Source: Corynebacterium bouchesdurhonense (GTDB lineage: Bacteria > Actinomycetota > Actinomycetes > Mycobacteriales > Mycobacteriaceae). From it: a stretch of DNA of 64,000 nt. The stretch spans positions 62,001 through 126,000 of the forward strand of contig NZ_LT546028.1 of assembly GCF_900078305.2 (NCBI RefSeq), given 5' to 3'. A program made the position numbers and the translations under genes. The notes under the pieces were generated by a model. That model was not told the DNA's origin. It worked only from the letters and a program-made list of their open reading frames with translations, and searched no databases. Position 1 is the stretch's first letter, and each line of letters starts with the position of its first letter. This document shows, one piece after another, positions 1-64,000 of this stretch.

Positions 1-2086
1 ATTCAAAGTCCTCGGGGACGAAGTCCGCCGTCGCCGCCCGGGCGAAGGCGAGGTTGTCCGCCACGATGCCCGCGGCGTCATCGTACGCGCGCTTAACTAT
101 GTCGAAGTCATCGACGAGGTTCACCAGCCGCAAGGTGCGCACGATGCCGGACTGCTCGGTGCCCAGGACATCGCCCTCGCGGCGGTTGAGCAGGTCCAAC
201 TCCGCTAAGGCAAAGCCGTCGGTGGTCTGCGCCACCTGCCCCACGCGCTCGAACGCCGCGCTGCCCGGCTCAGCCAGGGTGTGGAAGAGGCAGAGCGACT
301 GGTTGCCGCCGCGGCCCACGCGCCCGCGCAGCTGGTGCAGCTGGGAGATGCCGAAGTGCTCGGCCTCGCGGATCATCATCACCGTGGCGTTGGGCACGTC
401 CACGCCCACCTCGATCACGGTAGTGGACACCAGTACGTCGATCTGCCCGGCGGCGAACGCCGACATCACCGCGTCCTTCTCCTCCCCCTTGAGGCGGCCG
501 TGCAGCACGCCCACCTCGAGCCCGCGAAGCTCCCCGCCGTCGAGCGCCGCCGCCACCTCGAGCACGCCGCCCTCGCCATCGATGCGTGGGCACACGACGT
601 ACGCCTGGTGCCCGGCGGCGACCTCCTCGCGGATCTTTTCCCACGCGCGCGCCACCCACTTGGGCTTGAACTCCGGCACCACGGAGGACTGGATCGGCTT
701 TCGGCCGCCTGGCAGCTCCCGCAGCGTGGACACGGCAAGATCCCCGAACACGGTGATGGCGATAGTGCGCGGAATGGGCGTGGCTGTCATCACCAGCAGG
801 TGCGGCGTGGTCTCGCCGGCCTTGGCCCGCAGCTGGTCGCGCTGCTCCACGCCGAAGCGGTGCTGCTCGTCCACCACCACCATTCCGAGGCGGAAAAACT
901 CCACACCCTCCTGGATCAGCGCGTGCGTGCCCACCACGATGTCCGCCTCGCCGCTGACGGTTTTCAGGAGCGCATCTTGCTTCGCCGCGTTCCCCATCGA
1001 TCCCGTCAACGCCACCACCCGCGCCGGCACCCCGGCGCGCAGCAGGGTGTCCGTCAGCGACCTGGCGTGCTGCAGCGCCAGCACCTCGGTAGGCGCCAGC
1101 AGCGCGCATTGAGCGCCGTTGTCCACGGCTTGCAGCATGGCCAATAGCGCCACGATGGTCTTGCCCGAGCCGACCTCGCCCTGCAGCAGCCGGCTCATGG
1201 GCTGGGGTGTGGCGATGTCCTCGCTGATCTCGCGCAACACCTCGCTCTGGCCGTACGTGAGGGGGAACGGGAGGTGCTCGAGCAGGGTGTCCTGGTTGCG
1301 TCCCTGCTTTCGCGGCAGCTCGGGCGCGGTGTGGTGGGCCTGGTCGGCCCGGCGCACCCCCATGGCTAGGGCGACGGAGAGCGCCTCGTCGTACTTCAGG
1401 CGCTTGAGCGCGGCCGACGGGCCGTCCGGGCCAGGCTCGTGGATCTGCCGCACGGCGGAATTCAGCGGCAGGTAGCCGATGGGCGTGAACCCGAGCGGCT
1501 CCTCGATGGGCGGCAGGGATTTCAGCACGGCGTGGACCGCCCCCATGATGGTCCAGGTGCTCACGCCCTTGGTGGCGGGGTACAGCGGCAGCCACTCGCG
1601 CCCGGAGAGGATCTCCTCCAGGTCCCCGAAGTGGCCCAACTGGCGCAGGGATCCGGTGGCCTCGGTGGGGCCGTCGAGAAGCACAAAGTCCGGGTGCTGG
1701 AGCTGGGGCGATCCCTTGTAAAAGGAGAGCTTGCCCGTGAACATCGCGCGGCGGCCCGGGGTGAGCACGCGCATGGCGTACTTGGAGCCGAAGAAGGTGG
1801 CGCCGAAGGTGCGGCGCCCGTCGTCGATGCTCACCTTGAAGATGGGCCGCTCCGGGGTCTTGCGGTTGTCCAGCTTGGCGGCGGAGGTGACGGTGCCAAC
1901 CACGTTGACGGTGTCGCCCTCGCGCAGGCCCTCCAGGTCCGCGCCGGAGCCGAAGTGGAGGTAGCGGCGCGGGTAGTAGCGCAGCAGCTCGCCGCAAGTG
2001 CGCAACTCCAGGTGCTTGGCCATGGCGCGGGCCTGCTTCGCCGGTATGACCAGGTTCAGGGGCCTGGTGTCGTCGAACCCGAGCAT
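1..2086 (-). CDS. recG: ATP-dependent DNA helicase RecG (3' end beyond window)
   Basis: RecG remodels stalled replication forks and branched recombination intermediates by ATP-driven translocation. The minus frame opens at ATG 2086 (MLGFDDTRPLNLVIP) and stays open to base 1, about 695 codons, so only the last few residues are missing compared with the usual length near 700. A wedge/OB-fold region (YYPRRY, GDTVNVVGTV) comes first, then Walker A GEVGSGKT near 1170 and a DEQH box (VVDEQHRFGVEQR) near 870. It starts 4 nt after the stop of the DAK2 gene, so the two are probably cotranscribed. Identification is firm. Confidence 0.95.
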   Translation of the reverse strand, partial: MLGFDDTRPLNLVIPAKQARAMAKHLELRTCGELLRYYPRRYLHFGSGADLEGLREGDTVNVVGTVTSAAKLDNRKTPERPIFKVSIDDGRRTFGATFFGSKYAMRVLTPGRRAMFTGKLSFYKGSPQLQHPDFVLLDGPTEATGSLRQLGHFGDLEEILSGREWLPLYPATKGVSTWTIMGAVHAVLKSLPPIEEPLGFTPIGYLPLNSAVRQIHEPGPDGPSAALKRLKYDEALSVALAMGVRRADQAHHTAPELPRKQGRNQDTLLEHLPFPLTYGQSEVLREISEDIATPQPMSRLLQGEVGSGKTIVALLAMLQAVDNGAQCALLAPTEVLALQHARSLTDTLLRAGVPARVVALTGSMGNAAKQDALLKTVSGEADIVVGTHALIQEGVEFFRLGMVVVDEQHRFGVEQRDQLRAKAGETTPHLLVMTATPIPRTIAITVFGDLAVSTLRELPGGRKPIQSSVVPEFKPKWVARAWEKIREEVAAGHQAYVVCPRIDGEGGVLEVAAALDGGELRGLEVGVLHGRLKGEEKDAVMSAFAAGQIDVLVSTTVIEVGVDVPNATVMMIREAEHFGISQLHQLRGRVGRGGNQSLCLFHTLAEPGSAAFERVGQVAQTTDGFALAELDLLNRREGDVLGTEQSGIVRTLRLVNLVDDFDIVKRAYDDAAGIVADNLAFARAATADFVPEDFE

Positions 2087-2090
2087 GCCG

Positions 2091-3689
2091 CTACTCCACC
2101 CCGATCTCCGCGATCGCGCCCAGCCCGTCGGCCGCGTAGGCCAGCGTCTCCACACCCAGGCGCTGCCCGATCTCCTCCAGCGCCTCCGCCTCCACCTCGT
2201 CCGGGTCGAAGAGGATGAGGATCTGCTCGCCGCCCCGCTCCAAGAACTGGTGGCAGGTGCGCTCGATGGCGCCCGCGGCATCATCCGCCACCAGCACCAA
2301 CTGGCCGTGGGTGGTTACCACCACGTCGCCCTTGGCCACCGCCCCGCCGAGCAGCAGGCCCGCTCGCGGGGCCCGGTGCGCCACGGCCGTGCGCATCTCG
2401 CCCGCGGCCTCGGACATGGCGAAGGCCGCGGTGGCCAGCGGCTGATCTGGGTCGTGGATGGTCAGCGCCGCGATGCCGGACACCAGGCGCACTGTAGGCA
2501 GGATGGTCACCGCCTGCTCGAACGCGCGCGCGGCCTTCTCCACCGCCCCGAGCTCGCGCTGGCTCAGCAGGCCGTTGGGCAGCAGCAGCACCTCGTGCGC
2601 GCCGGATCGTCGCACCGTGGAGAGGATGTCGGAGACCGCGTCCGGCCCCGGGTGCACCGTGAGCGCGCCCGCCTGCCGGTACAGCTCCGCCAGGGAGCCG
2701 GGCGGGGTGAGCGCGAGGATCAGCCGCTCCGGCGCGCGGGTGGCCGGCTGCGGGGGCAGCACCTCGAGGCGCAGCTCACTCACCCGCCCCACTCGGAAGG
2801 CCAGCTCGATCACCTCGCCCGCGCGCCGCGTGTGGATGTGCACCTTGCCCGCGCCCTTGCCAAGGCGCGCGATGACCAGGCTGTCACCCAGGCCCCGCAG
2901 CTCGCCCTCCAGCGCGTCCAGGTCGCCCTCGAACATGAACATCACCTCGAGGTAGCCCGGCGCGCCGTGCCCCTCGCTCGAGGGGGCAACGCTTGTCGAC
3001 GCCCCCCAGCCCCCCGCATTCTCACCGGAAAGCACGCCCACCAGCGCCTCGAGGAGGACCACCAGCCCGGTGCCCCCGGCGTCCACCACGTCCGCCTCGC
3101 GCAGCGCCTCGAGCTGGGATGGCGTGTGGGCCAGCGCCACCCGTGCGGCTTCCGCGGCGGCCTCGGCCACGGCGAGCATGTCCGGCTGCTGGGCGCTGGC
3201 CCCGTCTTCGTCGCCCTGTCCGTCCTGCCCACCCTGCGGCGCGGCGGCGTCGGTCGCGGCCGCGCTCGCCGCCCGCAGCACGGTGATCACGGTGCCCTCC
3301 ACCGGGTCCGCGATGGCGCGGTCCACGAACTTTACGGCGGCGCGCAGGGCGTCGGCGATGACGGTCGCGCCGGGTGTGTCCTCGGTGACGGACTGGGCCA
3401 CCCCGCGCATCACCTGCGAGAGGACCACTCCAGAGTTGCCGCGCGCGCCCTTCACGGCACCCACGGCCAAGGCCTCGGCGATCTGCTGCGCGCCGGCGCC
3501 CGCAGGCAGGCGGTCCGCCTCCGCCACCGCGGCGGCCATGGTGTGGGCCATGTTGGAGCCCGTGTCCGCGTCCGGCACGGGGAAGACGTTGAGCTTGTTT
3601 ATCTCCACCCGCCGCGCGTCAAGCTCCGTGCTGGCCGCGCGGGCCCACGCCACAAGCAGGGCGCCGTCGAACGCGGGAGGAGTAGCCAT
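2091..3689 (-). CDS. DAK2 domain protein (FakA/YloV family)
   Basis: A 532-residue protein of the dihydroxyacetone-kinase-like DAK2 family. Firmicute members (FakA) phosphorylate fatty acids bound to a FakB carrier; the substrate in corynebacteria is not shown here. The signature NKLNVFPVPDADTGSNM near residues 31-47 carries the Asp residues that bind Mg-ATP, and GNSGVVLSQ follows near 80. The C-terminal half (about 320-532) matches the second FakA domain. The middle (about 155-250) is low-complexity and acidic. A TAAACT box (3698-3703) lies 8 nt before ATG 3689, suggesting a leaderless transcript in addition to read-through from ung. Confidence 0.85.
   Translation of the reverse strand: MATPPAFDGALLVAWARAASTELDARRVEINKLNVFPVPDADTGSNMAHTMAAAVAEADRLPAGAGAQQIAEALAVGAVKGARGNSGVVLSQVMRGVAQSVTEDTPGATVIADALRAAVKFVDRAIADPVEGTVITVLRAASAAATDAAAPQGGQDGQGDEDGASAQQPDMLAVAEAAAEAARVALAHTPSQLEALREADVVDAGGTGLVVLLEALVGVLSGENAGGWGASTSVAPSSEGHGAPGYLEVMFMFEGDLDALEGELRGLGDSLVIARLGKGAGKVHIHTRRAGEVIELAFRVGRVSELRLEVLPPQPATRAPERLILALTPPGSLAELYRQAGALTVHPGPDAVSDILSTVRRSGAHEVLLLPNGLLSQRELGAVEKAARAFEQAVTILPTVRLVSGIAALTIHDPDQPLATAAFAMSEAAGEMRTAVAHRAPRAGLLLGGAVAKGDVVVTTHGQLVLVADDAAGAIERTCHQFLERGGEQILILFDPDEVEAEALEEIGQRLGVETLAYAADGLGAIAEIGVE
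2991..3006 (+). repeat. Dispersed motif copy GCTTGTCGACGCCCCC
   Basis: Exact 16-mer copy of the dispersed motif, inside the DAK2 gene, where it encodes residues of the low-complexity linker on the opposite strand. Confidence 0.7.
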
Positions 3690-3699
3690 GACGGCCTAG

Positions 3700-3727
3700 T
3701 TTACAACGTTTACAACGGCTTACAGCG
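3700..3727. repeat. Tandem 9-bp repeat over the ung stop codon
   Basis: On the plus strand two perfect copies of TTTACAACG (3700-3708, 3709-3717) are followed, after one base, by a degenerate third copy CTTACAGCG (3719-3727) that contains the complement of the ung stop TAA (3720-3722). The copy nearest the DAK2 gene also supplies its TAAACT -10 box. Confidence 0.8.
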
Positions 3728-4364
3728 ACCAATCCACGGCCCGCGCCCCTTGCCGCTCCAACGCCTCGTTGGCGCGGGAGAACGGCCGGGAGCCGAAGAA
3801 GCCGCGGCTTGCGGACAGCGGCGAAGGGTGCGCCGAGGCGATCACCGGGGTCTCGCCCAGGAATCGCTGGGCCTGTTGCGCGTCGCGTCCCCAGAGGATG
3901 GCCACCAAGGGGGCGTCGCGAAGCGAAAGTGCCCGAATGGCGGCCTCCGTCACTGGCTCCCACCCCTTGCCGCGGTGCGACGCGGGCTTGCCAGGCCTGA
4001 CGGTGAGCACGCGGTTGAGCAGAAGAATGCCCTGGCGCGACCAGGAGGACAGGTCCCCGTCCGGGCGCGGCGGGACCCCCAGGTCGCGCTCGAGCTCGGT
4101 GTAGATGTTCACCAGCGAGCGCGGCGGCGCAACCCCCGGCTGGGTGGAAAACGCCAGGCCCATCGGGTGGCCCGGGGTGGGGTACGGATCCTGGCCGACG
4201 ATGAGGACGCGCACCTCGTCGAACGGCTGCTGGAAGGCGCGCAGGATGTCCTCGCCGCGCGGCAGGTAGGAGTCCTCGGCGCGCAAAAAGTCGCCCATGG
4301 CGTGGATCTGATCCTCCACCGGGCTCAGGGGCTCAACCCAGGAGGGGTGCACCGGCAGGCTCAT
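3720..4364 (-). CDS. ung: Uracil-DNA glycosylase, family 1
   Basis: Removes uracil from DNA as the first step of base excision repair. 214 residues from ATG 4364, close to the usual 220-230. The active-site motif [11 protein letters not shown] holds the catalytic Asp; family members elsewhere often read GQDPYH, so the Pro after Tyr is a variant. The DNA-intercalation loop HPSPLSA and the LLLNRVLTV core are present. The frame is open upstream, but ATG 4364 overlaps the thiL stop in an ATGA arrangement and gives the expected N-terminus, so longer starts were rejected. Confidence 0.95.
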
Positions 4365-5326
4365 GCGAAGCTCTCCCATCCTCCCGCGTGCGCGGGCTGG
4401 GCACCGTCCACCCGCACCCCCGGGGTGCGGGTGACCGTGCCGATGGAGCGGAACCCCACGGGTGCCGAGCCGTCCACGGTGCCCACCAGGGTGTGGTCCT
4501 CGCCGCCGGTAAGCACCCACTCCCACGGGTCGGTGCCCAGCAGCTCACCGGCGCGCACGAGCAGCGGGTCCGGTGTCAGGGCCACGCTGCTTAAGTCAAT
4601 GCCCACGCCCGAGGCATTCGCCAGTGTGGTGAGGTCCTTGATCAGCCCGTCGGAGTTATCGGTCATGGCTGTGGCCCCGGCCGCGCGCGCCACCACCCCG
4701 CGCCCCGGCGTGATGGCGGGCGCCTGATGCGCCGCCACCAGCGGCGCGAGCTCCGCCGGGATGTCCACCCCGGACTGAAGCAGCGCGAGGCCCGCGGCCG
4801 AGCAGCCGATGACGCCGTGGGCCACCACCCGCTGGCCAGGCCGCGCCCGGTCGAGGCGCAGCGCGTCCAGGTTGCCGCCGAGCGAGCCAATGGCGGTGAC
4901 GGAGACCACCAGCTCGGAGCTCGAGGTGACGTCGCCACCCACCAGCTCCGCGCCCCACGCTTGCGTCATCGCGCCGACGCCGCGGGCGAGCTCCTCCACC
5001 ACCGCCACCGGCGTGCTCGGCGGCGCCGACAGCGCGAGCAGCGCCGCGATGGGGCGCGCGCCCATGGCCTCGATGTCTGCAAAGTTCTGCACCACCGCCT
5101 TGCGGCCCACCTGGTACGCGGTGGTGTAGCGGGGGCTGAAGTGGCGGTCCTGCACGAGCATGTCGGTCGACGCCACCACCCGCGAGTTGGGTGCCGCGGG
5201 CCCGAGCACGGCCGCGTCGTCACCGTTGACCGCGGACGGCGCCGCACCCACGATGGCCTGGATCACCCCGCGCTCGCCCACCTCCCCGAGGGTGGGGCCG
5301 CCTGCGGGGAAACCGGTGTGGATCAT
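4361..5326 (-). CDS. thiL: Thiamine-monophosphate kinase
   Basis: ATP-dependent phosphorylation of thiamine monophosphate to thiamine pyrophosphate. The AIR-synthase-like fold is seen in GDDAAVLG, the [12 protein letters not shown] metal/nucleotide loop, VGGDVTSS and the C-terminal [10 protein letters not shown] motif. ATG 5326 gives 321 residues; a GTG at 5347 would add 7 residues but lacks a ribosome-binding site, whereas AAAGG stands 12 nt before ATG 5326. It overlaps ung by 4 nt (ATGA) and heads the thiL-ung-DAK2-recG operon. The DUF3515 gene diverges from it 35 nt away. Confidence 0.92.
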
Positions 5327-5347
5327 GACTGTGACAAGGCCTTTCAC

Positions 5348-5353
5348 TAGACT
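5348..5353 (+). promoter_or_regulatory. -10 box TAGACT for leaderless DUF3515 transcript
   Basis: TAGACT ends 8 nt before ATG 5362 with no Shine-Dalgarno between, so transcription would begin at or next to the start codon. Confidence 0.5.
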
Positions 5354-5361
5354 GTGCCGCC

Positions 5362-6336
5362 ATGACTACGGCAGCGAGCACCGAAGCAACCACCGGAGCG
5401 GGCTCTCAGGCGAGCGCGGCGGGCCCGTTCCAGAGTAACCGCAGGCTCGCCGGAATCCTGCTCGGCATCGCGGTCGCGTTCACCATCGCCGTGCTCGTGG
5501 GGGCGCGCTTGGTGCTACAGCGTGCCGCGGACCAGCCGGTGGCCATGCCCGTGATCCCCGCGCCCCAGGCCAGTTCCACCGAGTGCACCGAGTTCATCGA
5601 CGCCCTGCCGGCGAAGGTGCTCGGATACGGCCGCGCGGAGCTCGCCGACCCCGCGCCCGCGGGCGCCGCGGCGTGGCAGAAGAGCTCAACCGAGCGCGTG
5701 ACGCTGCGCTGCGGGGTGGACCTGCCCCTGCAGTACACCACCTTGTCTCAGCCGGAGGAGATCGGCGGCGCGCGGTGGCTCGAGGTGCGCGACACCGCCC
5801 CCGGGTCCACCCTGGCTACCTGGTTCACCACCGACCGCTCCCCCGTTATCGCCGTCACGGGCGACACGGCGAGTGGCCGCAGCCCCGTCGAAGACATCGA
5901 CGCCTCCCGCCTCGCGCAGGTCGATCCCGCCCCCGCGCCCGCGCCCCTGTCGCAGCTGGCCAGCGGCGACGCCACCGCGTGCCGGGGCTTCGCCGAGGCC
6001 GCGCCGGAGCACATTGCGGAGGGCTTTTCGCTTGTCGACGCCCCCTTGGCCGACCCCGACACCAACACCGTCGCCTGGACCGCCCCCGGCCGCGAGCCCG
6101 TGGTGGTCCGCTGCGGCGTGGCCGCTCCCGAGCACTACCACGCCGGCGCTCGCCTGGCCCAGGTCAACGGCACGCCCTGGTTCGAGGACTCCGCATCCGG
6201 CGGCGCGGCCGGGGCCGCCACGTGGTACGCCCTCGGCCGCGCCGCGCAGGTAGCCGCGTACATCCCGGCCGCCGGGGGCAACGAGGTGATCACCAACCTC
6301 ACCGACTTCATCGCCGGCACCGTTCCGCCCGCGTAG
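5362..6336 (+). CDS. DUF3515 membrane-anchored protein with duplicated domain
   Basis: A 324-residue protein with one N-terminal membrane segment (about 29-52, GILLGIAVAFTIAVLVGARL) and an exported remainder. It belongs to the DUF3515 family, of unknown function. Two copies of the domain are visible: about 72-178 (CTEFIDALP ... LRCGVDLP ... GARWLEVRD) and about 212-320 (CRGFAEAAP ... VRCGVAAP ... GTPWFEDSA), each with a leading Cys and an RCGV motif, so a disulfide in each copy is plausible. It is convergent with ddl and probably leaderless. Confidence 0.8.
   Translation: MTTAASTEATTGAGSQASAAGPFQSNRRLAGILLGIAVAFTIAVLVGARLVLQRAADQPVAMPVIPAPQASSTECTEFIDALPAKVLGYGRAELADPAPAGAAAWQKSSTERVTLRCGVDLPLQYTTLSQPEEIGGARWLEVRDTAPGSTLATWFTTDRSPVIAVTGDTASGRSPVEDIDASRLAQVDPAPAPAPLSQLASGDATACRGFAEAAPEHIAEGFSLVDAPLADPDTNTVAWTAPGREPVVVRCGVAAPEHYHAGARLAQVNGTPWFEDSASGGAAGAATWYALGRAAQVAAYIPAAGGNEVITNLTDFIAGTVPPA
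6030..6045 (+). repeat. Dispersed motif copy GCTTGTCGACGCCCCC
   Basis: Exact 16-mer in the second DUF3515 domain, preceded by TTTTC; reads SLVDAP in the coding frame. Confidence 0.7.
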
Positions 6337-6339
6337 CGA

Positions 6340-6381
6340 GCTACCCGGCGCGGGCTACTCGGCGCGAACTACTTGGCGCGG
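6340..6381. repeat. Three 14-bp tandem repeats over the ddl stop codon
   Basis: Units GCTACCCGGCGCGG, GCTACTCGGCGCGA and ACTACTTGGCGCGG (6340-6353, 6354-6367, 6368-6381). Each carries CTA, the complement of TAG; the last is the ddl stop (6369-6371). The 14-bp period puts the extra stops in other frames. Confidence 0.85.
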
Positions 6382-7427
6382 GCGAGCGCCGTGTCCACCA
6401 GGCAGCGAACCAGCTCGGGGTAGCTCAGGCCCGTCGCCTCCCACACCTTCGGGTACATGGAGATGGCGGTGAAGCCCGGCATGGTGTTGACCTCGTTGAG
6501 CACGGGCCCGCGGTCGGTGACAAAGAAGTCGACGCGGGCGAGGGACTTGCAGTTCAACGCGCCGAACGCGCGGATGGCCATGTCCTGGAGCTGGCGGGTC
6601 AGCTCCTCATCGAACGGGGCGGGGATGGTGGCGGTGACGTGGTCGTCGAGGTACTTCGTCTCGAAGCCGTAGAAGCCCTCCGCCGAGTCGTCAGTGCCGT
6701 TGAGCTTGGCGGGGACGGACGCGCGCACGGAGGCGTCGACAAGCTCAAGCACCCCAACCTCTACCTCGTCGCCCACGAGCGCCCCCTCGACGAGCACCTT
6801 GGCATCGTTGTCGAAGGCGGTGGCGATGGCCCCGTCTAGGTCCTCCCATCGCTCAACTTTGGACACGCCGATGGAGGAACCGCCGTTGGCCGGCTTCACA
6901 AACACGGGCAGGCCGAGGCGCTCGCGCTGCTCACCGCTGAGGGTGCGGGGGCCCGACGCGCGCAGTGTGACGCCCGGCGCGACCGGGATGCCTTCGGCCG
7001 CCACGATCGTCTTCGTGCACTCCTTGTCCATGCCGCAGGCGGAGGCGAGCACGCCCGGGCCGACGTAGGGGATGCCGGAGAGCTCGAAGAGGCCCTGGAT
7101 GGTGCCGTCCTCGCCGTACTTGCCGTGCAGGACCGGGAAGATCACGTCCACCTCTGCGGTGACCTCGCCGGTGAGCGCGTCGGTGAACTGGCCCTTGGTG
7201 GCGGGGCTGGCGGACAACGTCACCCTGCGGCCCGCGGTGACCTCAGGCAGCGTCGCGCCGCCGACCGGGTCAAAAGACCCCTCGACCCAGTCCCCGTCGC
7301 GGGTGATGCCAACCGGGTACACCTCAAACTCGCCGGAGGGCAGCTCGGCCATGATCGAGCCGGCGGAAATGCAGGAAATCGAGTGCTCGGTGGACTGGCC
7401 ACCGTAGATAACTGCTATGCGAATCAC
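6369..7427 (-). CDS. ddl: D-alanine--D-alanine ligase
   Basis: Joins two D-Ala in the cytoplasm for the peptidoglycan stem peptide. 352 residues, normal for the family. ATP-grasp motifs are visible: YGGQSTEHSIS at the N-terminus, MDKECTK with the ATP-binding Lys, FVKPANGGSSIGVSKV, and the metal-binding EVNTMPGFT near the C-terminus. The start ATG 7427 lies 25 nt from the gpsA stop on the same strand, so gpsA-ddl is a likely operon. Its stop sits in the 14-bp tandem repeat. Confidence 0.96.
   Translation of the reverse strand: MIRIAVIYGGQSTEHSISCISAGSIMAELPSGEFEVYPVGITRDGDWVEGSFDPVGGATLPEVTAGRRVTLSASPATKGQFTDALTGEVTAEVDVIFPVLHGKYGEDGTIQGLFELSGIPYVGPGVLASACGMDKECTKTIVAAEGIPVAPGVTLRASGPRTLSGEQRERLGLPVFVKPANGGSSIGVSKVERWEDLDGAIATAFDNDAKVLVEGALVGDEVEVGVLELVDASVRASVPAKLNGTDDSAEGFYGFETKYLDDHVTATIPAPFDEELTRQLQDMAIRAFGALNCKSLARVDFFVTDRGPVLNEVNTMPGFTAISMYPKVWEATGLSYPELVRCLVDTALARAK
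6729..6744 (-). repeat. Dispersed motif copy, minus orientation
   Basis: GCTTGTCGACGCCTCC read on the minus strand, inside ddl; one mismatch in the C tract. Confidence 0.6.
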
Positions 7428-7448
7428 ACGACGAGCGTACCCGGCGAG

Positions 7449-8447
7449 CTACTCCGATTTCTTACTCCTGCCCATCAGCGCCGCGATCGCGTCGGTGACG
7501 CTGGTGCCCCGGTGGCACACGGCGTGCACGGCCTTGGTAATGGGCAGGTCCACCCCGTGCTCCTCCCCCAGCTGCGCGATGCTGATCGAGGATGTCACGC
7601 CCTCCGCCACTTGGCCCTTGGTGGCGGCCTTCGCCTCCTGCATGCTGGCGCCCGCACCCAGCGCGGCGCCGAAGGTGCGGTTTCGCGACAGCGGCGAGGA
7701 GCAGGTGGCCACCAAGTCCCCCAGTCCCGCGAGGCCAGCGAAGGTACGGTCGTCCGCGCCGAGGGCCAGCCCCAGCCGAGTGATCTCGGCCAGGCCGCGG
7801 GTGATCAGCGTTGCGATGGTGTTCTCGCCGAGGCCCTGCCCCGCCGCCATGCCGCAGGCCAGCGCGATGACATTCTTGGTGGCGCCGCCGATCTCGCAGC
7901 CCACCACGTCCGCGTTGGTGTAGGGGCGCAGATAGTGGGTGGCGCAGGCGGCCTGGACCAGCTTGGCGCGGTCCGCGTCCCGGCACGCGATGACGGTGGC
8001 CGCGGGCTGCTCCTCGGCGATCTCGCGGGAGAGGTTCGGCCCGCTGAGCACGGCGACTCGCTCCTCCCCTGCGCCCGTGACCTGCGCGATGATCTGGCTC
8101 ATGCGCATGTGCGTCCCGGTCTCGATGCCCTTGGACACCGAGAGCAAGGTCGCGTCTCGACGCAACAGCGGCGCCCACTCCGTGAGGTTGCCGCGCATGG
8201 TCTGGCTGGGCACCGCGAACAGGGCGATGTCCGCCCGCTCCAGCGCCTCACGCGGGTTCGCAGTGGCCGTGACAGCGGCGGGTAGCGCGATTCCGGGCAG
8301 GTAGTCGGGGTTGACGCGGGTGGCGGTGATCGCGTCCGCGAGCTCTGGGCGGCGGGCCCACAGCTGCACGGCATTGCCGCCGTCGGCGAACACCTTTGCC
8401 AGGGTGGTGCCCCAGGATCCCGCCCCCATGACCGCCACGTTGACCAT
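7449..8447 (-). CDS. gpsA: Glycerol-3-phosphate dehydrogenase [NAD(P)+]
   Basis: Reduces dihydroxyacetone phosphate to sn-glycerol-3-phosphate for phospholipid synthesis. 332 residues from ATG 8447. The Rossmann motif [12 protein letters not shown] is at residues 8-19, SVSKGIE and the [10 protein letters not shown] motif follow, and the catalytic Lys lies in [13 protein letters not shown]. The frame runs further upstream, but that part is the octamer-repeat leader, and GAGG stands directly before ATG 8447. It probably leads ddl. Confidence 0.95.
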
Positions 8448-8462
8448 CCTCAACCCGCCTTC

Positions 8463-8499
8463 GCTCGTCTGCTCGTCTCGTCTGCTCGTCTGCTCGTCT
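8463..8499. repeat. Octamer tandem repeats upstream of gpsA
   Basis: GCTCGTCT occurs at 8463-8470, 8471-8478, 8484-8491 and 8492-8499, with a partial CGTCT between the pairs. It starts 16 bp from the gpsA start, in the 221-bp gap to mutT1. A tract of this kind can change length by slippage. Confidence 0.75.
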
Positions 8500-8668
8500 G
8501 TTCGCTCTTGAGCGCCGCCGCGGCCACAGCCGGGCAGGACAAGGTTTCCGCGCACCACGCTAACACCTCCGCGCGGGTGGCACGGGGCGGGCGGCGGCGC
8601 CCACCCACCCGGCCCCTCCACCGGCGCGCTTCCTGCGCGGCGGGTGGTCCTGCGTCACAATGGTGGGT

Positions 8669-9721
8669 ATGGCTCAACCCCAAGACGCGAAGTCCACCAC
8701 TACCACCGGGCGGGACGGTGCCCGCACCGACCTGCACGAGCAGGACAAAGACACGTCGGGGGAAATGTTTCTCACCGGGCGTCACCAGGAGGTGCCGGTG
8801 AAGCCGGAGCAGGAGTTTGAGCGCACCACCCTCGCCGCCGGCGCGGTGCTGTGGCGCGGGGATCTCGCCGACGCGGAGAGCGTGGAGGTTGCCTGCATCC
8901 ACCGCCCGCACTACGACGACTGGTCCCTGGCCAAGGGCAAACTCGACCCAGGCGAGTCCTTGGTGGCCTGCGCGGTGCGGGAGATCCGGGAGGAGACCGG
9001 CTACGAGGTGCGGCTGGGCAAACTCCTCGGCAAGACGGTCTACCCCGTGAAGCACTCGTCCAAGGTGGTCTACTACTGGACGGGCGAGGTCACCGGCGGC
9101 GAGTTCGCACCCAACGACGAGGTGGACGAGATTCGCTGGCTGCCCATCGAGGAGGCGAAGGCGCTGATGAGCTACGACCTCGACCGCGAGGTGCTGGCCA
9201 AGGCGCAGAAGCGCTTCCGCGCGCCCGCTGAGACGCGCATCCTCTACGTTCGCCACGCCCGCGCGCACGAGCGGGAGAAGTGGTCTGGCGACGACAACCT
9301 GCGCCCCCTGGACAAGAAGGGTCGGAGGCAAGCGGAAATGCTGGTGCCGATGCTCGCCCCGTTTGCACCCGAGCGCATCTACTCCGCCCTGCCGGACCGC
9401 TGCCAGGACACCGTCGAGCCGCTGGCGGACGAGCTGGGCATCGAGGTGACCGTGGACGAGCGCCTGGGCGACGACGCGTGGCTGCGCAACATGGTCGAGG
9501 CGCAGCGGGCCTTCACGGACATCGTGGACCAGGGCGGCGTGAGCGTCATCTGCGCCCAGGGCGAGGTGATCCCGGCGATGGTGGCTTGGCTGTCCGCCCG
9601 CGGCACGTTGCCCATCGACACCGAGCTGCACGCGAAGAAAGGCTCCGTGTGGGTCTTGAGCTTCCGCGGCGGCGAGCTCACCGGGGCCGATTACCTGCCG
9701 TCCGCCCTGCCGGTGAAGTAA
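8669..9721 (+). CDS. mutT1: Nudix / histidine phosphatase protein MutT1
   Basis: The mycobacterial homologue clears 8-oxo-dGTP and diadenosine polyphosphates. A Nudix domain at about 40-180 carries the box GKLDPGESLVACAVREI followed by REETGYEV, matching GX5EX7REUXEEXGU. A histidine-phosphatase domain begins near 190 with YVRHARAHER in place of the RHG signature. ATG 8669 (350 residues) is preferred because CACAAT (8656-8661) lies 7 nt upstream, a leaderless layout; ATG 8660 overlaps that box and would add 3 residues. The stop lies in a 12-bp tandem repeat. Confidence 0.9.
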   Translation: MAQPQDAKSTTTTGRDGARTDLHEQDKDTSGEMFLTGRHQEVPVKPEQEFERTTLAAGAVLWRGDLADAESVEVACIHRPHYDDWSLAKGKLDPGESLVACAVREIREETGYEVRLGKLLGKTVYPVKHSSKVVYYWTGEVTGGEFAPNDEVDEIRWLPIEEAKALMSYDLDREVLAKAQKRFRAPAETRILYVRHARAHEREKWSGDDNLRPLDKKGRRQAEMLVPMLAPFAPERIYSALPDRCQDTVEPLADELGIEVTVDERLGDDAWLRNMVEAQRAFTDIVDQGGVSVICAQGEVIPAMVAWLSARGTLPIDTELHAKKGSVWVLSFRGGELTGADYLPSALPVK

Positions 9722-9745
9722 CCGGTGAAGTAGCCGGTAGAGTGC
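9710..9745. repeat. Three 12-bp tandem repeats over the mutT1 stop codon
   Basis: Units CCGGTGAAGTAA, CCGGTGAAGTAG and CCGGTAGAGTGC. The first ends in the mutT1 stop and the second gives an in-frame TAG 12 nt later. The third contains TAGAGT (9738-9743), a good -10 box for the following YbjN gene. Confidence 0.9.
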
Positions 9746-9770
9746 ACCGCCCAAAACGAAAGGAACGCCA

Positions 9771-10241
9771 GTGACAGAACCGACCGCAGCCACCGACGCG
9801 CTCTCCCCAATCACTCAGGAGCGCATCGAGTCCCAACTCGACGCGAACAACCTGCAGCACTTCCGCTCCGACGAAGGGATGACGCAGACCGCCTTCCCGG
9901 GGCTGGTGGTCTTCTTCCAGGTCTCCGAGGTGGGGTTCAAAGCCACCGCCCGCTGGATCCCGGTGGTTAGCGGCGAGGCGGACACCCGCACGGCCCGCGA
10001 GCTGGCCAACCGCCTCAACGCCTCCATGCCGCTGGTGCGCACGCACGCGGTGCGCCGCGAGGACGCCACCACCGTGGTGCTCATCGAGGCCCCCTTCTTC
10101 ACCACCGACGGCGCGACCGACGGCCAGCTCAAGGAAATGCTGGAGTTCTACTTCTCGGCCATCCACCACGTGATGGGCCAGCTCGACCAGGCCCTGCCCC
10201 ACCTCAAGGGCCAGACCCCCAACACGAAAGGCGAGGCGTAA
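9771..10241 (+). CDS. YbjN domain protein 1
   Basis: A 156-residue soluble protein of the YbjN family, which has a type III secretion chaperone-like fold; its molecular role is unknown. GTG 9771 is preceded by GAAAGGA (9758-9764), and TAGAGT at 9738-9743 is a likely -10 box. It is followed 3 nt later by a second YbjN-like gene, suggesting that the two act together. There is no signal peptide or membrane segment. Confidence 0.75.
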   Translation: MTEPTAATDALSPITQERIESQLDANNLQHFRSDEGMTQTAFPGLVVFFQVSEVGFKATARWIPVVSGEADTRTARELANRLNASMPLVRTHAVRREDATTVVLIEAPFFTTDGATDGQLKEMLEFYFSAIHHVMGQLDQALPHLKGQTPNTKGEA

Positions 10242-10244
10242 CCC

Positions 10245-10718
10245 GTGAGCGACACCGCACTGACACCACTCAAGCCACTGTCCATCGAGCGCGTTCGCGA
10301 GTACTTCGACGCTCAGGGCTGGAAGTACGAGGACGGCTCCTCGCCCCAGAGCATCCGCACCGGGTTCGCGGGCATGGGCCTCGAGGTGGCGTACCTCGCG
10401 CCAAACCTGGCCGTGACCTCTTCCGTCGCTGTAGACGCCATTACCGCCGACCGCTACGAGGAGGTGCTGAACTGGGCGGAGAGCTTCAACAACGCCAACG
10501 CTTTTCCCTCCGTCTCCGCTGTGAAGGATCCGCAGCGCAACCTCGCCGCACTCGGCGCGGTGTACTCCATGCCCGGCTTCTGGGAGTACACGGACACCCA
10601 GTTCGCCGCGCACCTGAGCTCCGGCATCGAGGGCGTGCTCAACGCCTCGCGGGACTTCCTCGCCCACTTCGCGCCGGAGGTGCTCGCCCGCATCGACGAG
10701 AGCGCGGGCCGGAGCTAG
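10245..10718 (+). CDS. YbjN domain protein 2
   Basis: A 157-residue YbjN-like protein starting at GTG 10245, 3 nt after the first YbjN gene, with GGCGAGG just upstream. It shares family features (QGWKYED near residue 24, FNNANAFPS, a C-terminal helical segment) but is clearly diverged from its neighbour. Function is unknown; a heteromeric pair with YbjN 1 is possible. It converges on leuD with a 6-nt gap. Confidence 0.72.
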   Translation: MSDTALTPLKPLSIERVREYFDAQGWKYEDGSSPQSIRTGFAGMGLEVAYLAPNLAVTSSVAVDAITADRYEEVLNWAESFNNANAFPSVSAVKDPQRNLAALGAVYSMPGFWEYTDTQFAAHLSSGIEGVLNASRDFLAHFAPEVLARIDESAGRS

Positions 10719-10724
10719 CGGGGG

Positions 10725-11321
10725 CTATTGCTTGTCGACGGCCGGCTTGAACGCCGGCCTCCCCGCCTCGAAGCACTCGATGGCGGGTTCGTCGCGAAGC
10801 GTGAGCCCAATATCGTCGAGGCCCTCCATCAAACGCCAGCGGGTGTAGTCGTCGATGTCGAACGTGTAGGTGTTCTCGCCGACCGTCACCGTGCGGTCCT
10901 CCAGCGAGACCGTGGCCTCAAGGCCCGGCTCTTGCTCGAGCTGTTTGAAGATGAGCTCGATGTCGGATTCCGCCATCAGCCCCGCCAAGAGCCCGGCCTT
11001 GCCCGCGTTGCCGCGGAAGATGTCCGCGAACCGGGGGCTGAACACGGCACGGAAGCCGTAATCCATCAGCGCCCACACAGCGTGCTCGCGCGAGGAGCCG
11101 GTGCCGAAGTCCGGGCCGGCGAAGAGGACGGAACCGGCGCGGTACGCGTCCTGGTTCAGCACGAAGTCCGGCTCGTTCTCGCGCCAGTTGGAAAACAGGC
11201 CGTCCTCGAAGCCGGTGCGGGAGACGCGCTTGAGGTAGCGCGCCGGAATGATCTGGTCCGTGTCCACGTTCGACCTGGTCAGGGGGACGCCAACGCCGGT
11301 GTGGGTGGTGAACTTCTCCAT
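10725..11321 (-). CDS. leuD: 3-isopropylmalate dehydratase small subunit
   Basis: Small (swivel) subunit of isopropylmalate isomerase, leucine biosynthesis. 198 residues from ATG 11321. Family motifs [14 protein letters not shown] near residues 18-31 and [10 protein letters not shown] are present. The longer open frame upstream lies over leuC and was rejected. AAGGAG stands before the ATG, and it follows leuC by 23 nt as the second gene of leuCD. Confidence 0.96.
10730..10740 (+). repeat. Dispersed motif copy GCTTGTCGACG
   Basis: Exact 11-mer followed by GCC, over the last codons and stop of leuD at its convergent junction with the second YbjN gene. Confidence 0.6.
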
Positions 11322-11344
11322 TGGTGTGCTCCTTACTGCTGCTG

Positions 11345-12784
11345 CTATGCGGGGGTGGCGTCTGCCAGGTCTGCGGGGCTGGCCAGGTGGCCGGTGACGG
11401 CGGTGGCCGCGGCCACCAGCGGCGAGACGAGGTGGGTGCGCCCGCCGGGGCCCTGGCGGCCCTCGAAGTTGCGGTTGGACGTGGACGCGGAGCGCTCCCC
11501 CGGAGCCAGCTGGTCCGGGTTCATGCCCAGGCACATCGAGCACCCTGCGGTGCGCCACTCTGCGCCGAACTCGGTGAAGATGCGGTCCAGGCCCTCCGCC
11601 TCCGCCTGCTCCTTCACCAGGGTCGAGCTGGGCACCACCAGCATGCGGGTGCCTTCGGCGATGTGGCGGCCGCGCACGACCTCCGCCGCCGCGCGCAGGT
11701 CCTCAATGCGCGCGTTGGTGCAGGACCCGAGGAAGACCGTGTCCACCGCGATGTCGCGCAGGGGCGTGCCAGGGGTCAGGTCCATGTACTGCAGGGCCTT
11801 CGCGGCGGCCTGCTTGGAGGCCTCGTCGGCGAAGTCCTCCGGGTCCGGGACGTTCTCGGACAGGGGCAGGCCCTGGCCCGGGTTCGTGCCCCAGGTGACA
11901 AAGGGGGTCAGCGCGGAGCCGTTGATCTCCACCACGGTGTCAAACTCGGCACCCTCGTCTGTGGGTAGCGTCTTCCAGTACTCCACCGCCGCATCCCAAT
12001 CGGCGCCCTTCGGCGCGTACTGGCGGCCCTCCACGTAGTCGAACGTCTTCTGGTCCGGAGCGACCATGCCGGCGCGCGCGCCCGCCTCGATGGACATGTT
12101 GCAGATGGTCATGCGCGCTTCCATGGAGAGCTTCTCGATGGCCTCGCCGCGGTACTCAATGATGTGGCCCTGCCCGCCGCCGGTGCCGATCTTGGCGATG
12201 ATGGCCAGGATCAAGTCCTTGGCCGTGACTCCCTCGGCCAGCTCCCCGGACACCTCCACCGCCATGGTCTTGAACGGTTTCAGCGGCAGCGTCTGGGTGG
12301 CCATCACGTGCTCGACCTCGGAGGTGCCGATGCCCATGGCGATGGAGCCGAACGCGCCGTGGGTGGAGGTGTGGGAGTCGCCGCACACGATGGTCATGCC
12401 CGGCTGCGTGATACCCAGCTGCGGGCCCACGGTGTGCACGATGCCCTGCTGGATGTCGCCCATCGGGTGGAGGGTGACGCCGAACTCCTCGCAGTTCTTG
12501 CGCAGCGTGGCCACCTGGGTGCGCGACGTCGGCTCGGCGATCTCACGCAGGTCGCCGGAGACAATGCCCTCGGTGGGCACGTTGTGATCCTCGGTAGCGA
12601 GGTGCAGCTCCGGGTGGCGCATCGCTCGCCCGGCCATGCGCAGGCCGTCGAACGCCTGCGGGGAGGTGACCTCGTGCAGCAGCTGGAAGTCGATGTAGAT
12701 GAGATCCGGCTGGCCGTCTTCCCCCTTGGTCACGACGTGGTCGCGCCACACCTTCTCTGCCAGCGTCAACGGTTTGTCCGCCAC
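11345..12784 (-). CDS. leuC: 3-isopropylmalate dehydratase large subunit
   Basis: Catalytic subunit of isopropylmalate isomerase, an aconitase-family 4Fe-4S enzyme. 479 residues from GTG 12784 with a strong GGAGGA upstream. Cluster ligands are in [13 protein letters not shown] and [22 protein letters not shown] and [13 protein letters not shown] are typical. It is divergent from ltbR, whose product controls leuCD in relatives. Confidence 0.96.
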
Positions 12785-12851
12785 CTGATCCTCCTGTCCT
12801 CGCGCGCCCGCACCGGCACCGCACCCAACGCCCGGCGTTCCAGTATGCGGA

Positions 12852-12861
12852 ATGCTACTAT
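12852..12861. promoter_or_regulatory. Overlapping divergent -10 boxes of ltbR and leuC
   Basis: TACTAT (12856-12861, plus strand) is 7 nt before GTG 12869 of ltbR. TAGCAT (12857-12852, minus strand) can serve leuC with a leader of about 60 nt. The two boxes overlap, so RNA polymerase or LtbR bound here would affect both genes. Confidence 0.45.
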
Positions 12862-12868
12862 CCATGTC

Positions 12869-13558
12869 GTGGGACAGTATAACGAAGACTCCGGCATCAA
12901 AGTGCTGGACCGCTCGATTGCGATTGTCAGCTCCGTAAGCAGGGGCGACAAGACCCTGGCCAGCCTCAGCGAGGATACCGGTCTGCCGCGGGCCACCACC
13001 CACCGCATCGCCACTGCGCTGGAGGTCCACCACGTGCTTAGCCGCACCGAGTCAGGGGCCTGGACCATCGGCCCCGCGCTGGCCGGCTTCGCTTCCGGCA
13101 CCTCGCCGCGTCTGCTCACAGTTGCGGTGCCGATCATGCGCGGGCTCGTCGCCACAACCGGGGAATCCGTCCAACTCTACGAGCTCACGGGCGACACCCG
13201 CACCTGCGTCGCCTCCGAGGAGCCCGCCTCCGGCCTCACCTACACCGTTCCCGTCGGCTCACAGCTGCCGCTCACCGCCGGCTCCGCCGCGCGCGTGTTC
13301 GGGGCTTTTTCGCTTGTCGACGCACACTTGTTCCCGCCCGAAGAACTTCAAGCCGTCACCGACACCGGGCTCGCCGAGTCAGTTGCCGAGCGAGAAGTCG
13401 GCCTCGCCTCAGTCTCCACCCCGGTATTCCAGCCCGACGGCGCCCTCGCCGCGGTCCTGTCCGTCTCCGGCCCAGCCGAGCGCCTCAAGCCCTCCCCCGC
13501 CGGCAAGTGGGGCAACGCGCTCCTCGCCGCCCGCGCGGAGCTCGAGGCCGCGCTCTAG
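12869..13558 (+). CDS. ltbR: IclR-family regulator LtbR
   Basis: In C. glutamicum the IclR protein next to leuCD represses leucine and tryptophan biosynthesis genes. 229 residues from GTG 12869 ([16 protein letters not shown]), the N-terminus expected of the family and leaderless after TACTAT. A winged helix occupies about 10-65 ([20 protein letters not shown]) and the IclR effector domain about 80-225. The frame continues upstream over leuC, which was ignored. Confidence 0.92.
13312..13323 (+). repeat. Dispersed motif copy GCTTGTCGACGC
   Basis: Inside ltbR, preceded by GGGCTTTTTC much like the copy at 6030; encodes SLVDA. Confidence 0.65.
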
Positions 13559-13566
13559 AGCTCGCT

Positions 13567-15261
13567 TTAGGCCTTGACGAATCCCTCGCCGATGCGCCAC
13601 GTGCGCTTCGTGGCGAGGCCGACCGTGGCATCCGGATCCTCAACGTCGGAGACCCGGTAGTACAGCATGTCCACGTGGTTGTAGTTGATGCTCGCAACGC
13701 CGTAACCGTGCGAATCAAAGTCGATGTGGTTGACCCACGGGTTGTAGTCGCGGATGACCTTCTCCACCAGCAGCGAGGTGGAGTTGTCCTCCGCGTGGTA
13801 GGTGCCAAACGTGGTGGTGAGGATCTCGTCCACGTTCGGCGCGGAGATCGAGGTGGTGACCATCTCGCAGCCGATCTCGCCAAAACCCGACGGGGAGGAA
13901 ATGGAGTTGGCCCACTCGGAGTGGATGTCACCGGTGAGGAACAGGGCGTTGGACTCCTGCTCGTCCAGCATGGTCAGCAGCCGATCGCGCTCCGCGGCGT
14001 AGCCGTCCCACTGGTCCGAGTTCACCGCAATGCCGGTGGCCCGCTCCTTGATGTAGCCGGAGGCGACGTTGGCCTTCTCGTTGTTCTGGATGGTGACGAA
14101 GCGCATCGGGGAAATCATCACCGAGTTGCCCAGCACGTCCCAGCGGGCGTTGGAGTTTTGCAGCTGCTCGGCGAGCCACTTGAACTGTTTATGCCCCAAC
14201 ATCGTGCGCTCATCGTCGCCGAAGTGGTCACCAGAGGTTTCCTGATCCCGGTAGGTGCGCAGATCCATCATGGTCAGCTGGGCCAGGGTGCCGAAGTTGA
14301 AGGTGCGGTAGAGCAGGCGCTCGTCCTCGGCGGACTGGGCGCGCACCGGGAGCCACTCGTAGTAGGCCTGGACCGCGGCCTCCATGCGCTCCGGCCACTC
14401 GCCCTCGACGCGGCCGTCAGTGTGGTTCTCCGCGCCCTCGCGCCAACTGTTGTTCGCCGTCTCGTGGTCGTCCCACACCACGATCCATGGGCACGCCGCG
14501 TGCGCGGCCTGCAGGTGGAGGTCGGTGCGGTAGCGGCCGTAGCGCTGGCGGTAATCCTCCAGGGTGGTGATCTCCCATTCGGGGTGGTGCATCCGAGCGA
14601 CACCGCTCTTGCCGGCGTACTCGCCGGTGGGGTACTCGTAGATGTAATCGCCCAGGAACACCACGTGGTCGATCTCCCCGCCGCGGGCGCGCTGCGCCAT
14701 GTCACCGTAGGCGTTGAAGAAACCGGACTCCCAGTTCGCGCACGAGGCGATGGCCAGGTTGAGGCGGTCGAGCTCCGTGTCCGCAGCCGGCGCGGTCAGC
14801 GCGCGCCCAACCGGCGAGGTCGAGCCCTTGAACGCCCCGCTCTTCACAATGAAGCGGTAGAAGTACTCGGTTCGCGGCTTCAGCCCCTCCGGATCCACGT
14901 GGACGGTGTGGTCGGATTCCGCCGTGGCCGTCACCGTGCCTGTTGTCGGGTTGCGGAACTCCTCCGAGGTATCAATCTGCCACTCCAGCTCCACGTCCTC
15001 ACCAAGGCCGGACCCGGGCAGCGCCTCGCGGGAGGGGGTCACGCGAGTCCACAGCACCACGCGGTCGGCCAGCGGGTCGCCCGAGGCGACGCCGTGCAGG
15101 AACGGCAGGTCCCACTGGTCCGCGGGGGTGGGTTCCTCCGGGGTGGAGACGGTGCCGCGGCGGGCGGCGTACGCTCCGCCCGTACCGACGGCGGTGGCGG
15201 CAGCGGCGGCTGCGACGGCTTGGAGGAAGACGCGGCGGTTGGCGCGGAACTGAGGGCTCAT
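13567..15261 (-). CDS. phoD: Alkaline phosphatase D, Tat-exported
   Basis: PhoD-type phosphodiesterase/phosphatase that frees phosphate outside the membrane. 564 residues from ATG 15261. The Tat signal NRRVFLQ followed by an Ala-rich core lies at about 9-35. The N-terminal domain is followed by the metallophosphatase core with SCANW, FLGDYIYEY, VVWDDHE and LTGDIHSEW, the usual metal ligands. It diverges from another exported phosphatase across a probable PHO box. An upstream start at 15297 would put extra residues before the Tat motif and is less likely. Confidence 0.93.
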   Translation of the reverse strand: MSPQFRANRRVFLQAVAAAAAATAVGTGGAYAARRGTVSTPEEPTPADQWDLPFLHGVASGDPLADRVVLWTRVTPSREALPGSGLGEDVELEWQIDTSEEFRNPTTGTVTATAESDHTVHVDPEGLKPRTEYFYRFIVKSGAFKGSTSPVGRALTAPAADTELDRLNLAIASCANWESGFFNAYGDMAQRARGGEIDHVVFLGDYIYEYPTGEYAGKSGVARMHHPEWEITTLEDYRQRYGRYRTDLHLQAAHAACPWIVVWDDHETANNSWREGAENHTDGRVEGEWPERMEAAVQAYYEWLPVRAQSAEDERLLYRTFNFGTLAQLTMMDLRTYRDQETSGDHFGDDERTMLGHKQFKWLAEQLQNSNARWDVLGNSVMISPMRFVTIQNNEKANVASGYIKERATGIAVNSDQWDGYAAERDRLLTMLDEQESNALFLTGDIHSEWANSISSPSGFGEIGCEMVTTSISAPNVDEILTTTFGTYHAEDNSTSLLVEKVIRDYNPWVNHIDFDSHGYGVASINYNHVDMLYYRVSDVEDPDATVGLATKRTWRIGEGFVKA

Positions 15262-15313
15262 GCAGCCCACTTTCAACCAGCTGCCAGACCCGCGCAATTT
15301 CAGCAGTGCGTAG

Positions 15314-15346
15314 TCACCTTAAATTCACCTTGATTTCAATCAGGTG
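15314..15346. promoter_or_regulatory. Probable PHO box, three 11-bp repeats
   Basis: TCACCTTAAAT (15314-15324), TCACCTTGATT (15325-15335) and TCAATCAGGTG (15336-15346) repeat with the 11-bp spacing of actinobacterial PhoP sites, whose unit is built on GTTCACC. The site lies between two divergent phosphatase genes. An overlapping imperfect dyad, TCACCTTGATT with AATCAGGTGA, is an alternative operator reading. Confidence 0.6.
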
Positions 15347-15397
15347 ACACGATGCTTGTAACCGGCTGTTAAAACCGGTGGAGTTGAGTACGTAGTC

Positions 15398-17233
15398 ATG
15401 ACCACCTCGCGCTCTTCTCAGACCCGCCCGCTGCGCCGCAGCGCCGTCGCCACCGCAGTTGTCGTATCGCTCCTCGCCCCCACCACCGCCGTCGCCGCAC
15501 CGGCGGACGCAGTCAACACGAAGATCAGCCGCATTGTCCTCGGCATCGGCTCCGATGCCACCGAAGCGAACCTGGCCTGGCAGTCCAAGGACTCGGAGAC
15601 GCAGCAGCTGCAGTACTGGCCCGCGAACAACCCGGGGGACGTGACCAACGTTCAGTCCAAGGCGGGCAGGTACAACGCGGCGATCTCCTACCCCCACGAG
15701 GCGACAATGACCGGGCTCGAGCCGAACACCGAGTACGTCTACCGCGTGGGCAGCGCTCAAAGCGGCTGGACCGAGCCGCGCTCGTTCACCACCGGGGCTA
15801 ACACCGACACCTGGAACTTCCTCGCCATGGCAGACGCGCAGATCGGCGTGGACCTGAAGATTCGCGAGCAGGCCGCAGCCTGGAACAAGGCGGTGAACGT
15901 GGCTACCGGCGAGCACCCGGGTTCCGCCTTCATCATGCACCTGGGCGACCAGGCCGAGGGCTGGGGTGCGCCGGTCAAGCAGCTGGAGGCGTTCACCGCG
16001 CCGGAGAAGCTGCAGAACTACCGCCTTGCGGTGCTGAAGGGCAACCACGAGACGTACGCGCCGGACCGCCACTTCCAGGACACGTACTTCCTCCCCAACG
16101 AGGTGGGCACGTCCGCCAACTACTTCTTCAACTACAACAACGTGCTGTTCATCGGCCTGGACGGCAACCGTTCCAGCAAGTCGGACATCGACGGTCACGC
16201 GAAGTTTGTAAACGACACCATCGCCCAGCACGGTGCGGACGCGGACTGGGTCATCGTGGGCATCCACCAGGCACCGTTCTCCCAGGGCACTCACTACACG
16301 GACTCTGACGTGGTTGAGCTGCGCAACAGCCTGACGCCGAAGCTGTCCGAGGCCGGCGTGGACCTGGTCCTCAGCGGCCACGACCACATTTACACCCGCA
16401 CCCACCTGATGGACGGCTTCAACCCGGTTATCCCAGAGGGTGCCGCCAAGTCCGGCGACCTGCTCCTCCCGGAGGACGGCGAGGTGCTCTACGTCACCTC
16501 CACCACCGCCACCGGCGGCAAGTACTACGACTTCCAGGACAAGTTCGGCGAGACGCACCCCAACATTCGCGAGCAGTACGCCCGCGACCTGGCGCACGCG
16601 TCCACCGCCCGCTGGCGCCAGGATTACAACCCTGACTACACCAACGTCGAGGTATCCCCGACCGAGCTGAAGCTCACCACCTACAACATCAACACCCCGT
16701 ACGTGGTTGACCAGGTGACCATCCAGAAGAAGGAGCAGGAGAAGCCGGAAGAGACCACCACCGAGCAGACCACGCCGGCGGAGACCACCACCAAGCAGAC
16801 CACCCCGGCGGAGACCACCACCGAGCAGTCCACCCCGGCGGAGACCACCACTGCAGCCCCGGTCACCACGACGAGCGCAGAGCCGACGCCTACCACGACC
16901 TCGGCCACCACGACTTCTCCGGCCACCACGACTTCTCCGGCCACCACGACGAGCACCGAGCCGACGACGACCTCGACGACCACGTCGACCTCGGAGTCCT
17001 CCGCGACTTCGGAGACCCCGACGAGCACGACGAGCCCGACGAGCACCGAGCCGACGACCAAGACCGACAAGCCGTCCACCGGTGACAGCGGCAGCTCGAG
17101 CGGCAGCAGCACCTTCGGCATCATCATCACCGTCTTCTCGGTGCTGGCAGCGATCCTGGCGGCGCTCGCCTCCATCGTGCTCATTGCCAACCCGCAGCTG
17201 ATGACGGACATCCGCAACCAGTTCAATATCTAG
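15398..17233 (+). CDS. Surface-anchored metallophosphatase (purple acid phosphatase-like)
   Basis: A 611-residue exported phosphoesterase. Signal peptide about 1-35 ending TTAVAA; fibronectin-like PAP N-terminal domain about 42-130; calcineurin-like core about 140-400 with ADAQIG (Gln where Asp-x-His is usual), LGDQAEGW, KGNHE, VGIHQAP and SGHDHIYTRTH. A Thr/Pro-rich linker with repeats of PAETTT occupies about 450-575, then a hydrophobic anchor (about 580-603) and a short tail. It probably sits on the cell surface through the linker and shares control with phoD. The exact substrate is unknown. Confidence 0.85.
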   Translation: MTTSRSSQTRPLRRSAVATAVVVSLLAPTTAVAAPADAVNTKISRIVLGIGSDATEANLAWQSKDSETQQLQYWPANNPGDVTNVQSKAGRYNAAISYPHEATMTGLEPNTEYVYRVGSAQSGWTEPRSFTTGANTDTWNFLAMADAQIGVDLKIREQAAAWNKAVNVATGEHPGSAFIMHLGDQAEGWGAPVKQLEAFTAPEKLQNYRLAVLKGNHETYAPDRHFQDTYFLPNEVGTSANYFFNYNNVLFIGLDGNRSSKSDIDGHAKFVNDTIAQHGADADWVIVGIHQAPFSQGTHYTDSDVVELRNSLTPKLSEAGVDLVLSGHDHIYTRTHLMDGFNPVIPEGAAKSGDLLLPEDGEVLYVTSTTATGGKYYDFQDKFGETHPNIREQYARDLAHASTARWRQDYNPDYTNVEVSPTELKLTTYNINTPYVVDQVTIQKKEQEKPEETTTEQTTPAETTTKQTTPAETTTEQSTPAETTTAAPVTTTSAEPTPTTTSATTTSPATTTSPATTTSTEPTTTSTTTSTSESSATSETPTSTTSPTSTEPTTKTDKPSTGDSGSSSGSSTFGIIITVFSVLAAILAALASIVLIANPQLMTDIRNQFNI

Positions 17234-17257
17234 CCCGGACCTGACCGAGCGCGATCG

Positions 17258-17285
17258 GCGCCCCGCCACTTCGGTGGCGGGGCGC
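17258..17285. terminator. Hairpin after the metallophosphatase gene
   Basis: Perfect 12-bp stem GCGCCCCGCCAC, loop TTCG, GTGGCGGGGCGC. No long T run follows on the plus strand, so it is a terminator-like hairpin between two convergent genes. Confidence 0.6.
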
Positions 17286-17307
17286 TGGTGCTGTTGGGGG
17301 GCGGGTG

Positions 17308-20064
17308 CTAGCGACGGTCGATGTCGTCCAGCTCGCCCGAGGGCCACAGCACGTTCTTGGCCAGCGGGATCTGGTGCGAGGCGCTCTCAAGGATGTGCAT
17401 GAAGTAGCCGGCGGTGTTCGGGATCGCGACGAGGTCTCCCGCCGCGACACCGCGGGGGAAGCGGATCTTCCGCCGCAGGATCAGTTCGTCCTCGATACAG
17501 TAGGCGCCGACCAAGAACGCCTCGATCTCCTCGCTCGGCGAGGTCCGCTTGACCAGGTAGGGGTCGATGAGGAAGTCATCCGACGTCGTGCGGCACTGGG
17601 TGCGGTTCATGGCTAGGCCCACCAGGGGCACGCCGTCGGAACGGGTCTTGGCGAAGGCGACTTCGGCAAGGGTTAGCCCGCAGCCGTCGACAAGCGAGCG
17701 CCCCGGCTCAAGATGCAGACGCAACCCGCGCTCGCGCAGCGCCTCTGCGACGCCGCCGGAGAGTACCTCGGTGAGCCACGCGCCGCGCGTCGGCTCCTGC
17801 CAGTACGGGTACGTGTTGCGCAACGGGTCGGTCTTCCAGGTAAAGGGCTCGGCGTAACCGCTGCGCTGCAGCGCGATCGCGTGCTGGTACGCGCGCCATT
17901 GCGCCTCATCCGCCAGGTAGGACATGGGCACACCTCCCCCAATGTCCACGAACGCGGGCGCGTGGCCGGATGCAGCCAGCGCGTCAACAAGCCGCATGCA
18001 CTCGCGCAGCGCGGACGCGCGGTCCGCCGCCGCGTAGCCGTGCAGGTGCGCGTGGATTCCCACGACCCCGAGGTTTCGGCGCGGCGTGCGAAAGTACTCC
18101 GCCCAGGCGTCGAGGCGCTCGCCGAAGCGAGTCGGCGGCATCGTGCGCGGGTCCGGGGCGAGCCGGGGCGCGACCTTGGCCACCGCGCCGCGCGCGGTGG
18201 CGAGCCGAGCGATGCGCTCCGCCTCCGCGCGGCTGTCCGCGGAGATAACCACCGCGTTGTCGATGGCCAGGGCCAACAGCCGGTCGGGCTTGATCGCCGC
18301 GGAGCAGATGATCCGCTCCCCGGGCATCCCCCGCTCGAGCACTTGGCGCAGCTCGTTCTCGCTGGCGACGTCGACGCCGTGGCCCATCTCGCGCGCCTCG
18401 TCGGCGAATACCAGCGCCTTGTTGGCTTTGCGAGCGAAGAACACCTTCGTCTCCACGCCCGCCGCGGCCCCTGCGCGCACGAGCTCGTCGATGTTGTCAC
18501 GCATCGGTGCGGGGTTGACGACGTTGACGGGGCTGCCAAACGTTTCGACGAGCCGGGCGCACTCCTGCCCATCCCCCAGCAGTTCACGCCACCAGCTCAC
18601 CTCGCGCGGCCGCAGCGGCGGCAGGCCGTGGACCCGCTCCGGGTCGGCGAGCGCGGCACGTGTCACGCGACGCGCCCACGCGGGGATGACCTCGTGCTCG
18701 CCGCGGCGCAGCGTGTCGTGCCCGAGGATCCACCCCTCGCTCACTCTGCCTGCGGCGGCGATGTGGCGCTGGCCCGCGAGGGTGCCGTCGCGTTCGACCA
18801 TGAGCGAGCCGGTCTCCGGGTGCTCCCGGCCGATGCCGCGGCGCACCAGCTCCGCCTCGAGGGTGCCCTCGACGAGGCCGGGCGGGGCATTGACGGCGTC
18901 GATGACGGCGGAGGCGCCGACCTCGCGGGCGAGCTGCGCCAGGTCCTCGTCCCCGCGCCCGAGCAGGTCCGTGCGGATGCGCCCGGAGTCGATGAGGGCG
19001 AGCACTTCCCCGGCAGTTTCAGCGGGAGGGCCGAAGGCGACGCGCTCGAGAGTGCGGGTGAGCCTGCCGAAGCGCTCGCCGCCGATGGAGTCGCGGCCGC
19101 CGAAGGAGGATCGCTCGATCACCGCGTCGTAGGCGGCGCGGAAGGCGTAGCCCACCGCCGCCTCGGGCGTCCAGGCGCGTTCACCGAGCGCGACCCCGAG
19201 GGAGGCGCGCAGATCCTCGACGGGGTCCGCGCGGTCCTTGCCGTCCAACACCGCGCGAACGCCCGCCTCGTCCGGGCCGGCCCCGCTCGCGGCGAGGACC
19301 TCACCGGAAAGCTCGACGAGGGCCTCGTACACGTCTTCAAAGCCCTCCGCCGTGCGGATCCGCTCCCGCGCGAGCGCCAGCGCCGGGCCGAGCTGCGCCG
19401 CGACGTCGTCGGGCAGGAAGGCCTTGACGGCCATGAAGCGCCCGCCCCGGGTCAACGGGTAGAACACCCCGGCCCGGGCGTGGCGCACGACGTCAACGAA
19501 AGTCAAGGCGGCACCCCTGACTATCGCGATATCCGCCTCGGTCACCGCGTCCAGGTCGCCGGGAGCGAAAGCGCTGAGCACCTTGCCCACACCCTCGACC
19601 CCGCCGCGGGTCAGGGCGCCGGGCCAGTCGTGGGCGTGGCCGGTGGTGAGCAGGGCTTCGTCGTAAAGCGTGCCCTCGACATCGACCCCCTCCCCGGCGG
19701 GTGCGACCTCCCGCACCCGCGCATCCACGAAGCTCAGCGAGCACGAGAGCGGCACGTGCGCTGCGAGCGCTGCCCAGGAGGCGGCGAGGAAGCGGGCGAC
19801 CTCGCGGCGCGGCGGGAAGGTGTCGCCCGCCCCGCGCCAGTCGTTGAACGTCCCGAGGTGCGTCTCCACGACCTCGGAGGGGACGTTGAGCAGCCACTGG
19901 GCAGGCAGGCCGGGCTGGTAGGCGCCGGGCCCGCTCGCACCGCTGACGGGGCCGTCGTTGTAGACGTCCAGCTCGATCGCCGCGCCACGCTCGCGCGCCC
20001 TGGCCATGAGCTCCTCCGCGGCCCAGAGCCCGCGCGGGCCGGCCCCGATGATCGCTGCCCTCAT
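17308..20064 (-). CDS. Fusion: FAD/NAD(P)-binding domain + PLP-dependent decarboxylase
   Basis: A 918-residue protein from ATG 20064. Residues 1 to about 510 form an FAD/NAD(P)-binding module (RAAIIGAGPRG at the N-terminus; NVPSEVVETHLGTF; TTGHAHDW). Residues about 530-918 are a fold-III PLP decarboxylase of the LysA/SbnH type: FFARKANKAL with the Schiff-base Lys, GIHAHLHGYA, DIGGGVPMSY and LEPGRSLVDGCG. SbnH decarboxylates a citryl-diaminopropionate intermediate in staphyloferrin B synthesis; the same role here is only inferred. The start overlaps the sbnA-like stop (TGATG) with GAAAGGA upstream, so the two genes are coupled. The partner reaction of the FAD domain is unknown. Confidence 0.8.
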   Translation of the reverse strand: MRAAIIGAGPRGLWAAEELMARARERGAAIELDVYNDGPVSGASGPGAYQPGLPAQWLLNVPSEVVETHLGTFNDWRGAGDTFPPRREVARFLAASWAALAAHVPLSCSLSFVDARVREVAPAGEGVDVEGTLYDEALLTTGHAHDWPGALTRGGVEGVGKVLSAFAPGDLDAVTEADIAIVRGAALTFVDVVRHARAGVFYPLTRGGRFMAVKAFLPDDVAAQLGPALALARERIRTAEGFEDVYEALVELSGEVLAASGAGPDEAGVRAVLDGKDRADPVEDLRASLGVALGERAWTPEAAVGYAFRAAYDAVIERSSFGGRDSIGGERFGRLTRTLERVAFGPPAETAGEVLALIDSGRIRTDLLGRGDEDLAQLAREVGASAVIDAVNAPPGLVEGTLEAELVRRGIGREHPETGSLMVERDGTLAGQRHIAAAGRVSEGWILGHDTLRRGEHEVIPAWARRVTRAALADPERVHGLPPLRPREVSWWRELLGDGQECARLVETFGSPVNVVNPAPMRDNIDELVRAGAAAGVETKVFFARKANKALVFADEAREMGHGVDVASENELRQVLERGMPGERIICSAAIKPDRLLALAIDNAVVISADSRAEAERIARLATARGAVAKVAPRLAPDPRTMPPTRFGERLDAWAEYFRTPRRNLGVVGIHAHLHGYAAADRASALRECMRLVDALAASGHAPAFVDIGGGVPMSYLADEAQWRAYQHAIALQRSGYAEPFTWKTDPLRNTYPYWQEPTRGAWLTEVLSGGVAEALRERGLRLHLEPGRSLVDGCGLTLAEVAFAKTRSDGVPLVGLAMNRTQCRTTSDDFLIDPYLVKRTSPSEEIEAFLVGAYCIEDELILRRKIRFPRGVAAGDLVAIPNTAGYFMHILESASHQIPLAKNVLWPSGELDDIDRR
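17685..17695 (-). repeat. Dispersed motif copy, minus orientation
   Basis: Exact 11-mer GCTTGTCGACG read on the minus strand, inside the decarboxylase domain (SLVDG). Confidence 0.6.
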
Positions 20065-21014
20065 CAGTTCACGTTCCTTTCGACCCATTCGTCGTTGTAG
20101 ATCGTATCCAGGTACGCGCGGCCGTCGTCGTGGAAGACCGCCACGATCTCCGCCCCCTCGTTCTCGCGCGCGAGCTTCTCGACGCCCACGCACACCGCCC
20201 CGCCCGAGGCACCGGGCAGAAAGCCGGTTGACCGCGCGCAGCGCCGCGCCGCCGCCACCGCGTCGCGCGCGTTGACCCGGATCACCTCGTCAGGAACGGT
20301 CTCGCGCGACAGCTCGGTGACGACACCCGCCCCGTAGCCGGGGAGGATGCGCTCGCCCCGGGTGCCGCCGAAGAGGACGGAGCCCTCGGCGTCGACGGCG
20401 ATGGCGCGGGTGGGCAGACCGTTGTCGCGGATGTGGCGGGCGGGCCCCCCCCCGGGGGCGGGGGGGGGGGCGGCGGGGGGGGGGGGGGCGGGGGGGGGGG
20501 GGGGGCGCCCCGCCCCCCCCCCCGCCCCCCCCCCCCCGCGGGGGGGGGGGGGGGGGCCGGCGGGGGGGGTCCTTTTATCCCACCCTACCCCCCCGCCGGC
20601 CCTACGCCCCACCAGCGCGCGTCGCGCGGTGAGCCAGTCCCCCGTCTCAGGGTCGGGCTCCTCGACCGGGTGGATGTGCGCGCCGAGGGCGCGCATGTGG
20701 GCGAGCGTGGCCTGGTTGGTGCGCGGGTCGACGACGCAGTGGAACTCCCCCCCGCCGACGGCCGCCTCGCGGGCGAGAGCCACGCCCAGATTTCCGGAGC
20801 TCGACTCCACGACGACGCCGCCCGGGCCGAGCACGCCGCGCTCGAGGGCGTCGGCGACGAGGGCGCGGGCTGTGCGGTCCTTGGCGCTGCCGCCGGGGTT
20901 GAAGGACTCGAGTTTGGCCCAGACCCGGGCGTTCCCGCCGCCGAGCTCGGGAAGGAAAACGAGGGGCGTGCCGCCCACTGCAGCGAGCAGGCCCGGGGAT
21001 ATTTCGGAAAGCAT
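20064..21014 (-). CDS. sbnA: SbnA-like PLP synthase, middle part corrupted
   Basis: Cysteine-synthase-fold enzyme resembling SbnA, which joins O-phosphoserine and glutamate on the way to L-2,3-diaminopropionate. ATG 21014 is 7 nt after TAAGCT on the minus strand. KLESFNPGGSAKDR holds the PLP Lys, ESSSGNLGVALA the Asn loop, VVDPRTN and EEPDPETGD fit SbnA. The C-terminal part (RHIRDNGLPTRAIAVDAEGS ... LPGYGAGVV ... PGASGGAV) also fits. About 50 residues between them, where the TGS phosphate loop should be, are replaced by Gly/Pro/Arg runs from a G/C homopolymer stretch. The gene is probably intact in the organism. Confidence 0.78.
   Translation of the reverse strand: MLSEISPGLLAAVGGTPLVFLPELGGGNARVWAKLESFNPGGSAKDRTARALVADALERGVLGPGGVVVESSSGNLGVALAREAAVGGGEFHCVVDPRTNQATLAHMRALGAHIHPVEEPDPETGDWLTARRALVGRRAGGGVGWDKRTPPAGPPPPPRGGGGAGGGAGRPPPPPAPPPPAAPPPAPGGGPARHIRDNGLPTRAIAVDAEGSVLFGGTRGERILPGYGAGVVTELSRETVPDEVIRVNARDAVAAARRCARSTGFLPGASGGAVCVGVEKLARENEGAEIVAVFHDDGRAYLDTIYNDEWVERNVN
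20445..20600. other. G/C homopolymer tract, probable sequence artefact
   Basis: Long runs of only G or C with rare other bases replace the middle of sbnA, ending near a CTTTTATCCC patch. The length is close to that of the missing protein segment (about 56 codons). This is more like failed base calling or gap filling than biology. Confidence 0.8.
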
Positions 21015-21021
21015 GAACGCC

Positions 21022-21091
21022 AGCTTATGCGTTCCGGGCCGGCGGGGCCGCCGCGGGACGTTTCGCCTAAGGCTCCGTTCGAGGGTACGCT
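21022..21091. promoter_or_regulatory. Divergent leaderless promoters, sbnA-like / YhgE
   Basis: TAAGCT (21027-21022, minus) lies 7 nt before ATG 21014. TACGCT (21086-21091, plus) lies 6 nt before GTG 21098. The 83-bp gap therefore holds both promoters, so the two operons may be controlled together. Confidence 0.45.
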
Positions 21092-21097
21092 CGCCAC

Positions 21098-23689
21098 GTG
21101 AGAAAGAGCGGGCAGATTCTTGGACGAGACATTCGTCGCCTACTGCGCGTTCCCCGGGCCTTCATCATCATCGTCGGCGTGCTCATCATCCCCGCGCTCT
21201 ACGCGTGGTTCAACATCAACGCCTTCTGGGACCCCTACGCCCACACCCAGAACATCCGCATCGCGGTGGTCAACAACGACCGCGGCGCCTCCGCCGAGCG
21301 CGTTGGCGAGGTCGACATCGGCGAGCAGATTACCGAACAGCTCAAGGGCAACGACAAGATCGGGTGGGTGTTCCTCCCCGAGGACGAGGCCCGCGACGGG
21401 CTCATGCGCGGCGACTACTACGCCATGTTCCTCATCCCGCCCGAGTTCAGCGAGGACATGCTGAGCCTGGTCAGCGGCACCTACACGCAGCCAGTGCTCG
21501 AGTACTACGTCAACGAGAAGAGCAATGGCGTCGCCCCCTCGATCACCGACGCCGGCGCCTCCGCCGTCGACACGGCCGTGTCCGAGGCCTTCAAGAAGAA
21601 GGTCGGCGAGGCCGCGGCGACCGAGCTGCGCAACACGGGGCTCGCGTCGCGCGACGACGCCGAGGAGGTCCGAGGCAAGGCCTCCGGGAGCTTCGGCCAA
21701 ATTGCCGCCGACCTCGACGCCGCCCAGGGGCGGGTGGCCACGATGAAGCAGAGCATCAGCGGGGCGCGCCCGGTCGTCGCCGAGCTGAACACCCTCGTCG
21801 GCTCCGTCGACGACACCCTCGGGTCCGTGGACTCCTCCCTCGGCGAGGCCGAGGGGATCATCGCCGAGCTGCAGAAGTCCTCCGCCGGTTTCAGCGCCGA
21901 CACGTCGACCGCGCTCGTCGAGTCCACCAACGCGCTCAGCCTCGGCGCCGCCTCCGCCAACGCCTCCATCGCGGAGGCGACGGGCCAGCTCGGCACCGCC
22001 CAGGGGCGGGTGCGCTCCGCCGTCGGCGAGGTCGACGACGTGGTCAAGCAGGGCGAATCCGCCGTCGCGCAGCTGCGCGCCATTTCGGCCGGGGCCGCCC
22101 TATCGCCCGAGGTCCGCGCTCAGCTCGACGCCGCGGTCAGCGCGCTGGAGGAACGTACCGCCGCCTCCCGCGCCATCCTCGACGGCCTGAACAACGTGGA
22201 CCGCAGCGCGGGCGCCGCGCTGGCGTCGATAGGCGAGCTCGGCGACTCCCTCGAAGCCGCGACCGCCGACTCCAACGCCGCAGCGCGCGACGCGAGCACG
22301 CAGCTCGGCGAGTCCGTGCCCGCGATCAACGCCTCGCTCGCGCAGGCCTCCGGCAGCGTCGCCTCCGTGCGCGGCGCGCTGAGCAGCCAGCGTGCCCTCC
22401 GCGAGGAAACGACCTCCCTGCTCGCCGGGGTGGACAACCAGCTCGTGGCCAGCCTCGGCATCCTCGACGAGGTCTCGGGCAACCTCGGCACGCTTGCCGT
22501 TGGTGCCCGCTCCGCCCAGTCCGACATCAACGCCCTCCTGGCCACCTCCGACTCGGAGGCCCTCAACACTGTCACGAACCTCAACTCCGCGAAGATCGGC
22601 GAGTACATCTCCTCGCCCGTCACCGTCGAGCAGCAGGCCGTCTTCCCCACGGAGAACTACGGCAGCTCCATGGCGTCCTTCTTCACCAACCTGGCCCTGT
22701 GGATCGGCGCGTTCGTGCTGACGATCATCTTCCGCGTCGAGGTCGACACCGAGGGCTTCCGCCGCCTCACCGTCGGCCAGGCCTACCTCGGCCGTTTCCT
22801 CCTCTTCGCCACGCTCTCGGTGCTCCAGGCCGTCGTGGTGACGCTCGGCAACGTGGCCTTCGGGGTGCAGATGCAGTCCGTCACGGCCTTTCTCGCCACC
22901 GCAATCGCCATCGGGGTCGCCTACACGGGGATCATCTACTCCATCGTCTCCGCGCTCGGCCACATTGGCCGCGGCATTGCCGTCTTCCTCGTCGTCATCC
23001 AGATCCCGGGCGCGTCGGGCCTCTACCCCATCGAGCTCATGCCCGCCTTCTTCCGCCGCATCTACCCCTTCCTCCCCTTCCGCTACGGCATCGACGCGAT
23101 GCGCGAGACCATCGCCGGGTTCTACGGCCATCACTACCTCCGCTTTTTGGCGGCGCTTCTCGCCATGTCCGCCGCGGCCTTCGCCCTGGGGTGGCTGTTC
23201 CGACTCACCTCCTCGCACGCCAACCTCCTGTTCAACCGCCAGCTCGCGCGCACGAACCTGATCACCAACGAGAAGGTGGAGGTCATGGGCTCGCCCTACC
23301 GCGCGTCCGACATCATGGCCGCCCTGTCGGACCGGGATGAGTTCCGCGAGCGCGTCGAGAAGCGGGCGCGGATGCTGCGGGAGAACTACCGCACCCTCAT
23401 CTTCAGCGGAATCGGCGCGGGCGTTGTCGGCATCGCCATCATCACCCTGCTCACCATGCTCCTGCCCACCGACAAGACGATCATGCTCGCCATCGTCGTC
23501 GGCTGGTCGCTGCTGGTCATCCTCTACCTCGGCGCGGTGGAGTACTTCACGCAGAGCCTCGTCGACGCCGAACAGGTCTCGCGCCTCGGCGACACCGAGC
23601 GGCGCGAGGCCGTAATACACCGCCACGACTCCGCCGGCACCAGCTTCCCCATCGGGCCCGGGGACGCCGAAAGCGAGGGCACCAAATGA
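21098..23689 (+). CDS. YhgE/Pip family membrane protein 1
   Basis: 863 residues from GTG 21098. One N-terminal membrane helix (about 22-42), a long extracytoplasmic region (about 45-520) rich in Ala/Ser/Glu helices likely to form coiled coils, then about five C-terminal helices (about 530-820). This is the YhgE/Pip layout, related to ABC-2 exporters and the lactococcal phage infection protein; transported substrate unknown. The stop overlaps the start of a second family member (ATGA). Confidence 0.85.
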   Translation: MRKSGQILGRDIRRLLRVPRAFIIIVGVLIIPALYAWFNINAFWDPYAHTQNIRIAVVNNDRGASAERVGEVDIGEQITEQLKGNDKIGWVFLPEDEARDGLMRGDYYAMFLIPPEFSEDMLSLVSGTYTQPVLEYYVNEKSNGVAPSITDAGASAVDTAVSEAFKKKVGEAAATELRNTGLASRDDAEEVRGKASGSFGQIAADLDAAQGRVATMKQSISGARPVVAELNTLVGSVDDTLGSVDSSLGEAEGIIAELQKSSAGFSADTSTALVESTNALSLGAASANASIAEATGQLGTAQGRVRSAVGEVDDVVKQGESAVAQLRAISAGAALSPEVRAQLDAAVSALEERTAASRAILDGLNNVDRSAGAALASIGELGDSLEAATADSNAAARDASTQLGESVPAINASLAQASGSVASVRGALSSQRALREETTSLLAGVDNQLVASLGILDEVSGNLGTLAVGARSAQSDINALLATSDSEALNTVTNLNSAKIGEYISSPVTVEQQAVFPTENYGSSMASFFTNLALWIGAFVLTIIFRVEVDTEGFRRLTVGQAYLGRFLLFATLSVLQAVVVTLGNVAFGVQMQSVTAFLATAIAIGVAYTGIIYSIVSALGHIGRGIAVFLVVIQIPGASGLYPIELMPAFFRRIYPFLPFRYGIDAMRETIAGFYGHHYLRFLAALLAMSAAAFALGWLFRLTSSHANLLFNRQLARTNLITNEKVEVMGSPYRASDIMAALSDRDEFRERVEKRARMLRENYRTLIFSGIGAGVVGIAIITLLTMLLPTDKTIMLAIVVGWSLLVILYLGAVEYFTQSLVDAEQVSRLGDTERREAVIHRHDSAGTSFPIGPGDAESEGTK

Positions 23690-25875
23690 GAACCGTCTTC
23701 TCCATCGCCTACAACGACCTGCGCCGACTCTACACCAATGTCATGGCGGGCATCGTCATGGTCGGCCTGATCGCCATCCCCTGCCTCTTCGCCTGGTTCA
23801 ACGTGCTGGCCACGTGGGACCCATTCGGCAACACCGAGCGCCTCGAGGTGGCGGTGGCCAACACCGACCGCGGCCACACGAGCGATTTCACCCCGCTGTC
23901 CGTCAACGTCGGCGACATGGTCCTCTCCCAGCTCTACCGCGACGACTCTATGGACTGGGTCATCACCGACGCCGACGATGCCATCGAGGGCGCGAAGTCC
24001 GGTGAGTACTACGCCGCCATCGTCCTGCCGCCCACGCTGAGCGACGACATGTTCACCTTCTACGCCGGAAACGCCGAACCCAGCCGCATCGACCTTTACG
24101 TCAACGAGAAGAAGAACCCCATCTCCCCGGTGCTCATCTCCAGCGGCACGCAGGGCGTCAGCGCCCAGATCAGCGCGTCGTTTACTAGAGTCCTCGCCGA
24201 GGTGTCCTTCGGATTGATCGAGACGACCTCGGACTTCTTCGACGAGGCGGAGACCAAGCAGGCACTCGACTCCATCGAGACGCGCACCGCCAGCGCCCGC
24301 GCCCAGCTGCTGTCCAGCGCCAGCACCGTCGACGCGCTCGCCGCGCTCACAGAGTCGAGCGTGCCGCTCGTCGACAGCGCCGAGCGGATCTCCGGGGCGC
24401 TGGGCGACTCCCTCGGGCAGGTCCGCTCCGTCGACCTCGGGGCCACCGGGGCGGGCCTCGGCGGAGACGGCGCGGCGCTTGCGGCGGCGCTGGGGGCAAC
24501 TTCGGCAAGCTTTGTCGCCGTAAGCGACCGCGTCGACCAGCTGATGGCGGACTCCTCCGCCACCTCCCAGGCCACCGCCGCGAGCCTGACGGACATCGCC
24601 GCGCGCATCGATGTCCAGGTGAAGCAGTACACGGACCTGCGCGACACTATCAACGGCCAAGTCGCCCCAGCGCTTCCCCCCGACGCCCAGCCGGGGGTGC
24701 GCGCGGTGGTCGGCCACCTCAACGACGCCATCGCCCGCCAGACGGCCGTGCGCGACCGACTCAACGACGCCGCCGCGCGCCTCACCTCCGGGCAGGGCGG
24801 CCGGGACGAGAAGAACGCGGACCGGCAGGAGATCAAGGACTCGATCGCCCGGGCCCGCGAGGCGATGGACTCGGCCAAGAATTCCTACGACACCGGGATC
24901 CGCCCGCGCCTCGAGGCGCTGTCGGGCTCGCTGGACAACGTCCGCGCGAACGTCGACAAGGCCCGCTCGGACATGGACGGCGTCTCCTCGGCCCTGGCCA
25001 ACCGGCCCGGCTCGCTGCGCGTCACCCTCGAAGCCTCCGGTTCGGACCTGCGCGACACGGCGGAATCTCTGCGCGCCAACGCGGCGAGGATGCAGGAGGC
25101 GCAGCGGTCGATCGCGCAGGCGCGCTCGAGCGGGGACCTGACGAAGCTGGCCGACCTCGTCTCCAGCCACCCGGAAGTGCTCGCCGACGCCCTCGTCGAC
25201 CCAGTTAAGGTGGAGCGCAAGGAGGTCTTCCCCCGCGTCAGCTTCGGCGCCGGCATGGCCCCGCTCTACACGATGCTCGCCCTGTGGGTGGGCGCCCTGT
25301 TGACGTCGGTGGCCGTGCGCACGGACGACCGCTCCATCGAACAGAACGTGGTCGATCCCGACCGCCTCACCGAGGGCCAGAAGTACTTCGGCCGCTACCT
25401 GACGTTCGTGACCACCGGCCTGGCCCAATCCACGCTCCTCATGGGGGGGCTCATCGTCTACGTGGGCATCGAGCCCGCGCACCCCTTCCTCCTCTTCATG
25501 GCGGGGTGGGTCTCGAGCCTGGTCTTCCACCTGATCTGCTACACGCTGGTGCTCTCCCTGAGCAACGCCGGCAAGGCCGTGGGCGTGCTCATCCTGGTGC
25601 TCCAGGTCTCGGCGGCGGGCGGCGCCTACCCGCTGCAGCTGCTGCCGGGCTGGACGCAGGCGATCAGCCCGTGGCTGCCCGCAACCTACTCGATCCGCGC
25701 TATGCGCGCCGCGGTCTTCGGCACCTACGGCTGGGACTTCTGGCGAGCCCTCGGCAGCCTCGTCCTCTTCGCGCTGCCCTTCCTCTTCCTCGGCCTCTGG
25801 CTGCGCCACCGGCTGCACCACGCGATCAGCCGCATGGACGAGGCGGTCGCCAAGACCAAGGTGATGATGACGTAG
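23686..25875 (+). CDS. YhgE/Pip family membrane protein 2
   Basis: 729 residues, ATG 23686 overlapping the previous stop by 4 nt. Same architecture: helix at about 20-40 (MVGLIAIPCLFAWFNVL), extracytoplasmic helical region with an RSDMDG-type coiled-coil stretch, five C-terminal helices from about 520, ending in MDEAVAKTKVMMT. Both copies share the AWFN motif followed by WDP and a DRG motif near residue 60. The pair probably forms a heteromer. Expression with the divergent sbnA-like operon is inferred from layout only. Confidence 0.85.
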   Translation: MRTVFSIAYNDLRRLYTNVMAGIVMVGLIAIPCLFAWFNVLATWDPFGNTERLEVAVANTDRGHTSDFTPLSVNVGDMVLSQLYRDDSMDWVITDADDAIEGAKSGEYYAAIVLPPTLSDDMFTFYAGNAEPSRIDLYVNEKKNPISPVLISSGTQGVSAQISASFTRVLAEVSFGLIETTSDFFDEAETKQALDSIETRTASARAQLLSSASTVDALAALTESSVPLVDSAERISGALGDSLGQVRSVDLGATGAGLGGDGAALAAALGATSASFVAVSDRVDQLMADSSATSQATAASLTDIAARIDVQVKQYTDLRDTINGQVAPALPPDAQPGVRAVVGHLNDAIARQTAVRDRLNDAAARLTSGQGGRDEKNADRQEIKDSIARAREAMDSAKNSYDTGIRPRLEALSGSLDNVRANVDKARSDMDGVSSALANRPGSLRVTLEASGSDLRDTAESLRANAARMQEAQRSIAQARSSGDLTKLADLVSSHPEVLADALVDPVKVERKEVFPRVSFGAGMAPLYTMLALWVGALLTSVAVRTDDRSIEQNVVDPDRLTEGQKYFGRYLTFVTTGLAQSTLLMGGLIVYVGIEPAHPFLLFMAGWVSSLVFHLICYTLVLSLSNAGKAVGVLILVLQVSAAGGAYPLQLLPGWTQAISPWLPATYSIRAMRAAVFGTYGWDFWRALGSLVLFALPFLFLGLWLRHRLHHAISRMDEAVAKTKVMMT

Positions 25876-25884
25876 GCCGCCCCC

Positions 25885-26026
25885 CTACAGCTCGATGGTG
25901 CCGCGCTCGCGCGCGGTGACCAGCCCGCCCACCCAGATGTCGCGGCCGTCGTCGGTGATCTCGACGCGACCTGCGCGCCCGACGTGCCGCCCCTGCCCCG
26001 CCACGTAGCCCTCCGGCCGGGGTGCA
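25885..26026 (-). pseudogene. C-terminal remnant of a phzF-like gene
   Basis: A minus-strand frame reads EGYVAGQGRHVGRAGRV, then DDGRDIWVGGLVTARERG and a stop at 25885. This lines up with the last 40 residues of the intact PhzF gene at 26871 (QGASLGRDGRVQIHDDGGDM). The rest of the gene is absent, and the fragment is joined out of frame to an sbnA fragment. Confidence 0.7.
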
Positions 26027-26204
26027 ACAGGCCCCGAGCCGTGGCTGCGGCGACCATCGCACGCGCCGTGCGATCCTTCGCGCTGCCACCCGGGTTGAAG
26101 GATTCGAGCTTGCCCCACACGCGCCCGCGGAACCCAACGGAGAGGTCCACATGCGGCGTGTCGCCGATGGCGCTAAGAAGGCCTGTCTATGCGGAAACGT
26201 CCAT
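26027..26204 (-). pseudogene. N-terminal remnant of a second sbnA-like gene
   Basis: ATG 26204, 10 nt after the HD gene stop and with AAGGTGG upstream, opens MDVSA then TAG. The same frame continues TGLLSAIGDTPHVDL and then KLESFNPGGSAKDRTARAM, matching the start of the SbnA-like protein at 21014. It breaks off after about 58 codons at the phzF remnant. A nonsense codon plus truncation mark it as dead. Confidence 0.75.
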
Positions 26205-26214
26205 GCGCACCACC

Positions 26215-26790
26215 TTATGCGCCACGCGCCTCCAGCCGCGCAACCTGGCGCTCCAACTCCTCACCGAGCGCGTTTCCCGGCAGGCGTTCCTGCACCAGGT
26301 CCGCCACCGAGCGGTACCACCACAGTTGGCGCACTTTGCCCGAGTTGAACCGGGACCACAACGCATCGCCGATGGCGTCCAAGTCCGCGTGGATGGACAA
26401 CAGATTGTGCAACTTGTCAGCCGCAGAAATGAGCACGCTGCCGTCCTCCGCCTGGCGCAGATGCGCGAGGTACGCGTCCGAGCGGTCCTGCCAGCTCGTA
26501 AGCGTGCTGTCTTTGGTCACGCCGCGAACAAGCTCGACGACCCGGTCGCCGAACTCCTCGGCCATGCGCTCGGGGCTGTACTCTTCCGGGACGTCCTCCA
26601 GGATGTCGTGAAAGAGCGCCGCGATGAGTACGTCCTCGTCGTCAGTGACCTGGGAAACGAGGTGCATCACGCCGAAGACGTGGGAGGCGTACGGAATGTC
26701 CGTGCCTTTGCGAACATGGTCGCGGTGCGCCCACGCGGCGGTGTTGATTGCATGGATGAGTCGCGGGGATGCGACGAGAGACTCGGCCAT
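26215..26790 (-). CDS. HD-domain hydrolase (SpoT-HD-like)
   Basis: 191 residues from ATG 26790 with GAAAGGGG upstream. The N-terminal part has the metal-binding HD pattern of (p)ppGpp hydrolase-type enzymes: AHRDHVRKGTDIPYASHVFG, LFHDILED, and SAADKLHNLLS. No synthetase, TGS or ACT domain follows, so it is a stand-alone small hydrolase; the alarmone substrate is inferred from family only. TAGAGT in the 80-nt gap to phzF may be its -10 box. Confidence 0.75.
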   Translation of the reverse strand: MAESLVASPRLIHAINTAAWAHRDHVRKGTDIPYASHVFGVMHLVSQVTDDEDVLIAALFHDILEDVPEEYSPERMAEEFGDRVVELVRGVTKDSTLTSWQDRSDAYLAHLRQAEDGSVLISAADKLHNLLSIHADLDAIGDALWSRFNSGKVRQLWWYRSVADLVQERLPGNALGEELERQVARLEARGA

Positions 26791-26870
26791 TATGGGCCCC
26801 TTTCTGCCGGAAACAGCTACCACTCTACGAACGCCGTCGACACCGCCCGCCAGGCGTTCAAACGCATGAT

Positions 26871-27692
26871 CTATCGAACGGTTATCGCTCCCCGCACCCG
26901 CACCTGTGCCCGTCCACCAACCCACATGTCTCCGCCGTCGTCATGGATCTGCACGCGGCCGTCGCGGCCGAGCGACGCGCCCTGCGACACCGAGTATCGG
27001 GCGGGAACGTCTCCCCTTCCGCGCAGCCACTGCGCCATCGCCCCGTTTGTGCTTCCCGTCACAGGATCCTCAAAGGTCGGGGTGAACGCCCGCAGCTCGT
27101 ACGCGGGATCCGTACCTCCGATCAGCGCCGCAAACGCCACTTTCAGATCACTGTCCGTCGGCTGCTCTAGGGACCTCAGCGCGTCTAGGCCATCCAAGAG
27201 CGCAAGCTTCCAGCCGGGTCCGTTGTCGCCGTAGGCTGCGTCGATAAGCACCTGCTTCTCAAGGCCAAAGGTCTCGCACACCGCGTCCCTGTCCTCCGCG
27301 GTGAGCTCGCCGCTGCGCTTGAGAGGCGGCGTGGCGAACGCGAGCATGTCGCCTTGGATGCGTACTTCGACGTTGCCCACGCCACACTCCTGCACCACGC
27401 GGCCAGGTTGGCGGGGTGTGTTGCCGAGCTCGAGCCACGCGCGAGTGGTGCCGAGGGTGGGATGGCCGGCGAAATCGAACTCCTCGACGGGCGTGAAGAT
27501 GCGCACGCGGTAGTCCGCCTCCTGGCTTGTGGGCTGAAGCAGGAACGTCGTCTCCGAGAAATTGGTCCACGACGCAATCTGCTGCATCTGCTCACCGGTG
27601 AGGCTATCCGCGCCGCAGATTACCGCGAGCGGGTTGCCCGTGAACGCGCTGGAGGCGAAAACATCGATTTCGAAGAAGTCTAGGGAGGTCAC
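26871..27692 (-). CDS. PhzF family isomerase/epimerase
   Basis: 273 residues, full length for the family (diaminopimelate-epimerase fold). FTGNPLAVI at residues 18-26, the catalytic-Glu motif NFSETTFL near 44, FDFAGHPTLGTT and GSTNGAMAQWL are all present. PhzF in phenazine makers isomerises DHHA, but most relatives have no known substrate. The related C-terminal remnant at 25885 shows that a second copy once lay nearby. Confidence 0.85.
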   Translation of the reverse strand: MTSLDFFEIDVFASSAFTGNPLAVICGADSLTGEQMQQIASWTNFSETTFLLQPTSQEADYRVRIFTPVEEFDFAGHPTLGTTRAWLELGNTPRQPGRVVQECGVGNVEVRIQGDMLAFATPPLKRSGELTAEDRDAVCETFGLEKQVLIDAAYGDNGPGWKLALLDGLDALRSLEQPTDSDLKVAFAALIGGTDPAYELRAFTPTFEDPVTGSTNGAMAQWLRGRGDVPARYSVSQGASLGRDGRVQIHDDGGDMWVGGRAQVRVRGAITVR

Positions 27693-27715
27693 CGCGCCGA
27701 GCGTTCCAACGCGAA

Positions 27716-27747
27716 AACTCCCGACCCGGGAGTCCGGATCGGGAGTT
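27716..27747. terminator. Bidirectional terminator between tRNA-Glu and phzF
   Basis: AACTCCCGA (27716-27724) pairs with TCGGGAGTT (27739-27747). CTTTTT follows on the plus strand and TTTT on the minus strand, so it can end the tRNA transcript. Confidence 0.8.
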
Positions 27748-27754
27748 CTTTTTG

Positions 27755-27827
27755 TACCCCGTACGGGATTTGAACCCGTGTTACCGCCGTGAGAGGGCGA
27801 CGTCCTAGGCCGCTAGACGAACGGGGC
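27755..27827 (-). tRNA. tRNA-Glu (CUC), copy 1
   Basis: 73 nt. Acceptor GCCCCGT pairs with ACGGGGT, discriminator A. Anticodon loop CTCTCAC gives CUC, decoding GAG. T arm GGGTTCAAATCCC. CCA is not encoded. A -35 TTGTGC (27882-27877) and -10 TATCTT (27858-27853), 18 nt apart, lie upstream. It appears identical to the gene at 31825. Confidence 0.97.
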
Positions 27828-27852
27828 GCGCTCGCTTGCTTGCGACTCGTTA

Positions 27853-27882
27853 AAGATATGGGAGCCACCCATGTTTGCACAA
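27853..27882 (-). promoter_or_regulatory. Promoter of tRNA-Glu copy 1
   Basis: TTGTGC, 18-nt spacer, TATCTT, ending 25 nt before the tRNA 5' end, within the 86-bp gap to the ABC ATPase gene. Confidence 0.5.
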
Positions 27883-27913
27883 ATCGCCAGGTCAGAGGCC
27901 GTAATAAGCGCCT

Positions 27914-28984
27914 CTAGGCGTAGACGAGCGGACGCGTCACCGCGACACTCACCCGGTCCCCCACCTCCGGTCGCGGCGCTGCCGGCATCCGTCCGCGGAA
28001 GTCCACGCCGCCCGCCTCCAGCGTGACGGAGTAGCCAGTGACCTCGAATAACACGGAGGTGATGGTCGCCTCAAAGGAGCTGCCGCTTGTCGACGCCCCC
28101 ATCTCGCCGCCTCCCCCAATCCCCACCGCTTCCGGCAGGACCGCCACCGTCACCGGCGCACCCTCCATCCCGGCACCGCCGCCGACCACCTCGAGGCTTT
28201 GTACCGGCCACGACAGCCCCGGGCGCTCGACCACCACCCGGCCACCCCGCACCTGGGCGGGCAACAGTGTCGCGTCAGAGATGAAGGAAGCGACCCACGC
28301 CGTGGCCGGGCGGGTGACAAGGGTGTCGGGGGCGGCGAACTGTTCGAGGCGGCCGTCGTGAAGCACGGCGATGCGATCGGCGATCGCGATGGCCTCCTTG
28401 CGGTCGTGGGTCACGTGCACGGTGGTCAGCTGCGATTGCCGCGTGAGCGTCACCAGCTCGCGGCGCAGCGAATCGCGCAGCGGCTCGTCGAGGGCGGACA
28501 GCGCCTCGTCCAACAGCAGCACGCTCGGCGCGGACACGATCGCGCGGGCCAGGGCTACACGCTGGCGCTGGCCGCCGGACAAGGTGGACGGGTTGCGTCC
28601 CGCGTAGCCCTCGAGCCCGACGGTCTCCAGCGTGCGCTCCACCCGTTCCCGTTGCTCCGCTCGCTTCACACCTGCGCGCCTCAGCGGGTACGCAACGTTG
28701 TCGGCCACGCTCATGTGCGGCCAGACCGCGTGCTGCTGGAACACCATCCCCATCCGGCGCTTCTCCGGCGGCGTTGCAGAGACGTCCGCGCCGCCGATTG
28801 AGATTGTGCCCGCGGACGGCCGGATGAAACCCGCCAGGGTGCGCAGCAACGTCGTCTTGCCGGAGCCGGATGGACCGATCAAAGCCACAAACTCGCCACT
28901 GCGGATGCCCAGGTTGATGTTCTCGAGCCCCACCGTGCCGTCCGGAAAAGTGACGCCGAGGTTGTCGATGGTGATGTCGCTCAT
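27914..28984 (-). CDS. ABC importer ATPase (FbpC type)
   Basis: 356 residues. Walker A GPSGSGKTT, Q-loop FQQHAVWPHMS, signature LSGGQRQRVALARA, Walker B LLLDEALSALD and the H-loop HVTHD are intact. The C-terminal part (about 235-356) is a TOBE-like regulatory domain. It overlaps the permease gene by ATGA. Family members drive uptake of ferric iron, spermidine/putrescine or phosphonate; iron is suggested by the fused permease partner, not proven. Confidence 0.88.
   Translation of the reverse strand: MSDITIDNLGVTFPDGTVGLENINLGIRSGEFVALIGPSGSGKTTLLRTLAGFIRPSAGTISIGGADVSATPPEKRRMGMVFQQHAVWPHMSVADNVAYPLRRAGVKRAEQRERVERTLETVGLEGYAGRNPSTLSGGQRQRVALARAIVSAPSVLLLDEALSALDEPLRDSLRRELVTLTRQSQLTTVHVTHDRKEAIAIADRIAVLHDGRLEQFAAPDTLVTRPATAWVASFISDATLLPAQVRGGRVVVERPGLSWPVQSLEVVGGGAGMEGAPVTVAVLPEAVGIGGGGEMGASTSGSSFEATITSVLFEVTGYSVTLEAGGVDFRGRMPAAPRPEVGDRVSVAVTRPLVYA
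28085..28100 (+). repeat. Dispersed motif copy GCTTGTCGACGCCCCC
   Basis: Exact 16-mer in the part of the ATPase gene that encodes the TOBE-like region, antisense to the coding strand. Confidence 0.7.
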
Positions 28985-30594
28985 TGCGGTTCCTTCCGGG
29001 GTGCCCGCACCGTCAGCGCGAGCGCGATAATGCCGATCACCGCGAACATGAGCGCGAGTGCCGAGGCCTGGTTGTAGTTGCCGGATTGCTGCAAATTGAA
29101 CAGCTGCACACCGATGGTGGTGGTGCCCGGTGCGACGAGCAGGATGGAGACCGTCAGTTCGCGGACCGCCGTGACAGCCACCAGCACGGCGCCGGAGAGA
29201 ACCGCCGGCAGTGCCATGCGCCCGCTGGTGTCAACGAGCGCCCGCAGCCGGCCGGCACCGGAAATCTGCGCCGCTTCCTCCACCGCACTGGGAATCTTGG
29301 ACAGCGGCGCGCGCACGGCCTGGAGCACCATCGATGTGAACGCACACACGTAGGCCAGAAGAATCACCCAGCGCGTGTTGTAGATGCCCAGGTAGCGTCC
29401 GACGATCACCCACCCGACGCCGATGATCAGACCGGGCAGGGCCGCAGGCAGGAGCGTCACCAGAGACAGCGCCGTGTTGCTGCGTGCGCTCGTGCGCGTA
29501 ACTAGGATGCCGATAACCCAGCCAAGCAGGCCGCACAGCAGTGCCGCGCCGAGGGCGAGGGTGACGGAGTTGCTGAATCCCTCGCGCACGCGCGGGTTTT
29601 GCACCGTGGCAGCGAAATTGTCCATGGTGATGGTGTCGAGTGTGAACGCGATGCCGGGCGCGGGCAGAAGCGCACGGTACGTCAACCCGAGCAGCGGCCC
29701 GAGCGTAATCGCCAGCGCCAGCACCCAGGAGACGACCGTGACCGGCCATTTCGCTCCGCCGAGCGCGAGCTTCATCGTGCCGTGTCCGCTCGTGGTAGAC
29801 GATCCGCCTTTGGACACGAGATAGTCCGCTACCACCGCGGCGATGCCGAGCAGCATAAGCACCGCGCCCACCGTCGAGACAACCTGGAGCGGGTTGCCAA
29901 CGGTGCCGGACTCCATGAATCGGTAGACCATGGTGGCCAGCGTTTCGAAGCGCACCGGCGAGCCAAGGATGGAGGGGATGCCGAAGTCCGCCAGGTTCGA
30001 CACCGCGGTGAGAGTGAACGCGCTCAGGAGCGCCGGGCCCAGCAGCGGGATGGTCACGGTGCGCAGCACGGTGCCACTGCCCGCGCCGCTGACGCGGGCC
30101 GCAAGTTCCAAATCAGAAGGGATAGAGCGCAGCGCCGCGGAAACGATCACGTATACCACCGGGTACGAGTGCAGCGTCATCAGGAAAATGATGCCGTCCG
30201 CGCCGTAAATGTCCCACACGGGGCGTCCGAAAGCTGCATTCAACCCCTGGTTGCGACCGAAGAGCTGCAGCCAGGAGATCGCGCCGACGAACGGGGGCAC
30301 AAGCAGCGGGGAGAGCAGCAGGAGGCGCAACGGCGTCGAACCGGCCACGTCGGTGCGCTCGAGGAGGATGGCGATCGCGCCGCCGATCAGCACCGCGCTA
30401 GCCGAGGACAGCAGCGTGGTGTACACCGAGTTCCACGTCGCCAGCGCGAGTCCCTGCTCTATGAGCACCGGGAACTGATTCCCGCCGAGCGCGAGGGAGA
30501 CCACCATCGCCAGCGGGGCAAGAAACATCGCCGCGGCCACCAGCCATACGCCAATGCGCGCGAGGCTGAGGCCCGGCGAGAACCGCGTCTTCAC
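28981..30594 (-). CDS. ABC importer permease, fused double unit (FbpB type)
   Basis: 537 residues from GTG 30594 with about 12 membrane helices, that is two permease units in one chain. Two EAA loops are visible: ELAARVSGAG near residue 185 and EEAAQISGAG near 443, both contacting the ATPase. This fused form is typical of ferric-iron transporters. It stands between the binding-protein gene (20-nt gap) and the ATPase gene. Confidence 0.88.
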   Translation of the reverse strand: MKTRFSPGLSLARIGVWLVAAAMFLAPLAMVVSLALGGNQFPVLIEQGLALATWNSVYTTLLSSASAVLIGGAIAILLERTDVAGSTPLRLLLLSPLLVPPFVGAISWLQLFGRNQGLNAAFGRPVWDIYGADGIIFLMTLHSYPVVYVIVSAALRSIPSDLELAARVSGAGSGTVLRTVTIPLLGPALLSAFTLTAVSNLADFGIPSILGSPVRFETLATMVYRFMESGTVGNPLQVVSTVGAVLMLLGIAAVVADYLVSKGGSSTTSGHGTMKLALGGAKWPVTVVSWVLALAITLGPLLGLTYRALLPAPGIAFTLDTITMDNFAATVQNPRVREGFSNSVTLALGAALLCGLLGWVIGILVTRTSARSNTALSLVTLLPAALPGLIIGVGWVIVGRYLGIYNTRWVILLAYVCAFTSMVLQAVRAPLSKIPSAVEEAAQISGAGRLRALVDTSGRMALPAVLSGAVLVAVTAVRELTVSILLVAPGTTTIGVQLFNLQQSGNYNQASALALMFAVIGIIALALTVRAPRKEPQ

Positions 30595-30614
30595 AGCGAA
30601 GGTTCCGGCGTTTG

Positions 30615-31670
30615 CTAGTTCATCGCGCTCTGGAAGAAGTCCACCGAACGCTGGCGATCCTTGGTCAGGGTGTCCAGGCTGGCATCCATCAGCGCGATGT
30701 CCTCCAGCTTCGGCGCGTCCCCGGGGGTGCCCACGCTGTCGATCACCGGCAGGTAGTTCTGCTCCACGGCGAGCTTCTGCCCCTTTTCCGACAGCACAAA
30801 GTTGATGTAGCGCTGCGCTGCGTCCTTGTTGTCGGAGTCGTTGAACACAGCGATCGGCTCGGTGATGTACGGGGAGCCTTCGGTAGCGTAGACCTCCTTG
30901 ATCGGAGAACCCTTGGCGGCCAGATCACGCACCAGGTAGTCCACCACCACGCCAACCGGATGGCCGCCGCCGGCGATCTCCTGGGAGGTCGGGCCGTTGG
31001 AAGCGGCGATCATCGGGTGATTCTTGCCGAGGTCACTAATCCAGGACTCGCCCAGCTTCTCATTGTTCATCCACACGGTGGCGTTGAACGCGGCCGCACC
31101 GGATACAGCCGGGTCCGGCATGACGATCTTGTCCGCGAAGCGCGCGTCGGTCAGGTCTGCCCAAGACTTCGGAGCGTCCGCCTGGTCGATGACGTCGGTG
31201 TTGTAGGCGATCACCGTGGGGATGAGGCGGGTGCCCACGTAGTAGCCCTCCTCGTCCACGACCTCCTCGAGGACATCGCCGGTCTCCACCGAGTCGAACT
31301 TGGCCAGCAGGGAATCCTTCTTAAAGCCCTCGAACGTGGGCGCGTCCGCCGCCCAGATCAGGTCCGCCTCCACCTTGCCGGAGGTCCGCTCGGCGTCGAT
31401 GCGCGCCTTCAAATCGCCGGTGCCCGCGCGGTAAACCTGCACCTCCACATCCGGGTTCTCTTCCTGGAACGCGCGGTTGATCTCGTCCACCTTGTCCTCC
31501 GGCTCGGAGGTGTAGATGGTCAGCACAGTCTTCTCGCCGGAGGCGGCCGAAGTGCCGGAGGCGTTGGTCGAGGTCTCACTTTCGGTGGTCGGCTCCGAGC
31601 AGCCCGCGAGCGCGAGAACAGCGGCACCGAGGATGGCGGCACCGGAGATGGACAAGCGGGAAAACTTCAT
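30615..31670 (-). CDS. ABC importer substrate-binding lipoprotein
   Basis: 351 residues from ATG 31670, with AAGGAG 5 nt upstream; a GTG 15 nt earlier lies before that RBS. Lipobox LAGC at about residues 21-24, a Ser/Thr-rich tether, then an extracellular binding-protein type 1 fold (LTIYTSEPEDKVDEIN; GDLKARIDAE; DLIWAADAPT). First gene of the importer operon. The ligand is uncertain: ferric iron is the best guess. No DtxR-like box is seen upstream. Confidence 0.87.
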   Translation of the reverse strand: MKFSRLSISGAAILGAAVLALAGCSEPTTESETSTNASGTSAASGEKTVLTIYTSEPEDKVDEINRAFQEENPDVEVQVYRAGTGDLKARIDAERTSGKVEADLIWAADAPTFEGFKKDSLLAKFDSVETGDVLEEVVDEEGYYVGTRLIPTVIAYNTDVIDQADAPKSWADLTDARFADKIVMPDPAVSGAAAFNATVWMNNEKLGESWISDLGKNHPMIAASNGPTSQEIAGGGHPVGVVVDYLVRDLAAKGSPIKEVYATEGSPYITEPIAVFNDSDNKDAAQRYINFVLSEKGQKLAVEQNYLPVIDSVGTPGDAPKLEDIALMDASLDTLTKDRQRSVDFFQSAMN

Positions 31671-31778
31671 GGGAACTCCTTGCACGGTTCTACATTGGTC
31701 TCACAAAACGGGCCCACCGTATCACCGGCGCCCAACCCGCGCTGGGCAACCTTCTTTTCTAATCCCACACACGCGAAA

Positions 31779-31817
31779 CGCCCCCCGGATTCAGTGCTGG
31801 GACTGAGCCGGAGGGCG
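31779..31817 (-). terminator. Terminator of the tRNA-Gln/tRNA-Glu transcript
   Basis: CGCCCCCCGG (31779-31788) pairs with CCGGAGGGCG (31808-31817), with an inner CAGT/ACTG stem; on the minus strand TTTCG follows. It begins 8 nt after the tRNA-Glu 3' end. Confidence 0.7.
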
Positions 31818-31824
31818 TACGTTG

Positions 31825-31897
31825 TACCCCGTACGGGATTTGAACCCGTGTTACCGCCGTGAGAGGGCGACGTCCTAGGCCGCTAGACGAACGGGGC
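31825..31897 (-). tRNA. tRNA-Glu (CUC), copy 2
   Basis: 73 nt, same sequence as the gene at 27755: acceptor GCCCCGT, anticodon CUC, T arm GGGTTCAAATCCC. It lies 31 nt downstream of tRNA-Gln and is probably cotranscribed with it. Confidence 0.97.
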
Positions 31898-31928
31898 ATA
31901 AGGACACAGAACTTCACAAGCTCTGCAG

Positions 31929-32000
31929 CTGGCCTACCAGGACTCGAACCTAGAATGACGGTACCAGAAACCGTAGTGTTGCCAATTACACCATAGGCCA
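31929..32000 (-). tRNA. tRNA-Gln (CUG)
   Basis: 72 nt. Acceptor TGGCCTA pairs with TAGGCCA, discriminator G. Anticodon loop TTCTGGT gives CUG, decoding CAG; T arm AGGTTCGAGTCCT. It precedes tRNA-Glu copy 2 and lies next to gltX. Confidence 0.96.
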
Positions 32001-32157
32001 TTGTTCATCACTCTGACCTGCGCCTTCCCTCTCGGTTAAGCGCCTGTCCTCGTGAACAACATGGAGTACTATAACCACGTTGCGGGCAACCCACCAAATC
32101 TCCAGGCCACCGCGCGAAAACGGTGGCCAGGAAAGACGGCGAACAACACGGTTGTAA

Positions 32158-33654
32158 CTACTCCGCTGCCTGGTACGGCGTCACCGCCCGGGCGGCGCGC
32201 AAGCGCGCCAGCGTGGACTGCTTGCCCAGCAACTCCATGGACTCGAACAGCGGCGGGGACACCGCCTCGCCGGAGATGCCCACGCGCAGCGCGCCGAAGG
32301 CCACACGGGGCTTCAGCCCGAGGTTGGCAATGAGCGCCTCATTGAGCGCCGCCTCGATATTCGGCGTGGTCCACTCGCCGTCGCCGATCGCCTCGAGCGC
32401 TGCGATACCGGCGTCCAGCGGCTCCACCGCGGTGTCCTTGAGGTTCTTCTTGGCCGCCTTCTCGTCCAACTGGAGCTCGGCGTCGCCCACCACGAGGAAC
32501 CGCAGCAACCCGTAGGCGTCGGCAAGCACCTTAATGCGCGTTTGCACCAGGTCCGCCGCGATGGCGAACTTCTCCTCCGGGTAATCCTCCGGGAAGTCCG
32601 TGTACTCGGTGAGGTAGGCGCGCAGGCGGTTCTTGAAGTCCTCCGGCTCCAGCAAACGGATGTGGTCGGCGTTGATGGCCTCGAGCTTCTTCTGGTCGAA
32701 GCGCGCGGGGTTGCCCAGCACATCGTGGACGTCGAAGGCCGCGACGAACTCGTCCACCGAGAAGATGTCCTGATCGGCCGAGAGCGACCAGCCCAACAGC
32801 GCGAGGTAGTTGATCATGCCCTCGGGGATGATGCCGTTGTCGCGGTGGTTGAAGAGGTTGGACTCCGGGTCCCGCTTGGACAGCTTCTTGTTGCCCTGCC
32901 CCATCACAAACGGCAGGTGGCCGAACTGCGGGGTGAACTCGGCGACACCGATGCGCTTCAGCGCCTCGTACAGCGCCATCTGGCGCGGGGTGGATGCGAG
33001 CAGGTCCTCGCCGCGGAGCACGTGGGTGATGCCCATGAGCGCGTCATCCACCGGGTTGACCAGGGTGTACAGCGGCGCACCGTTCGAGCGCGCCACCACG
33101 AAGTCCGGCTGGGTCTCGGCCTTGAACGTCACCTCGCCGCGCACCAGGTCGGTCCAGGTCCAGTCCTGCTCAGGCATGCGCAGGCGCCACACGGGCTTGC
33201 GGCCTTCCGCCTCGTACGCGGCGATCTGCTCCTCGCTCAGGTCACGGTCGAAGTTGTCGTAGCCCAGCTGGGGGTCGCGGCCAGCGGCGATGTGGCGTTC
33301 CTGCACCTCCTCGTTGGTGGAGTACGCCGGGTAAACCTCGCCGGCCTCGATGAGCTTGTCCAGCACGTCCTTGTAGATCTCGGAGCGCTGCGACTGCCGG
33401 TACGGTTCGTGCGGCCCGCCGGTGACCACCCCCTCGTCCCAGGTCAGGCCGAGCCACTCCAGCGAGTCGATGATGGCCTGGTAGGACTCTTCCGAGTCGC
33501 GGGCGGCATCCGTATCCTCGATGCGGAAGACGAAGGTGCCACCGGAGTGGCGCGCCTGCGCCCAGTTGAACAGCGCGGTGCGAACCATGCCCACGTGCGG
33601 CGTTCCGGTCGGTGACGGGCAGAATCGGACGCGCATATTTCCAGCTTCAGTCAT
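32158..33654 (-). CDS. gltX: Glutamyl-tRNA synthetase
   Basis: 498 residues from ATG 33654. Class I signatures: [10 protein letters not shown] (HIGH box as HVGM) at residues 12-21 and KLSKRD (KMSKS box) near 260. A C-terminal anticodon-binding helical domain follows. TAGCAT lies 7 nt before ATG 33654, so the transcript is probably leaderless and the longer frame is not used. In actinobacteria this enzyme usually also charges tRNA-Gln for GatCAB; a discriminating role cannot be read here. Confidence 0.96.
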
Positions 33655-33678
33655 GCAGCTCATGCTACCGCGCGCAAA

Positions 33679-33725
33679 GTGGGCGCCCATAAGCATGATC
33701 CTCGAGCATGCTTATCGACGCCCAC
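33679..33725. terminator. Long hairpin between gltX and the esterase gene
   Basis: GTGGGCGCCCATAAGCATG (33679-33697) pairs with CATGCTTATCGACGCCCAC (33707-33725) at 17 of 19 positions, with a 9-nt loop. It follows the esterase stop; on the minus strand CTTTGC follows. The right arm is a variant of the dispersed GCTTGTCGACG motif. Confidence 0.6.
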
Positions 33726-33739
33726 CTTGAAGCTCGCCG

Positions 33740-34810
33740 CTACTTCGGGTTGCGCATGAGGAACGCCCACATTTCGTCCGCGGCCGACGGCGAGTACCAC
33801 CAGAAGTGGTTGGAGCCGTGGACCTGGATCACCTCGACGCCCTTGCTGCACCCGCGGGCGCTGACGCGCGTGGCGTTGTTGCCCACCGGTGCGCGGTCAA
33901 CGCCGCCTGCGCAGCCGTTGCGGCGCTCGTAGGAGGCGAAGAGCTCCGGCACGGGCATCACGCGCTGGCCGCGGCGGATGGTGCCGTAGTACGGGGTGAG
34001 GGAGTCGGCCATGCCGTGGACGGCCATAAAGGCGACCGGGGTGCGCTGGCAGCCCTGGTTCACCGGCGCGTAGTAGGCGCCGGAGACGCCTGCCACGCCC
34101 GCGAAGATGTCGGGCATGTGGCAGGCGGACACGGCCGCCATGCCGCCGCCGGTGGACATACCGGTAGCGTAGATGCGCCGGCGGTCGATGTTGTAGTAGC
34201 GCTGCACGTCCGCGATCATCGCGCGCACGAACGCGATGTCTTGCCCCGGGCCCGTCGACGCGGTGGGCGAGCCCTCCCAGGAGGCGCCGATCGCGCGCGG
34301 GTAAAGGATGATCGCGTCCCGGCCAACGGAGGACTCCCGCAGGCGCGAGTAGTTCCGGAAGTTCTCGGTGGAATCCTCGAATGCCGAGTAGCCCACCATC
34401 ACCGGCGTGGGGCGCGCCGGATCGTAGTTTCGCGGCACCCACACCAGGTAGCTGCGCCCGGCGGCGTGCACCTCGCCGTTGGATCCGTTGGCCACGGGCG
34501 CCGGAGCCTGCTGGCGCCACGGGCCCGCGGCGGGTGCCGGGGCCGGCAAGGGGGCGGGTGCCGGGGCGCCGGGCAGCGAGGAGCCCGGGGGCAGGGACTC
34601 GTTAGCCTTGCGCACGAAGGCATCCCACTCCGCATTCGCCTGCGCCACCGCGCCGTTGACCGCGTTCGTGGCGTCAGCAACCGCGCCGTCAATGTCGCGC
34701 TGCAGCTGCGACGAGAGGTCTTGCGCCGTCGCGTCGGGCGCGGCGGCGAGCCCGAGCGCCACAGCCGTCGCGGCCACAACTGCCGCGACGCGGCTCAGCT
34801 TCGATGTCAT
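33740..34810 (-). CDS. Secreted PHB-depolymerase-family esterase
   Basis: 356 residues. Signal peptide about 1-29 (ALGLAAAPDATAQ), a helical region to about 70, a Pro/Ala-rich linker, then an alpha/beta hydrolase with the nucleophile elbow GMSTGGG near residue 217, VHGMADSLTPY and a C-terminal HGSNHFWWYS histidine. Corynebacterial relatives are annotated LpqP or poly(3-hydroxybutyrate) depolymerase; the true substrate, perhaps a cell-envelope or host ester, is unknown. AAAGGGG lies upstream of ATG 34810. Confidence 0.8.
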   Translation of the reverse strand: MTSKLSRVAAVVAATAVALGLAAAPDATAQDLSSQLQRDIDGAVADATNAVNGAVAQANAEWDAFVRKANESLPPGSSLPGAPAPAPLPAPAPAAGPWRQQAPAPVANGSNGEVHAAGRSYLVWVPRNYDPARPTPVMVGYSAFEDSTENFRNYSRLRESSVGRDAIILYPRAIGASWEGSPTASTGPGQDIAFVRAMIADVQRYYNIDRRRIYATGMSTGGGMAAVSACHMPDIFAGVAGVSGAYYAPVNQGCQRTPVAFMAVHGMADSLTPYYGTIRRGQRVMPVPELFASYERRNGCAGGVDRAPVGNNATRVSARGCSKGVEVIQVHGSNHFWWYSPSAADEMWAFLMRNPK

Positions 34811-34965
34811 TGTCCTGGTACCCCTTTAAGTTCCCAATCTTCACTCAAGTCACATATGTAACACAGGAAACAATAACCACGCGGGAAGGAGGCGGCAACG
34901 CGGCGCACGAAGATAAGTGTGGGCGAGACTGTCGGCACCGGAACCCGCCGATACACTCATACCCC

Positions 34966-36126
34966 ATGCCATCCCCCTTCTCCACCGCTCGGCCGGCAAC
35001 CGCGCCCGATTTCCTGCTTTCGAGACCCTCGGGCTCGGTGCGCACCCAGGGCGCCCGGCGGACCTTCACCGCGGTAGGAGACGCCGCCCGCGCGCTGCGC
35101 GGCGGTGAGGCGGAGATCGTCGTCGGCGCGCTCCCCTTCGAGAAAGGCTCGGCCGCCGCGCTCACCGTGCCGGAAACGGTCGTCCGCGAGCCGCACGCGC
35201 TCGACCCGCACCCCTACTACCGCGAGGGCCCCGGGTCGGAACTGCACGCCCGCATCACGGGTTTCGACCCGGCACCCACCGAGCACCTGCGCCGCGTGGA
35301 GGCCGCGGTGTCCACCATCCAGCACTCCGGGCTGGACAAGGTGGTGCTCGCCCGCGCCGTGGACATCGCGTTCGACCCGCCCGTGGACCCGCGCTTGGTG
35401 GCGGCGCGACTCATCCGCTTGGCCCACAACGGCGACGGCTTCATCGCGGACCTCTCCCCCGCAGGCCGCAGCGGCCACATGCTGGTCGGCTCCTCCCCCG
35501 AGGTGCTCGTGCGGCGGCGCGGGTTGGCGGTGAGCTCCTACCCGCTCGCGGGCTCCGCCGCGCGGATCCCCGGCGCCCCCGAGGCCGACGTCGCGGCCGG
35601 CCGCGCCCTCGCCTCTTCCGCGAAGGACCTGGTGGAGCACGCCTTCGTGGTCGACCACATCCGCCGCGTGCTCGAGCCTGTGTGCTCCGAGCTCTCCGTG
35701 CCGGACCGGCCGGTGCTGGAGCAGACCAGCGAGATGTGGCACCTGGCTACCCCCATTACCGGTACCTTGCTCGACAGCTCCGCAAACCCGGCGCCCACCG
35801 CGCTCGAGCTCGCGGAGCTCATCTACCCCACCCCTGCGGTGTGCGGCACCCCGCCTGCCGCGGCGGAGGCGCTGATTACCACCGCCGAGACCGCCCGCGG
35901 CTTCTACGCCGGCGCGGTCGGCTACACCGACGCGTCCGGTGACGGCGAGTACGTGGTGGCAATCCGCTGCGCCGAGGTCAGCGGCGACGGCACCGCCGCC
36001 CGCGCCTGGGCCGGCGGCGGGCTCGTGGCGGACTCCGACCCGCAGGCCGAGCTGGATGAAACCACAGCCAAGCTCCGCACGATCATGCGGGCGCTCGGCT
36101 TGGAGACGCCGCCTGCCGGGCCGTAA
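34966..36126 (+). CDS. menF: Isochorismate synthase
   Basis: Converts chorismate to isochorismate for menaquinone (or a catechol siderophore). 386 residues from ATG 34966, leaderless after TACACT (34952-34957). Chorismate-binding motifs: DKVVLARAVDI, HAFVVDHIRRVLEP, HLATPITG, TPAVCGTPPAAA and FYAGAVGYTDASGDGEY. No entA/B/E-type genes are near, so the menaquinone role is favoured. The frame is open upstream into the intergenic region. Confidence 0.9.
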   Translation: MPSPFSTARPATAPDFLLSRPSGSVRTQGARRTFTAVGDAARALRGGEAEIVVGALPFEKGSAAALTVPETVVREPHALDPHPYYREGPGSELHARITGFDPAPTEHLRRVEAAVSTIQHSGLDKVVLARAVDIAFDPPVDPRLVAARLIRLAHNGDGFIADLSPAGRSGHMLVGSSPEVLVRRRGLAVSSYPLAGSAARIPGAPEADVAAGRALASSAKDLVEHAFVVDHIRRVLEPVCSELSVPDRPVLEQTSEMWHLATPITGTLLDSSANPAPTALELAELIYPTPAVCGTPPAAAEALITTAETARGFYAGAVGYTDASGDGEYVVAIRCAEVSGDGTAARAWAGGGLVADSDPQAELDETTAKLRTIMRALGLETPPAGP

Positions 36127-36135
36127 GCCCCTGCG

Positions 36136-36927
36136 CTAGGCGCGCTCGACCGGGTTGCCCAGCTTGCCGATGCCCGGGATCTCGATCTCGATGTAATCTC
36201 CCGGCACCATCTCCGCGGTGCCCGCGGGCGAGCCGGTGGCCATGACGTCGCCCGGCAGCATGGTGAAGGACTGGGTGACCCACTCCACCATCTCGCCGAT
36301 GCTCATGATCATCTGGTTGGAGTTTGAGTCCTGCTTCGTCTCCGTCTGACCGTCGTGCGTCAGGTGCGCCTTGATGGGCAGGTCGGTGAAGTCGAACTTG
36401 TCCAGATCCGTCTCGATCCAGGGGCCGAGCGGCCCGAAGGAATCGATGCCCTTCGCGCGCGACCACTGGCCGTCGGCGAACTGCAGGTCACGCGAGGAAA
36501 CGTCGTTGATAATGGTGACGCCGCGGACCACGGACTTCCAGTCTTCCGCCTTGACGTTTTTGCACGGCACGCCGAAGACAATGGCCAGCTCGCCCTCGAA
36601 CTCGACGCGGGTGGCAAACTCCGGGATCTTGATCGGCGCGCCGGGGCCGACCACCGATGTGGAGGGCTTGAGAAAGATCGTCGGCGGCAGGTGCTCGGCG
36701 GACTGCTGGAACACCTCGGCGACGTGATCGGCGTAATTGCGCCCGACGGCGACAACCTTGCTGGGCAGGGTCGGCGCGAGGAGCCGGACCTCATCGAGCG
36801 CCCACTGCCTGCCCGTGTACTCCGGCTCGGTGAATGGGGTGCCCGCAATGGCTTTCGCGGTTGTAGCTTCGTCGTCGATGACGGCGAACGTCATCCCTTC
36901 GGGGGTTGCAATTCGTCCAAAACGCAT
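36136..36927 (-). CDS. Fumarylacetoacetate hydrolase family protein
   Basis: 263 residues from ATG 36927; TATGCT ends 7 nt upstream, so probably leaderless. The FAH fold is seen in VGRNYADHV, FLKPSTSVVGPG, EFEGELAIVFG (metal-binding Glu residues) and GDVMATGSPAGT. Family members act as acylpyruvases, oxaloacetate decarboxylases or HpcE-type isomerases; which of these is not readable here. It converges with menF and is adjacent to the exonuclease gene. Confidence 0.85.
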   Translation of the reverse strand: MRFGRIATPEGMTFAVIDDEATTAKAIAGTPFTEPEYTGRQWALDEVRLLAPTLPSKVVAVGRNYADHVAEVFQQSAEHLPPTIFLKPSTSVVGPGAPIKIPEFATRVEFEGELAIVFGVPCKNVKAEDWKSVVRGVTIINDVSSRDLQFADGQWSRAKGIDSFGPLGPWIETDLDKFDFTDLPIKAHLTHDGQTETKQDSNSNQMIMSIGEMVEWVTQSFTMLPGDVMATGSPAGTAEMVPGDYIEIEIPGIGKLGNPVERA

Positions 36928-36961
36928 GAGCGCAAGCATACCCGCGCCGGGGTGGCGCGCA

Positions 36962-37549
36962 TCACTTTTCACCGCCGCGTGCGGGCTTTGCCGAGGTGGT
37001 GAGGGCGAGGTAGAGCTCGGCGCAGGCGATGGCGTCCGTCAGCGCGTTGTGGTTGCCGTACGCGGGCAGCTGGTGGCGCTGCCGCGCCCGAGCCAGGCGG
37101 AGATCCTCGCCGCGCGGGTAGGTGCCCATGTGCTCCATCCGCCGCCGCTCGAGCGTGAGCGTATCCACCACGTCGCGGTCGTGGAAGCGGTATTTCTGGC
37201 CGCGCGTGTCCGCGTACAGCTTGGAGATGAAGGATGTTTCCATCTGGGCGAAGTGCGCGAGCAGCCGGCGGCCGGCAATCGCGCGGTCGAACTCGTCCAG
37301 CACCTCGGCCGGGTCCCGGCCGAGGCGAGCGACGTCGTCGTCGGTAACCCCGTGGATGGTGGCGGATTCCCCTACCTGCGCGCCGGCCAGGACGAAATAG
37401 CGGGCGCCGGAGAGGTCGATGACCCGACCGTTGACGGGCACCCACCCGATGGACACCAGCTGGTGGCGGTCGGCCTTGAGCCCGGTGGTCTCCACGTCCA
37501 CCGCCAAAAGCGGCGAATCGGCACCTAGGCCGCGTTTACGGAAGAGCAC
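36962..37549 (-). CDS. 3'-5' exonuclease, DnaQ/DEDDh family
   Basis: 195 residues from GTG 37549. The DEDDh motifs are visible: AVDVETTGL (DxE), a middle motif around LAHFAQMETSF, and NHNALTDAIACAE with HxxxxxD. Compact, with no polymerase-binding extension, so probably a stand-alone proofreading or repair exonuclease. Its start is 1 nt from the stop of the CBS/nucleotidyltransferase gene, a pairing common in bacteria, which implies cotranscription. Confidence 0.87.
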   Translation of the reverse strand: MLFRKRGLGADSPLLAVDVETTGLKADRHQLVSIGWVPVNGRVIDLSGARYFVLAGAQVGESATIHGVTDDDVARLGRDPAEVLDEFDRAIAGRRLLAHFAQMETSFISKLYADTRGQKYRFHDRDVVDTLTLERRRMEHMGTYPRGEDLRLARARQRHQLPAYGNHNALTDAIACAELYLALTTSAKPARGGEK

Positions 37550-37550
37550 C

Positions 37551-39416
37551 TCACACCGCCCGCGTGGGGTATTGGGTGGCGAGCGCGTTCTGGGTGCCCT
37601 TGATCACCCCGAAGGCGTCGCGCAGGGCCGCGCGGTCCCGCTCGCGCAGCTCCTTCGGATCCACGTGGTAATCCGGGGCGGCGCCCGCTCGCAGCTGGGT
37701 CGCCTGGTGCCGAACGGCGAGGTCTGAGAGGTACTCGTAGGCGTCGAGAAGCTCCTGAGCCCCCTTCTCCGAGATGCTGCGCCCGGCCGCGCCGCGCAGG
37801 CGCTCAACCGTGTTGACCTCGCCCACCCCCGCGGTGATGGCGTAGAGGCGCGCGAGCTGCACCACAGCCGCGAGCCCCCCGCGCTTGATGTCCAACGTGC
37901 GGGCGTAGTCGCCGCTGCGCTCCACCACCAGGCCCCGGAAGAAACCGATGGGCGGCTCCCGGAAGGTGGCCAGCGCCGCTAGGTGGGTGTGCAGGCGGCG
38001 CGATCCCTTGGCGGAGAGCAGCGCCGCGTGGTGCACGCGCTGCGCCATCTCCTCCCAGCCTTCGCCCCAGCCCGCCACCGGCCGAACGTCGAAGAACACC
38101 TGCGCGTGGAGGAGGGCATCCGGCTCGGGCGCGGTGACCCAGCCGTGGAACGTGCGGTCCCACTGCACCTCCGTCATGCGCCACTGCGGGTTGGAGACCA
38201 TCATCTCCCCCGGGCACAGGGCCTGGCCCGCGCCCGCGAGGCCGGAGCAGATGAACTCGGCGAGCTCGGCGAAGTACGCCCCATGCGTGGCCTCGTCAAA
38301 GCTGTCGGCGAGCACGAACGCGTTGTCTTGGTCGGACGCCGGCCCCATCTCGAGGCGCGCCTGCGAACCGGCGGCGATCAGCGCCACCGGCACCGGGGGC
38401 GGGCCGAACCGTTCCACCCCGAGCTGGAAGAGGCGGCGGGCGACCGCGTCGGCGACCATGGTGAGCAGCCGCTGGGTTTCGGCCGCGGAGGCGCCCCGCT
38501 CGAAGAACTTCACGGCCACGTCCGCGGCCCGCGCATACGCGCCCGCAAGCTCCTCCGCGCTCGAGCGCTCCACATCCGCCGCAAGGAAGATGGGGTCCGC
38601 TTGCAGCAGCCGCATAATGTCGGCCGAGGACACCACCCCGGCAATCCCGCCCGCGCCGAGCACGGGCAGGTGGTGCACGCCGAGCTCGCTCATGGCCAGC
38701 ATCGCCTCGAACACCAACGCGTCCGCAGCAACGGTGCGCACGGGCTGGGTCATCACGCTGCGAACGGGCTGCGAGGCGTCCACGCCGCGGGCCACGACCC
38801 GGGAGCGTAGGTCGCGGTCGGTGATGACGCCGAGGTCCCAGGATGCGTCGACAAGCACAAGGCACGAAACCCCGCGCTCGTCCATCGTGCGGGCCGCCTC
38901 GGCGATGCTCACCCCCGGGTCGCAGGTGGCGGCGGTGTGGCCCGCCACGATCTGGGCCAGCGGCGTGCGCAGCACATCCGACGCGGGGGCGTCCCGCAGC
39001 TCCTCCGCCGCAGCCCGCACGCGGCGCGACGCGGTTTGGAAGAAGCGCTCGAGGTCCGGGTGCTCTGCGAGCAGCGCCGTAAAAACGCTGCCCGGCAGCA
39101 TCAGCAGTACGCTGTCCTCCACCGCCACCATCAGGTAGGCCGACTCCGGCTCGCCGACCAGCGTGGAGTAGCCGAAATTGAGCCCTGCTTCTCGACGATC
39201 AAGAAGCAGACCGTCCCCACCGACAATGTCCACCGCGCCCGAGCGGATGATGTAGAGCGTGTCGTTGACCTGGCCGGGGCTAACCACGGCCTCCCCGCGC
39301 CTGACGTAGGTGATGCCCATCTGCGCGGGCAGCTTCGCCAGCTCCTCCGCGGGCAGGTGCGAGAACGGCTCGTGCTCGGCGAGGAAGCGGGTGACCTCAT
39401 CCAGTTCCACTGACAT
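37551..39416 (-). CDS. cNMP-binding / CBS / DUF294 nucleotidyltransferase protein
   Basis: 621 residues from ATG 39416; TAGTGT lies 6 nt upstream. Domains in order: cyclic-nucleotide-binding-like (about 10-130; RRGEAVVSPGQ, LYIIRSGAVDIV), two CBS motifs (about 155-275), DUF294 nucleotidyltransferase (about 290-435; AAGSQARLEMGPASDQDNA, the GSxAR pattern with acidic residues) and the DUF294 C-terminal substrate-binding domain. It resembles GlnD-like signalling nucleotidyltransferases; ligand and target are unknown. Confidence 0.85.
   Translation of the reverse strand: MSVELDEVTRFLAEHEPFSHLPAEELAKLPAQMGITYVRRGEAVVSPGQVNDTLYIIRSGAVDIVGGDGLLLDRREAGLNFGYSTLVGEPESAYLMVAVEDSVLLMLPGSVFTALLAEHPDLERFFQTASRRVRAAAEELRDAPASDVLRTPLAQIVAGHTAATCDPGVSIAEAARTMDERGVSCLVLVDASWDLGVITDRDLRSRVVARGVDASQPVRSVMTQPVRTVAADALVFEAMLAMSELGVHHLPVLGAGGIAGVVSSADIMRLLQADPIFLAADVERSSAEELAGAYARAADVAVKFFERGASAAETQRLLTMVADAVARRLFQLGVERFGPPPVPVALIAAGSQARLEMGPASDQDNAFVLADSFDEATHGAYFAELAEFICSGLAGAGQALCPGEMMVSNPQWRMTEVQWDRTFHGWVTAPEPDALLHAQVFFDVRPVAGWGEGWEEMAQRVHHAALLSAKGSRRLHTHLAALATFREPPIGFFRGLVVERSGDYARTLDIKRGGLAAVVQLARLYAITAGVGEVNTVERLRGAAGRSISEKGAQELLDAYEYLSDLAVRHQATQLRAGAAPDYHVDPKELRERDRAALRDAFGVIKGTQNALATQYPTRAV
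38845..38856 (-). repeat. Dispersed motif copy, minus orientation
   Basis: GCTTGTCGACGC read on the minus strand, within the CBS region (LVDAS). Confidence 0.6.
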
Positions 39417-39472
39417 GGCCACACACTAGCCTGCGGGCGTGCGTCCCGGCGGCGTTTTCAGTACGCCTACAT

Positions 39473-39512
39473 GCGGCTACTGGCGGCTAATGGCAGCGAC
39501 TGGCGGCTACTG
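39473..39512. repeat. Four 10-bp tandem repeats over a lipoprotein stop codon
   Basis: GCGGCTACTG, GCGGCTAATG, GCAGCGACTG, GCGGCTACTG. The last holds CTA (39507-39509), the complement of the TAG stop of the lipoprotein gene; the first two also carry CTA or TAA. Confidence 0.85.
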
Positions 39513-41066
39513 GTAGCTGACAAACCAGGGGCGCGGCACGACGTCCGCGTAGGTCTGCTCCGGGGTGAAGGTGGGGGTGTCCTCGTCGATGAAGTTCTTC
39601 CACGCCATGAAGAAGTTCGGGTCGAGGCCCTGGCGCAGCACGTCCCAAGTCTCGAACTTCTGGCCCGGCACGCCGTGACCGTCGGCGTGCAGCACCCACG
39701 CCAGCTCCGGCTGGCCGGTGACGATGTTCTCGCGGTCCGGGTACATCCCCACCTGAAACTGGTGCAGCACCATCGCCTTCTGCGGGAGGTGGTTATCCCG
39801 CACGAGCTGGGCCAGCCAGTCCGCCACCTCGTTGATCTCCGCGGCGGTGGCGCTGCCGATACGCGACAGGGGCGCCTCGCCGGGGTTGAGCTTCCACTCC
39901 GCGTCGAGCGCGAGGCCCACGTTGGGCCGCTTCAGCAGGTCCTCGTAGAGCTTGGCCTGCTGGAGGAAGTTGCCCTGGCCCGGCTGCAGGTCGATCACGG
40001 CGTAGCCGCCGGCGTTCACAATCGCGTCGACGTAGGGGGCGATGTCCTCCACCGGCGTCTCGTTGGAGTAGTTGCCGTCATCACCCGGGAACTCGGAGGC
40101 GACCGAGGCGATGACCTCGAAGGCCGGCACGACGGGTTGGGGGTCCAGCGGCTGGTACATGTCCGCGTACTGCCGGGCCAGCGCCGCCGCCTGCTGCGGC
40201 GGCTGCTCCCCAAGAAGCCCAAGGTCCGGGCCGTAGGGGTGACCGTAGAGGGCGATCATGCGCCGGCCCGGGAAGACCAGGCCGCCGCCGCCCGGCAGCT
40301 CGCCATTCGCTGCGAGCGCGACGCGGGCGGCGTAGTTGTCGGTGCTGCCCCACTGCCGCCCGAGCGCGATTGTGTCCTGTTCGGTAACGGTGCGCATGCT
40401 TTCCGACGTCTCGCGCGGGTCCGCCACCCCAAGCACCCGGATGTCCGCGCCGGCGGCGCGGGCCGTCGCCGCGGCGGCGCGGGAGGTAACCGCGGTGGCC
40501 AGCATCGGCGGGAGCTCGAGGTCGATCGGGTTGGCGGCCTCGAGGCCCGCGATCGCCGCGACGTCCTCGCCCGCGCCCGCCGTGGCCGGGACCGCTTCCC
40601 TTTCAATAGCCTCAGCGATGGCGTTCGCGTCTTCCTCGTCCGCGTCGCCCGGCACCTCAATTACCCGGCTGGCGCCGAGGCGGTCAATCTCGGCGTCCAC
40701 AGCGCCCACCGCCTCCGGGTATCGCACCAGCATCGGTGCGCCCAGCTCCACGGCCAGCGCCGCAGCCGTGAGCTGGTGCTCGCGGTCCGGGTCGGACACC
40801 ACCACGGTGTCGGCCTCGGTGAACAGCCGGGCAGAAACCTCGGCGCCGGTGCCGTCGGGGTCCTGGATCACCTCGGCGCCGTTGGTCTCTAGGCGCCCGC
40901 GCTCTTTGCCGGACCCGATCTTGCCGCCCAATCCTCCGCCGGCTGCCCCACCGCCGTTGCCGCCGTCGGCGCCGTCGACGCCGCAGCCGGCCACCACCGT
41001 CCCTGTAAGTGCAAGGGCGGCGGCGGTAAGGACGGCAGCACCTCGGCGAGCCGGGCGGTGGGTCAT
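39507..41066 (-). CDS. Lipoprotein with cell-wall-binding-repeat-like domain
   Basis: 519 residues from ATG 41066 with AAGGAAGG upstream. Lipobox VAGC near 25-28, a Gly-rich tether to about 50, then segments such as ADTVVVSDPDREHQLTAAA and LGAPMLV that resemble cell-wall-binding repeat 2. The C-terminal half (about 260-519) looks like a glycoside-hydrolase-like barrel (GGYAVIDLQPGQG, VGLALDAEW) of unknown activity. The N-terminal half is related to the lipoprotein at 43884, on the other side of leuB-serA. Confidence 0.7.
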   Translation of the reverse strand: MTHRPARRGAAVLTAAALALTGTVVAGCGVDGADGGNGGGAAGGGLGGKIGSGKERGRLETNGAEVIQDPDGTGAEVSARLFTEADTVVVSDPDREHQLTAAALAVELGAPMLVRYPEAVGAVDAEIDRLGASRVIEVPGDADEEDANAIAEAIEREAVPATAGAGEDVAAIAGLEAANPIDLELPPMLATAVTSRAAAATARAAGADIRVLGVADPRETSESMRTVTEQDTIALGRQWGSTDNYAARVALAANGELPGGGGLVFPGRRMIALYGHPYGPDLGLLGEQPPQQAAALARQYADMYQPLDPQPVVPAFEVIASVASEFPGDDGNYSNETPVEDIAPYVDAIVNAGGYAVIDLQPGQGNFLQQAKLYEDLLKRPNVGLALDAEWKLNPGEAPLSRIGSATAAEINEVADWLAQLVRDNHLPQKAMVLHQFQVGMYPDRENIVTGQPELAWVLHADGHGVPGQKFETWDVLRQGLDPNFFMAWKNFIDEDTPTFTPEQTYADVVPRPWFVSYQ

Positions 41067-41115
41067 GATGCGGGTCCTTCCTTCAGGCGGGCGGCTATGC
41101 GGGCCTTACCCTACT

Positions 41116-42138
41116 TCACGCCCTGCGCAGGCCGGCGACGACCCTGTCGCCCACCTCGGCGGTGCGGATCGGGCTGCCGTCACGCGCGGCCACCTCCCGC
41201 TCCACCGCGTCCTCGATGCGGGTGGCGTTGTCCTCGTCGCCCAGGAAGCGCAGCATCATCGCCACCGAGAGGATCATGGCCGCCGGATCCGCGACGCCCT
41301 GGCCGGCGATGTCCGGCGCCGAGCCGTGGACCGGCTCAAACATAGACGGGGTCTCGCGGGCGGCGTTGATATTGCCGGAGCAAGCCTGTCCCACCCCGCC
41401 GGTCACAGCGCCCGCGAGGTCCGTGAGGATGTCGCCGAAGAGGTTGTCGGTCACAATCACGTCGTAGCGCCCAGGGTTGGTCACCATATAAATGGTGGCC
41501 GCGTCGATGTGGTTGTAGTCCACCTCCACCTCGGGGAACTCGGCTGCTACCTCGTCCACCACGCGCTGCCACAGGCCGCCGGCGTTAACCAGCACGTTGG
41601 TCTTGTGCACCAGCGTCACCTTCTTGCGGCGGGTCTGGGCCAGCTCGAACGCGTAGCGGACCACGCGCTCTACGCCGTAGTAGGTGTTCTGGGACACCTC
41701 GGAGGCAACCTCGTGGACCGTGCCCTGGCGCAGCGTGCCGCCGTTGCCGGCGTAGAGGCTCTCGGTGCCCTCGCGCACCACCACAAAATCGATATCACCC
41801 GGCTCGGCGAGCGGGCTGGAGGACGTCGGGTAAAGACGCGACGGGCGCAGGTTGACGTAGTGGTCCAGCTTGAAGCGCAGCGGCAGCAGCAGCCCGCGCT
41901 CGAGTACGCCGGCGGGGACGCGCTCCGGGTCGCCGATCGCGCCAAGCAGGATGGCGTCGTGGGACTTCAGGCTGTCCAGGTCCGCGTCAGTCAGCAGCTC
42001 GCCGTTGCGCAGGTAACGCCGCGCGCCGAGGTCGTACTCGGTGGTCTCGACGTCGTCTCGCACCGCGCGGAGAACCTTCAGGCCCTCCTCCATCACCTCG
42101 GGTCCGATGCCGTCGCCGGCGATCACTGCAATTTTCAT
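41116..42138 (-). CDS. leuB: 3-isopropylmalate dehydrogenase
   Basis: Oxidative decarboxylation of 3-isopropylmalate in leucine synthesis. 340 residues from ATG 42138 with AAAGGTG upstream. [10 protein letters not shown] at the N-terminus, [12 protein letters not shown], and the metal site [14 protein letters not shown] are intact. The frame extends upstream across the serA end, rejected on RBS and family N-terminus. TATATA lies about 20 nt upstream as a possible -10. Confidence 0.96.
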
Positions 42139-42225
42139 GGTGTGGAACACCTTTCCTATATAGCGGAACACTCTCGGGCCACAGCGTAGCAGCCCGGCCC
42201 CACGCGGGCCGCGTTTCCGGCGCGT

Positions 42226-42261
42226 CCTACTCCAGGCCCTACTCCAGGCCCTAGTCCAGGT
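42226..42261. repeat. Three 12-bp tandem repeats over the serA stop codon
   Basis: CCTACTCCAGGC, CCTACTCCAGGC, CCTAGTCCAGGT. The third contains the serA stop (42251-42253); the two exact copies beyond it repeat an in-frame TAG every 12 nt. Confidence 0.9.
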
Positions 42262-43834
42262 CGATCTGCAGGGACTGCGCGCCGATGGACTCGGCAATCT
42301 CGCGCTCGAGGTCCTCAGGCACCTCCGACTCGACGCGGAGGATCAGTGACGCACCGTCGTTTTTGGTGGTCTGGGTCAGCGCCGCGGCCTCGATGTTGAT
42401 GCCGGCGTTGCCCAGCTGGGTGCCCACCTTGCCCAGCGCACCCGGGGCATCCGTGTAGCGCAGGAAGAGGTTACGGCCCTGCGCGCGCATGTCCACGCCA
42501 CGGCCATTGATGCGCACGATCTTCTCCACGCCCTCAAGACCGGTCAGCGCGCCGGTCACGGTCGCGGTCTCTCCGTCGGCCGCAACCACCTGCACCTCGA
42601 GGGCGCTGCGGTGGGCGCGGGCCTCGGTCTCGGTAGCCACGGAGTAGGTCAGGCCGCGGGCCTCGGCGATCGACGGGGCGTTGACAAAGGTCACCGGGTC
42701 GGACACGATGCCGGAGAACAGGCCGCGCACCGCGGAGAGGCCGAGCGCCTCGACGTCCTCGCTGGACAGCTCGCCGCGGGCGGTGACGTTCAGCGCAACC
42801 GGCGCGCCGCTGAGCAGCTTGCCCGCCAGCAGGCCGAGCTTGCGGGCGAGCTCGAGCCAGCGCGAGACCTCCTCGCCCACCTTGCCGCCGGTCACGTTCA
42901 CCGCGTCCGCGACGAACTCGCCGGCCAGGGCCTTGAGCACGGAGTCAGCGACGTCGGTGCCGGCGCGGTCCTGCGCCTCCACGGTGGACGCGCCGAGGTG
43001 CGGGGTAACCACGACCTCCTCGAGCTCGAACAGCGGGGAGTCGGTGCACGGCTCCGTGGCGTACACGTCGAAGCCGGCGCCGCGGATGCGTCCCTCCTTG
43101 ATTGCGTCGGCAAGCGCTTGCTCATCGACGAGACCCCCGCGGGCGGCGTTGATGATGATCTGGCCCTGCTTGGCCTTGGACAGCAGCTCGGCATCGAACA
43201 TGCCGGCCGTTTCCTTGGTCTTGGGCAGGTGGATGGTGACGAAGTCGGCGCGGGCCATCAGCTCGGTCAGCTCCACCAGCTCGACACCGAGCTGCGCGGC
43301 GCGGGCCGGGTTGGCGTACGGGTCGTAGGCGATGACGGTGGTCTCAAACGCGCTGAGGCGCTGGGCGAAGAGCTGGCCGATGTGGCCGAAGCCGACAATG
43401 CCGACGGTTTTGCCGAAGATCTCCACGCCCTTGAAGGCCGAGCGCTTCCACTCGCCGTCCCGCAGCGTCTTGTCGGCGGCCGGGATCTGGCGCGCGGTGG
43501 ACAACAGCAGCGCAATCGCGTGCTCGCAGGCGGAGTGGATGTTGGAAGTCGGCGCGTTGGCCACCATCACGCCGCGCTCGGTGGCGGCCGGAATATCCAC
43601 GTTGTCGAGGCCGACGCCGGCGCGGCCGATGATCTTCAGCTTCGGCGCAGCCTCGATCACCTCGCGATCCACGGTGGTTGCGGAGCGCACGAGCAGCGCG
43701 TCAGCCTCCGGCACCGCGGCGAGGAGCTCCGCGCGGTTGGGGCCGTCGACCCACTTCACCTCCACCGCGTCACCGAGCGCGTCGACGGTGGATTGAGCAA
43801 GCTTGTCGGCAATGAGGACTACGGGTTTTGCCAC
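42251..43834 (-). CDS. serA: D-3-phosphoglycerate dehydrogenase
   Basis: First step of serine synthesis. 527 residues, the long actinobacterial form: substrate and nucleotide domains ([39 protein letters not shown]), an inserted ASB domain (about 320-450) and a C-terminal ACT domain (about 455-527; [14 protein letters not shown]) that senses serine in relatives. Its stop lies in a 12-bp tandem repeat. Confidence 0.97.
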
Positions 43835-43883
43835 GGCGGGTCAGCCTCCTGGATACGGGCGGTGAATAGCTACCCCCGAAACT

Positions 43884-44786
43884 CTATCCGCCCTGGGCCC
43901 CGGTAACCCGAGTTTGGGCGGAGTAATATTCTTCCGCCTGCATAATCCGGGACGACAGCTCCTCAGACGTCCCGAACTGGCTCCCGAGCGCCACCAGCGG
44001 CAGCTCGGCCAGGCCCGCCATGGCGAACAGCGTCTGCTCCGATTCGCGGGGATCCGGATCGTCCACCACCGTCACCGCCGCGCCGAAGCTGCGGGCGTTG
44101 GCTACGGCGGCGACAGGGCTCTCGCTCGTGGCCACCACCACGGGTGCCATCTGGGCGTCGCGCCTGGAGGAGATCGGAAACGGCTTCGCCTCCGCCCCGG
44201 GCATCACCACCGGGTCCGCCCACCCGGCGCGCAGCCACGTGGGGTGGTTGGGGTCGAGCCCGGCCACCGCCGCGGCGGCGTCCTCGGGGCTCTCCACCAC
44301 GTGGGCGGTGAAGCGCTCGGCGGTCATTGCGCCCAGGGCATCCATCCCGCCGGGATCGCGGTAGACACGGACCCTGCCGGAGGTGCGCGCGAGCGACACG
44401 TCGCCAACGGTGAGCACGGTGTGCGTCTTCAGCTTCTCTATCTCGCGCAAGATCTCCTGCCGGTGCCCCGGGGAGTAGACCAGCATGGGGGCGTGGGCGG
44501 CCACGGCAATGGAGGCGCCGCGCAGCTGGGCTTCGAGTGTGGCGTCGGTGACAACCAGCGTCTCCGAGGCGGTGAAGAAGTACCGCAGGCTCTCCATGCC
44601 CCGCTCGCCGTCGATGACCACGGGGCGCTCCTCGAACGCGGTTGCCACGTGGCGCGACTCGTTGAGCGCGATCGCCTGGTCCAGCGGGTTGAGGTTCTGG
44701 CGGCTGTCGGCGCAGCCGACGGCGCAACCCCCCACCGCGGCCAGGACTACCGCGGCGACGAGGCGGCTGAGGTGGGTGCTACGCAA
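43884..44786 (-). CDS. Lipoprotein with cell-wall-binding-repeat-like domain
   Basis: 300 residues. The start is probably TTG 44786, overlapping the DUF262 stop by 8 nt, with GGAGGG upstream. A hydrophobic N-terminus ends in a lipobox (VGGC near 18-21 or AVGC near 22-25). Segments SLRYFFTASETLVVTDA, APMLVYSPGH and DDPDPRESEQTLFAMAG parallel ARLFTEADTVVVSD, APMLVRYPE and VADPRETSESMRTV in the lipoprotein at 39507, so the two are paralogues. Function is unknown; a wall-associated role is inferred. Confidence 0.65.
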   Translation of the reverse strand: MRSTHLSRLVAAVVLAAVGGCAVGCADSRQNLNPLDQAIALNESRHVATAFEERPVVIDGERGMESLRYFFTASETLVVTDATLEAQLRGASIAVAAHAPMLVYSPGHRQEILREIEKLKTHTVLTVGDVSLARTSGRVRVYRDPGGMDALGAMTAERFTAHVVESPEDAAAAVAGLDPNHPTWLRAGWADPVVMPGAEAKPFPISSRRDAQMAPVVVATSESPVAAVANARSFGAAVTVVDDPDPRESEQTLFAMAGLAELPLVALGSQFGTSEELSSRIMQAEEYYSAQTRVTGAQGG

Positions 44787-46566
44787 AGGTGTCCCGGCCC
44801 TCCCCCTGCATCGCGTCCGCGTCCAAGTCGCGCACCGCGGGCTTGTCCATGGCGTACTCGATCAGGCCCGTGAAGCGCTGGCGGCGGTCCTGAAGGAACG
44901 CCTCCCACTTGGACCCGAGCAGGTGCTCGGGGTTGATCTCGTGGCCTTCGATGACAGCATCGAACTCGGCGTCGTCCAGCAGCGACTTGGACTGCAGGCG
45001 CGGCAGGTAGCGCTTGGGCTCGTTGCCCTCGATGACCATCTCGGTGCGCCGCCCCATCGGGGTGCGGTTGAGCACGCTTGCCGACGCATCCTGCCGGGCG
45101 CCGATCCGCGAGCAGAACTCGGCCGGGAAGACGGTGTCAAAGCGGGGCTGCAGCTCGGCGTAGGTCCCGGCGTCGAACGGCTTGCCGGTGCGCCAGTCGC
45201 GCGCACCGCGTGCCATGAGCAGCGCGAACAGGCCGCGGTAGACGCCGCTCGTCTCGTCGGCGGTGATGAGCCGCGACTCCGCGAACTCCGCGTCGAGCAC
45301 GGTGCGGGGCACCTCGTCGGTCTCCCCCAGCACCCAGGGGGTGACTTCCTCCAGGTCCACGGCGGCGCGGATGGCCGGCGAGTGCGCCCCGTAGAGCTCG
45401 CCGAACACGCCGGACCAGAACCACCTGTTGAGGCGGTCGCGGCCGCGCTGATCCTCCAGCGCGCCGGGCCGCTCCCCCAGCCGCGCGAGGATCGCCGCCA
45501 GCGGCACGATCTGCGAGGAGTACGGGACCTGATCCACCGTGAAGATGCAGCGCTCGCCCAAAAACTCCGCGGCTTCGCGGAACGCGCGGGTCAACTCGTC
45601 GGCGTGCGCCAGGTACTCGTCCAGGGAGATCGCCAGGATGTCGCCACGGTGCCCGCTCGCCTGCCCCTTGCGGCTGGAGACCAGCATCGCCATCGCGCGC
45701 AGAAACTCCACGCGCCCGATGCGGTCCAGCGCGGGGTATTCGCGCAATTGCTTCTCGACGCCCCCGAAGTGCTCCGCCAACACAAAATCCGGATCCTGCG
45801 AGGCGAACAGGGACGTGAGCAGCTCGAACACGTCCATCTGCACGCCAGCGGAGTTGGCGTGGGCGAAGATCTGCCCCACACCCACCTGGGAGGTACCCCG
45901 GTCGACGCGGATGACCGGGACGTCATAGGCGGGCAACCAGCGCAGCACCTGCCGGTGGAACAGCTTCACGGCCTCCAGCATCTCCGGGTCCCCCGCGCCG
46001 GCAGCCATATCAATAAGGAGGTCGCTGCCTTCCTTCCACAGCAGCAGAGACACCGGTGCGACCCCGTGGCGCAGCATGTCCGCCCGGTCCACGATGCCGC
46101 CGGGGATCTCCGGGCCGAAGTGGGAACGCACCCGCCCGTCCAGGTCGACGGCGAAGACGGATTCGACGGGCATCGGGTTCGCGGCGACCGCGGCGCGCAC
46201 GTCCACGAAGAAGCGGCGCAGGATCGGCTGCCCCAGCGAGTCCACGGTGGGGATCACCCCGTCGCCTTTGAACGCGTGGTAGAGGGAGGTCAGGCGCTGT
46301 TGACCGTCGAGAAGCAAAAGCCCCGGCTCGACCCCGCCCACGTCCAGCCCCACAAGCGGGCGGGGGCGGAAGCGCACCGGTGAGTTGCGGGTATCCAGCG
46401 CGAGGAACGACCCGACGGGGTAGCCGCGCAGGACGGAGGTGATCAGGGTGCGGATGCGGTCGACGTCCCAGATGTATTCGCGCTGGAAGTCCGGCAGCTG
46501 GAGCTCGCCGCGTTCCGCCCGCTCGAACAGGTCAATCAACGAGTAACTCGGCGTGGTGAAGCCCAT
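44779..46566 (-). CDS. DUF262 (GmrSD N-terminal / ParB-like) protein
   Basis: 595 residues from ATG 46566, with TAAAGT 8 nt upstream. The N-terminal DUF262 domain has LPDFQREYIWD near residue 25 and the family motif LLLDGQQRLTSLYHA near 80. The C-terminal region ends in VLNRTPMGRR and EINPEHLLGSKW, seen in DUF262 proteins, but no HNH (DUF1524) motif is evident. Relatives include type IV restriction enzymes that cut modified DNA, so phage defence is possible; there are no methylase or other defence genes next to it. Confidence 0.78.
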   Translation of the reverse strand: MGFTTPSYSLIDLFERAERGELQLPDFQREYIWDVDRIRTLITSVLRGYPVGSFLALDTRNSPVRFRPRPLVGLDVGGVEPGLLLLDGQQRLTSLYHAFKGDGVIPTVDSLGQPILRRFFVDVRAAVAANPMPVESVFAVDLDGRVRSHFGPEIPGGIVDRADMLRHGVAPVSLLLWKEGSDLLIDMAAGAGDPEMLEAVKLFHRQVLRWLPAYDVPVIRVDRGTSQVGVGQIFAHANSAGVQMDVFELLTSLFASQDPDFVLAEHFGGVEKQLREYPALDRIGRVEFLRAMAMLVSSRKGQASGHRGDILAISLDEYLAHADELTRAFREAAEFLGERCIFTVDQVPYSSQIVPLAAILARLGERPGALEDQRGRDRLNRWFWSGVFGELYGAHSPAIRAAVDLEEVTPWVLGETDEVPRTVLDAEFAESRLITADETSGVYRGLFALLMARGARDWRTGKPFDAGTYAELQPRFDTVFPAEFCSRIGARQDASASVLNRTPMGRRTEMVIEGNEPKRYLPRLQSKSLLDDAEFDAVIEGHEINPEHLLGSKWEAFLQDRRQRFTGLIEYAMDKPAVRDLDADAMQGEGRDTFA

Positions 46567-46588
46567 GGCCCCCGACTTTAGAGCAGTT

Positions 46589-47533
46589 TCAGCAAATGCT
46601 CTCGTGATCCTCGTGCTCCGGGCGCTCCAGCTGGATCGTGGAGTGGGTGATGCCCAGCTGGAGCAGCGCGGCCTGCGCCCGGTCGAGCACGCGGGCCTGG
46701 TCCGCGGCGCCGGCGGCGTCCCCGCAGTGCGCCTCATCCAGGACGAGATGCGCGGTGGCCAGGACGCTCAGGCCGTCGAGCGACCACAGGTGGATGTCGT
46801 GCACGTCCGCCACCCCCGGCACCGCGCGCAGCGCCGGCTCCACGGCCTCGACATCGAAACCCTCCGGCACCTGCTCCAACAGCACCGCCGCAGACTGGCG
46901 CAGGAGCTGCCACGCGCGCGGCACCACGAGCGCGGCTATGAGTAAGGAGGCGATCACGTCGGCCGCGGCGAACCCGGTGAAGTGGATGACAGCGCCGGCG
47001 GCGATGACCGCCACCGAGCCCAGCATGTCCACCACCACGTGGAGGAACGCGCCCTGCACGTTGACGGACTGGCCGCGGTGGGCTGCGAGCAGCCACGCGG
47101 ACACGGCGTTAGCCACCAGGCCGATCACGGCGACGGCCATCATGGGGCCGGTGGCGATCTCCGCCGGCGCCCGCAGGCGGCGCACCGCTTCCACCACGAT
47201 GACCACGGAGATACCCATGACGGTCGCCGCGTTGGCCAGCGCGGCCAGCACCTCCACGCGCCGGTACCCGTAGGTGGCGCGCCGGGAGGCGGCACGGCGG
47301 CCGGTGAGGACGGCGATGAGGGCGATGATCAGCCCGGCGGCGTCGGAAAGCATGTGCATCGCGTCGGCCAGCAGCGCCATCGAGCCGGAGAGCAACCCGC
47401 CCACAACCTCGGCGACGAAAATAACTGTGGTGATGCCGAGCGCCGCCGCGAGCGCGCGCAGCGGCGCATCTGCCCCACCGTTCGCGTGGCTGTGCTGGTG
47501 CGCGTCCTGGTGCGCGTGCGTCCCTGTGCTCAT
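46589..47533 (-). CDS. Cation diffusion facilitator (zinc/cadmium exporter)
   Basis: 314 residues, six membrane helices. His-rich N-terminus (HAHQDAHQHSHANGG), metal-site motifs ADAMHMLSDAAG in helix II and HVVVDMLGS in helix V, and a cytoplasmic C-terminal domain from about 205 (VADVHDIHLWSLDG). Exports Zn2+ or similar ions by proton antiport in the family. An imperfect CAA/TTG dyad near 47563-47579 upstream could bind a metal regulator, but this is weak. Confidence 0.9.
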   Translation of the reverse strand: MSTGTHAHQDAHQHSHANGGADAPLRALAAALGITTVIFVAEVVGGLLSGSMALLADAMHMLSDAAGLIIALIAVLTGRRAASRRATYGYRRVEVLAALANAATVMGISVVIVVEAVRRLRAPAEIATGPMMAVAVIGLVANAVSAWLLAAHRGQSVNVQGAFLHVVVDMLGSVAVIAAGAVIHFTGFAAADVIASLLIAALVVPRAWQLLRQSAAVLLEQVPEGFDVEAVEPALRAVPGVADVHDIHLWSLDGLSVLATAHLVLDEAHCGDAAGAADQARVLDRAQAALLQLGITHSTIQLERPEHEDHESIC

Positions 47534-47797
47534 GCGACCCAGTGTAGGGCGGCGCCGCGCTTAATGACAACTTATTGAAAACGCTTGCCGCTCGCAACGA
47601 ATCGTTCTGAGCTGGGCCGATAGGAATCCACCTCGGGAAACGCCGTGGCGATCAAAATCACACCCGCCCCAGTTTGCTACCCTCGATAGCGACGGCCGCT
47701 GTACCGCTACGCGCAAAGCGGCCTTGGCGCCAGCTGAGGTTTCACCCAGAAGGTTCAGAGGGAGCCAAAGCCAACTTAGATACGAAAGGAAGTTGCT

Positions 47798-48232
47798 ATG
47801 ACTACCGCGACCCCGAATCCGAATGACCCGAACCGCAAGCTCGACCCGAAGGTCGAGAAGGTTGAGACCCACGAGACCCGTCGCGTGGAGACCACCCCGA
47901 CCACCACCAAGCGCGCTGTCGCTCCGACTGCCGGCTCCACCGCTGTGAACGCCGAGGAGAACAAGGGCGGCGGCTGGTGGAAGTGGCTGATCGGCTTGCT
48001 GGTCGCTCTGCTGCTGCTGTGGCTGCTGCTCTCCCTGTTCAACAACAACGACGAGGACACCGCCACCGTGGAGACCGCAACCTCCACCGTTGCCACCTCC
48101 ACCGTGGAGAACACCGAGACCGTGACCGAGGGCACCGCTACTGCTTCCGCCTCCGCGACCGCGGCTGACGAGACCGTGACCGAGACCGAGGTTGTCTCCG
48201 AGGTCACCGAGACCGTCGTTCCGACCACCTAG
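47798..48232 (+). CDS. Small single-pass membrane protein, Thr/Glu-rich
   Basis: 144 residues from ATG 47798 with GAAAGGAAG upstream. A charged N-terminus (about 1-58) is followed by GGGWWKW and one Leu-rich helix (about 62-80), then an extracytoplasmic tail of Thr, Val and Glu with repeats like TATSTVATSTVENTETV. No known domain is recognised. The tail could be a wall-spanning stalk. It has its own strong terminator. Confidence 0.75.
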   Translation: MTTATPNPNDPNRKLDPKVEKVETHETRRVETTPTTTKRAVAPTAGSTAVNAEENKGGGWWKWLIGLLVALLLLWLLLSLFNNNDEDTATVETATSTVATSTVENTETVTEGTATASASATAADETVTETEVVSEVTETVVPTT

Positions 48233-48250
48233 TCGCCCCCCGCGATGAGA

Positions 48251-48283
48251 GCCCCGCCTCCTCCCTGGAGGCGGGGCATTTTG
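48251..48283 (+). terminator. Rho-independent terminator
   Basis: Perfect 11-bp stem GCCCCGCCTCC / GGAGGCGGGGC with loop TCCCT, followed by ATTTTG. Ends the small membrane protein gene. Confidence 0.9.
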
Positions 48284-48298
48284 CTTGTCGACGCCCCC
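48283..48298 (+). repeat. Dispersed motif copy GCTTGTCGACGCCCCC
   Basis: Exact 16-mer in non-coding DNA, starting where the terminator T run ends; the last copy before the prophage. Confidence 0.75.
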
Positions 48299-48303
48299 TT
48301 TCA

Positions 48304-48347
48304 CCGCAGACACCCCGCCTCCCTCACGGGAAGCGGGGTGTCTGCGG
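48304..48347 (-). terminator. Second large hairpin, probably of a minus-strand gene
   Basis: Perfect 15-bp arms CCGCAGACACCCCGC and GCGGGGTGTCTGCGG, with an inner TCCC/GGGA pair. No T run. It would follow a minus-strand gene whose only visible trace is a short C-terminus ending at TAG 48393-48395. Confidence 0.55.
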
Positions 48348-48661
48348 TTCCGCGGTGCCGGTGCTACGCCGGTACAGCTGATACTGCTCGTACTACGCGG
48401 TTTCGTTGAGCGGGTTCTTCACCCAGCTCATCATGTCGCGCACTTTCCGCGACCTGATCTATTGGTTTGACCTGCACCTTTGCTTGTCCGGCGTGGCCGG
48501 GGTGGCCGGCCAAGCCGCCAAGAACGGGGGCGCGTGCGGGATTTCTGCGGGATCGGGGGCTCACTTCTCTCACTATGGCGTCACTCTTTACAGTGACGAC
48601 GCCTTTTACAATGACGCCGCAGTGAGGAAGGTGACCTGCAACTCACTGCGTGCTACCCGAC
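48348..48661. other. Host-prophage junction region without a clear gene
   Basis: At 48393-48434 the minus strand reads MMSWVKNPLNETA and TAG, a possible orphan C-terminus. From about 48440 to 48570 nothing is recognised apart from a GC-rich segment. At 48577-48615 there are operator-like repeats (listed separately). The host/prophage boundary probably lies here; no att core can be shown without the other end. Confidence 0.4.
48577..48615. promoter_or_regulatory. Operator-like repeats at the prophage edge
   Basis: GGCGTCACT (48577-48585) faces AGTGACGACGCC (48592-48603) as an imperfect dyad. TTTACAGTGACG is then followed by a similar TTTACAATGACG, giving a direct repeat. It lies upstream of the plus-strand phage promoter and could bind a phage repressor. 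Confidence 0.4.
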
Positions 48662-48690
48662 TTGCACATGCTAGTGCGGTGGCATATACT
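48662..48690 (+). promoter_or_regulatory. SigA-type promoter of the plus-strand phage operon
   Basis: TTGCAC, 17-nt spacer, TATACT: close to consensus. It is followed by an A/G-rich leader with GAGGGAAAGGGC before ATG 48724. Confidence 0.75.
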
Positions 48691-48723
48691 AGGGATGTAA
48701 GCAAGAGGGAAAGGGCAAAAACA

Positions 48724-49068
48724 ATGACCACCATCACCACCCGCACCGGGCAGTACTACAACGAACCCGGCGACATGCGCATCATCGAAAAGCACAACGC
48801 AGACGGCACCCTCATCTCTGAGCTCTACGCAGACCTCACCACGGGCCAGATTATGAACATCGAGACCACCGACGGCTTCCAAGGCGAGGGGCACGCACGC
48901 AGCCTCATTGAATACGCCGTCGCAAACCACATTCCCCTGCTTCACTCCCCCGAGTGGGCGTGCACCGAAGAAGGCGCAGCCTTCGCCGCCGCCACCGCCG
49001 ACCTCATTGACACCATCGATGACGAAGATGCATACGGCTACGAGGCCTACGCAGCCACCTTCGCCTAA
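48724..49068 (+). CDS. Phage GNAT-like protein
   Basis: 114 residues from ATG 48724 behind a strong promoter. The segment GFQGEGHARSLIEYAVANH resembles the acetyl-CoA-binding motif A of GNAT acetyltransferases, and LLHSPEWACTEEGAAFA is a tail seen in small phage GNAT-like proteins. The protein is short for a full GNAT fold and the C-terminus is acidic. First gene of a three-gene plus-strand operon facing the late genes. Confidence 0.6.
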   Translation: MTTITTRTGQYYNEPGDMRIIEKHNADGTLISELYADLTTGQIMNIETTDGFQGEGHARSLIEYAVANHIPLLHSPEWACTEEGAAFAAATADLIDTIDDEDAYGYEAYAATFA

Positions 49069-49101
49069 CCCCCCCCACCCACACCAGAAGGAGCCACCAC
49101 C

Positions 49102-49494
49102 ATGACTGACATTCAGACCCTCGCAATCCGCACCGCCGCAAAACTCGACCTCACCGACGACACAGCCGAAGACGCACTCGAAACCTACATCCGCCAAATT
49201 GAGGCTCTGGAGTCCCGCGAGATCGACCGCGGCAACATCAGCGACGACGACGCCGCTTTCCTCATCGAATCGATGGTGCAGGCGCAGCGCTCCGGCGACC
49301 TCGGACAGCGCCAGCTCGCAACACTGGAAGACCTCATGCCGCAGGTCCAGGCCGCGCAGGACACCCTGGAGACGATGGAGCAGCAGCGCAACGCCGCGAT
49401 TCGGGAAGCGCTTAGTGCTGGTGCCCGCGTGAAGGACGTAGCCGCAGCGTCCGGACTGTCCCGCCAGCGCGTCGAGCAGATCAGGGCGCAGTAA
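49102..49494 (+). CDS. Phage protein with C-terminal helix-turn-helix
   Basis: 130 residues with AGAAGGAG upstream of ATG 49102. Mostly helical, with a likely coiled coil at about 75-100 and a C-terminal HTH (ARVKDVAAASGLSRQRVEQI) like the DNA-binding part of sigma factor region 4. Its stop overlaps the next start (TAATG). A regulatory role in lysogeny is inferred. Confidence 0.6.
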   Translation: MTDIQTLAIRTAAKLDLTDDTAEDALETYIRQIEALESREIDRGNISDDDAAFLIESMVQAQRSGDLGQRQLATLEDLMPQVQAAQDTLETMEQQRNAAIREALSAGARVKDVAAASGLSRQRVEQIRAQ

Positions 49495-50168
49495 TGCAGG
49501 TCGGCGACCCGGACGGCCACGGGCGGTACGGCCACGTGGACGAGGAAGCCGACGGGCTTCTCTGCCACGAATGCGGCGGGCATTACCGCTCCCTGGGTGT
49601 GCACGCCTACACGGCGCACGGCATGACGGCGGACGAGTACCGGGCGGCGCATGGTATCCCGCAGCGGGTGCCGCTGATCGCCACCGAGACGAGGGAAGCG
49701 GTCTCAGCGGCGTCTGCTGCCCGTGTCGGGTCGGAGGCGTGGCTACGCATGGTGGAGAAACGAGACCCCACCGCGGCATCACACGCCCGCACCCGCGAGT
49801 CATTCCAGCGCAGGGGTAAGGACCGTGCCCGCCAGATCGAGGTAGCGAAGCGAAACATCGCGGGGGCGCGGAAGCCGATCACACGCCGCTGCGAGGTGTG
49901 CGACCGGCCCATCGTAGGCAGGAAGGATAGGTCCACGTGCTCCCCGCTGTGTGCCCGGATCAGCACGTACAGGTCTAAGTCTAGTGCCCCGGCGGAGGTG
50001 TGGGATCAGCTTCACGCGGAGGGGGCGGGCTGGTCGGAGATTGGGCGGCGGTATGGGGTGACGCACACGAATGTGCGGAACACTGTTCTGCGGTACCGGG
50101 CACACATGGCGGATGTGGAGTTTTTGGAGGCGCATGGGCCGGGTGATGTGCCGGAAAAGCGTGGGTAG
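49494..50168 (+). CDS. Phage zinc-finger / MucR-like regulator
   Basis: 224 residues. The N-terminal CHECGGHYRSLGVHAYTAHG followed by MTADEYRAAHGI matches the Ros/MucR zinc-binding fold. A second zinc ribbon-like segment (CEVCDRPIVGRKDRSTCSPL) lies near 130-150, and an HTH-like GWSEIGRRYGVTHTNVRN near 185. Three potential nucleic-acid-binding parts in one small protein suggest a phage transcription regulator. It is translationally coupled to the preceding gene. Confidence 0.65.
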   Translation: MQVGDPDGHGRYGHVDEEADGLLCHECGGHYRSLGVHAYTAHGMTADEYRAAHGIPQRVPLIATETREAVSAASAARVGSEAWLRMVEKRDPTAASHARTRESFQRRGKDRARQIEVAKRNIAGARKPITRRCEVCDRPIVGRKDRSTCSPLCARISTYRSKSSAPAEVWDQLHAEGAGWSEIGRRYGVTHTNVRNTVLRYRAHMADVEFLEAHGPGDVPEKRG

Positions 50169-50179
50169 AAACGCAAAAA

Positions 50180-50205
50180 GACCCCCACCACAAAAGGTGA
50201 GGGTC
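50180..50205 (-). terminator. Terminator of the phage late (minus) operon
   Basis: GACCCCCACC / GGTGAGGGTC stem with one mismatch; on the minus strand it is followed by TTTTTGCG. It stands between the convergent early and late transcripts. Confidence 0.8.
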
Positions 50206-50211
50206 AAAGGT

Positions 50212-50288
50212 CTACTCGAAACGGTTTCGAGTAGCGAGACAAGCGCAGGTCAGTGCGGTAGCCCGCGTTTCGAGTAGGTTTCGAGTTA
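50212..50288. repeat. Repeated decamer TTTCGAGTAG
   Basis: A palindrome CTACTCGAAA-cgg-TTTCGAGTAG (50212-50234) is followed by another TTTCGAGTAG (50268-50277) and TTTCGAGTTA (50279-50288). The last runs into the stop of the coiled-coil gene. Function unknown; it lies between the late terminator and the last late gene. Confidence 0.7.
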
Positions 50289-50639
50289 CTGTCCCCGCTC
50301 CGCCTTGAATCGTGCCAGCGACGGGAACGGCGGGTCGGTGAACTCGTCCATCTGCTCCAGGTGCGCCACGTAGTCCCGGTGGTCGGTGAGGTCAACCTCC
50401 AGCGCCTCGATGCGGGCCGCGCTCTCTTTCGCTTGGGCCGTGAGCAGCTCCACGGTCTCCAGCAGGCGCGGCACTTCGGCGACGCGGGCTGCGACTTCCT
50501 TGTTCGCGTTTACCTGCTTGTCGGCTCCGGTTTTGGCGCGCTGCATCGCAATGTAGCCCAGCACCACGACGGTGACAGAGGCGACGAAGGCAATCGCTTG
50601 CCAGCCGTTATTGATCGCGGATACGTCAAGGTCTGGCAT
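50286..50639 (-). CDS. Phage membrane coiled-coil protein (DUF2746-like)
   Basis: 117 residues: one N-terminal membrane helix (about 14-32, WQAIAFVASVTVVVLGYIAM) followed by a coiled coil (about 40-90). Size, layout and place after the holin fit small DUF2746-like phage membrane proteins, possibly a spanin-like or holin-accessory factor. It overlaps the previous gene by 14 nt. Confidence 0.6.
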   Translation of the reverse strand: MPDLDVSAINNGWQAIAFVASVTVVVLGYIAMQRAKTGADKQVNANKEVAARVAEVPRLLETVELLTAQAKESAARIEALEVDLTDHRDYVAHLEQMDEFTDPPFPSLARFKAERGQ

Positions 50640-51141
50640 CGGCGGGCACCTCCCTCACGTATACGGTTTCGGAGCGGCCCCGCCACACGGTGTAAATCGT
50701 GATACCTCCGAGTGCGATGTAGACAACGCCCCGGCTAAGGAATGGCACGAGGTGCTCTAGTAGGCGCTCTATCCAGCCCAGCCAGACCGGCCACCACACC
50801 GGCATGTTCACGTCCTCTGGGGGACTCCATAGGTACAGCACACCCCACAGCACAAGTATGGCGGTGGCGAGGCTTAGGGCGAAACTGTCGAACCGGGTTC
50901 CCCGCGACACCAGCGCCAGGAGGAGCGCCAGCGTACCAAAAATCCAGATCGCGGGGGATAGCCACCGGCTTTGCAACTCGAACACGTGCTGAATGAGGGC
51001 TTTATGGTCGCCGAGGTAGGACACGGAGCGGCAGAAGAACACGGCCACCAGCACGAGCATGATGCCGTGGTCGGTGGCGATCCAGTCGCGGAAGCGCCGC
51101 ACGCCGGGCTGCCATGTTTCGGGTAGGTGCTCAATCGGCAT
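50626..51141 (-). CDS. Phage multi-pass membrane protein
   Basis: 171 residues from ATG 51141, about four membrane helices (about 25-42, 62-78, 85-105, 140-155) and conserved-looking Trp-rich loops. It overlaps the holin gene end by 11 nt, and lies in the lysis module. No family is recognised; a second holin or superinfection-related membrane protein are both possible. Confidence 0.6.
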   Translation of the reverse strand: MPIEHLPETWQPGVRRFRDWIATDHGIMLVLVAVFFCRSVSYLGDHKALIQHVFELQSRWLSPAIWIFGTLALLLALVSRGTRFDSFALSLATAILVLWGVLYLWSPPEDVNMPVWWPVWLGWIERLLEHLVPFLSRGVVYIALGGITIYTVWRGRSETVYVREVPADARP

Positions 51142-51469
51142 TGGTGGCCTCCTGGACGGCGAGGCGGTCGCGGAGATCATCGAGCGTGTCTGTGGTGGTT
51201 GTGGGTGCTGCGTCGGCGGCGCGCTCCACCATCGACGGGGTGAACCCGTCCTTCGTGCTCCGGTTGACGAGGGCGGTGATCACGGTGGCTGCGGCGGTCG
51301 CTGCGATGCCGACGGTGGTGCCGTCCCACTCCGGCAGCGTCGCTACTTGGCCCGCGATGGACGCGAGGCCAGTCAGGACGATGAGAATCGTGCCCTTGTA
51401 CCGCAGCCACGTGGGCTGATCTTTGTAGGCGCGGGTTACCGCGTCAGCGGCAATTGCCTTGTTGTTCAT
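51131..51469 (-). CDS. Phage holin
   Basis: 112 residues with two hydrophobic helices (about 27-43 and 52-68) and a charged C-terminal tail, directly after the endolysin gene (its ATG follows the endolysin TAG with no gap). This is the classic holin position and size. It would open the membrane so that the endolysin reaches the wall. Confidence 0.75.
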   Translation of the reverse strand: MNNKAIAADAVTRAYKDQPTWLRYKGTILIVLTGLASIAGQVATLPEWDGTTVGIAATAAATVITALVNRSTKDGFTPSMVERAADAAPTTTTDTLDDLRDRLAVQEATNAD

Positions 51470-52774
51470 CTACTTCACTCCCCTGTCTAGTGCTTTCGCG
51501 TCGGCCACAATCCGCGCCGGGTCGAGGCCCTGTTTGCGGCACAGCGCTTCGAGCAGATGGCGCTGCTCCCACACCTGCGCGTCCACGATGCGCAGCAGGT
51601 CGAGCGGCTCGTATAGCTTCTTCGGGTTGATGAGGGACGGGACGGGTGTGCGCAGCGTGTCCCGCGCCTCCGTCGCCGCGATTTTCGCTTCGTTGAGCGC
51701 GCCGGGGCCGTCCGGCCAGGCGATTGGTTCAGTCATGGTTGCCTCCAGTTTCGGTTTCATCGCGTCGTTGACCATCTCCAGGAACACGTCCCACGGGAAG
51801 CCGGGGCCGACATCGGTGTGCGTCGTTTTGCCGTAGGCCAGGCGGGTGCCGTTGTGGTCGGTGATGCCCCACGACCCGGCCTTGATCTGCTCCGCAGTGA
51901 GTCGGCGGATAGGGATGCCGTGCTTGGTGGACCAGTCGGCGACGATGCGGGCGGCGCGGCGCAGCATTTTCTCTTGTGCGAGCCATTCCTCACGCTTCCA
52001 AGACGACCAGCCGACGAGCGACAGGTGCAGGCCGTAGCTGTTCGAGATGTTGGCGGCGGCGGGAACTTTCTGATCGTCGGTGTTGGCGCGCAACGCGGCA
52101 CCACGCGAGTCCACGAGGCCGGTGTAGGCGCCCTTCCAGGTGTTCTCCGGGCCAAGCTGGAACGTCGCCACACCTTCGACGGTTGACTTGGCGGAGTTCT
52201 CGGTGGTGTGGAGCACGATCAGGCGCTTGGGCGAGTAAGTGCCGTTTTCCCAGAACTTCTGGGACCAGTCGATATCGAAGATGTCGCGGGGGTTGACCTC
52301 CGGGGTGGCGACGGCGGAACTTGCCGCCTGCTCACCACCGGGCCATTTCGCCCCGGCAAGGACGGTTGTCATCGGGTCAATCTTCGCTGACGGGTTGTAC
52401 CCCTTCGGCATCCAGGAAAAGTGCAGGTGCGGCGCCACACCACCGTTCGTGGCTTGGTTGGGGTTGATGTAGCCGATGCGCTGTCCCTCACGCACCTTTT
52501 GGCCCACCGCGACTTCGGAGATGATGTGGCCGTACTCGCTGGTGCCGCCGCCGACGCTGGCGGGGTGGTCGATGACGATCCAGCCTGCGGGGCCGGGGCC
52601 GCCGTAGCCTTGGGCCGCGCCGGTCATAATGACCGTGCCATCACGCACCGCGAAAATCGGCTGGTTCGCCGCGCCGCCTTGGCGGCCGAAGTCTGTGCCC
52701 TTGTGGATTGTGCCCCAGCGTGGGCCGAATGGTGATGTGACTTCGAAGCCCTTGGGTACGGGCATTGTGGCCAT
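51470..52774 (-). CDS. Endolysin: M23 peptidase + amidase
   Basis: 434 residues from ATG 52774, AAGGAGGG upstream. An M23 (LytM) domain at about 5-140 has HKGTDFG and HLHFSW, the zinc ligands. An amidase_2/PGRP domain at about 155-340 has LIVLHTTEN and a C-terminal TDVGPGFPWD zinc ligand region. A helical C-terminal tail (about 360-434) may bind the wall. Two different peptidoglycan bonds would be cut by one enzyme. Confidence 0.88.
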   Translation of the reverse strand: MATMPVPKGFEVTSPFGPRWGTIHKGTDFGRQGGAANQPIFAVRDGTVIMTGAAQGYGGPGPAGWIVIDHPASVGGGTSEYGHIISEVAVGQKVREGQRIGYINPNQATNGGVAPHLHFSWMPKGYNPSAKIDPMTTVLAGAKWPGGEQAASSAVATPEVNPRDIFDIDWSQKFWENGTYSPKRLIVLHTTENSAKSTVEGVATFQLGPENTWKGAYTGLVDSRGAALRANTDDQKVPAAANISNSYGLHLSLVGWSSWKREEWLAQEKMLRRAARIVADWSTKHGIPIRRLTAEQIKAGSWGITDHNGTRLAYGKTTHTDVGPGFPWDVFLEMVNDAMKPKLEATMTEPIAWPDGPGALNEAKIAATEARDTLRTPVPSLINPKKLYEPLDLLRIVDAQVWEQRHLLEALCRKQGLDPARIVADAKALDRGVK

Positions 52775-52841
52775 TGGTGTGCCCTCCTTTCGGGCATGAG
52801 AATGCCCCACCGACCTGGGCGGTCAGCGGGGCGTGGTGGGG

Positions 52842-52973
52842 TTAGCCGAGTTGGAGCCAGTGGCCGGTGCCCTTGTCCGGGGCGGTCTCCGGCCTGGTGG
52901 CCTCCAGCTTGTTCTTCTGCCAGACGTAGACTTTGCCGTCGGTGTAGCGGCGGGGTTTGCCCCCCTCTCTTTT
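52842..52973 (-). pseudogene. Partial small phage tail gene (C-terminus)
   Basis: The minus frame reads RRYTDGKVYVWQKNKLEATR and ends WLQLG and TAA at 52842. No start is available in frame: TGA lies at 52976-52974, just upstream. A run of six G (GAGGGGGGC) lies near its beginning; one G fewer would join it to GTG 52977. A real small gene broken by a sequence error or truncation is likely. Confidence 0.5.
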
Positions 52974-53125
52974 TCACATCTTACGCGGCCGGCGACCCTA
53001 CCCGTGCGGGTGTCCGTGGGGGGGGGGGACGTTGTAGAAAGAAGAAAAGAAAGCCAAGAAGAGAGCAGTTCACACTGAAACTATTGAAACATAAATAAAG
53101 TGGCGTATAACTCAAATAGGATCGG
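52974..53125. other. AT-rich patch with an 11-G run, no gene
   Basis: An 11-G run near 53019-53029 is followed by about 95 bp rich in A (GAAAGAAGAAAAGAAAG and ATAAATAAAG), unlike the GC-rich phage around it. No gene, promoter or repeat is convincing. Misassembly or adapter-derived sequence is the leading explanation. Confidence 0.6.
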
Positions 53126-53611
53126 CTAGTGGTGATGTGCGGGGTCGTTTACCGGCTCGGTGATCAGTCCGGGCGCGTCGGTGCCTACGCCCGGGGCGTT
53201 GCCGTCCACCGCGTCCGCGAGGCGCAGGTACTCATCGGTCACATCCTCCCACCCAGAGAAAGCGGTGCCCGGCTTTTTGGTGTTGCCGGGGCGGCGGTTG
53301 CGCCACACCTTGCCGTCCAGGGCGGCCAGCTCGCTGCGCGGGTACCCGTCGAGCGGGGTGGCGGGCTGCGCCCACGGTTTGACCTGCGCCACCAGCTCCT
53401 CCTCGGTGACGGCGGGGGTGATCTCGGTGGTGCCCGTCTCGGGGCGGAGTTCGGGGCGGGCTTCCCACAGCTCCTCCACCAGCGTCGCCTGCGCCTCCTC
53501 GATCAGGGGCAGTGCGTCGCGGCGGGCACGCTCCACACCAGTCACCCACCCCAGAAACTCTGTCCACTGGTCAGGGGTGAGTTCCTGTACTTGCTGCTTC
53601 AATGTGTCCAT
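53126..53611 (-). CDS. Phage tail-associated protein with Trp-rich C-terminus
   Basis: 161 residues. N-terminal helical half with an acidic stretch; the C-terminal half reads LDGKVWRNRR and FSGWEDVTDEY, like the short carbohydrate-binding modules found on phage tail proteins. It ends in HHH. It follows three small tail-fibre-region genes and precedes the lysis genes. Function is inferred only from place and motif. Confidence 0.55.
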   Translation of the reverse strand: MDTLKQQVQELTPDQWTEFLGWVTGVERARRDALPLIEEAQATLVEELWEARPELRPETGTTEITPAVTEEELVAQVKPWAQPATPLDGYPRSELAALDGKVWRNRRPGNTKKPGTAFSGWEDVTDEYLRLADAVDGNAPGVGTDAPGLITEPVNDPAHHH

Positions 53612-53630
53612 GATTCTTTGCTCCTTATCG

Positions 53631-53993
53631 TTAGAGTTCAGATGGTGTTGCGTATGCGTCTCCGTCGGCCCAGATAGGGGAAATCCCTATCGCGTATAAG
53701 CGAGACGCGCCAGTAAATCGGATGTTGATACCGAGCGTGGTAGCAACCTCCTGACATTTTTGTGTCGCGCTGGTGCGAATCCCTGTGCCGTAGCGATCTC
53801 CTGCCCAAGAGTCGAGCACCTCCCCCGTTGACGGATGCAGGAACGCAATCGTCACCGTGCTCGACCCGCTAGCGGTTGCCACCCAGCCGTAGGGAGCTGG
53901 GGGGAGTTTGTAGATGACGCCGGGCCTTGCATCCGTGGTTGCGTATCCGCGTATAAGTCCGATGTGGCCTATAAGTCGTGTGGTGATGGCCAT
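53631..53993 (-). CDS. Small phage tail protein A
   Basis: 120 residues. It begins MAITTRLIGHIGL, sharing its first dozen residues with the next two upstream genes (MAVSSQIIATLA, MAISTQLIGKLG). The rest is beta-rich with Gly and Thr. Position after the collagen-like fibre suggests fibre-tip or accessory proteins attached through the common N-terminus. Confidence 0.6.
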   Translation of the reverse strand: MAITTRLIGHIGLIRGYATTDARPGVIYKLPPAPYGWVATASGSSTVTIAFLHPSTGEVLDSWAGDRYGTGIRTSATQKCQEVATTLGINIRFTGASRLYAIGISPIWADGDAYATPSEL

Positions 53994-54016
53994 TTACACC
54001 ACCACCACCTGGGGGG

Positions 54017-54232
54017 CTACTCGGACAGCTCGATAGCGACGGTGACTCCGTATTGGTTGGCTGTCACCGGGCCGGTTACCAGGGATAGGTTGTAGTCGGC
54101 GGAGTACGAGCTTCGGGAGATGACGAGGTAGTTCTTCCCCCTCTCGCCGATTTGCGTTCTCGACACGTCCGTAGCGTAGATTTTCCCCCCGCTGGCGGCG
54201 AGGGTTGCGATGATCTGTGAGCTTACCGCCAT
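54017..54232 (-). CDS. Small phage tail protein B
   Basis: 71 residues beginning MAVSSQIIATLA, one of three tandem genes with the same N-terminal pattern. The C-terminus ends GVTVAIELSE. Its start lies 1 nt from the stop of the upstream gene as read. No recognised domain. Confidence 0.6.
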   Translation of the reverse strand: MAVSSQIIATLAASGGKIYATDVSRTQIGERGKNYLVISRSSYSADYNLSLVTGPVTANQYGVTVAIELSE

Positions 54233-54529
54233 CTAGACCACCGCCCCGAGGATCACTCCAGCCGGTACCACGTGAGCGTGCCCGTGATGTTGCTGAAGTC
54301 CGTGGTCTCGCCTGCTGTGAGCACCCCCCCCGTTCATGTAGGCATAGTCCTTCAGATTCACAAAATTACTAAAAACCCGGACGTACCCCATGACCTTCCC
54401 GCTGCTGGTGAACACCCCTACGGCCTTCCTCCACCCGTCGGGGATACTCTCCCGGTACCCGGGGTCGGTCACGGTGGCGGTCTCCATTCCGCCCCCGAGT
54501 TTTCCTATGAGCTGTGTGCTTATTGCCAT
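54233..54529 (-). CDS. Small phage tail protein C, probable frameshift
   Basis: As read, 98 residues beginning MAISTQLIGKLGGG and ending in an unlikely His-rich tail. At 54324-54331 there is a run of eight C (eight G in the gene). With seven, the frame would continue VLTAGETTDFSNITGTLTWY and stop at 54253, which looks like the C-terminus of a tail protein and like the end of gene B. The run is a sequencing error or a phase-variable tract. Confidence 0.6.
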   Translation of the reverse strand: MAISTQLIGKLGGGMETATVTDPGYRESIPDGWRKAVGVFTSSGKVMGYVRVFSNFVNLKDYAYMNGGGAHSRRDHGLQQHHGHAHVVPAGVILGAVV

Positions 54530-54540
54530 GTCATGCCTCC

Positions 54541-56403
54541 CTAGATTCCGGTGATTTTGTGTAGCTTCATCGTGGTTTCGTCCAGCCAGTAGTCCCCGAC
54601 CCTCACCCCCGCTGGTGGTGCGTCCGGCGCGGAGAAGAACGCCGGGCGGGTGTCGATGCGTGCGTCTACCGCGTCCACGTACTGCTTATTCGCAATGTCC
54701 AGCGCGTTCACCGGGTTGTTGACACGTGCCCTGCCCCCACTGTCTCGGGACATGAGCGTGCTCGCGGTCTGCGCGCTGGTATGCGAGCTAGGGGCATTGC
54801 TGATCTGCGACAGGGTGTGCGTATGCGACGACGGGGCAAACGTGCTGGGCTTGCCCGTGATCTCCGACCATGCGTGCGAGTGCGTAGACGGGGCGAACGT
54901 GGACGGCTTGCCGGTGACCTCCGACCACGGGTGCGTGTGCGACTCCGGCGGGAACTGCTCCGGCTTGCCGGTGATCCCCTCCCACGCCGTCGTATCCAGC
55001 CAGTCGCTCCATGTGGTGTCGGATGTGCCCACTCTGCGCAGCACCCTATCCCCCACGTACGCGGTCTGCGACGGGTAGCCACCAGAGCGGTCACGCCACG
55101 GGGTCACGGTGTACACCATCGCGTACAGGCCCAACGCCCGGTCAATACCCACCGGGCCAGTGGACTTAAACTCCGACACCACGGACTGCGGGTAGGTGGA
55201 CATGTACCACCCGGGGGTCTCGTTCGTATTGCGGGTGTCCTTGGTCTGTACCCGCTCCGCAGCCGTCGCCGGATCACCAGGCCGCCCCGGATCACCCTTC
55301 GGCCCCTGCGGCCCCGGATCACCCTTATCACCCTTCAGGGAGGCGCGCTGCGCCGGGGTCAAATCCTCAAACGTCATCGTGCCGTCGCGGCCCGGGTCGC
55401 CCCGCTCACCCTTCAGATCCGGGGACAGCTTCCCATTGACCTCTAGGCGGGTGCCGACCCAGCGGGTAGACCCGGCGATGGTCGCAGCCCTGTCGGCGCT
55501 CTGCTTGGCGCTGTCCGCGTGGCCGGACGCGGCCACCTCATGCCCCGCAGCCTTACTGGCGTGGTCTTCCGCGTTCTGCTCACTGGTGGCCGCAGACCGC
55601 GCCGACCCCGCAGCATTCGTCTCCGATGTCTTCGCATTCGTCGCCGACGTGGCCGCACCAGACGCGGACGTAGACGCCGCAGACGCAGACTTACCCGCAT
55701 TGGTCTCCGAGGTCTTCGCATTCGTCGCCGAGGTAGCAGCAGCCGACGCGGACTGGCCCGCCGACGTCGCAGACCCAGACGCGCTCGTGGCGGACTGGCC
55801 CGCAGCGGTAGCCGACTGGCTAGCCTGCGACGCGGACTGGCCCGCAGCCGTAGCCGACTGGCCAGCCCTGGTCTCCGACGATTTTGCGGCACTAGCAGAC
55901 GATGACGCAGCCGACGCAGACCCAGACGCCGCCGTAGCAGACTGCCCAGCCGACGCGGCCGACTGCCCCGCCGCAGCAGCAGACCCAGACGCGGCACCAG
56001 CCGACGACGCAGCCCGAGACGCAGACCCCGCAGCCTCCCCCGCCAACCGGCGCACCTCATCACGATCAGCCACCACCCCACCAGCCAGACGCTCCAACGT
56101 CCGCAGCTCACCCTCCGACGCCGCCTCCGCCGCCAGCACACACTGCTCCAACGTCGCCGCCGCCATGTCCGGCACCACCAGCCGCACCACATGCGAATGC
56201 CCACCAGTCACAGCCACATCCAGCACAGCAGGCCCAGGCAACACCTCCATCGTGAGCTGCCCGTCCTGCACCGTCACAGTGTCAGAAAACGCCGCCGTCA
56301 GACCACCCTTTTCGGCACGGTCACGGGCAGCACGCACCCGCACCTGCGACACCAAAAGCGGCCTATCCGTCACCACCCGCAAAGGCCCAGAAACACGAAC
56401 CAT
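54541..56403 (-). CDS. Phage tail fibre with collagen-like and Ala/Ser repeats
   Basis: 620 residues from ATG 56403 with GAGGAGGG upstream. N-terminal globular part (about 1-110), then about 150 residues of Ser/Ala/Gln/Thr repeats (GQSATAA, TSATNAKTSETNA) typical of fibre stalks. A collagen-like segment follows (GERGDPGRDG, GDKGDPGPQGPKGDPG), then repeats ITGKPSTFAP with SHTH/STHSH His motifs, and a C-terminal tip. It probably forms a trimer that contacts the host surface. Confidence 0.8.
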   Translation of the reverse strand: MVRVSGPLRVVTDRPLLVSQVRVRAARDRAEKGGLTAAFSDTVTVQDGQLTMEVLPGPAVLDVAVTGGHSHVVRLVVPDMAAATLEQCVLAAEAASEGELRTLERLAGGVVADRDEVRRLAGEAAGSASRAASSAGAASGSAAAAGQSAASAGQSATAASGSASAASSSASAAKSSETRAGQSATAAGQSASQASQSATAAGQSATSASGSATSAGQSASAAATSATNAKTSETNAGKSASAASTSASGAATSATNAKTSETNAAGSARSAATSEQNAEDHASKAAGHEVAASGHADSAKQSADRAATIAGSTRWVGTRLEVNGKLSPDLKGERGDPGRDGTMTFEDLTPAQRASLKGDKGDPGPQGPKGDPGRPGDPATAAERVQTKDTRNTNETPGWYMSTYPQSVVSEFKSTGPVGIDRALGLYAMVYTVTPWRDRSGGYPSQTAYVGDRVLRRVGTSDTTWSDWLDTTAWEGITGKPEQFPPESHTHPWSEVTGKPSTFAPSTHSHAWSEITGKPSTFAPSSHTHTLSQISNAPSSHTSAQTASTLMSRDSGGRARVNNPVNALDIANKQYVDAVDARIDTRPAFFSAPDAPPAGVRVGDYWLDETTMKLHKITGI

Positions 56404-56477
56404 TCTCACCCTCCTCAAGGCATTAAAAACACCCCTACACAGGGGTGAAACTACAAAGCACAACCACGCGGTCAGAG

Positions 56478-57758
56478 CTACACAGGCGGATTCGCCACAC
56501 CAATAGCCACCAACGACAGCCCCTCCCGAGGCCACGAAAACGCAAACGCCGACAACACAGACTGACCCGCCACAAAACCATCACGCGAAACCGTCAACGG
56601 ATACACCCTCATAGGCATTGCATCACTACGCACAAGCACGATCATCGACCCCTCCCACCCCTGCTTCAACTGAACCTGAAAAACCCAGTTGTCCCGCACA
56701 TTCGGGTCCCGCCCACTGATAGACAGCCGGAAAAAATCATTCTCCGCCGACTCATTTTCCCCCTCCTTAATCGACGCGACCCGCGGCACCGCCAAAGCAA
56801 TCTGCTGCGCCTGCGCGTCTTGCCTCGCGTCCAGCACTGCCTGCTCACGCTGCCGCGCCTGCACCTCCGCCTGAAACTCCCGGTTCAGGCGGTTAATGTC
56901 CTGCTGCTGCTCCCACAGCTTGGTGTTCAACCACAGATACGAGTTCAGCAACCCCGGTGCCGGTGGGGGCTCACCATCGTCCACCATGCCCGTGATCTGC
57001 GCCTGCACCGCAGCCAACTGCGACACCAACGACTCCTCCGACGCCCGCGCCCCACCCAACACCACACGCACCGAATCCACATCATCACGACGCTCCGCAC
57101 GCTCCACAGCCACAGCGGAATCCGCATACGAACGCACTGCCTCCGCCTGGCGGCGAGCTTCGGAGCGAGCCTGGCGGCGCGACTGCTCCACCGCGCGCGC
57201 CGCCGACTCGTTGGCCCGTTGCTGCGCGGCGTAGTCCGAGACCAGCTCGTTACCCATGAGGACGCGCCAGTCGGTAGCTGCACCGACCTCCGAGGTCGCC
57301 TCGATACGCGACACCACCACATCCAGAACGAGTAAGTCCCAGACCAACACCGGCCACACGTCGCCGACGTTGAAATCGCGAAACGGCACCAGCGGGCCGA
57401 GGCCGGAGCGGGTGATTTCCTTCTGGAAGAGCGCCTCGCCGGAGACACGCGCCGAGGCTTCGTCCAAGACGGCCTCGAAGTCGGAGAACCCGGAGTCAGG
57501 GATGGGGGTCGATCGGCCGTCCTCGAAGTCGGCCGCGAGGATCGACGCGTCCGCACGCACCCACCTGCGGCCCATCCGGCCCACCCCGCGGTTGAGCCGG
57601 TACAGGTAGCCGAACTCGAATCCGTCCTCGATTTTCGGCTTGACTTCGTCCGGCATTTGCTCCGGCCAATCGACGCGCTCGCGGCCGTAGACGTCCGAGG
57701 CGAGCTCGCGCAGGGTAGTCAGCTCACCACCATCGGCGACCATCGGGACCTTGGTCAT
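56478..57758 (-). CDS. Phage minor tail protein
   Basis: 426 residues from ATG 57758 (ATGA overlap with the upstream gene). The N-terminal region is globular with many Trp and Asp residues; a long coiled coil at about 185-330 is rich in Arg, Glu, Gln and Ala, then a beta-rich C-terminal domain ends LVAIGVANPPV. No family is recognised. Order (tape measure, distal tail, tail-associated, this, fibre) suggests a baseplate component that holds the fibre. Confidence 0.65.
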   Translation of the reverse strand: MTKVPMVADGGELTTLRELASDVYGRERVDWPEQMPDEVKPKIEDGFEFGYLYRLNRGVGRMGRRWVRADASILAADFEDGRSTPIPDSGFSDFEAVLDEASARVSGEALFQKEITRSGLGPLVPFRDFNVGDVWPVLVWDLLVLDVVVSRIEATSEVGAATDWRVLMGNELVSDYAAQQRANESAARAVEQSRRQARSEARRQAEAVRSYADSAVAVERAERRDDVDSVRVVLGGARASEESLVSQLAAVQAQITGMVDDGEPPPAPGLLNSYLWLNTKLWEQQQDINRLNREFQAEVQARQREQAVLDARQDAQAQQIALAVPRVASIKEGENESAENDFFRLSISGRDPNVRDNWVFQVQLKQGWEGSMIVLVRSDAMPMRVYPLTVSRDGFVAGQSVLSAFAFSWPREGLSLVAIGVANPPV

Positions 57759-58618
57759 GATGAAGACCTCACTTTCACGATTTGCACGGGGTGCGGCCAC
57801 GCGCGCAGTGCGCCGGAGCGCACCCGGACGGGAGCGTCACCGGGCCACCACAAATCCACCTGGATCGTCACGCCAGACTGCAGCGCGGTCGCTGCGACCG
57901 TGTCCCAGACGTAGGAATCATCCAGGCGGATAAGCACTTCCGGGGTCGTATCACGGCCGGTCTGCCCATAGTCCACATAGGCGTGCGGGTCGCTCGACCA
58001 GCCGCGCGCCGCGTTGACGGTATCGAAAGCATCCTGGATCACGTCGCGGATCAGGTCGCGGGCGGTGCCGCGTTTCGTGGTCGCGAGCGTATCGGTGGCG
58101 AATTGCACCTTCGCCAGAGACCGTGTCTTCCTGTACGGCAGGTACGACGCGTCGGTGGTCCAGTCGGAGAACTGGGCGTTTCTCCAATGCTGGGGGGCGG
58201 AGGGGCACGGCCACCACGCCAGCCCCTCGGTCAGATCTGTGCCGTGCACCGCCATAGTCACCGGGGAAGCATCGCCAGAGACGACAGTGTGCACCACTCG
58301 CGCGACGATTCGCTCCCCAGCCTGCCGGATCAGGCAGATGAATCGGGCCGCGCCCACCGCAGGGGTCAGCCGAGCGTTCGGCTCCTGCTTCCCGAGCCCG
58401 TCAGCGACGAGCTCATCGAGGAGCCGGCGCCCACCACCGGCAGACACGTCGGCAGTGACCTCGACCGAGGAGGCGGCCATGCGCGTCTCCGGCGCCTGGA
58501 CGTTGACCACCGCCGGGAAGTCGAGCAGCGGCCAGCCGTTCTCATCGAGCAGACCAACCCATTGCCCCTCCGTGTCGACGACGTAGTCGATGTGGCGCCG
58601 CCACTGTGCTAGATCCAC
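57755..58618 (-). CDS. Phage tail protein (Gp37-like)
   Basis: 287 residues from GTG 58618, overlapping the upstream gene by 10 nt. It contains WVGLLDENGWPLLDFP and a central TARDLIRDVIQDAFDTVN, seen in Gp37-like tail proteins of actinophages. Predicted to be part of the tail tip next to the distal tail protein. The assignment is by pattern and position. Confidence 0.65.
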   Translation of the reverse strand: MDLAQWRRHIDYVVDTEGQWVGLLDENGWPLLDFPAVVNVQAPETRMAASSVEVTADVSAGGGRRLLDELVADGLGKQEPNARLTPAVGAARFICLIRQAGERIVARVVHTVVSGDASPVTMAVHGTDLTEGLAWWPCPSAPQHWRNAQFSDWTTDASYLPYRKTRSLAKVQFATDTLATTKRGTARDLIRDVIQDAFDTVNAARGWSSDPHAYVDYGQTGRDTTPEVLIRLDDSYVWDTVAATALQSGVTIQVDLWWPGDAPVRVRSGALRAWPHPVQIVKVRSSS

Positions 58619-59358
58619 GGGTCATACACCCCCTGCGAGTACGAGACCTGCGCGCCAGCTGGGATCACCACCTCGGCTTCGCCGCCGACCGGCACCATCT
58701 CCGCGAACGCCCCAATCTGGCGCGACAGCATATTCGAGTACGAGCCGTCCGGGAGGTAAACCTCGCCGGCGTGGCGACGGTCGAGCAGCAAGGTGTGCAT
58801 ACCGGTCACCCGCGGGAGCGTAAAGCTCGCGCCAGACGGCATAGTCACCTTGCCGCCGGCACCCTCCCAATCGATGCGCAACCACACCGGAACGTCGCCG
58901 GCATTTGACACCACGACGCGGGGGCCGGGGTCCACGACTGGGTCGAGCCACACTCCCCCGTCGGCGATGAGCCGCACCTCGATACGCGACCCCTTCTCGG
59001 GGTGAGCATCGGGAGATGGGAGCGATTCGGCGAGTCGGACCGGCAAATACAGCTCGCGTACGGGACCCTTGAGCACCAGCTGACCTTCGTAACGTGACGA
59101 AAACGCGGCCCGTACCTTCGGCCAGATCTTCGGATCCCAGACGACCAAAGTGAAGCCGCCCTCCATCGGCTGCGTGACCCGGTCCCGGATATTGACGACC
59201 TGCCCCGGCACGCCGATAGCCTGCACGCCAGAGTCCTCGAACTGCCCAACAAAACCCGCGAGCGTGCCCGCTTCGATAAAGACCTCGGAGGATGGATCCG
59301 ACGCGATCCGCAGCGTCTCGCCGGGACCATTGTAATCAATCGTGTAATTGAGTTTCAC
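58609..59358 (-). CDS. Phage distal tail protein
   Basis: 249 residues from GTG 59358, GGAGG 9 nt upstream. Beta-rich throughout (LNYTIDYNGPGETLRI; GEVYLPDGSYSNML) and ends YSQGVYDPWI. It follows the tape measure gene by 6 nt, the usual place of the distal tail (Dit-like) protein that joins tube and tip. Confidence 0.7.
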   Translation of the reverse strand: MKLNYTIDYNGPGETLRIASDPSSEVFIEAGTLAGFVGQFEDSGVQAIGVPGQVVNIRDRVTQPMEGGFTLVVWDPKIWPKVRAAFSSRYEGQLVLKGPVRELYLPVRLAESLPSPDAHPEKGSRIEVRLIADGGVWLDPVVDPGPRVVVSNAGDVPVWLRIDWEGAGGKVTMPSGASFTLPRVTGMHTLLLDRRHAGEVYLPDGSYSNMLSRQIGAFAEMVPVGGEAEVVIPAGAQVSYSQGVYDPWI

Positions 59359-59364
59359 TCATCA

Positions 59365-62300
59365 TCACCTCCGTGACATAGCAACATCGGCAGCGCTCGC
59401 GTTCCCGCGACGTTCCACCCCTTCCAGACGCATCTCCAAACCGGAGACCTGGCGGTTGAACTCCTCGGTGAGCTCCTGCATTTCCGCCGTCGTAAAGGCG
59501 GTCTTGCCGTTCGGGACGTTGAGCGAGATAACCCGCGGATTGGACTCCGCGATCCCGCGCATCTCCACCGCGCTCTTCTCGTACGCCTTCGCCAAATCGT
59601 CAAGGGCGGTGCGCACGATATCCGAGTCGGAGCGAGCCGCCTCGGCGCGAGCATCAAAGACGGCCTTATCCATCTCCGCTGCCTTGATCTGGATTGCCAG
59701 CGGCTCGGATTGGATCTGGTACGCCGCATCGAGCGCAGCTTTGCGCATCTGCTCATTCATCGCAGCCTGCTGATCCTTCAGCCCCTGCAGCTCAGTACGC
59801 AGCTGAATATCAGCCATCGCTCGACCTGGATCACCAATCGCCGACGTCTTAATCAGACGGTCGATGCTGGCGGAGCCGCCGAGCGCGCCCAGGCGCCTCG
59901 CCTGTGACATCACAGCATCGATGGACGCCTGCTGCGCCGGAGACCAGCCGGTCCACTCCGGCATCGCGTACAGACGCTGCAGCTCGGAGTCGATCTGCGA
60001 CTTCCTCGTGTTCGCCGCCCGGTTCGCGCCGGAGGCGTGCCACGAGAAAAGCTTGAGGCGATTCGCGGACTGCTCCGCCTCAATCTGCGCCTTCTCGGTG
60101 AGCAGGTCGGCGACGCGCTGCCCCACCATCGCCCCGGCCTGGTCGAAGCCGAAGGCCTTACCGGACATAATCGCAAGGTTCTTCGCAGCGGATTCCAGCT
60201 GGCGGGTGACGGACTCCATCGACATGACGGCGCTGGCGTACTTGTACGCCGCCTCCAGGTTGGCCTGCTGTGCCTGCAGCTCGAGTACCCGCTGCTGCGC
60301 ACGAGCGCCCTCGATCTCAATCTCGAGAGCCTCGCGCTCACGCATCCAGGCGAAGTACTCCTCCTGCGACTGCGCGATCGAGTCGGCAATCTGCTCCTGC
60401 GTCACACCGACGTACGCGCCGGCCTCGACCCAGGTATCGACGACCTTCTTGCCGGCTTCCTTCGTGCCGTACTGCAGGTCGGTGTAGAACCCGCGCCACG
60501 AGGACCTGTTTTCGTCCAGCGTTTTGCTGCCGTCCTTCATGTGCTTGTTCAGGTTCGCCTGCGCGACGGCAACGTCCTTAGCGCCCTTGAGCTGCGCGAT
60601 GATCCCGTCCATCTGCGTGATGCGGACATTCCGGGACGCGGACTGCATGTCCAGCATCGCCTTGTTCCACGCCACGACCAGGCCGGCGACCTGCTCACGC
60701 TGCTTCGCATACAAGGCGTTGAGTTCCTTAACAGACCCCATCGCCTGCGAAAGACCCTGATACACCTCGACCTTCGCTTGCTTCACGCCGGACACGATGC
60801 GCTGCACAATGTCGTGCATGGTCTTGCCGATCTCGATGATCGACTTGACGCCAGTGACGACGACACCGAGGGACATACCCGCCGGGCCGGTCGCCGCAGC
60901 AACCGCGGACAACGCGCCGGACAGCGGTGGGAACGCCGACGTCGCCGCCGCCGCATTCTCGGCCATGCCGGACAGCTGCGGGAACACCGAGTGCACCGTC
61001 ATGTCCAACGCTGCGGCGGACTTGCGGCGGGCGTCGAGCAGTTCACCCTCTGCCTTTTTGACGTCCTCGGTCGCCTTCGCGACCGCGTCTGCCTGGGCCT
61101 TGGGGTCATCGTTCTTCTCGGACTGCACCTTCGCGAGTGCCGCACGAGCCTCGTCAAACGCCTTCTCGTTCGCGGCGATCTTCGCGAGACGCTCGGCATG
61201 GCCCGCGCGGGCGTCGATCAGGTTCTTCTCCGCAGCCATGAGCGTGCCGGTGATCTGGGTCGTGTTCGTCATGCCCAAGCTGCCGACGATGTCAGCCAGC
61301 TCGGAGGCAAACGAACGCCCAGCGATACCCTCAAGCGACGTCGGATCAGCCATTTTGTCCAGCGACGCCGCACCGTTGACGATGGCCCGCGCCCACTCCT
61401 CGTTACGCAGGACAGCAGCGAGCGCACCATACCCGAAGTCACCGCCACGGAACGATACGCGGATCTCCTCCGCGGCGAGCTGCAGCGACCCGGCAGCGGC
61501 CCGCAGATCACGCACGCCCGTGGCGTCGCCGGTAGCGATAACGCCACCATTAGCGAATGCACCCGCGCGGTGCGGTACTGCAGTCCGCCCGGCGCGGGCT
61601 TCGCGGTTGAGCCGTGCGATGCCGGCGGGTCCACCGTTTTGCGCGGTGAACTCGGGCACCATGATCGCTTCGCCGCCGGAGAACATCAGCGGCGGCCCGG
61701 TGGGCGAGGTGTAGGCGTGAATGTCTCGGCCGGGCGACCAGCCGGGAAGGACTCCGCCGAGCGCGTAACCGTGGCCGTGGCCCCACGTGGTGGTGAGGTC
61801 GTTGCCGTAGCGGGCCTTGTAGTAGCGCAGCGCGGCGACCATGTTCGCCTCCGGGTCGCGGCGGTTGTTCGGCAGCGACGGGTCGCGGTAGGTGGCGAAC
61901 GTGCCCGGGATGATCTGCAGGAGGCCGACGCCGGCGGATTCGCCGGTGCCGTTGATGTCCACGATCTGCTGGGCAATGCCCGGGTTACCGCCGGATTCGG
62001 ACATGATTTGCTTCAGCATGGCGTTGACCTGGCGCGGGTCGTCGGCGTTGAAGCCGACGCGACGCATGGCCGCCATCGCCATTGGGCGCCACGATTCAGC
62101 CGAACCGACGGCACCCGCGGCCGGCGAATAATCATCGGCCTTGCCGGTGACGAACTCCAGGAGCTTGTCGCGGCCCCACGTAGCCACCGCGCGCGGGATC
62201 TGGCCCACGTAACCTGCGAATTCCGGAATGAGCTTGAGCATCGGGTCGGAAATCGCCTTGAACGCTGCTCCGACGATGTCGCGCAGGGGCTGGAAGAACC

Positions 62301-64000
62301 CGCCGAAACCGGCATCCTCCAACATCTCGACGGCGACCGACGGGTCACCCAAAGGTGCCGGTGCGGCCACGTGGACGTGGTTGCGGTGCGCACGCATAGT
62401 GCCCGCACCGTAAAGACCGAAACCGTCGCCGACGTTGCGGCCGTTTTTCACGTTGTACGGGCTCGGCGAGTGGATCAGCTCGTACAGGCCGGCGCGGTAG
62501 TTGTCGTGGAAGAACTTCGCGGCGGCCTGCATTTGCGGCGTCGTATCCGTCGAGTTGGAGAAGTCGACAGCGTTACCCGTGCCGTGGTGGCCCGGGTCGC
62601 CCCGGCGAAGCGTCGAGGTAATGGTCATCATCGGGAAGTGTTTTCGCACCAGGCCCGAAATGGAGCCGATGACGCCACCCGATGCGAACGCCTGGTGCGG
62701 CATCGCGCCGAGGACACGCGCGACTCCCCTACGCCCACCCACGCGAGCGGCGGCGTTGACCGCATCGACCCAGTCAGGACCAACTACGTCGGTGAACTCT
62801 GGACGCATGACTGCCTCGCGCCCTGACAGGTCGAGTACACCGCCCGTACGCGAGTAGAAGCGGTGAATGTCACGTCCAGGAGTAGACGGACCAGGCATGA
62901 CACCACCGCGGGCGAATGCGAGCGGCACCGGCTCCAGCTTCTGCATTCCGATAAAGCCGGTCACCGCGTTCACAGCCTTGAGCAGGCCGTTGTTCCACAC
63001 GGTGCCGACCACGAAACGGATGGGTGCGGCCGTAACTTCCTTCATGCGGTCCCAGATGGAGCCGATGGCGGAAACGGTCTTGTCGAACCAGTCTTTGAGG
63101 GTGTCTAGGCCGGCGCGTACCGCGCCGAATGCCGGATCAATGATGTTGTCGACAACCCAGCGGATGCCGGAGCCGAGAGAATCCCACGCGGGCTTAATGA
63201 CCGACTCCCACACCCACTGAAAGCCGTTACCCACTGCCTCGAAGCCGGCGCTGATGAAGCCGAACGTGGGCATGAGCACGTCCTGCCACAGCCACGTAAC
63301 ACCTGCGGCGAGGGCATCGAACACGACCTTGATGACGTTCTCCCACACCCACTGCATCGCAGTACCGAGGCCTTGGAACCCAGTTTGAATAGCGGCGAAC
63401 GTAGGCGTGAGGGCGTTCTCCCACAGCCACGTCGCGGCGTTGCCGAACCAATCGAACACCGGCTTGATGCTGTTCTGCCACACCCCCTGGATGAAATCAC
63501 CAAGGGACTTGAACGCGCTCTTGACGGTCTCGAACCCTGCGGTGAGGGCGATCTGCGCGGTCTGCCACCCGTTCTTCAGCGCGTCAGTAAACTTCGTCCA
63601 AAGCTCGCGCCCCTTCTCCGTCTGGGTGAAAAAGTACGTCAGCCCACCGACCAGTGCCGCGATGGCGGTCACCATCAGCATGATGGGGTTAGCGTTCATT
63701 ACGGCAGTGAACGCGATCTGCGCGCCCTTGGCGAGGTCGACCGCCTTCTTCCAGCCCATGATGGCGCCCTGCCACATCGCGACCGCGGCGGCGGCAGAGC
63801 CGATGGCTGCGGCGAGCGGGCCGAGCCAGGAAGCATTGTCCTGCACCCACGCGCCGAGTTCCTTGAACCGGTCCACCAGCTTGCCGCCAACGTCCCAGGC
63901 GGTTTCGAGGGCGGGCACCATTGCGTCGAACACGGCGGTCGCGATCGGCTCGATAGCCAGCTTGGCTTGCAGCTTCAGCTGGTCCCACCGCTCCGCGAAG
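59365..64000 (-). CDS. Phage tape measure protein with two wall-degrading domains (5' end beyond window)
   Basis: The minus frame is open from 64000 to the stop at 59365, at least 1,544 codons. The visible N-terminal part has hydrophobic helices (about 85-105 from M 63933) and four related Trp-rich segments of about 36 residues (TWLWENALTP, QWVWENVIKV, QWVWESVIKP). Near residue 449 HHGTGNAVDFSN, with HRNHVHVA later, fits an M15-like peptidase. Near 643 MSESGGNPGIAQQ and VGLLQIIPGTF fit a lytic transglycosylase. The C-terminal half is helical, Ala/Gln/Lys-rich. It sets tail length and may open the wall during DNA entry. Confidence 0.88.
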   Translation of the reverse strand, partial: FAERWDQLKLQAKLAIEPIATAVFDAMVPALETAWDVGGKLVDRFKELGAWVQDNASWLGPLAAAIGSAAAAVAMWQGAIMGWKKAVDLAKGAQIAFTAVMNANPIMLMVTAIAALVGGLTYFFTQTEKGRELWTKFTDALKNGWQTAQIALTAGFETVKSAFKSLGDFIQGVWQNSIKPVFDWFGNAATWLWENALTPTFAAIQTGFQGLGTAMQWVWENVIKVVFDALAAGVTWLWQDVLMPTFGFISAGFEAVGNGFQWVWESVIKPAWDSLGSGIRWVVDNIIDPAFGAVRAGLDTLKDWFDKTVSAIGSIWDRMKEVTAAPIRFVVGTVWNNGLLKAVNAVTGFIGMQKLEPVPLAFARGGVMPGPSTPGRDIHRFYSRTGGVLDLSGREAVMRPEFTDVVGPDWVDAVNAAARVGGRRGVARVLGAMPHQAFASGGVIGSISGLVRKHFPMMTITSTLRRGDPGHHGTGNAVDFSNSTDTTPQMQAAAKFFHDNYRAGLYELIHSPSPYNVKNGRNVGDGFGLYGAGTMRAHRNHVHVAAPAPLGDPSVAVEMLEDAGFGGFFQPLRDIVGAAFKAISDPMLKLIPEFAGYVGQIPRAVATWGRDKLLEFVTGKADDYSPAAGAVGSAESWRPMAMAAMRRVGFNADDPRQVNAMLKQIMSESGGNPGIAQQIVDINGTGESAGVGLLQIIPGTFATYRDPSLPNNRRDPEANMVAALRYYKARYGNDLTTTWGHGHGYALGGVLPGWSPGRDIHAYTSPTGPPLMFSGGEAIMVPEFTAQNGGPAGIARLNREARAGRTAVPHRAGAFANGGVIATGDATGVRDLRAAAGSLQLAAEEIRVSFRGGDFGYGALAAVLRNEEWARAIVNGAASLDKMADPTSLEGIAGRSFASELADIVGSLGMTNTTQITGTLMAAEKNLIDARAGHAERLAKIAANEKAFDEARAALAKVQSEKNDDPKAQADAVAKATEDVKKAEGELLDARRKSAAALDMTVHSVFPQLSGMAENAAAATSAFPPLSGALSAVAAATGPAGMSLGVVVTGVKSIIEIGKTMHDIVQRIVSGVKQAKVEVYQGLSQAMGSVKELNALYAKQREQVAGLVVAWNKAMLDMQSASRNVRITQMDGIIAQLKGAKDVAVAQANLNKHMKDGSKTLDENRSSWRGFYTDLQYGTKEAGKKVVDTWVEAGAYVGVTQEQIADSIAQSQEEYFAWMREREALEIEIEGARAQQRVLELQAQQANLEAAYKYASAVMSMESVTRQLESAAKNLAIMSGKAFGFDQAGAMVGQRVADLLTEKAQIEAEQSANRLKLFSWHASGANRAANTRKSQIDSELQRLYAMPEWTGWSPAQQASIDAVMSQARRLGALGGSASIDRLIKTSAIGDPGRAMADIQLRTELQGLKDQQAAMNEQMRKAALDAAYQIQSEPLAIQIKAAEMDKAVFDARAEAARSDSDIVRTALDDLAKAYEKSAVEMRGIAESNPRVISLNVPNGKTAFTTAEMQELTEEFNRQVSGLEMRLEGVERRGNASAADVAMSRR

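Follow-up and report, generated by a model that had tools for sequence, protein, structure and literature searches.

G and C homopolymer runs within the SbnA-family gene of a Corynebacterium bouchesdurhonense draft assembly, almost certainly a sequencing or assembly artefact

The window analysed here is a stretch of 64,000 nucleotides from contig NZ_LT546028.1 of the Corynebacterium bouchesdurhonense assembly GCF_900078305.2. On its minus strand, at positions 20064 to 21014, lies an open reading frame of the SbnA family (PLP-dependent, of the type that serves 2,3-diaminopropionate biosynthesis), which is 316 amino acids long as assembled and corrupted in its middle. Similarity to Pfam PALP is also found in this frame. 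The TIGR03945 profile gave 238.6 bits on the window gene, with the match split into two stretches, one on each flank of a block of homopolymeric G and C, whereas in the closest loci found, those of C. mucifaciens (L039) and C. senegalense (L040), it gave 318.2 and 317.0 bits, each in one unbroken stretch. All three scores lie below the curated TIGR03945 cut-off of 349.95 bits and, since this includes the two intact genes, "SbnA-family" is the safer name. The lysine of a SAKDRT stretch, which we take to be the PLP lysine, is retained in the window gene; the TGS loop, which reads STTGT in the alignment rows of the relatives, is lost. Adjoining the gene, also on the minus strand, one frame at 17308 to 20070 encodes both an FAD/NAD(P)-binding domain (Pfam NAD_binding_9) and a decarboxylase domain of the PLP-dependent kind (Orn_Arg_deC_N), and the C. 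mucifaciens frame is equally long (961 amino acids in each, counted from the first start codon). A plasmid collection searched with the SbnA-family gene returned nine records (eight from Streptomyces and one from Deinococcus), whose short matches of 70-77% were uninformative.

The corrupted stretch of the gene runs from 20443 to 20604 on the minus strand, that is, over 162 nt, and overwrites about residues 137 to 191 (some 55 residues). Its core, assigned to neither strand, is a series of alternating long G and C runs, free of A and T over 135 nt (20435 to 20569); the next longest stretch of this kind in the window measures 25 nt. Runs of at least seven letters in the block are C9, G11, G14, G16, C11, C13, G17, G8 and C7, and, given the GG and CC frequencies of the window itself, the entire 2.26 Mb genome would be expected to have 0.01 runs of at least 16 G or C. 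The first 8 nt of the core (20435 to 20442) still match C. mucifaciens, and mismatches begin at 20443. At the right edge (20570 to 20604, likewise assigned to neither strand) A and T are back and the sequence is still wrong, native letters being found again from 20605. An earlier note, made from the letters alone, had described a block of G/C runs at 20445 to 20600 in place of roughly 56 residues of SbnA, the TGS loop among them, with good SbnA sequence on both sides; each of these points was borne out, the block being slightly wider than noted. The same note had held that the frame stays open only because such runs seldom contain stops. The reason given is sound, but a second one adds to it, the number of bases being unchanged.

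Comparison with the two relatives revealed that the SbnA-family gene is intact in both, extending over 316 residues from end to end (the length also of the listed C. mucifaciens frame) without any G/C block; ordinary genes of the same length lacking the feature are what an artefact in the window would lead one to expect of close relatives. Outside 20430-20615 the window and the C. mucifaciens locus agree in 6351 of 6529 columns, three columns being gapped, and outside the block the window agrees in 5897 of 6544 columns with C. senegalense, a genome that may itself be adaptor-bearing. The 10-nt bins flanking the block (20380-20439 and 20610-20699) are in full agreement with C. mucifaciens. Offsets to the C. 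mucifaciens locus are equal for the left and right flanks (17066, difference 0), and the block thus substitutes native sequence without net insertion or deletion, so that its length, earlier thought to match the missing part roughly, is exactly the native one.

Agreement letter by letter was then evaluated by setting the block in register with the native C. mucifaciens sequence. Over 20443-20570, 66 of 128 letters agree, whereas 6395 slides average 44.8 and never exceed 65; shuffling the native letters 5000 times did not once give 66. When 20443-20604 is taken together, 77 of 162 letters agree, a value reached by one of the 6395 slides and two of the 5000 shuffles. Taken by part, 35 of 63 letters agree in 20443-20505 (equalled by 5 of 6395 slides) and 31 of 65 in 20506-20570 (equalled by 160), and the 34-nt right edge, 20571-20604, in which A and T occur, has 11 of 34 (equalled by 2726), which is chance level and leaves no in-register native trace there. 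In 20443-20570, 42 of 52 native G and 24 of 40 native C were kept; 13 of 15 native A appear as G, and of 21 native T, 11 appear as C and 10 as G. Because agreement in register exceeds that of all slides, the G/C part resembles a degraded reading of the native gene, and on its letters it looks like native sequence with degraded base calls rather than foreign DNA. A degraded in-register copy, as an artefact would produce, is therefore seen for 20443-20570 and not for the edge at 20571-20604.

The length and register result is that of one block, the one in sbnA. Three other blocks of the assembly (L134, L132 and L122) were compared with C. mucifaciens and C. senegalense, and clean length conservation was not seen in these comparisons; the main flank matches were 70-80% alike, and the gaps between pieces differed or one side was unaligned. 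With flanks that align so poorly, nothing can be claimed about the length of these blocks. For L134, 20 relatives offered no better comparator, the best being 82% alike on one flank.

The sbnA block is one of many places of its kind in the assembly, a draft comprising 2,255,644 bases in 18 contigs. On the two strands together, a stretch of ten G preceded by another letter is found at 47 places. Twenty regions around these places were fetched, the sbnA block included (the place at C18:1134152 lies outside them but within another fetched locus, L219), and all 20 contain G or C runs of at least ten, one of them a run of 83 C, with G/C blocks of up to 210 nt. The order of the two letters depends on the threshold and so gives no firm help: with runs of at least ten, G comes first in six of six two-letter blocks (L126, L131, L132, L134, L137 and L138), and with runs of at least seven it comes first in four of seven, L122, L126 and L137 then beginning with C, the sbnA block being one of these three. 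The G/C blocks of L131 and L138 both begin after nearly identical sequence, a repeat whose last letters are ggttgtggataacggc; the reverse complement of that repeat precedes the adaptor copies at L138 and L210.

Adaptor sequence was also found in the assembly. With up to three mismatches the 19-nt Nextera end matched 25 sites in the genome and the reversed pattern none, and library adaptor is thus present elsewhere in the same contigs, as an artefact of library origin would imply; the P7 end was found at four places, two of them exact, and its reversed pattern at none. Adaptor context was read in 23 of the 38 fetched loci of this genome, most of which had been picked for holding a match; 20 of the 23 gave 22 adaptor copies (up to four mismatches), 21 of them distinct, L138 and L218 being one place. 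All but one of the 21 distinct copies extend into one of the Nextera arms, i5 or i7 (up to five mismatches of 14 or 15). Substitutions in the copies, taken in read direction and with one site counted twice, lead to C in 57 of 93 cases and to G in 15 of 93.

What follows the adaptor varies. In the window itself, a degraded read-through copy of the Nextera i5 adaptor, closed by a run of 11 G (L127), lies on the plus strand at 52963 to 53028 and constitutes a second artefact; from 52963 to about 53110, adaptor, 11 G and an A-rich tail are unlike their surroundings and are apparently assembled read junk. This copy and L219 (G000:C18:1134192, G000 being the genome studied here) both have a G run of at least 11 within about 25 nt after the adaptor arm and then A-rich sequence, and L213 has a run of eight G after the arm. 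In L128 (G000:C18:179220-179395), L206 and L220 (G000:C18:428637-429260) the adaptor end passes into an A run; L128 has a poly-G block, then the degraded read-through adaptor, then a long A-rich run. Inside or beside the sbnA block no adaptor was found; the window as a whole gave just the copy at 52963.

In a survey of the genus, the Nextera end was matched in 15 of 242 genomes and the reversed control in 13, with at most three control matches per genome; as the control is comparably frequent, single matches in other genomes are near chance. Three or more matches were found in the genome studied here (25), G028 (105), G096 (12), G071 (5) and G197 (3, which does not exceed the control maximum), so that three of the 241 other genomes (105, 12 and 5 matches) are clearly above chance for adaptor-like sites. 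G028, with 105 near-copies at up to three mismatches against none for the reversed pattern, is probably a heavily contaminated assembly. Runs of at least 16 G occur in 10 of the 242 genomes, the present one included. These genomes share three (G000, G028 and G197) with the five adaptor genomes (chance 0.0005) and two with the four that exceed the control maximum (chance 0.009). With the present genome left out because it had prompted the question, two of four were common (chance 0.007), or one of three (chance 0.11), and a link between G runs and adaptor across genomes is suggestive only.

The intact relatives, the equal length, the register trace, the like places and the adaptor copies together support what the earlier note had proposed, a sequencing or assembly fault within a good sbnA. 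We put at about 0.94 the probability that the block is a sequencing or assembly artefact from untrimmed, low-quality Nextera read ends kept in the consensus, and the G/C block is almost certainly not a biological feature. On this explanation, Illumina reads of a Nextera library would have been left untrimmed, with low-quality ends in which base calls collapsed to G or C, and these failing ends would have entered the consensus at a part of sbnA with poor coverage, where native length and frame survived and the letters were lost. Insertions and deletions are rare in Illumina reads, which would explain why length and frame were kept although the letters were not. Failing reads would be the direct cause of the block, coverage at the block would have been low, and the real sbnA of the cell is probably intact. 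Some observations sit less easily with the mechanism: no adaptor copy was found at the block, the register signal is uneven along it, with the right edge at chance, clean length conservation was not seen at the three other blocks compared, and the C-leaning substitutions in the adaptor copies do not simply predict G runs. As reasons for read failure at this place, a hairpin and extreme GC content were considered and rejected; the minimum free energy of the native C. mucifaciens region ranks 119 and 137 of 260 sliding windows, and its GC content, at rank 121, is ordinary.

Other origins of the block were weighed against untrimmed failing read ends. One proposal is two-colour dropout, in which dark cycles on instruments of the NextSeq/NovaSeq type would be called G, with forward reads leaving G runs and reverse reads C runs. 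On two-channel machines G carries no label (PMC11140927). The consistent G-first order among blocks with runs of at least ten agrees with such dropout, but at the lower threshold of seven the order is lost, and the adaptor substitutions favour C over G. Four-colour machines typically give poly-A beyond the adaptor end, and at L128, L206 and L220 it is poly-A rather than poly-G that stands there. Two-colour poly-G as the mechanism is not borne out by the poly-A sequences and the run order at seven or more, and this origin is unlikely. A comparably doubtful proposal is that a scaffolding or gap-closing step spanned a gap of known size with poor reads or junk. The length of the block, which equals the native gap exactly, and its right edge, which agrees with native sequence at chance, are what such a step would leave; against it, the in-register agreement of the G/C part exceeds all 6395 slides, which argues that most of the block derives from the locus. 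Gap filling and untrimmed failing read ends can be combined, if poor reads from the locus were used by a gap closer.

It is very improbable that the block is real DNA, a strain-specific G/C tract that replaced the middle of sbnA or into which it degenerated. In its favour are the tract's presence in the assembly and the open frame, but the native length of the tract, the partial agreement in register and immediate flanks identical to those of C. mucifaciens all speak against this origin, as do the roughly 20 comparable places and the many adaptor copies of this assembly and the rarity in the genus of runs of 16 G or more. Equally improbable is the biological event that it would entail, namely that a real tract destroyed the SbnA-family enzyme and that a siderophore-precursor pathway was recently lost by replacement at constant length.

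If the artefact reading holds, an error that preserves length and frame would be expected to pass into annotation as an enzyme of full length carrying a Gly/Pro insert. Errors of this type are invisible in the completeness figure listed for the genome, 99.83%. The value of the case is as a warning only: adaptor ends and G/C runs should be checked before gene loss is claimed.

In summary, the window gene is like the SbnA-family enzyme of C. mucifaciens, nearly identical to it outside the block and of the same 316 residues, and differs in that it alone has about 55 nonsense residues in mid-gene. The assembly around it resembles drafts with untrimmed Illumina/Nextera read-through, in which the Nextera end with its i5 or i7 arm, the P7 end and poly-A are likewise found in contigs, whereas the sbnA block itself has only degraded base calls and no adaptor. 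With the poly-G tails of two-channel machines it shares long G runs, together with C runs as if from the other strand; it departs from them in the poly-A that follows the adaptor end in this assembly and in a run order that varies with the threshold.
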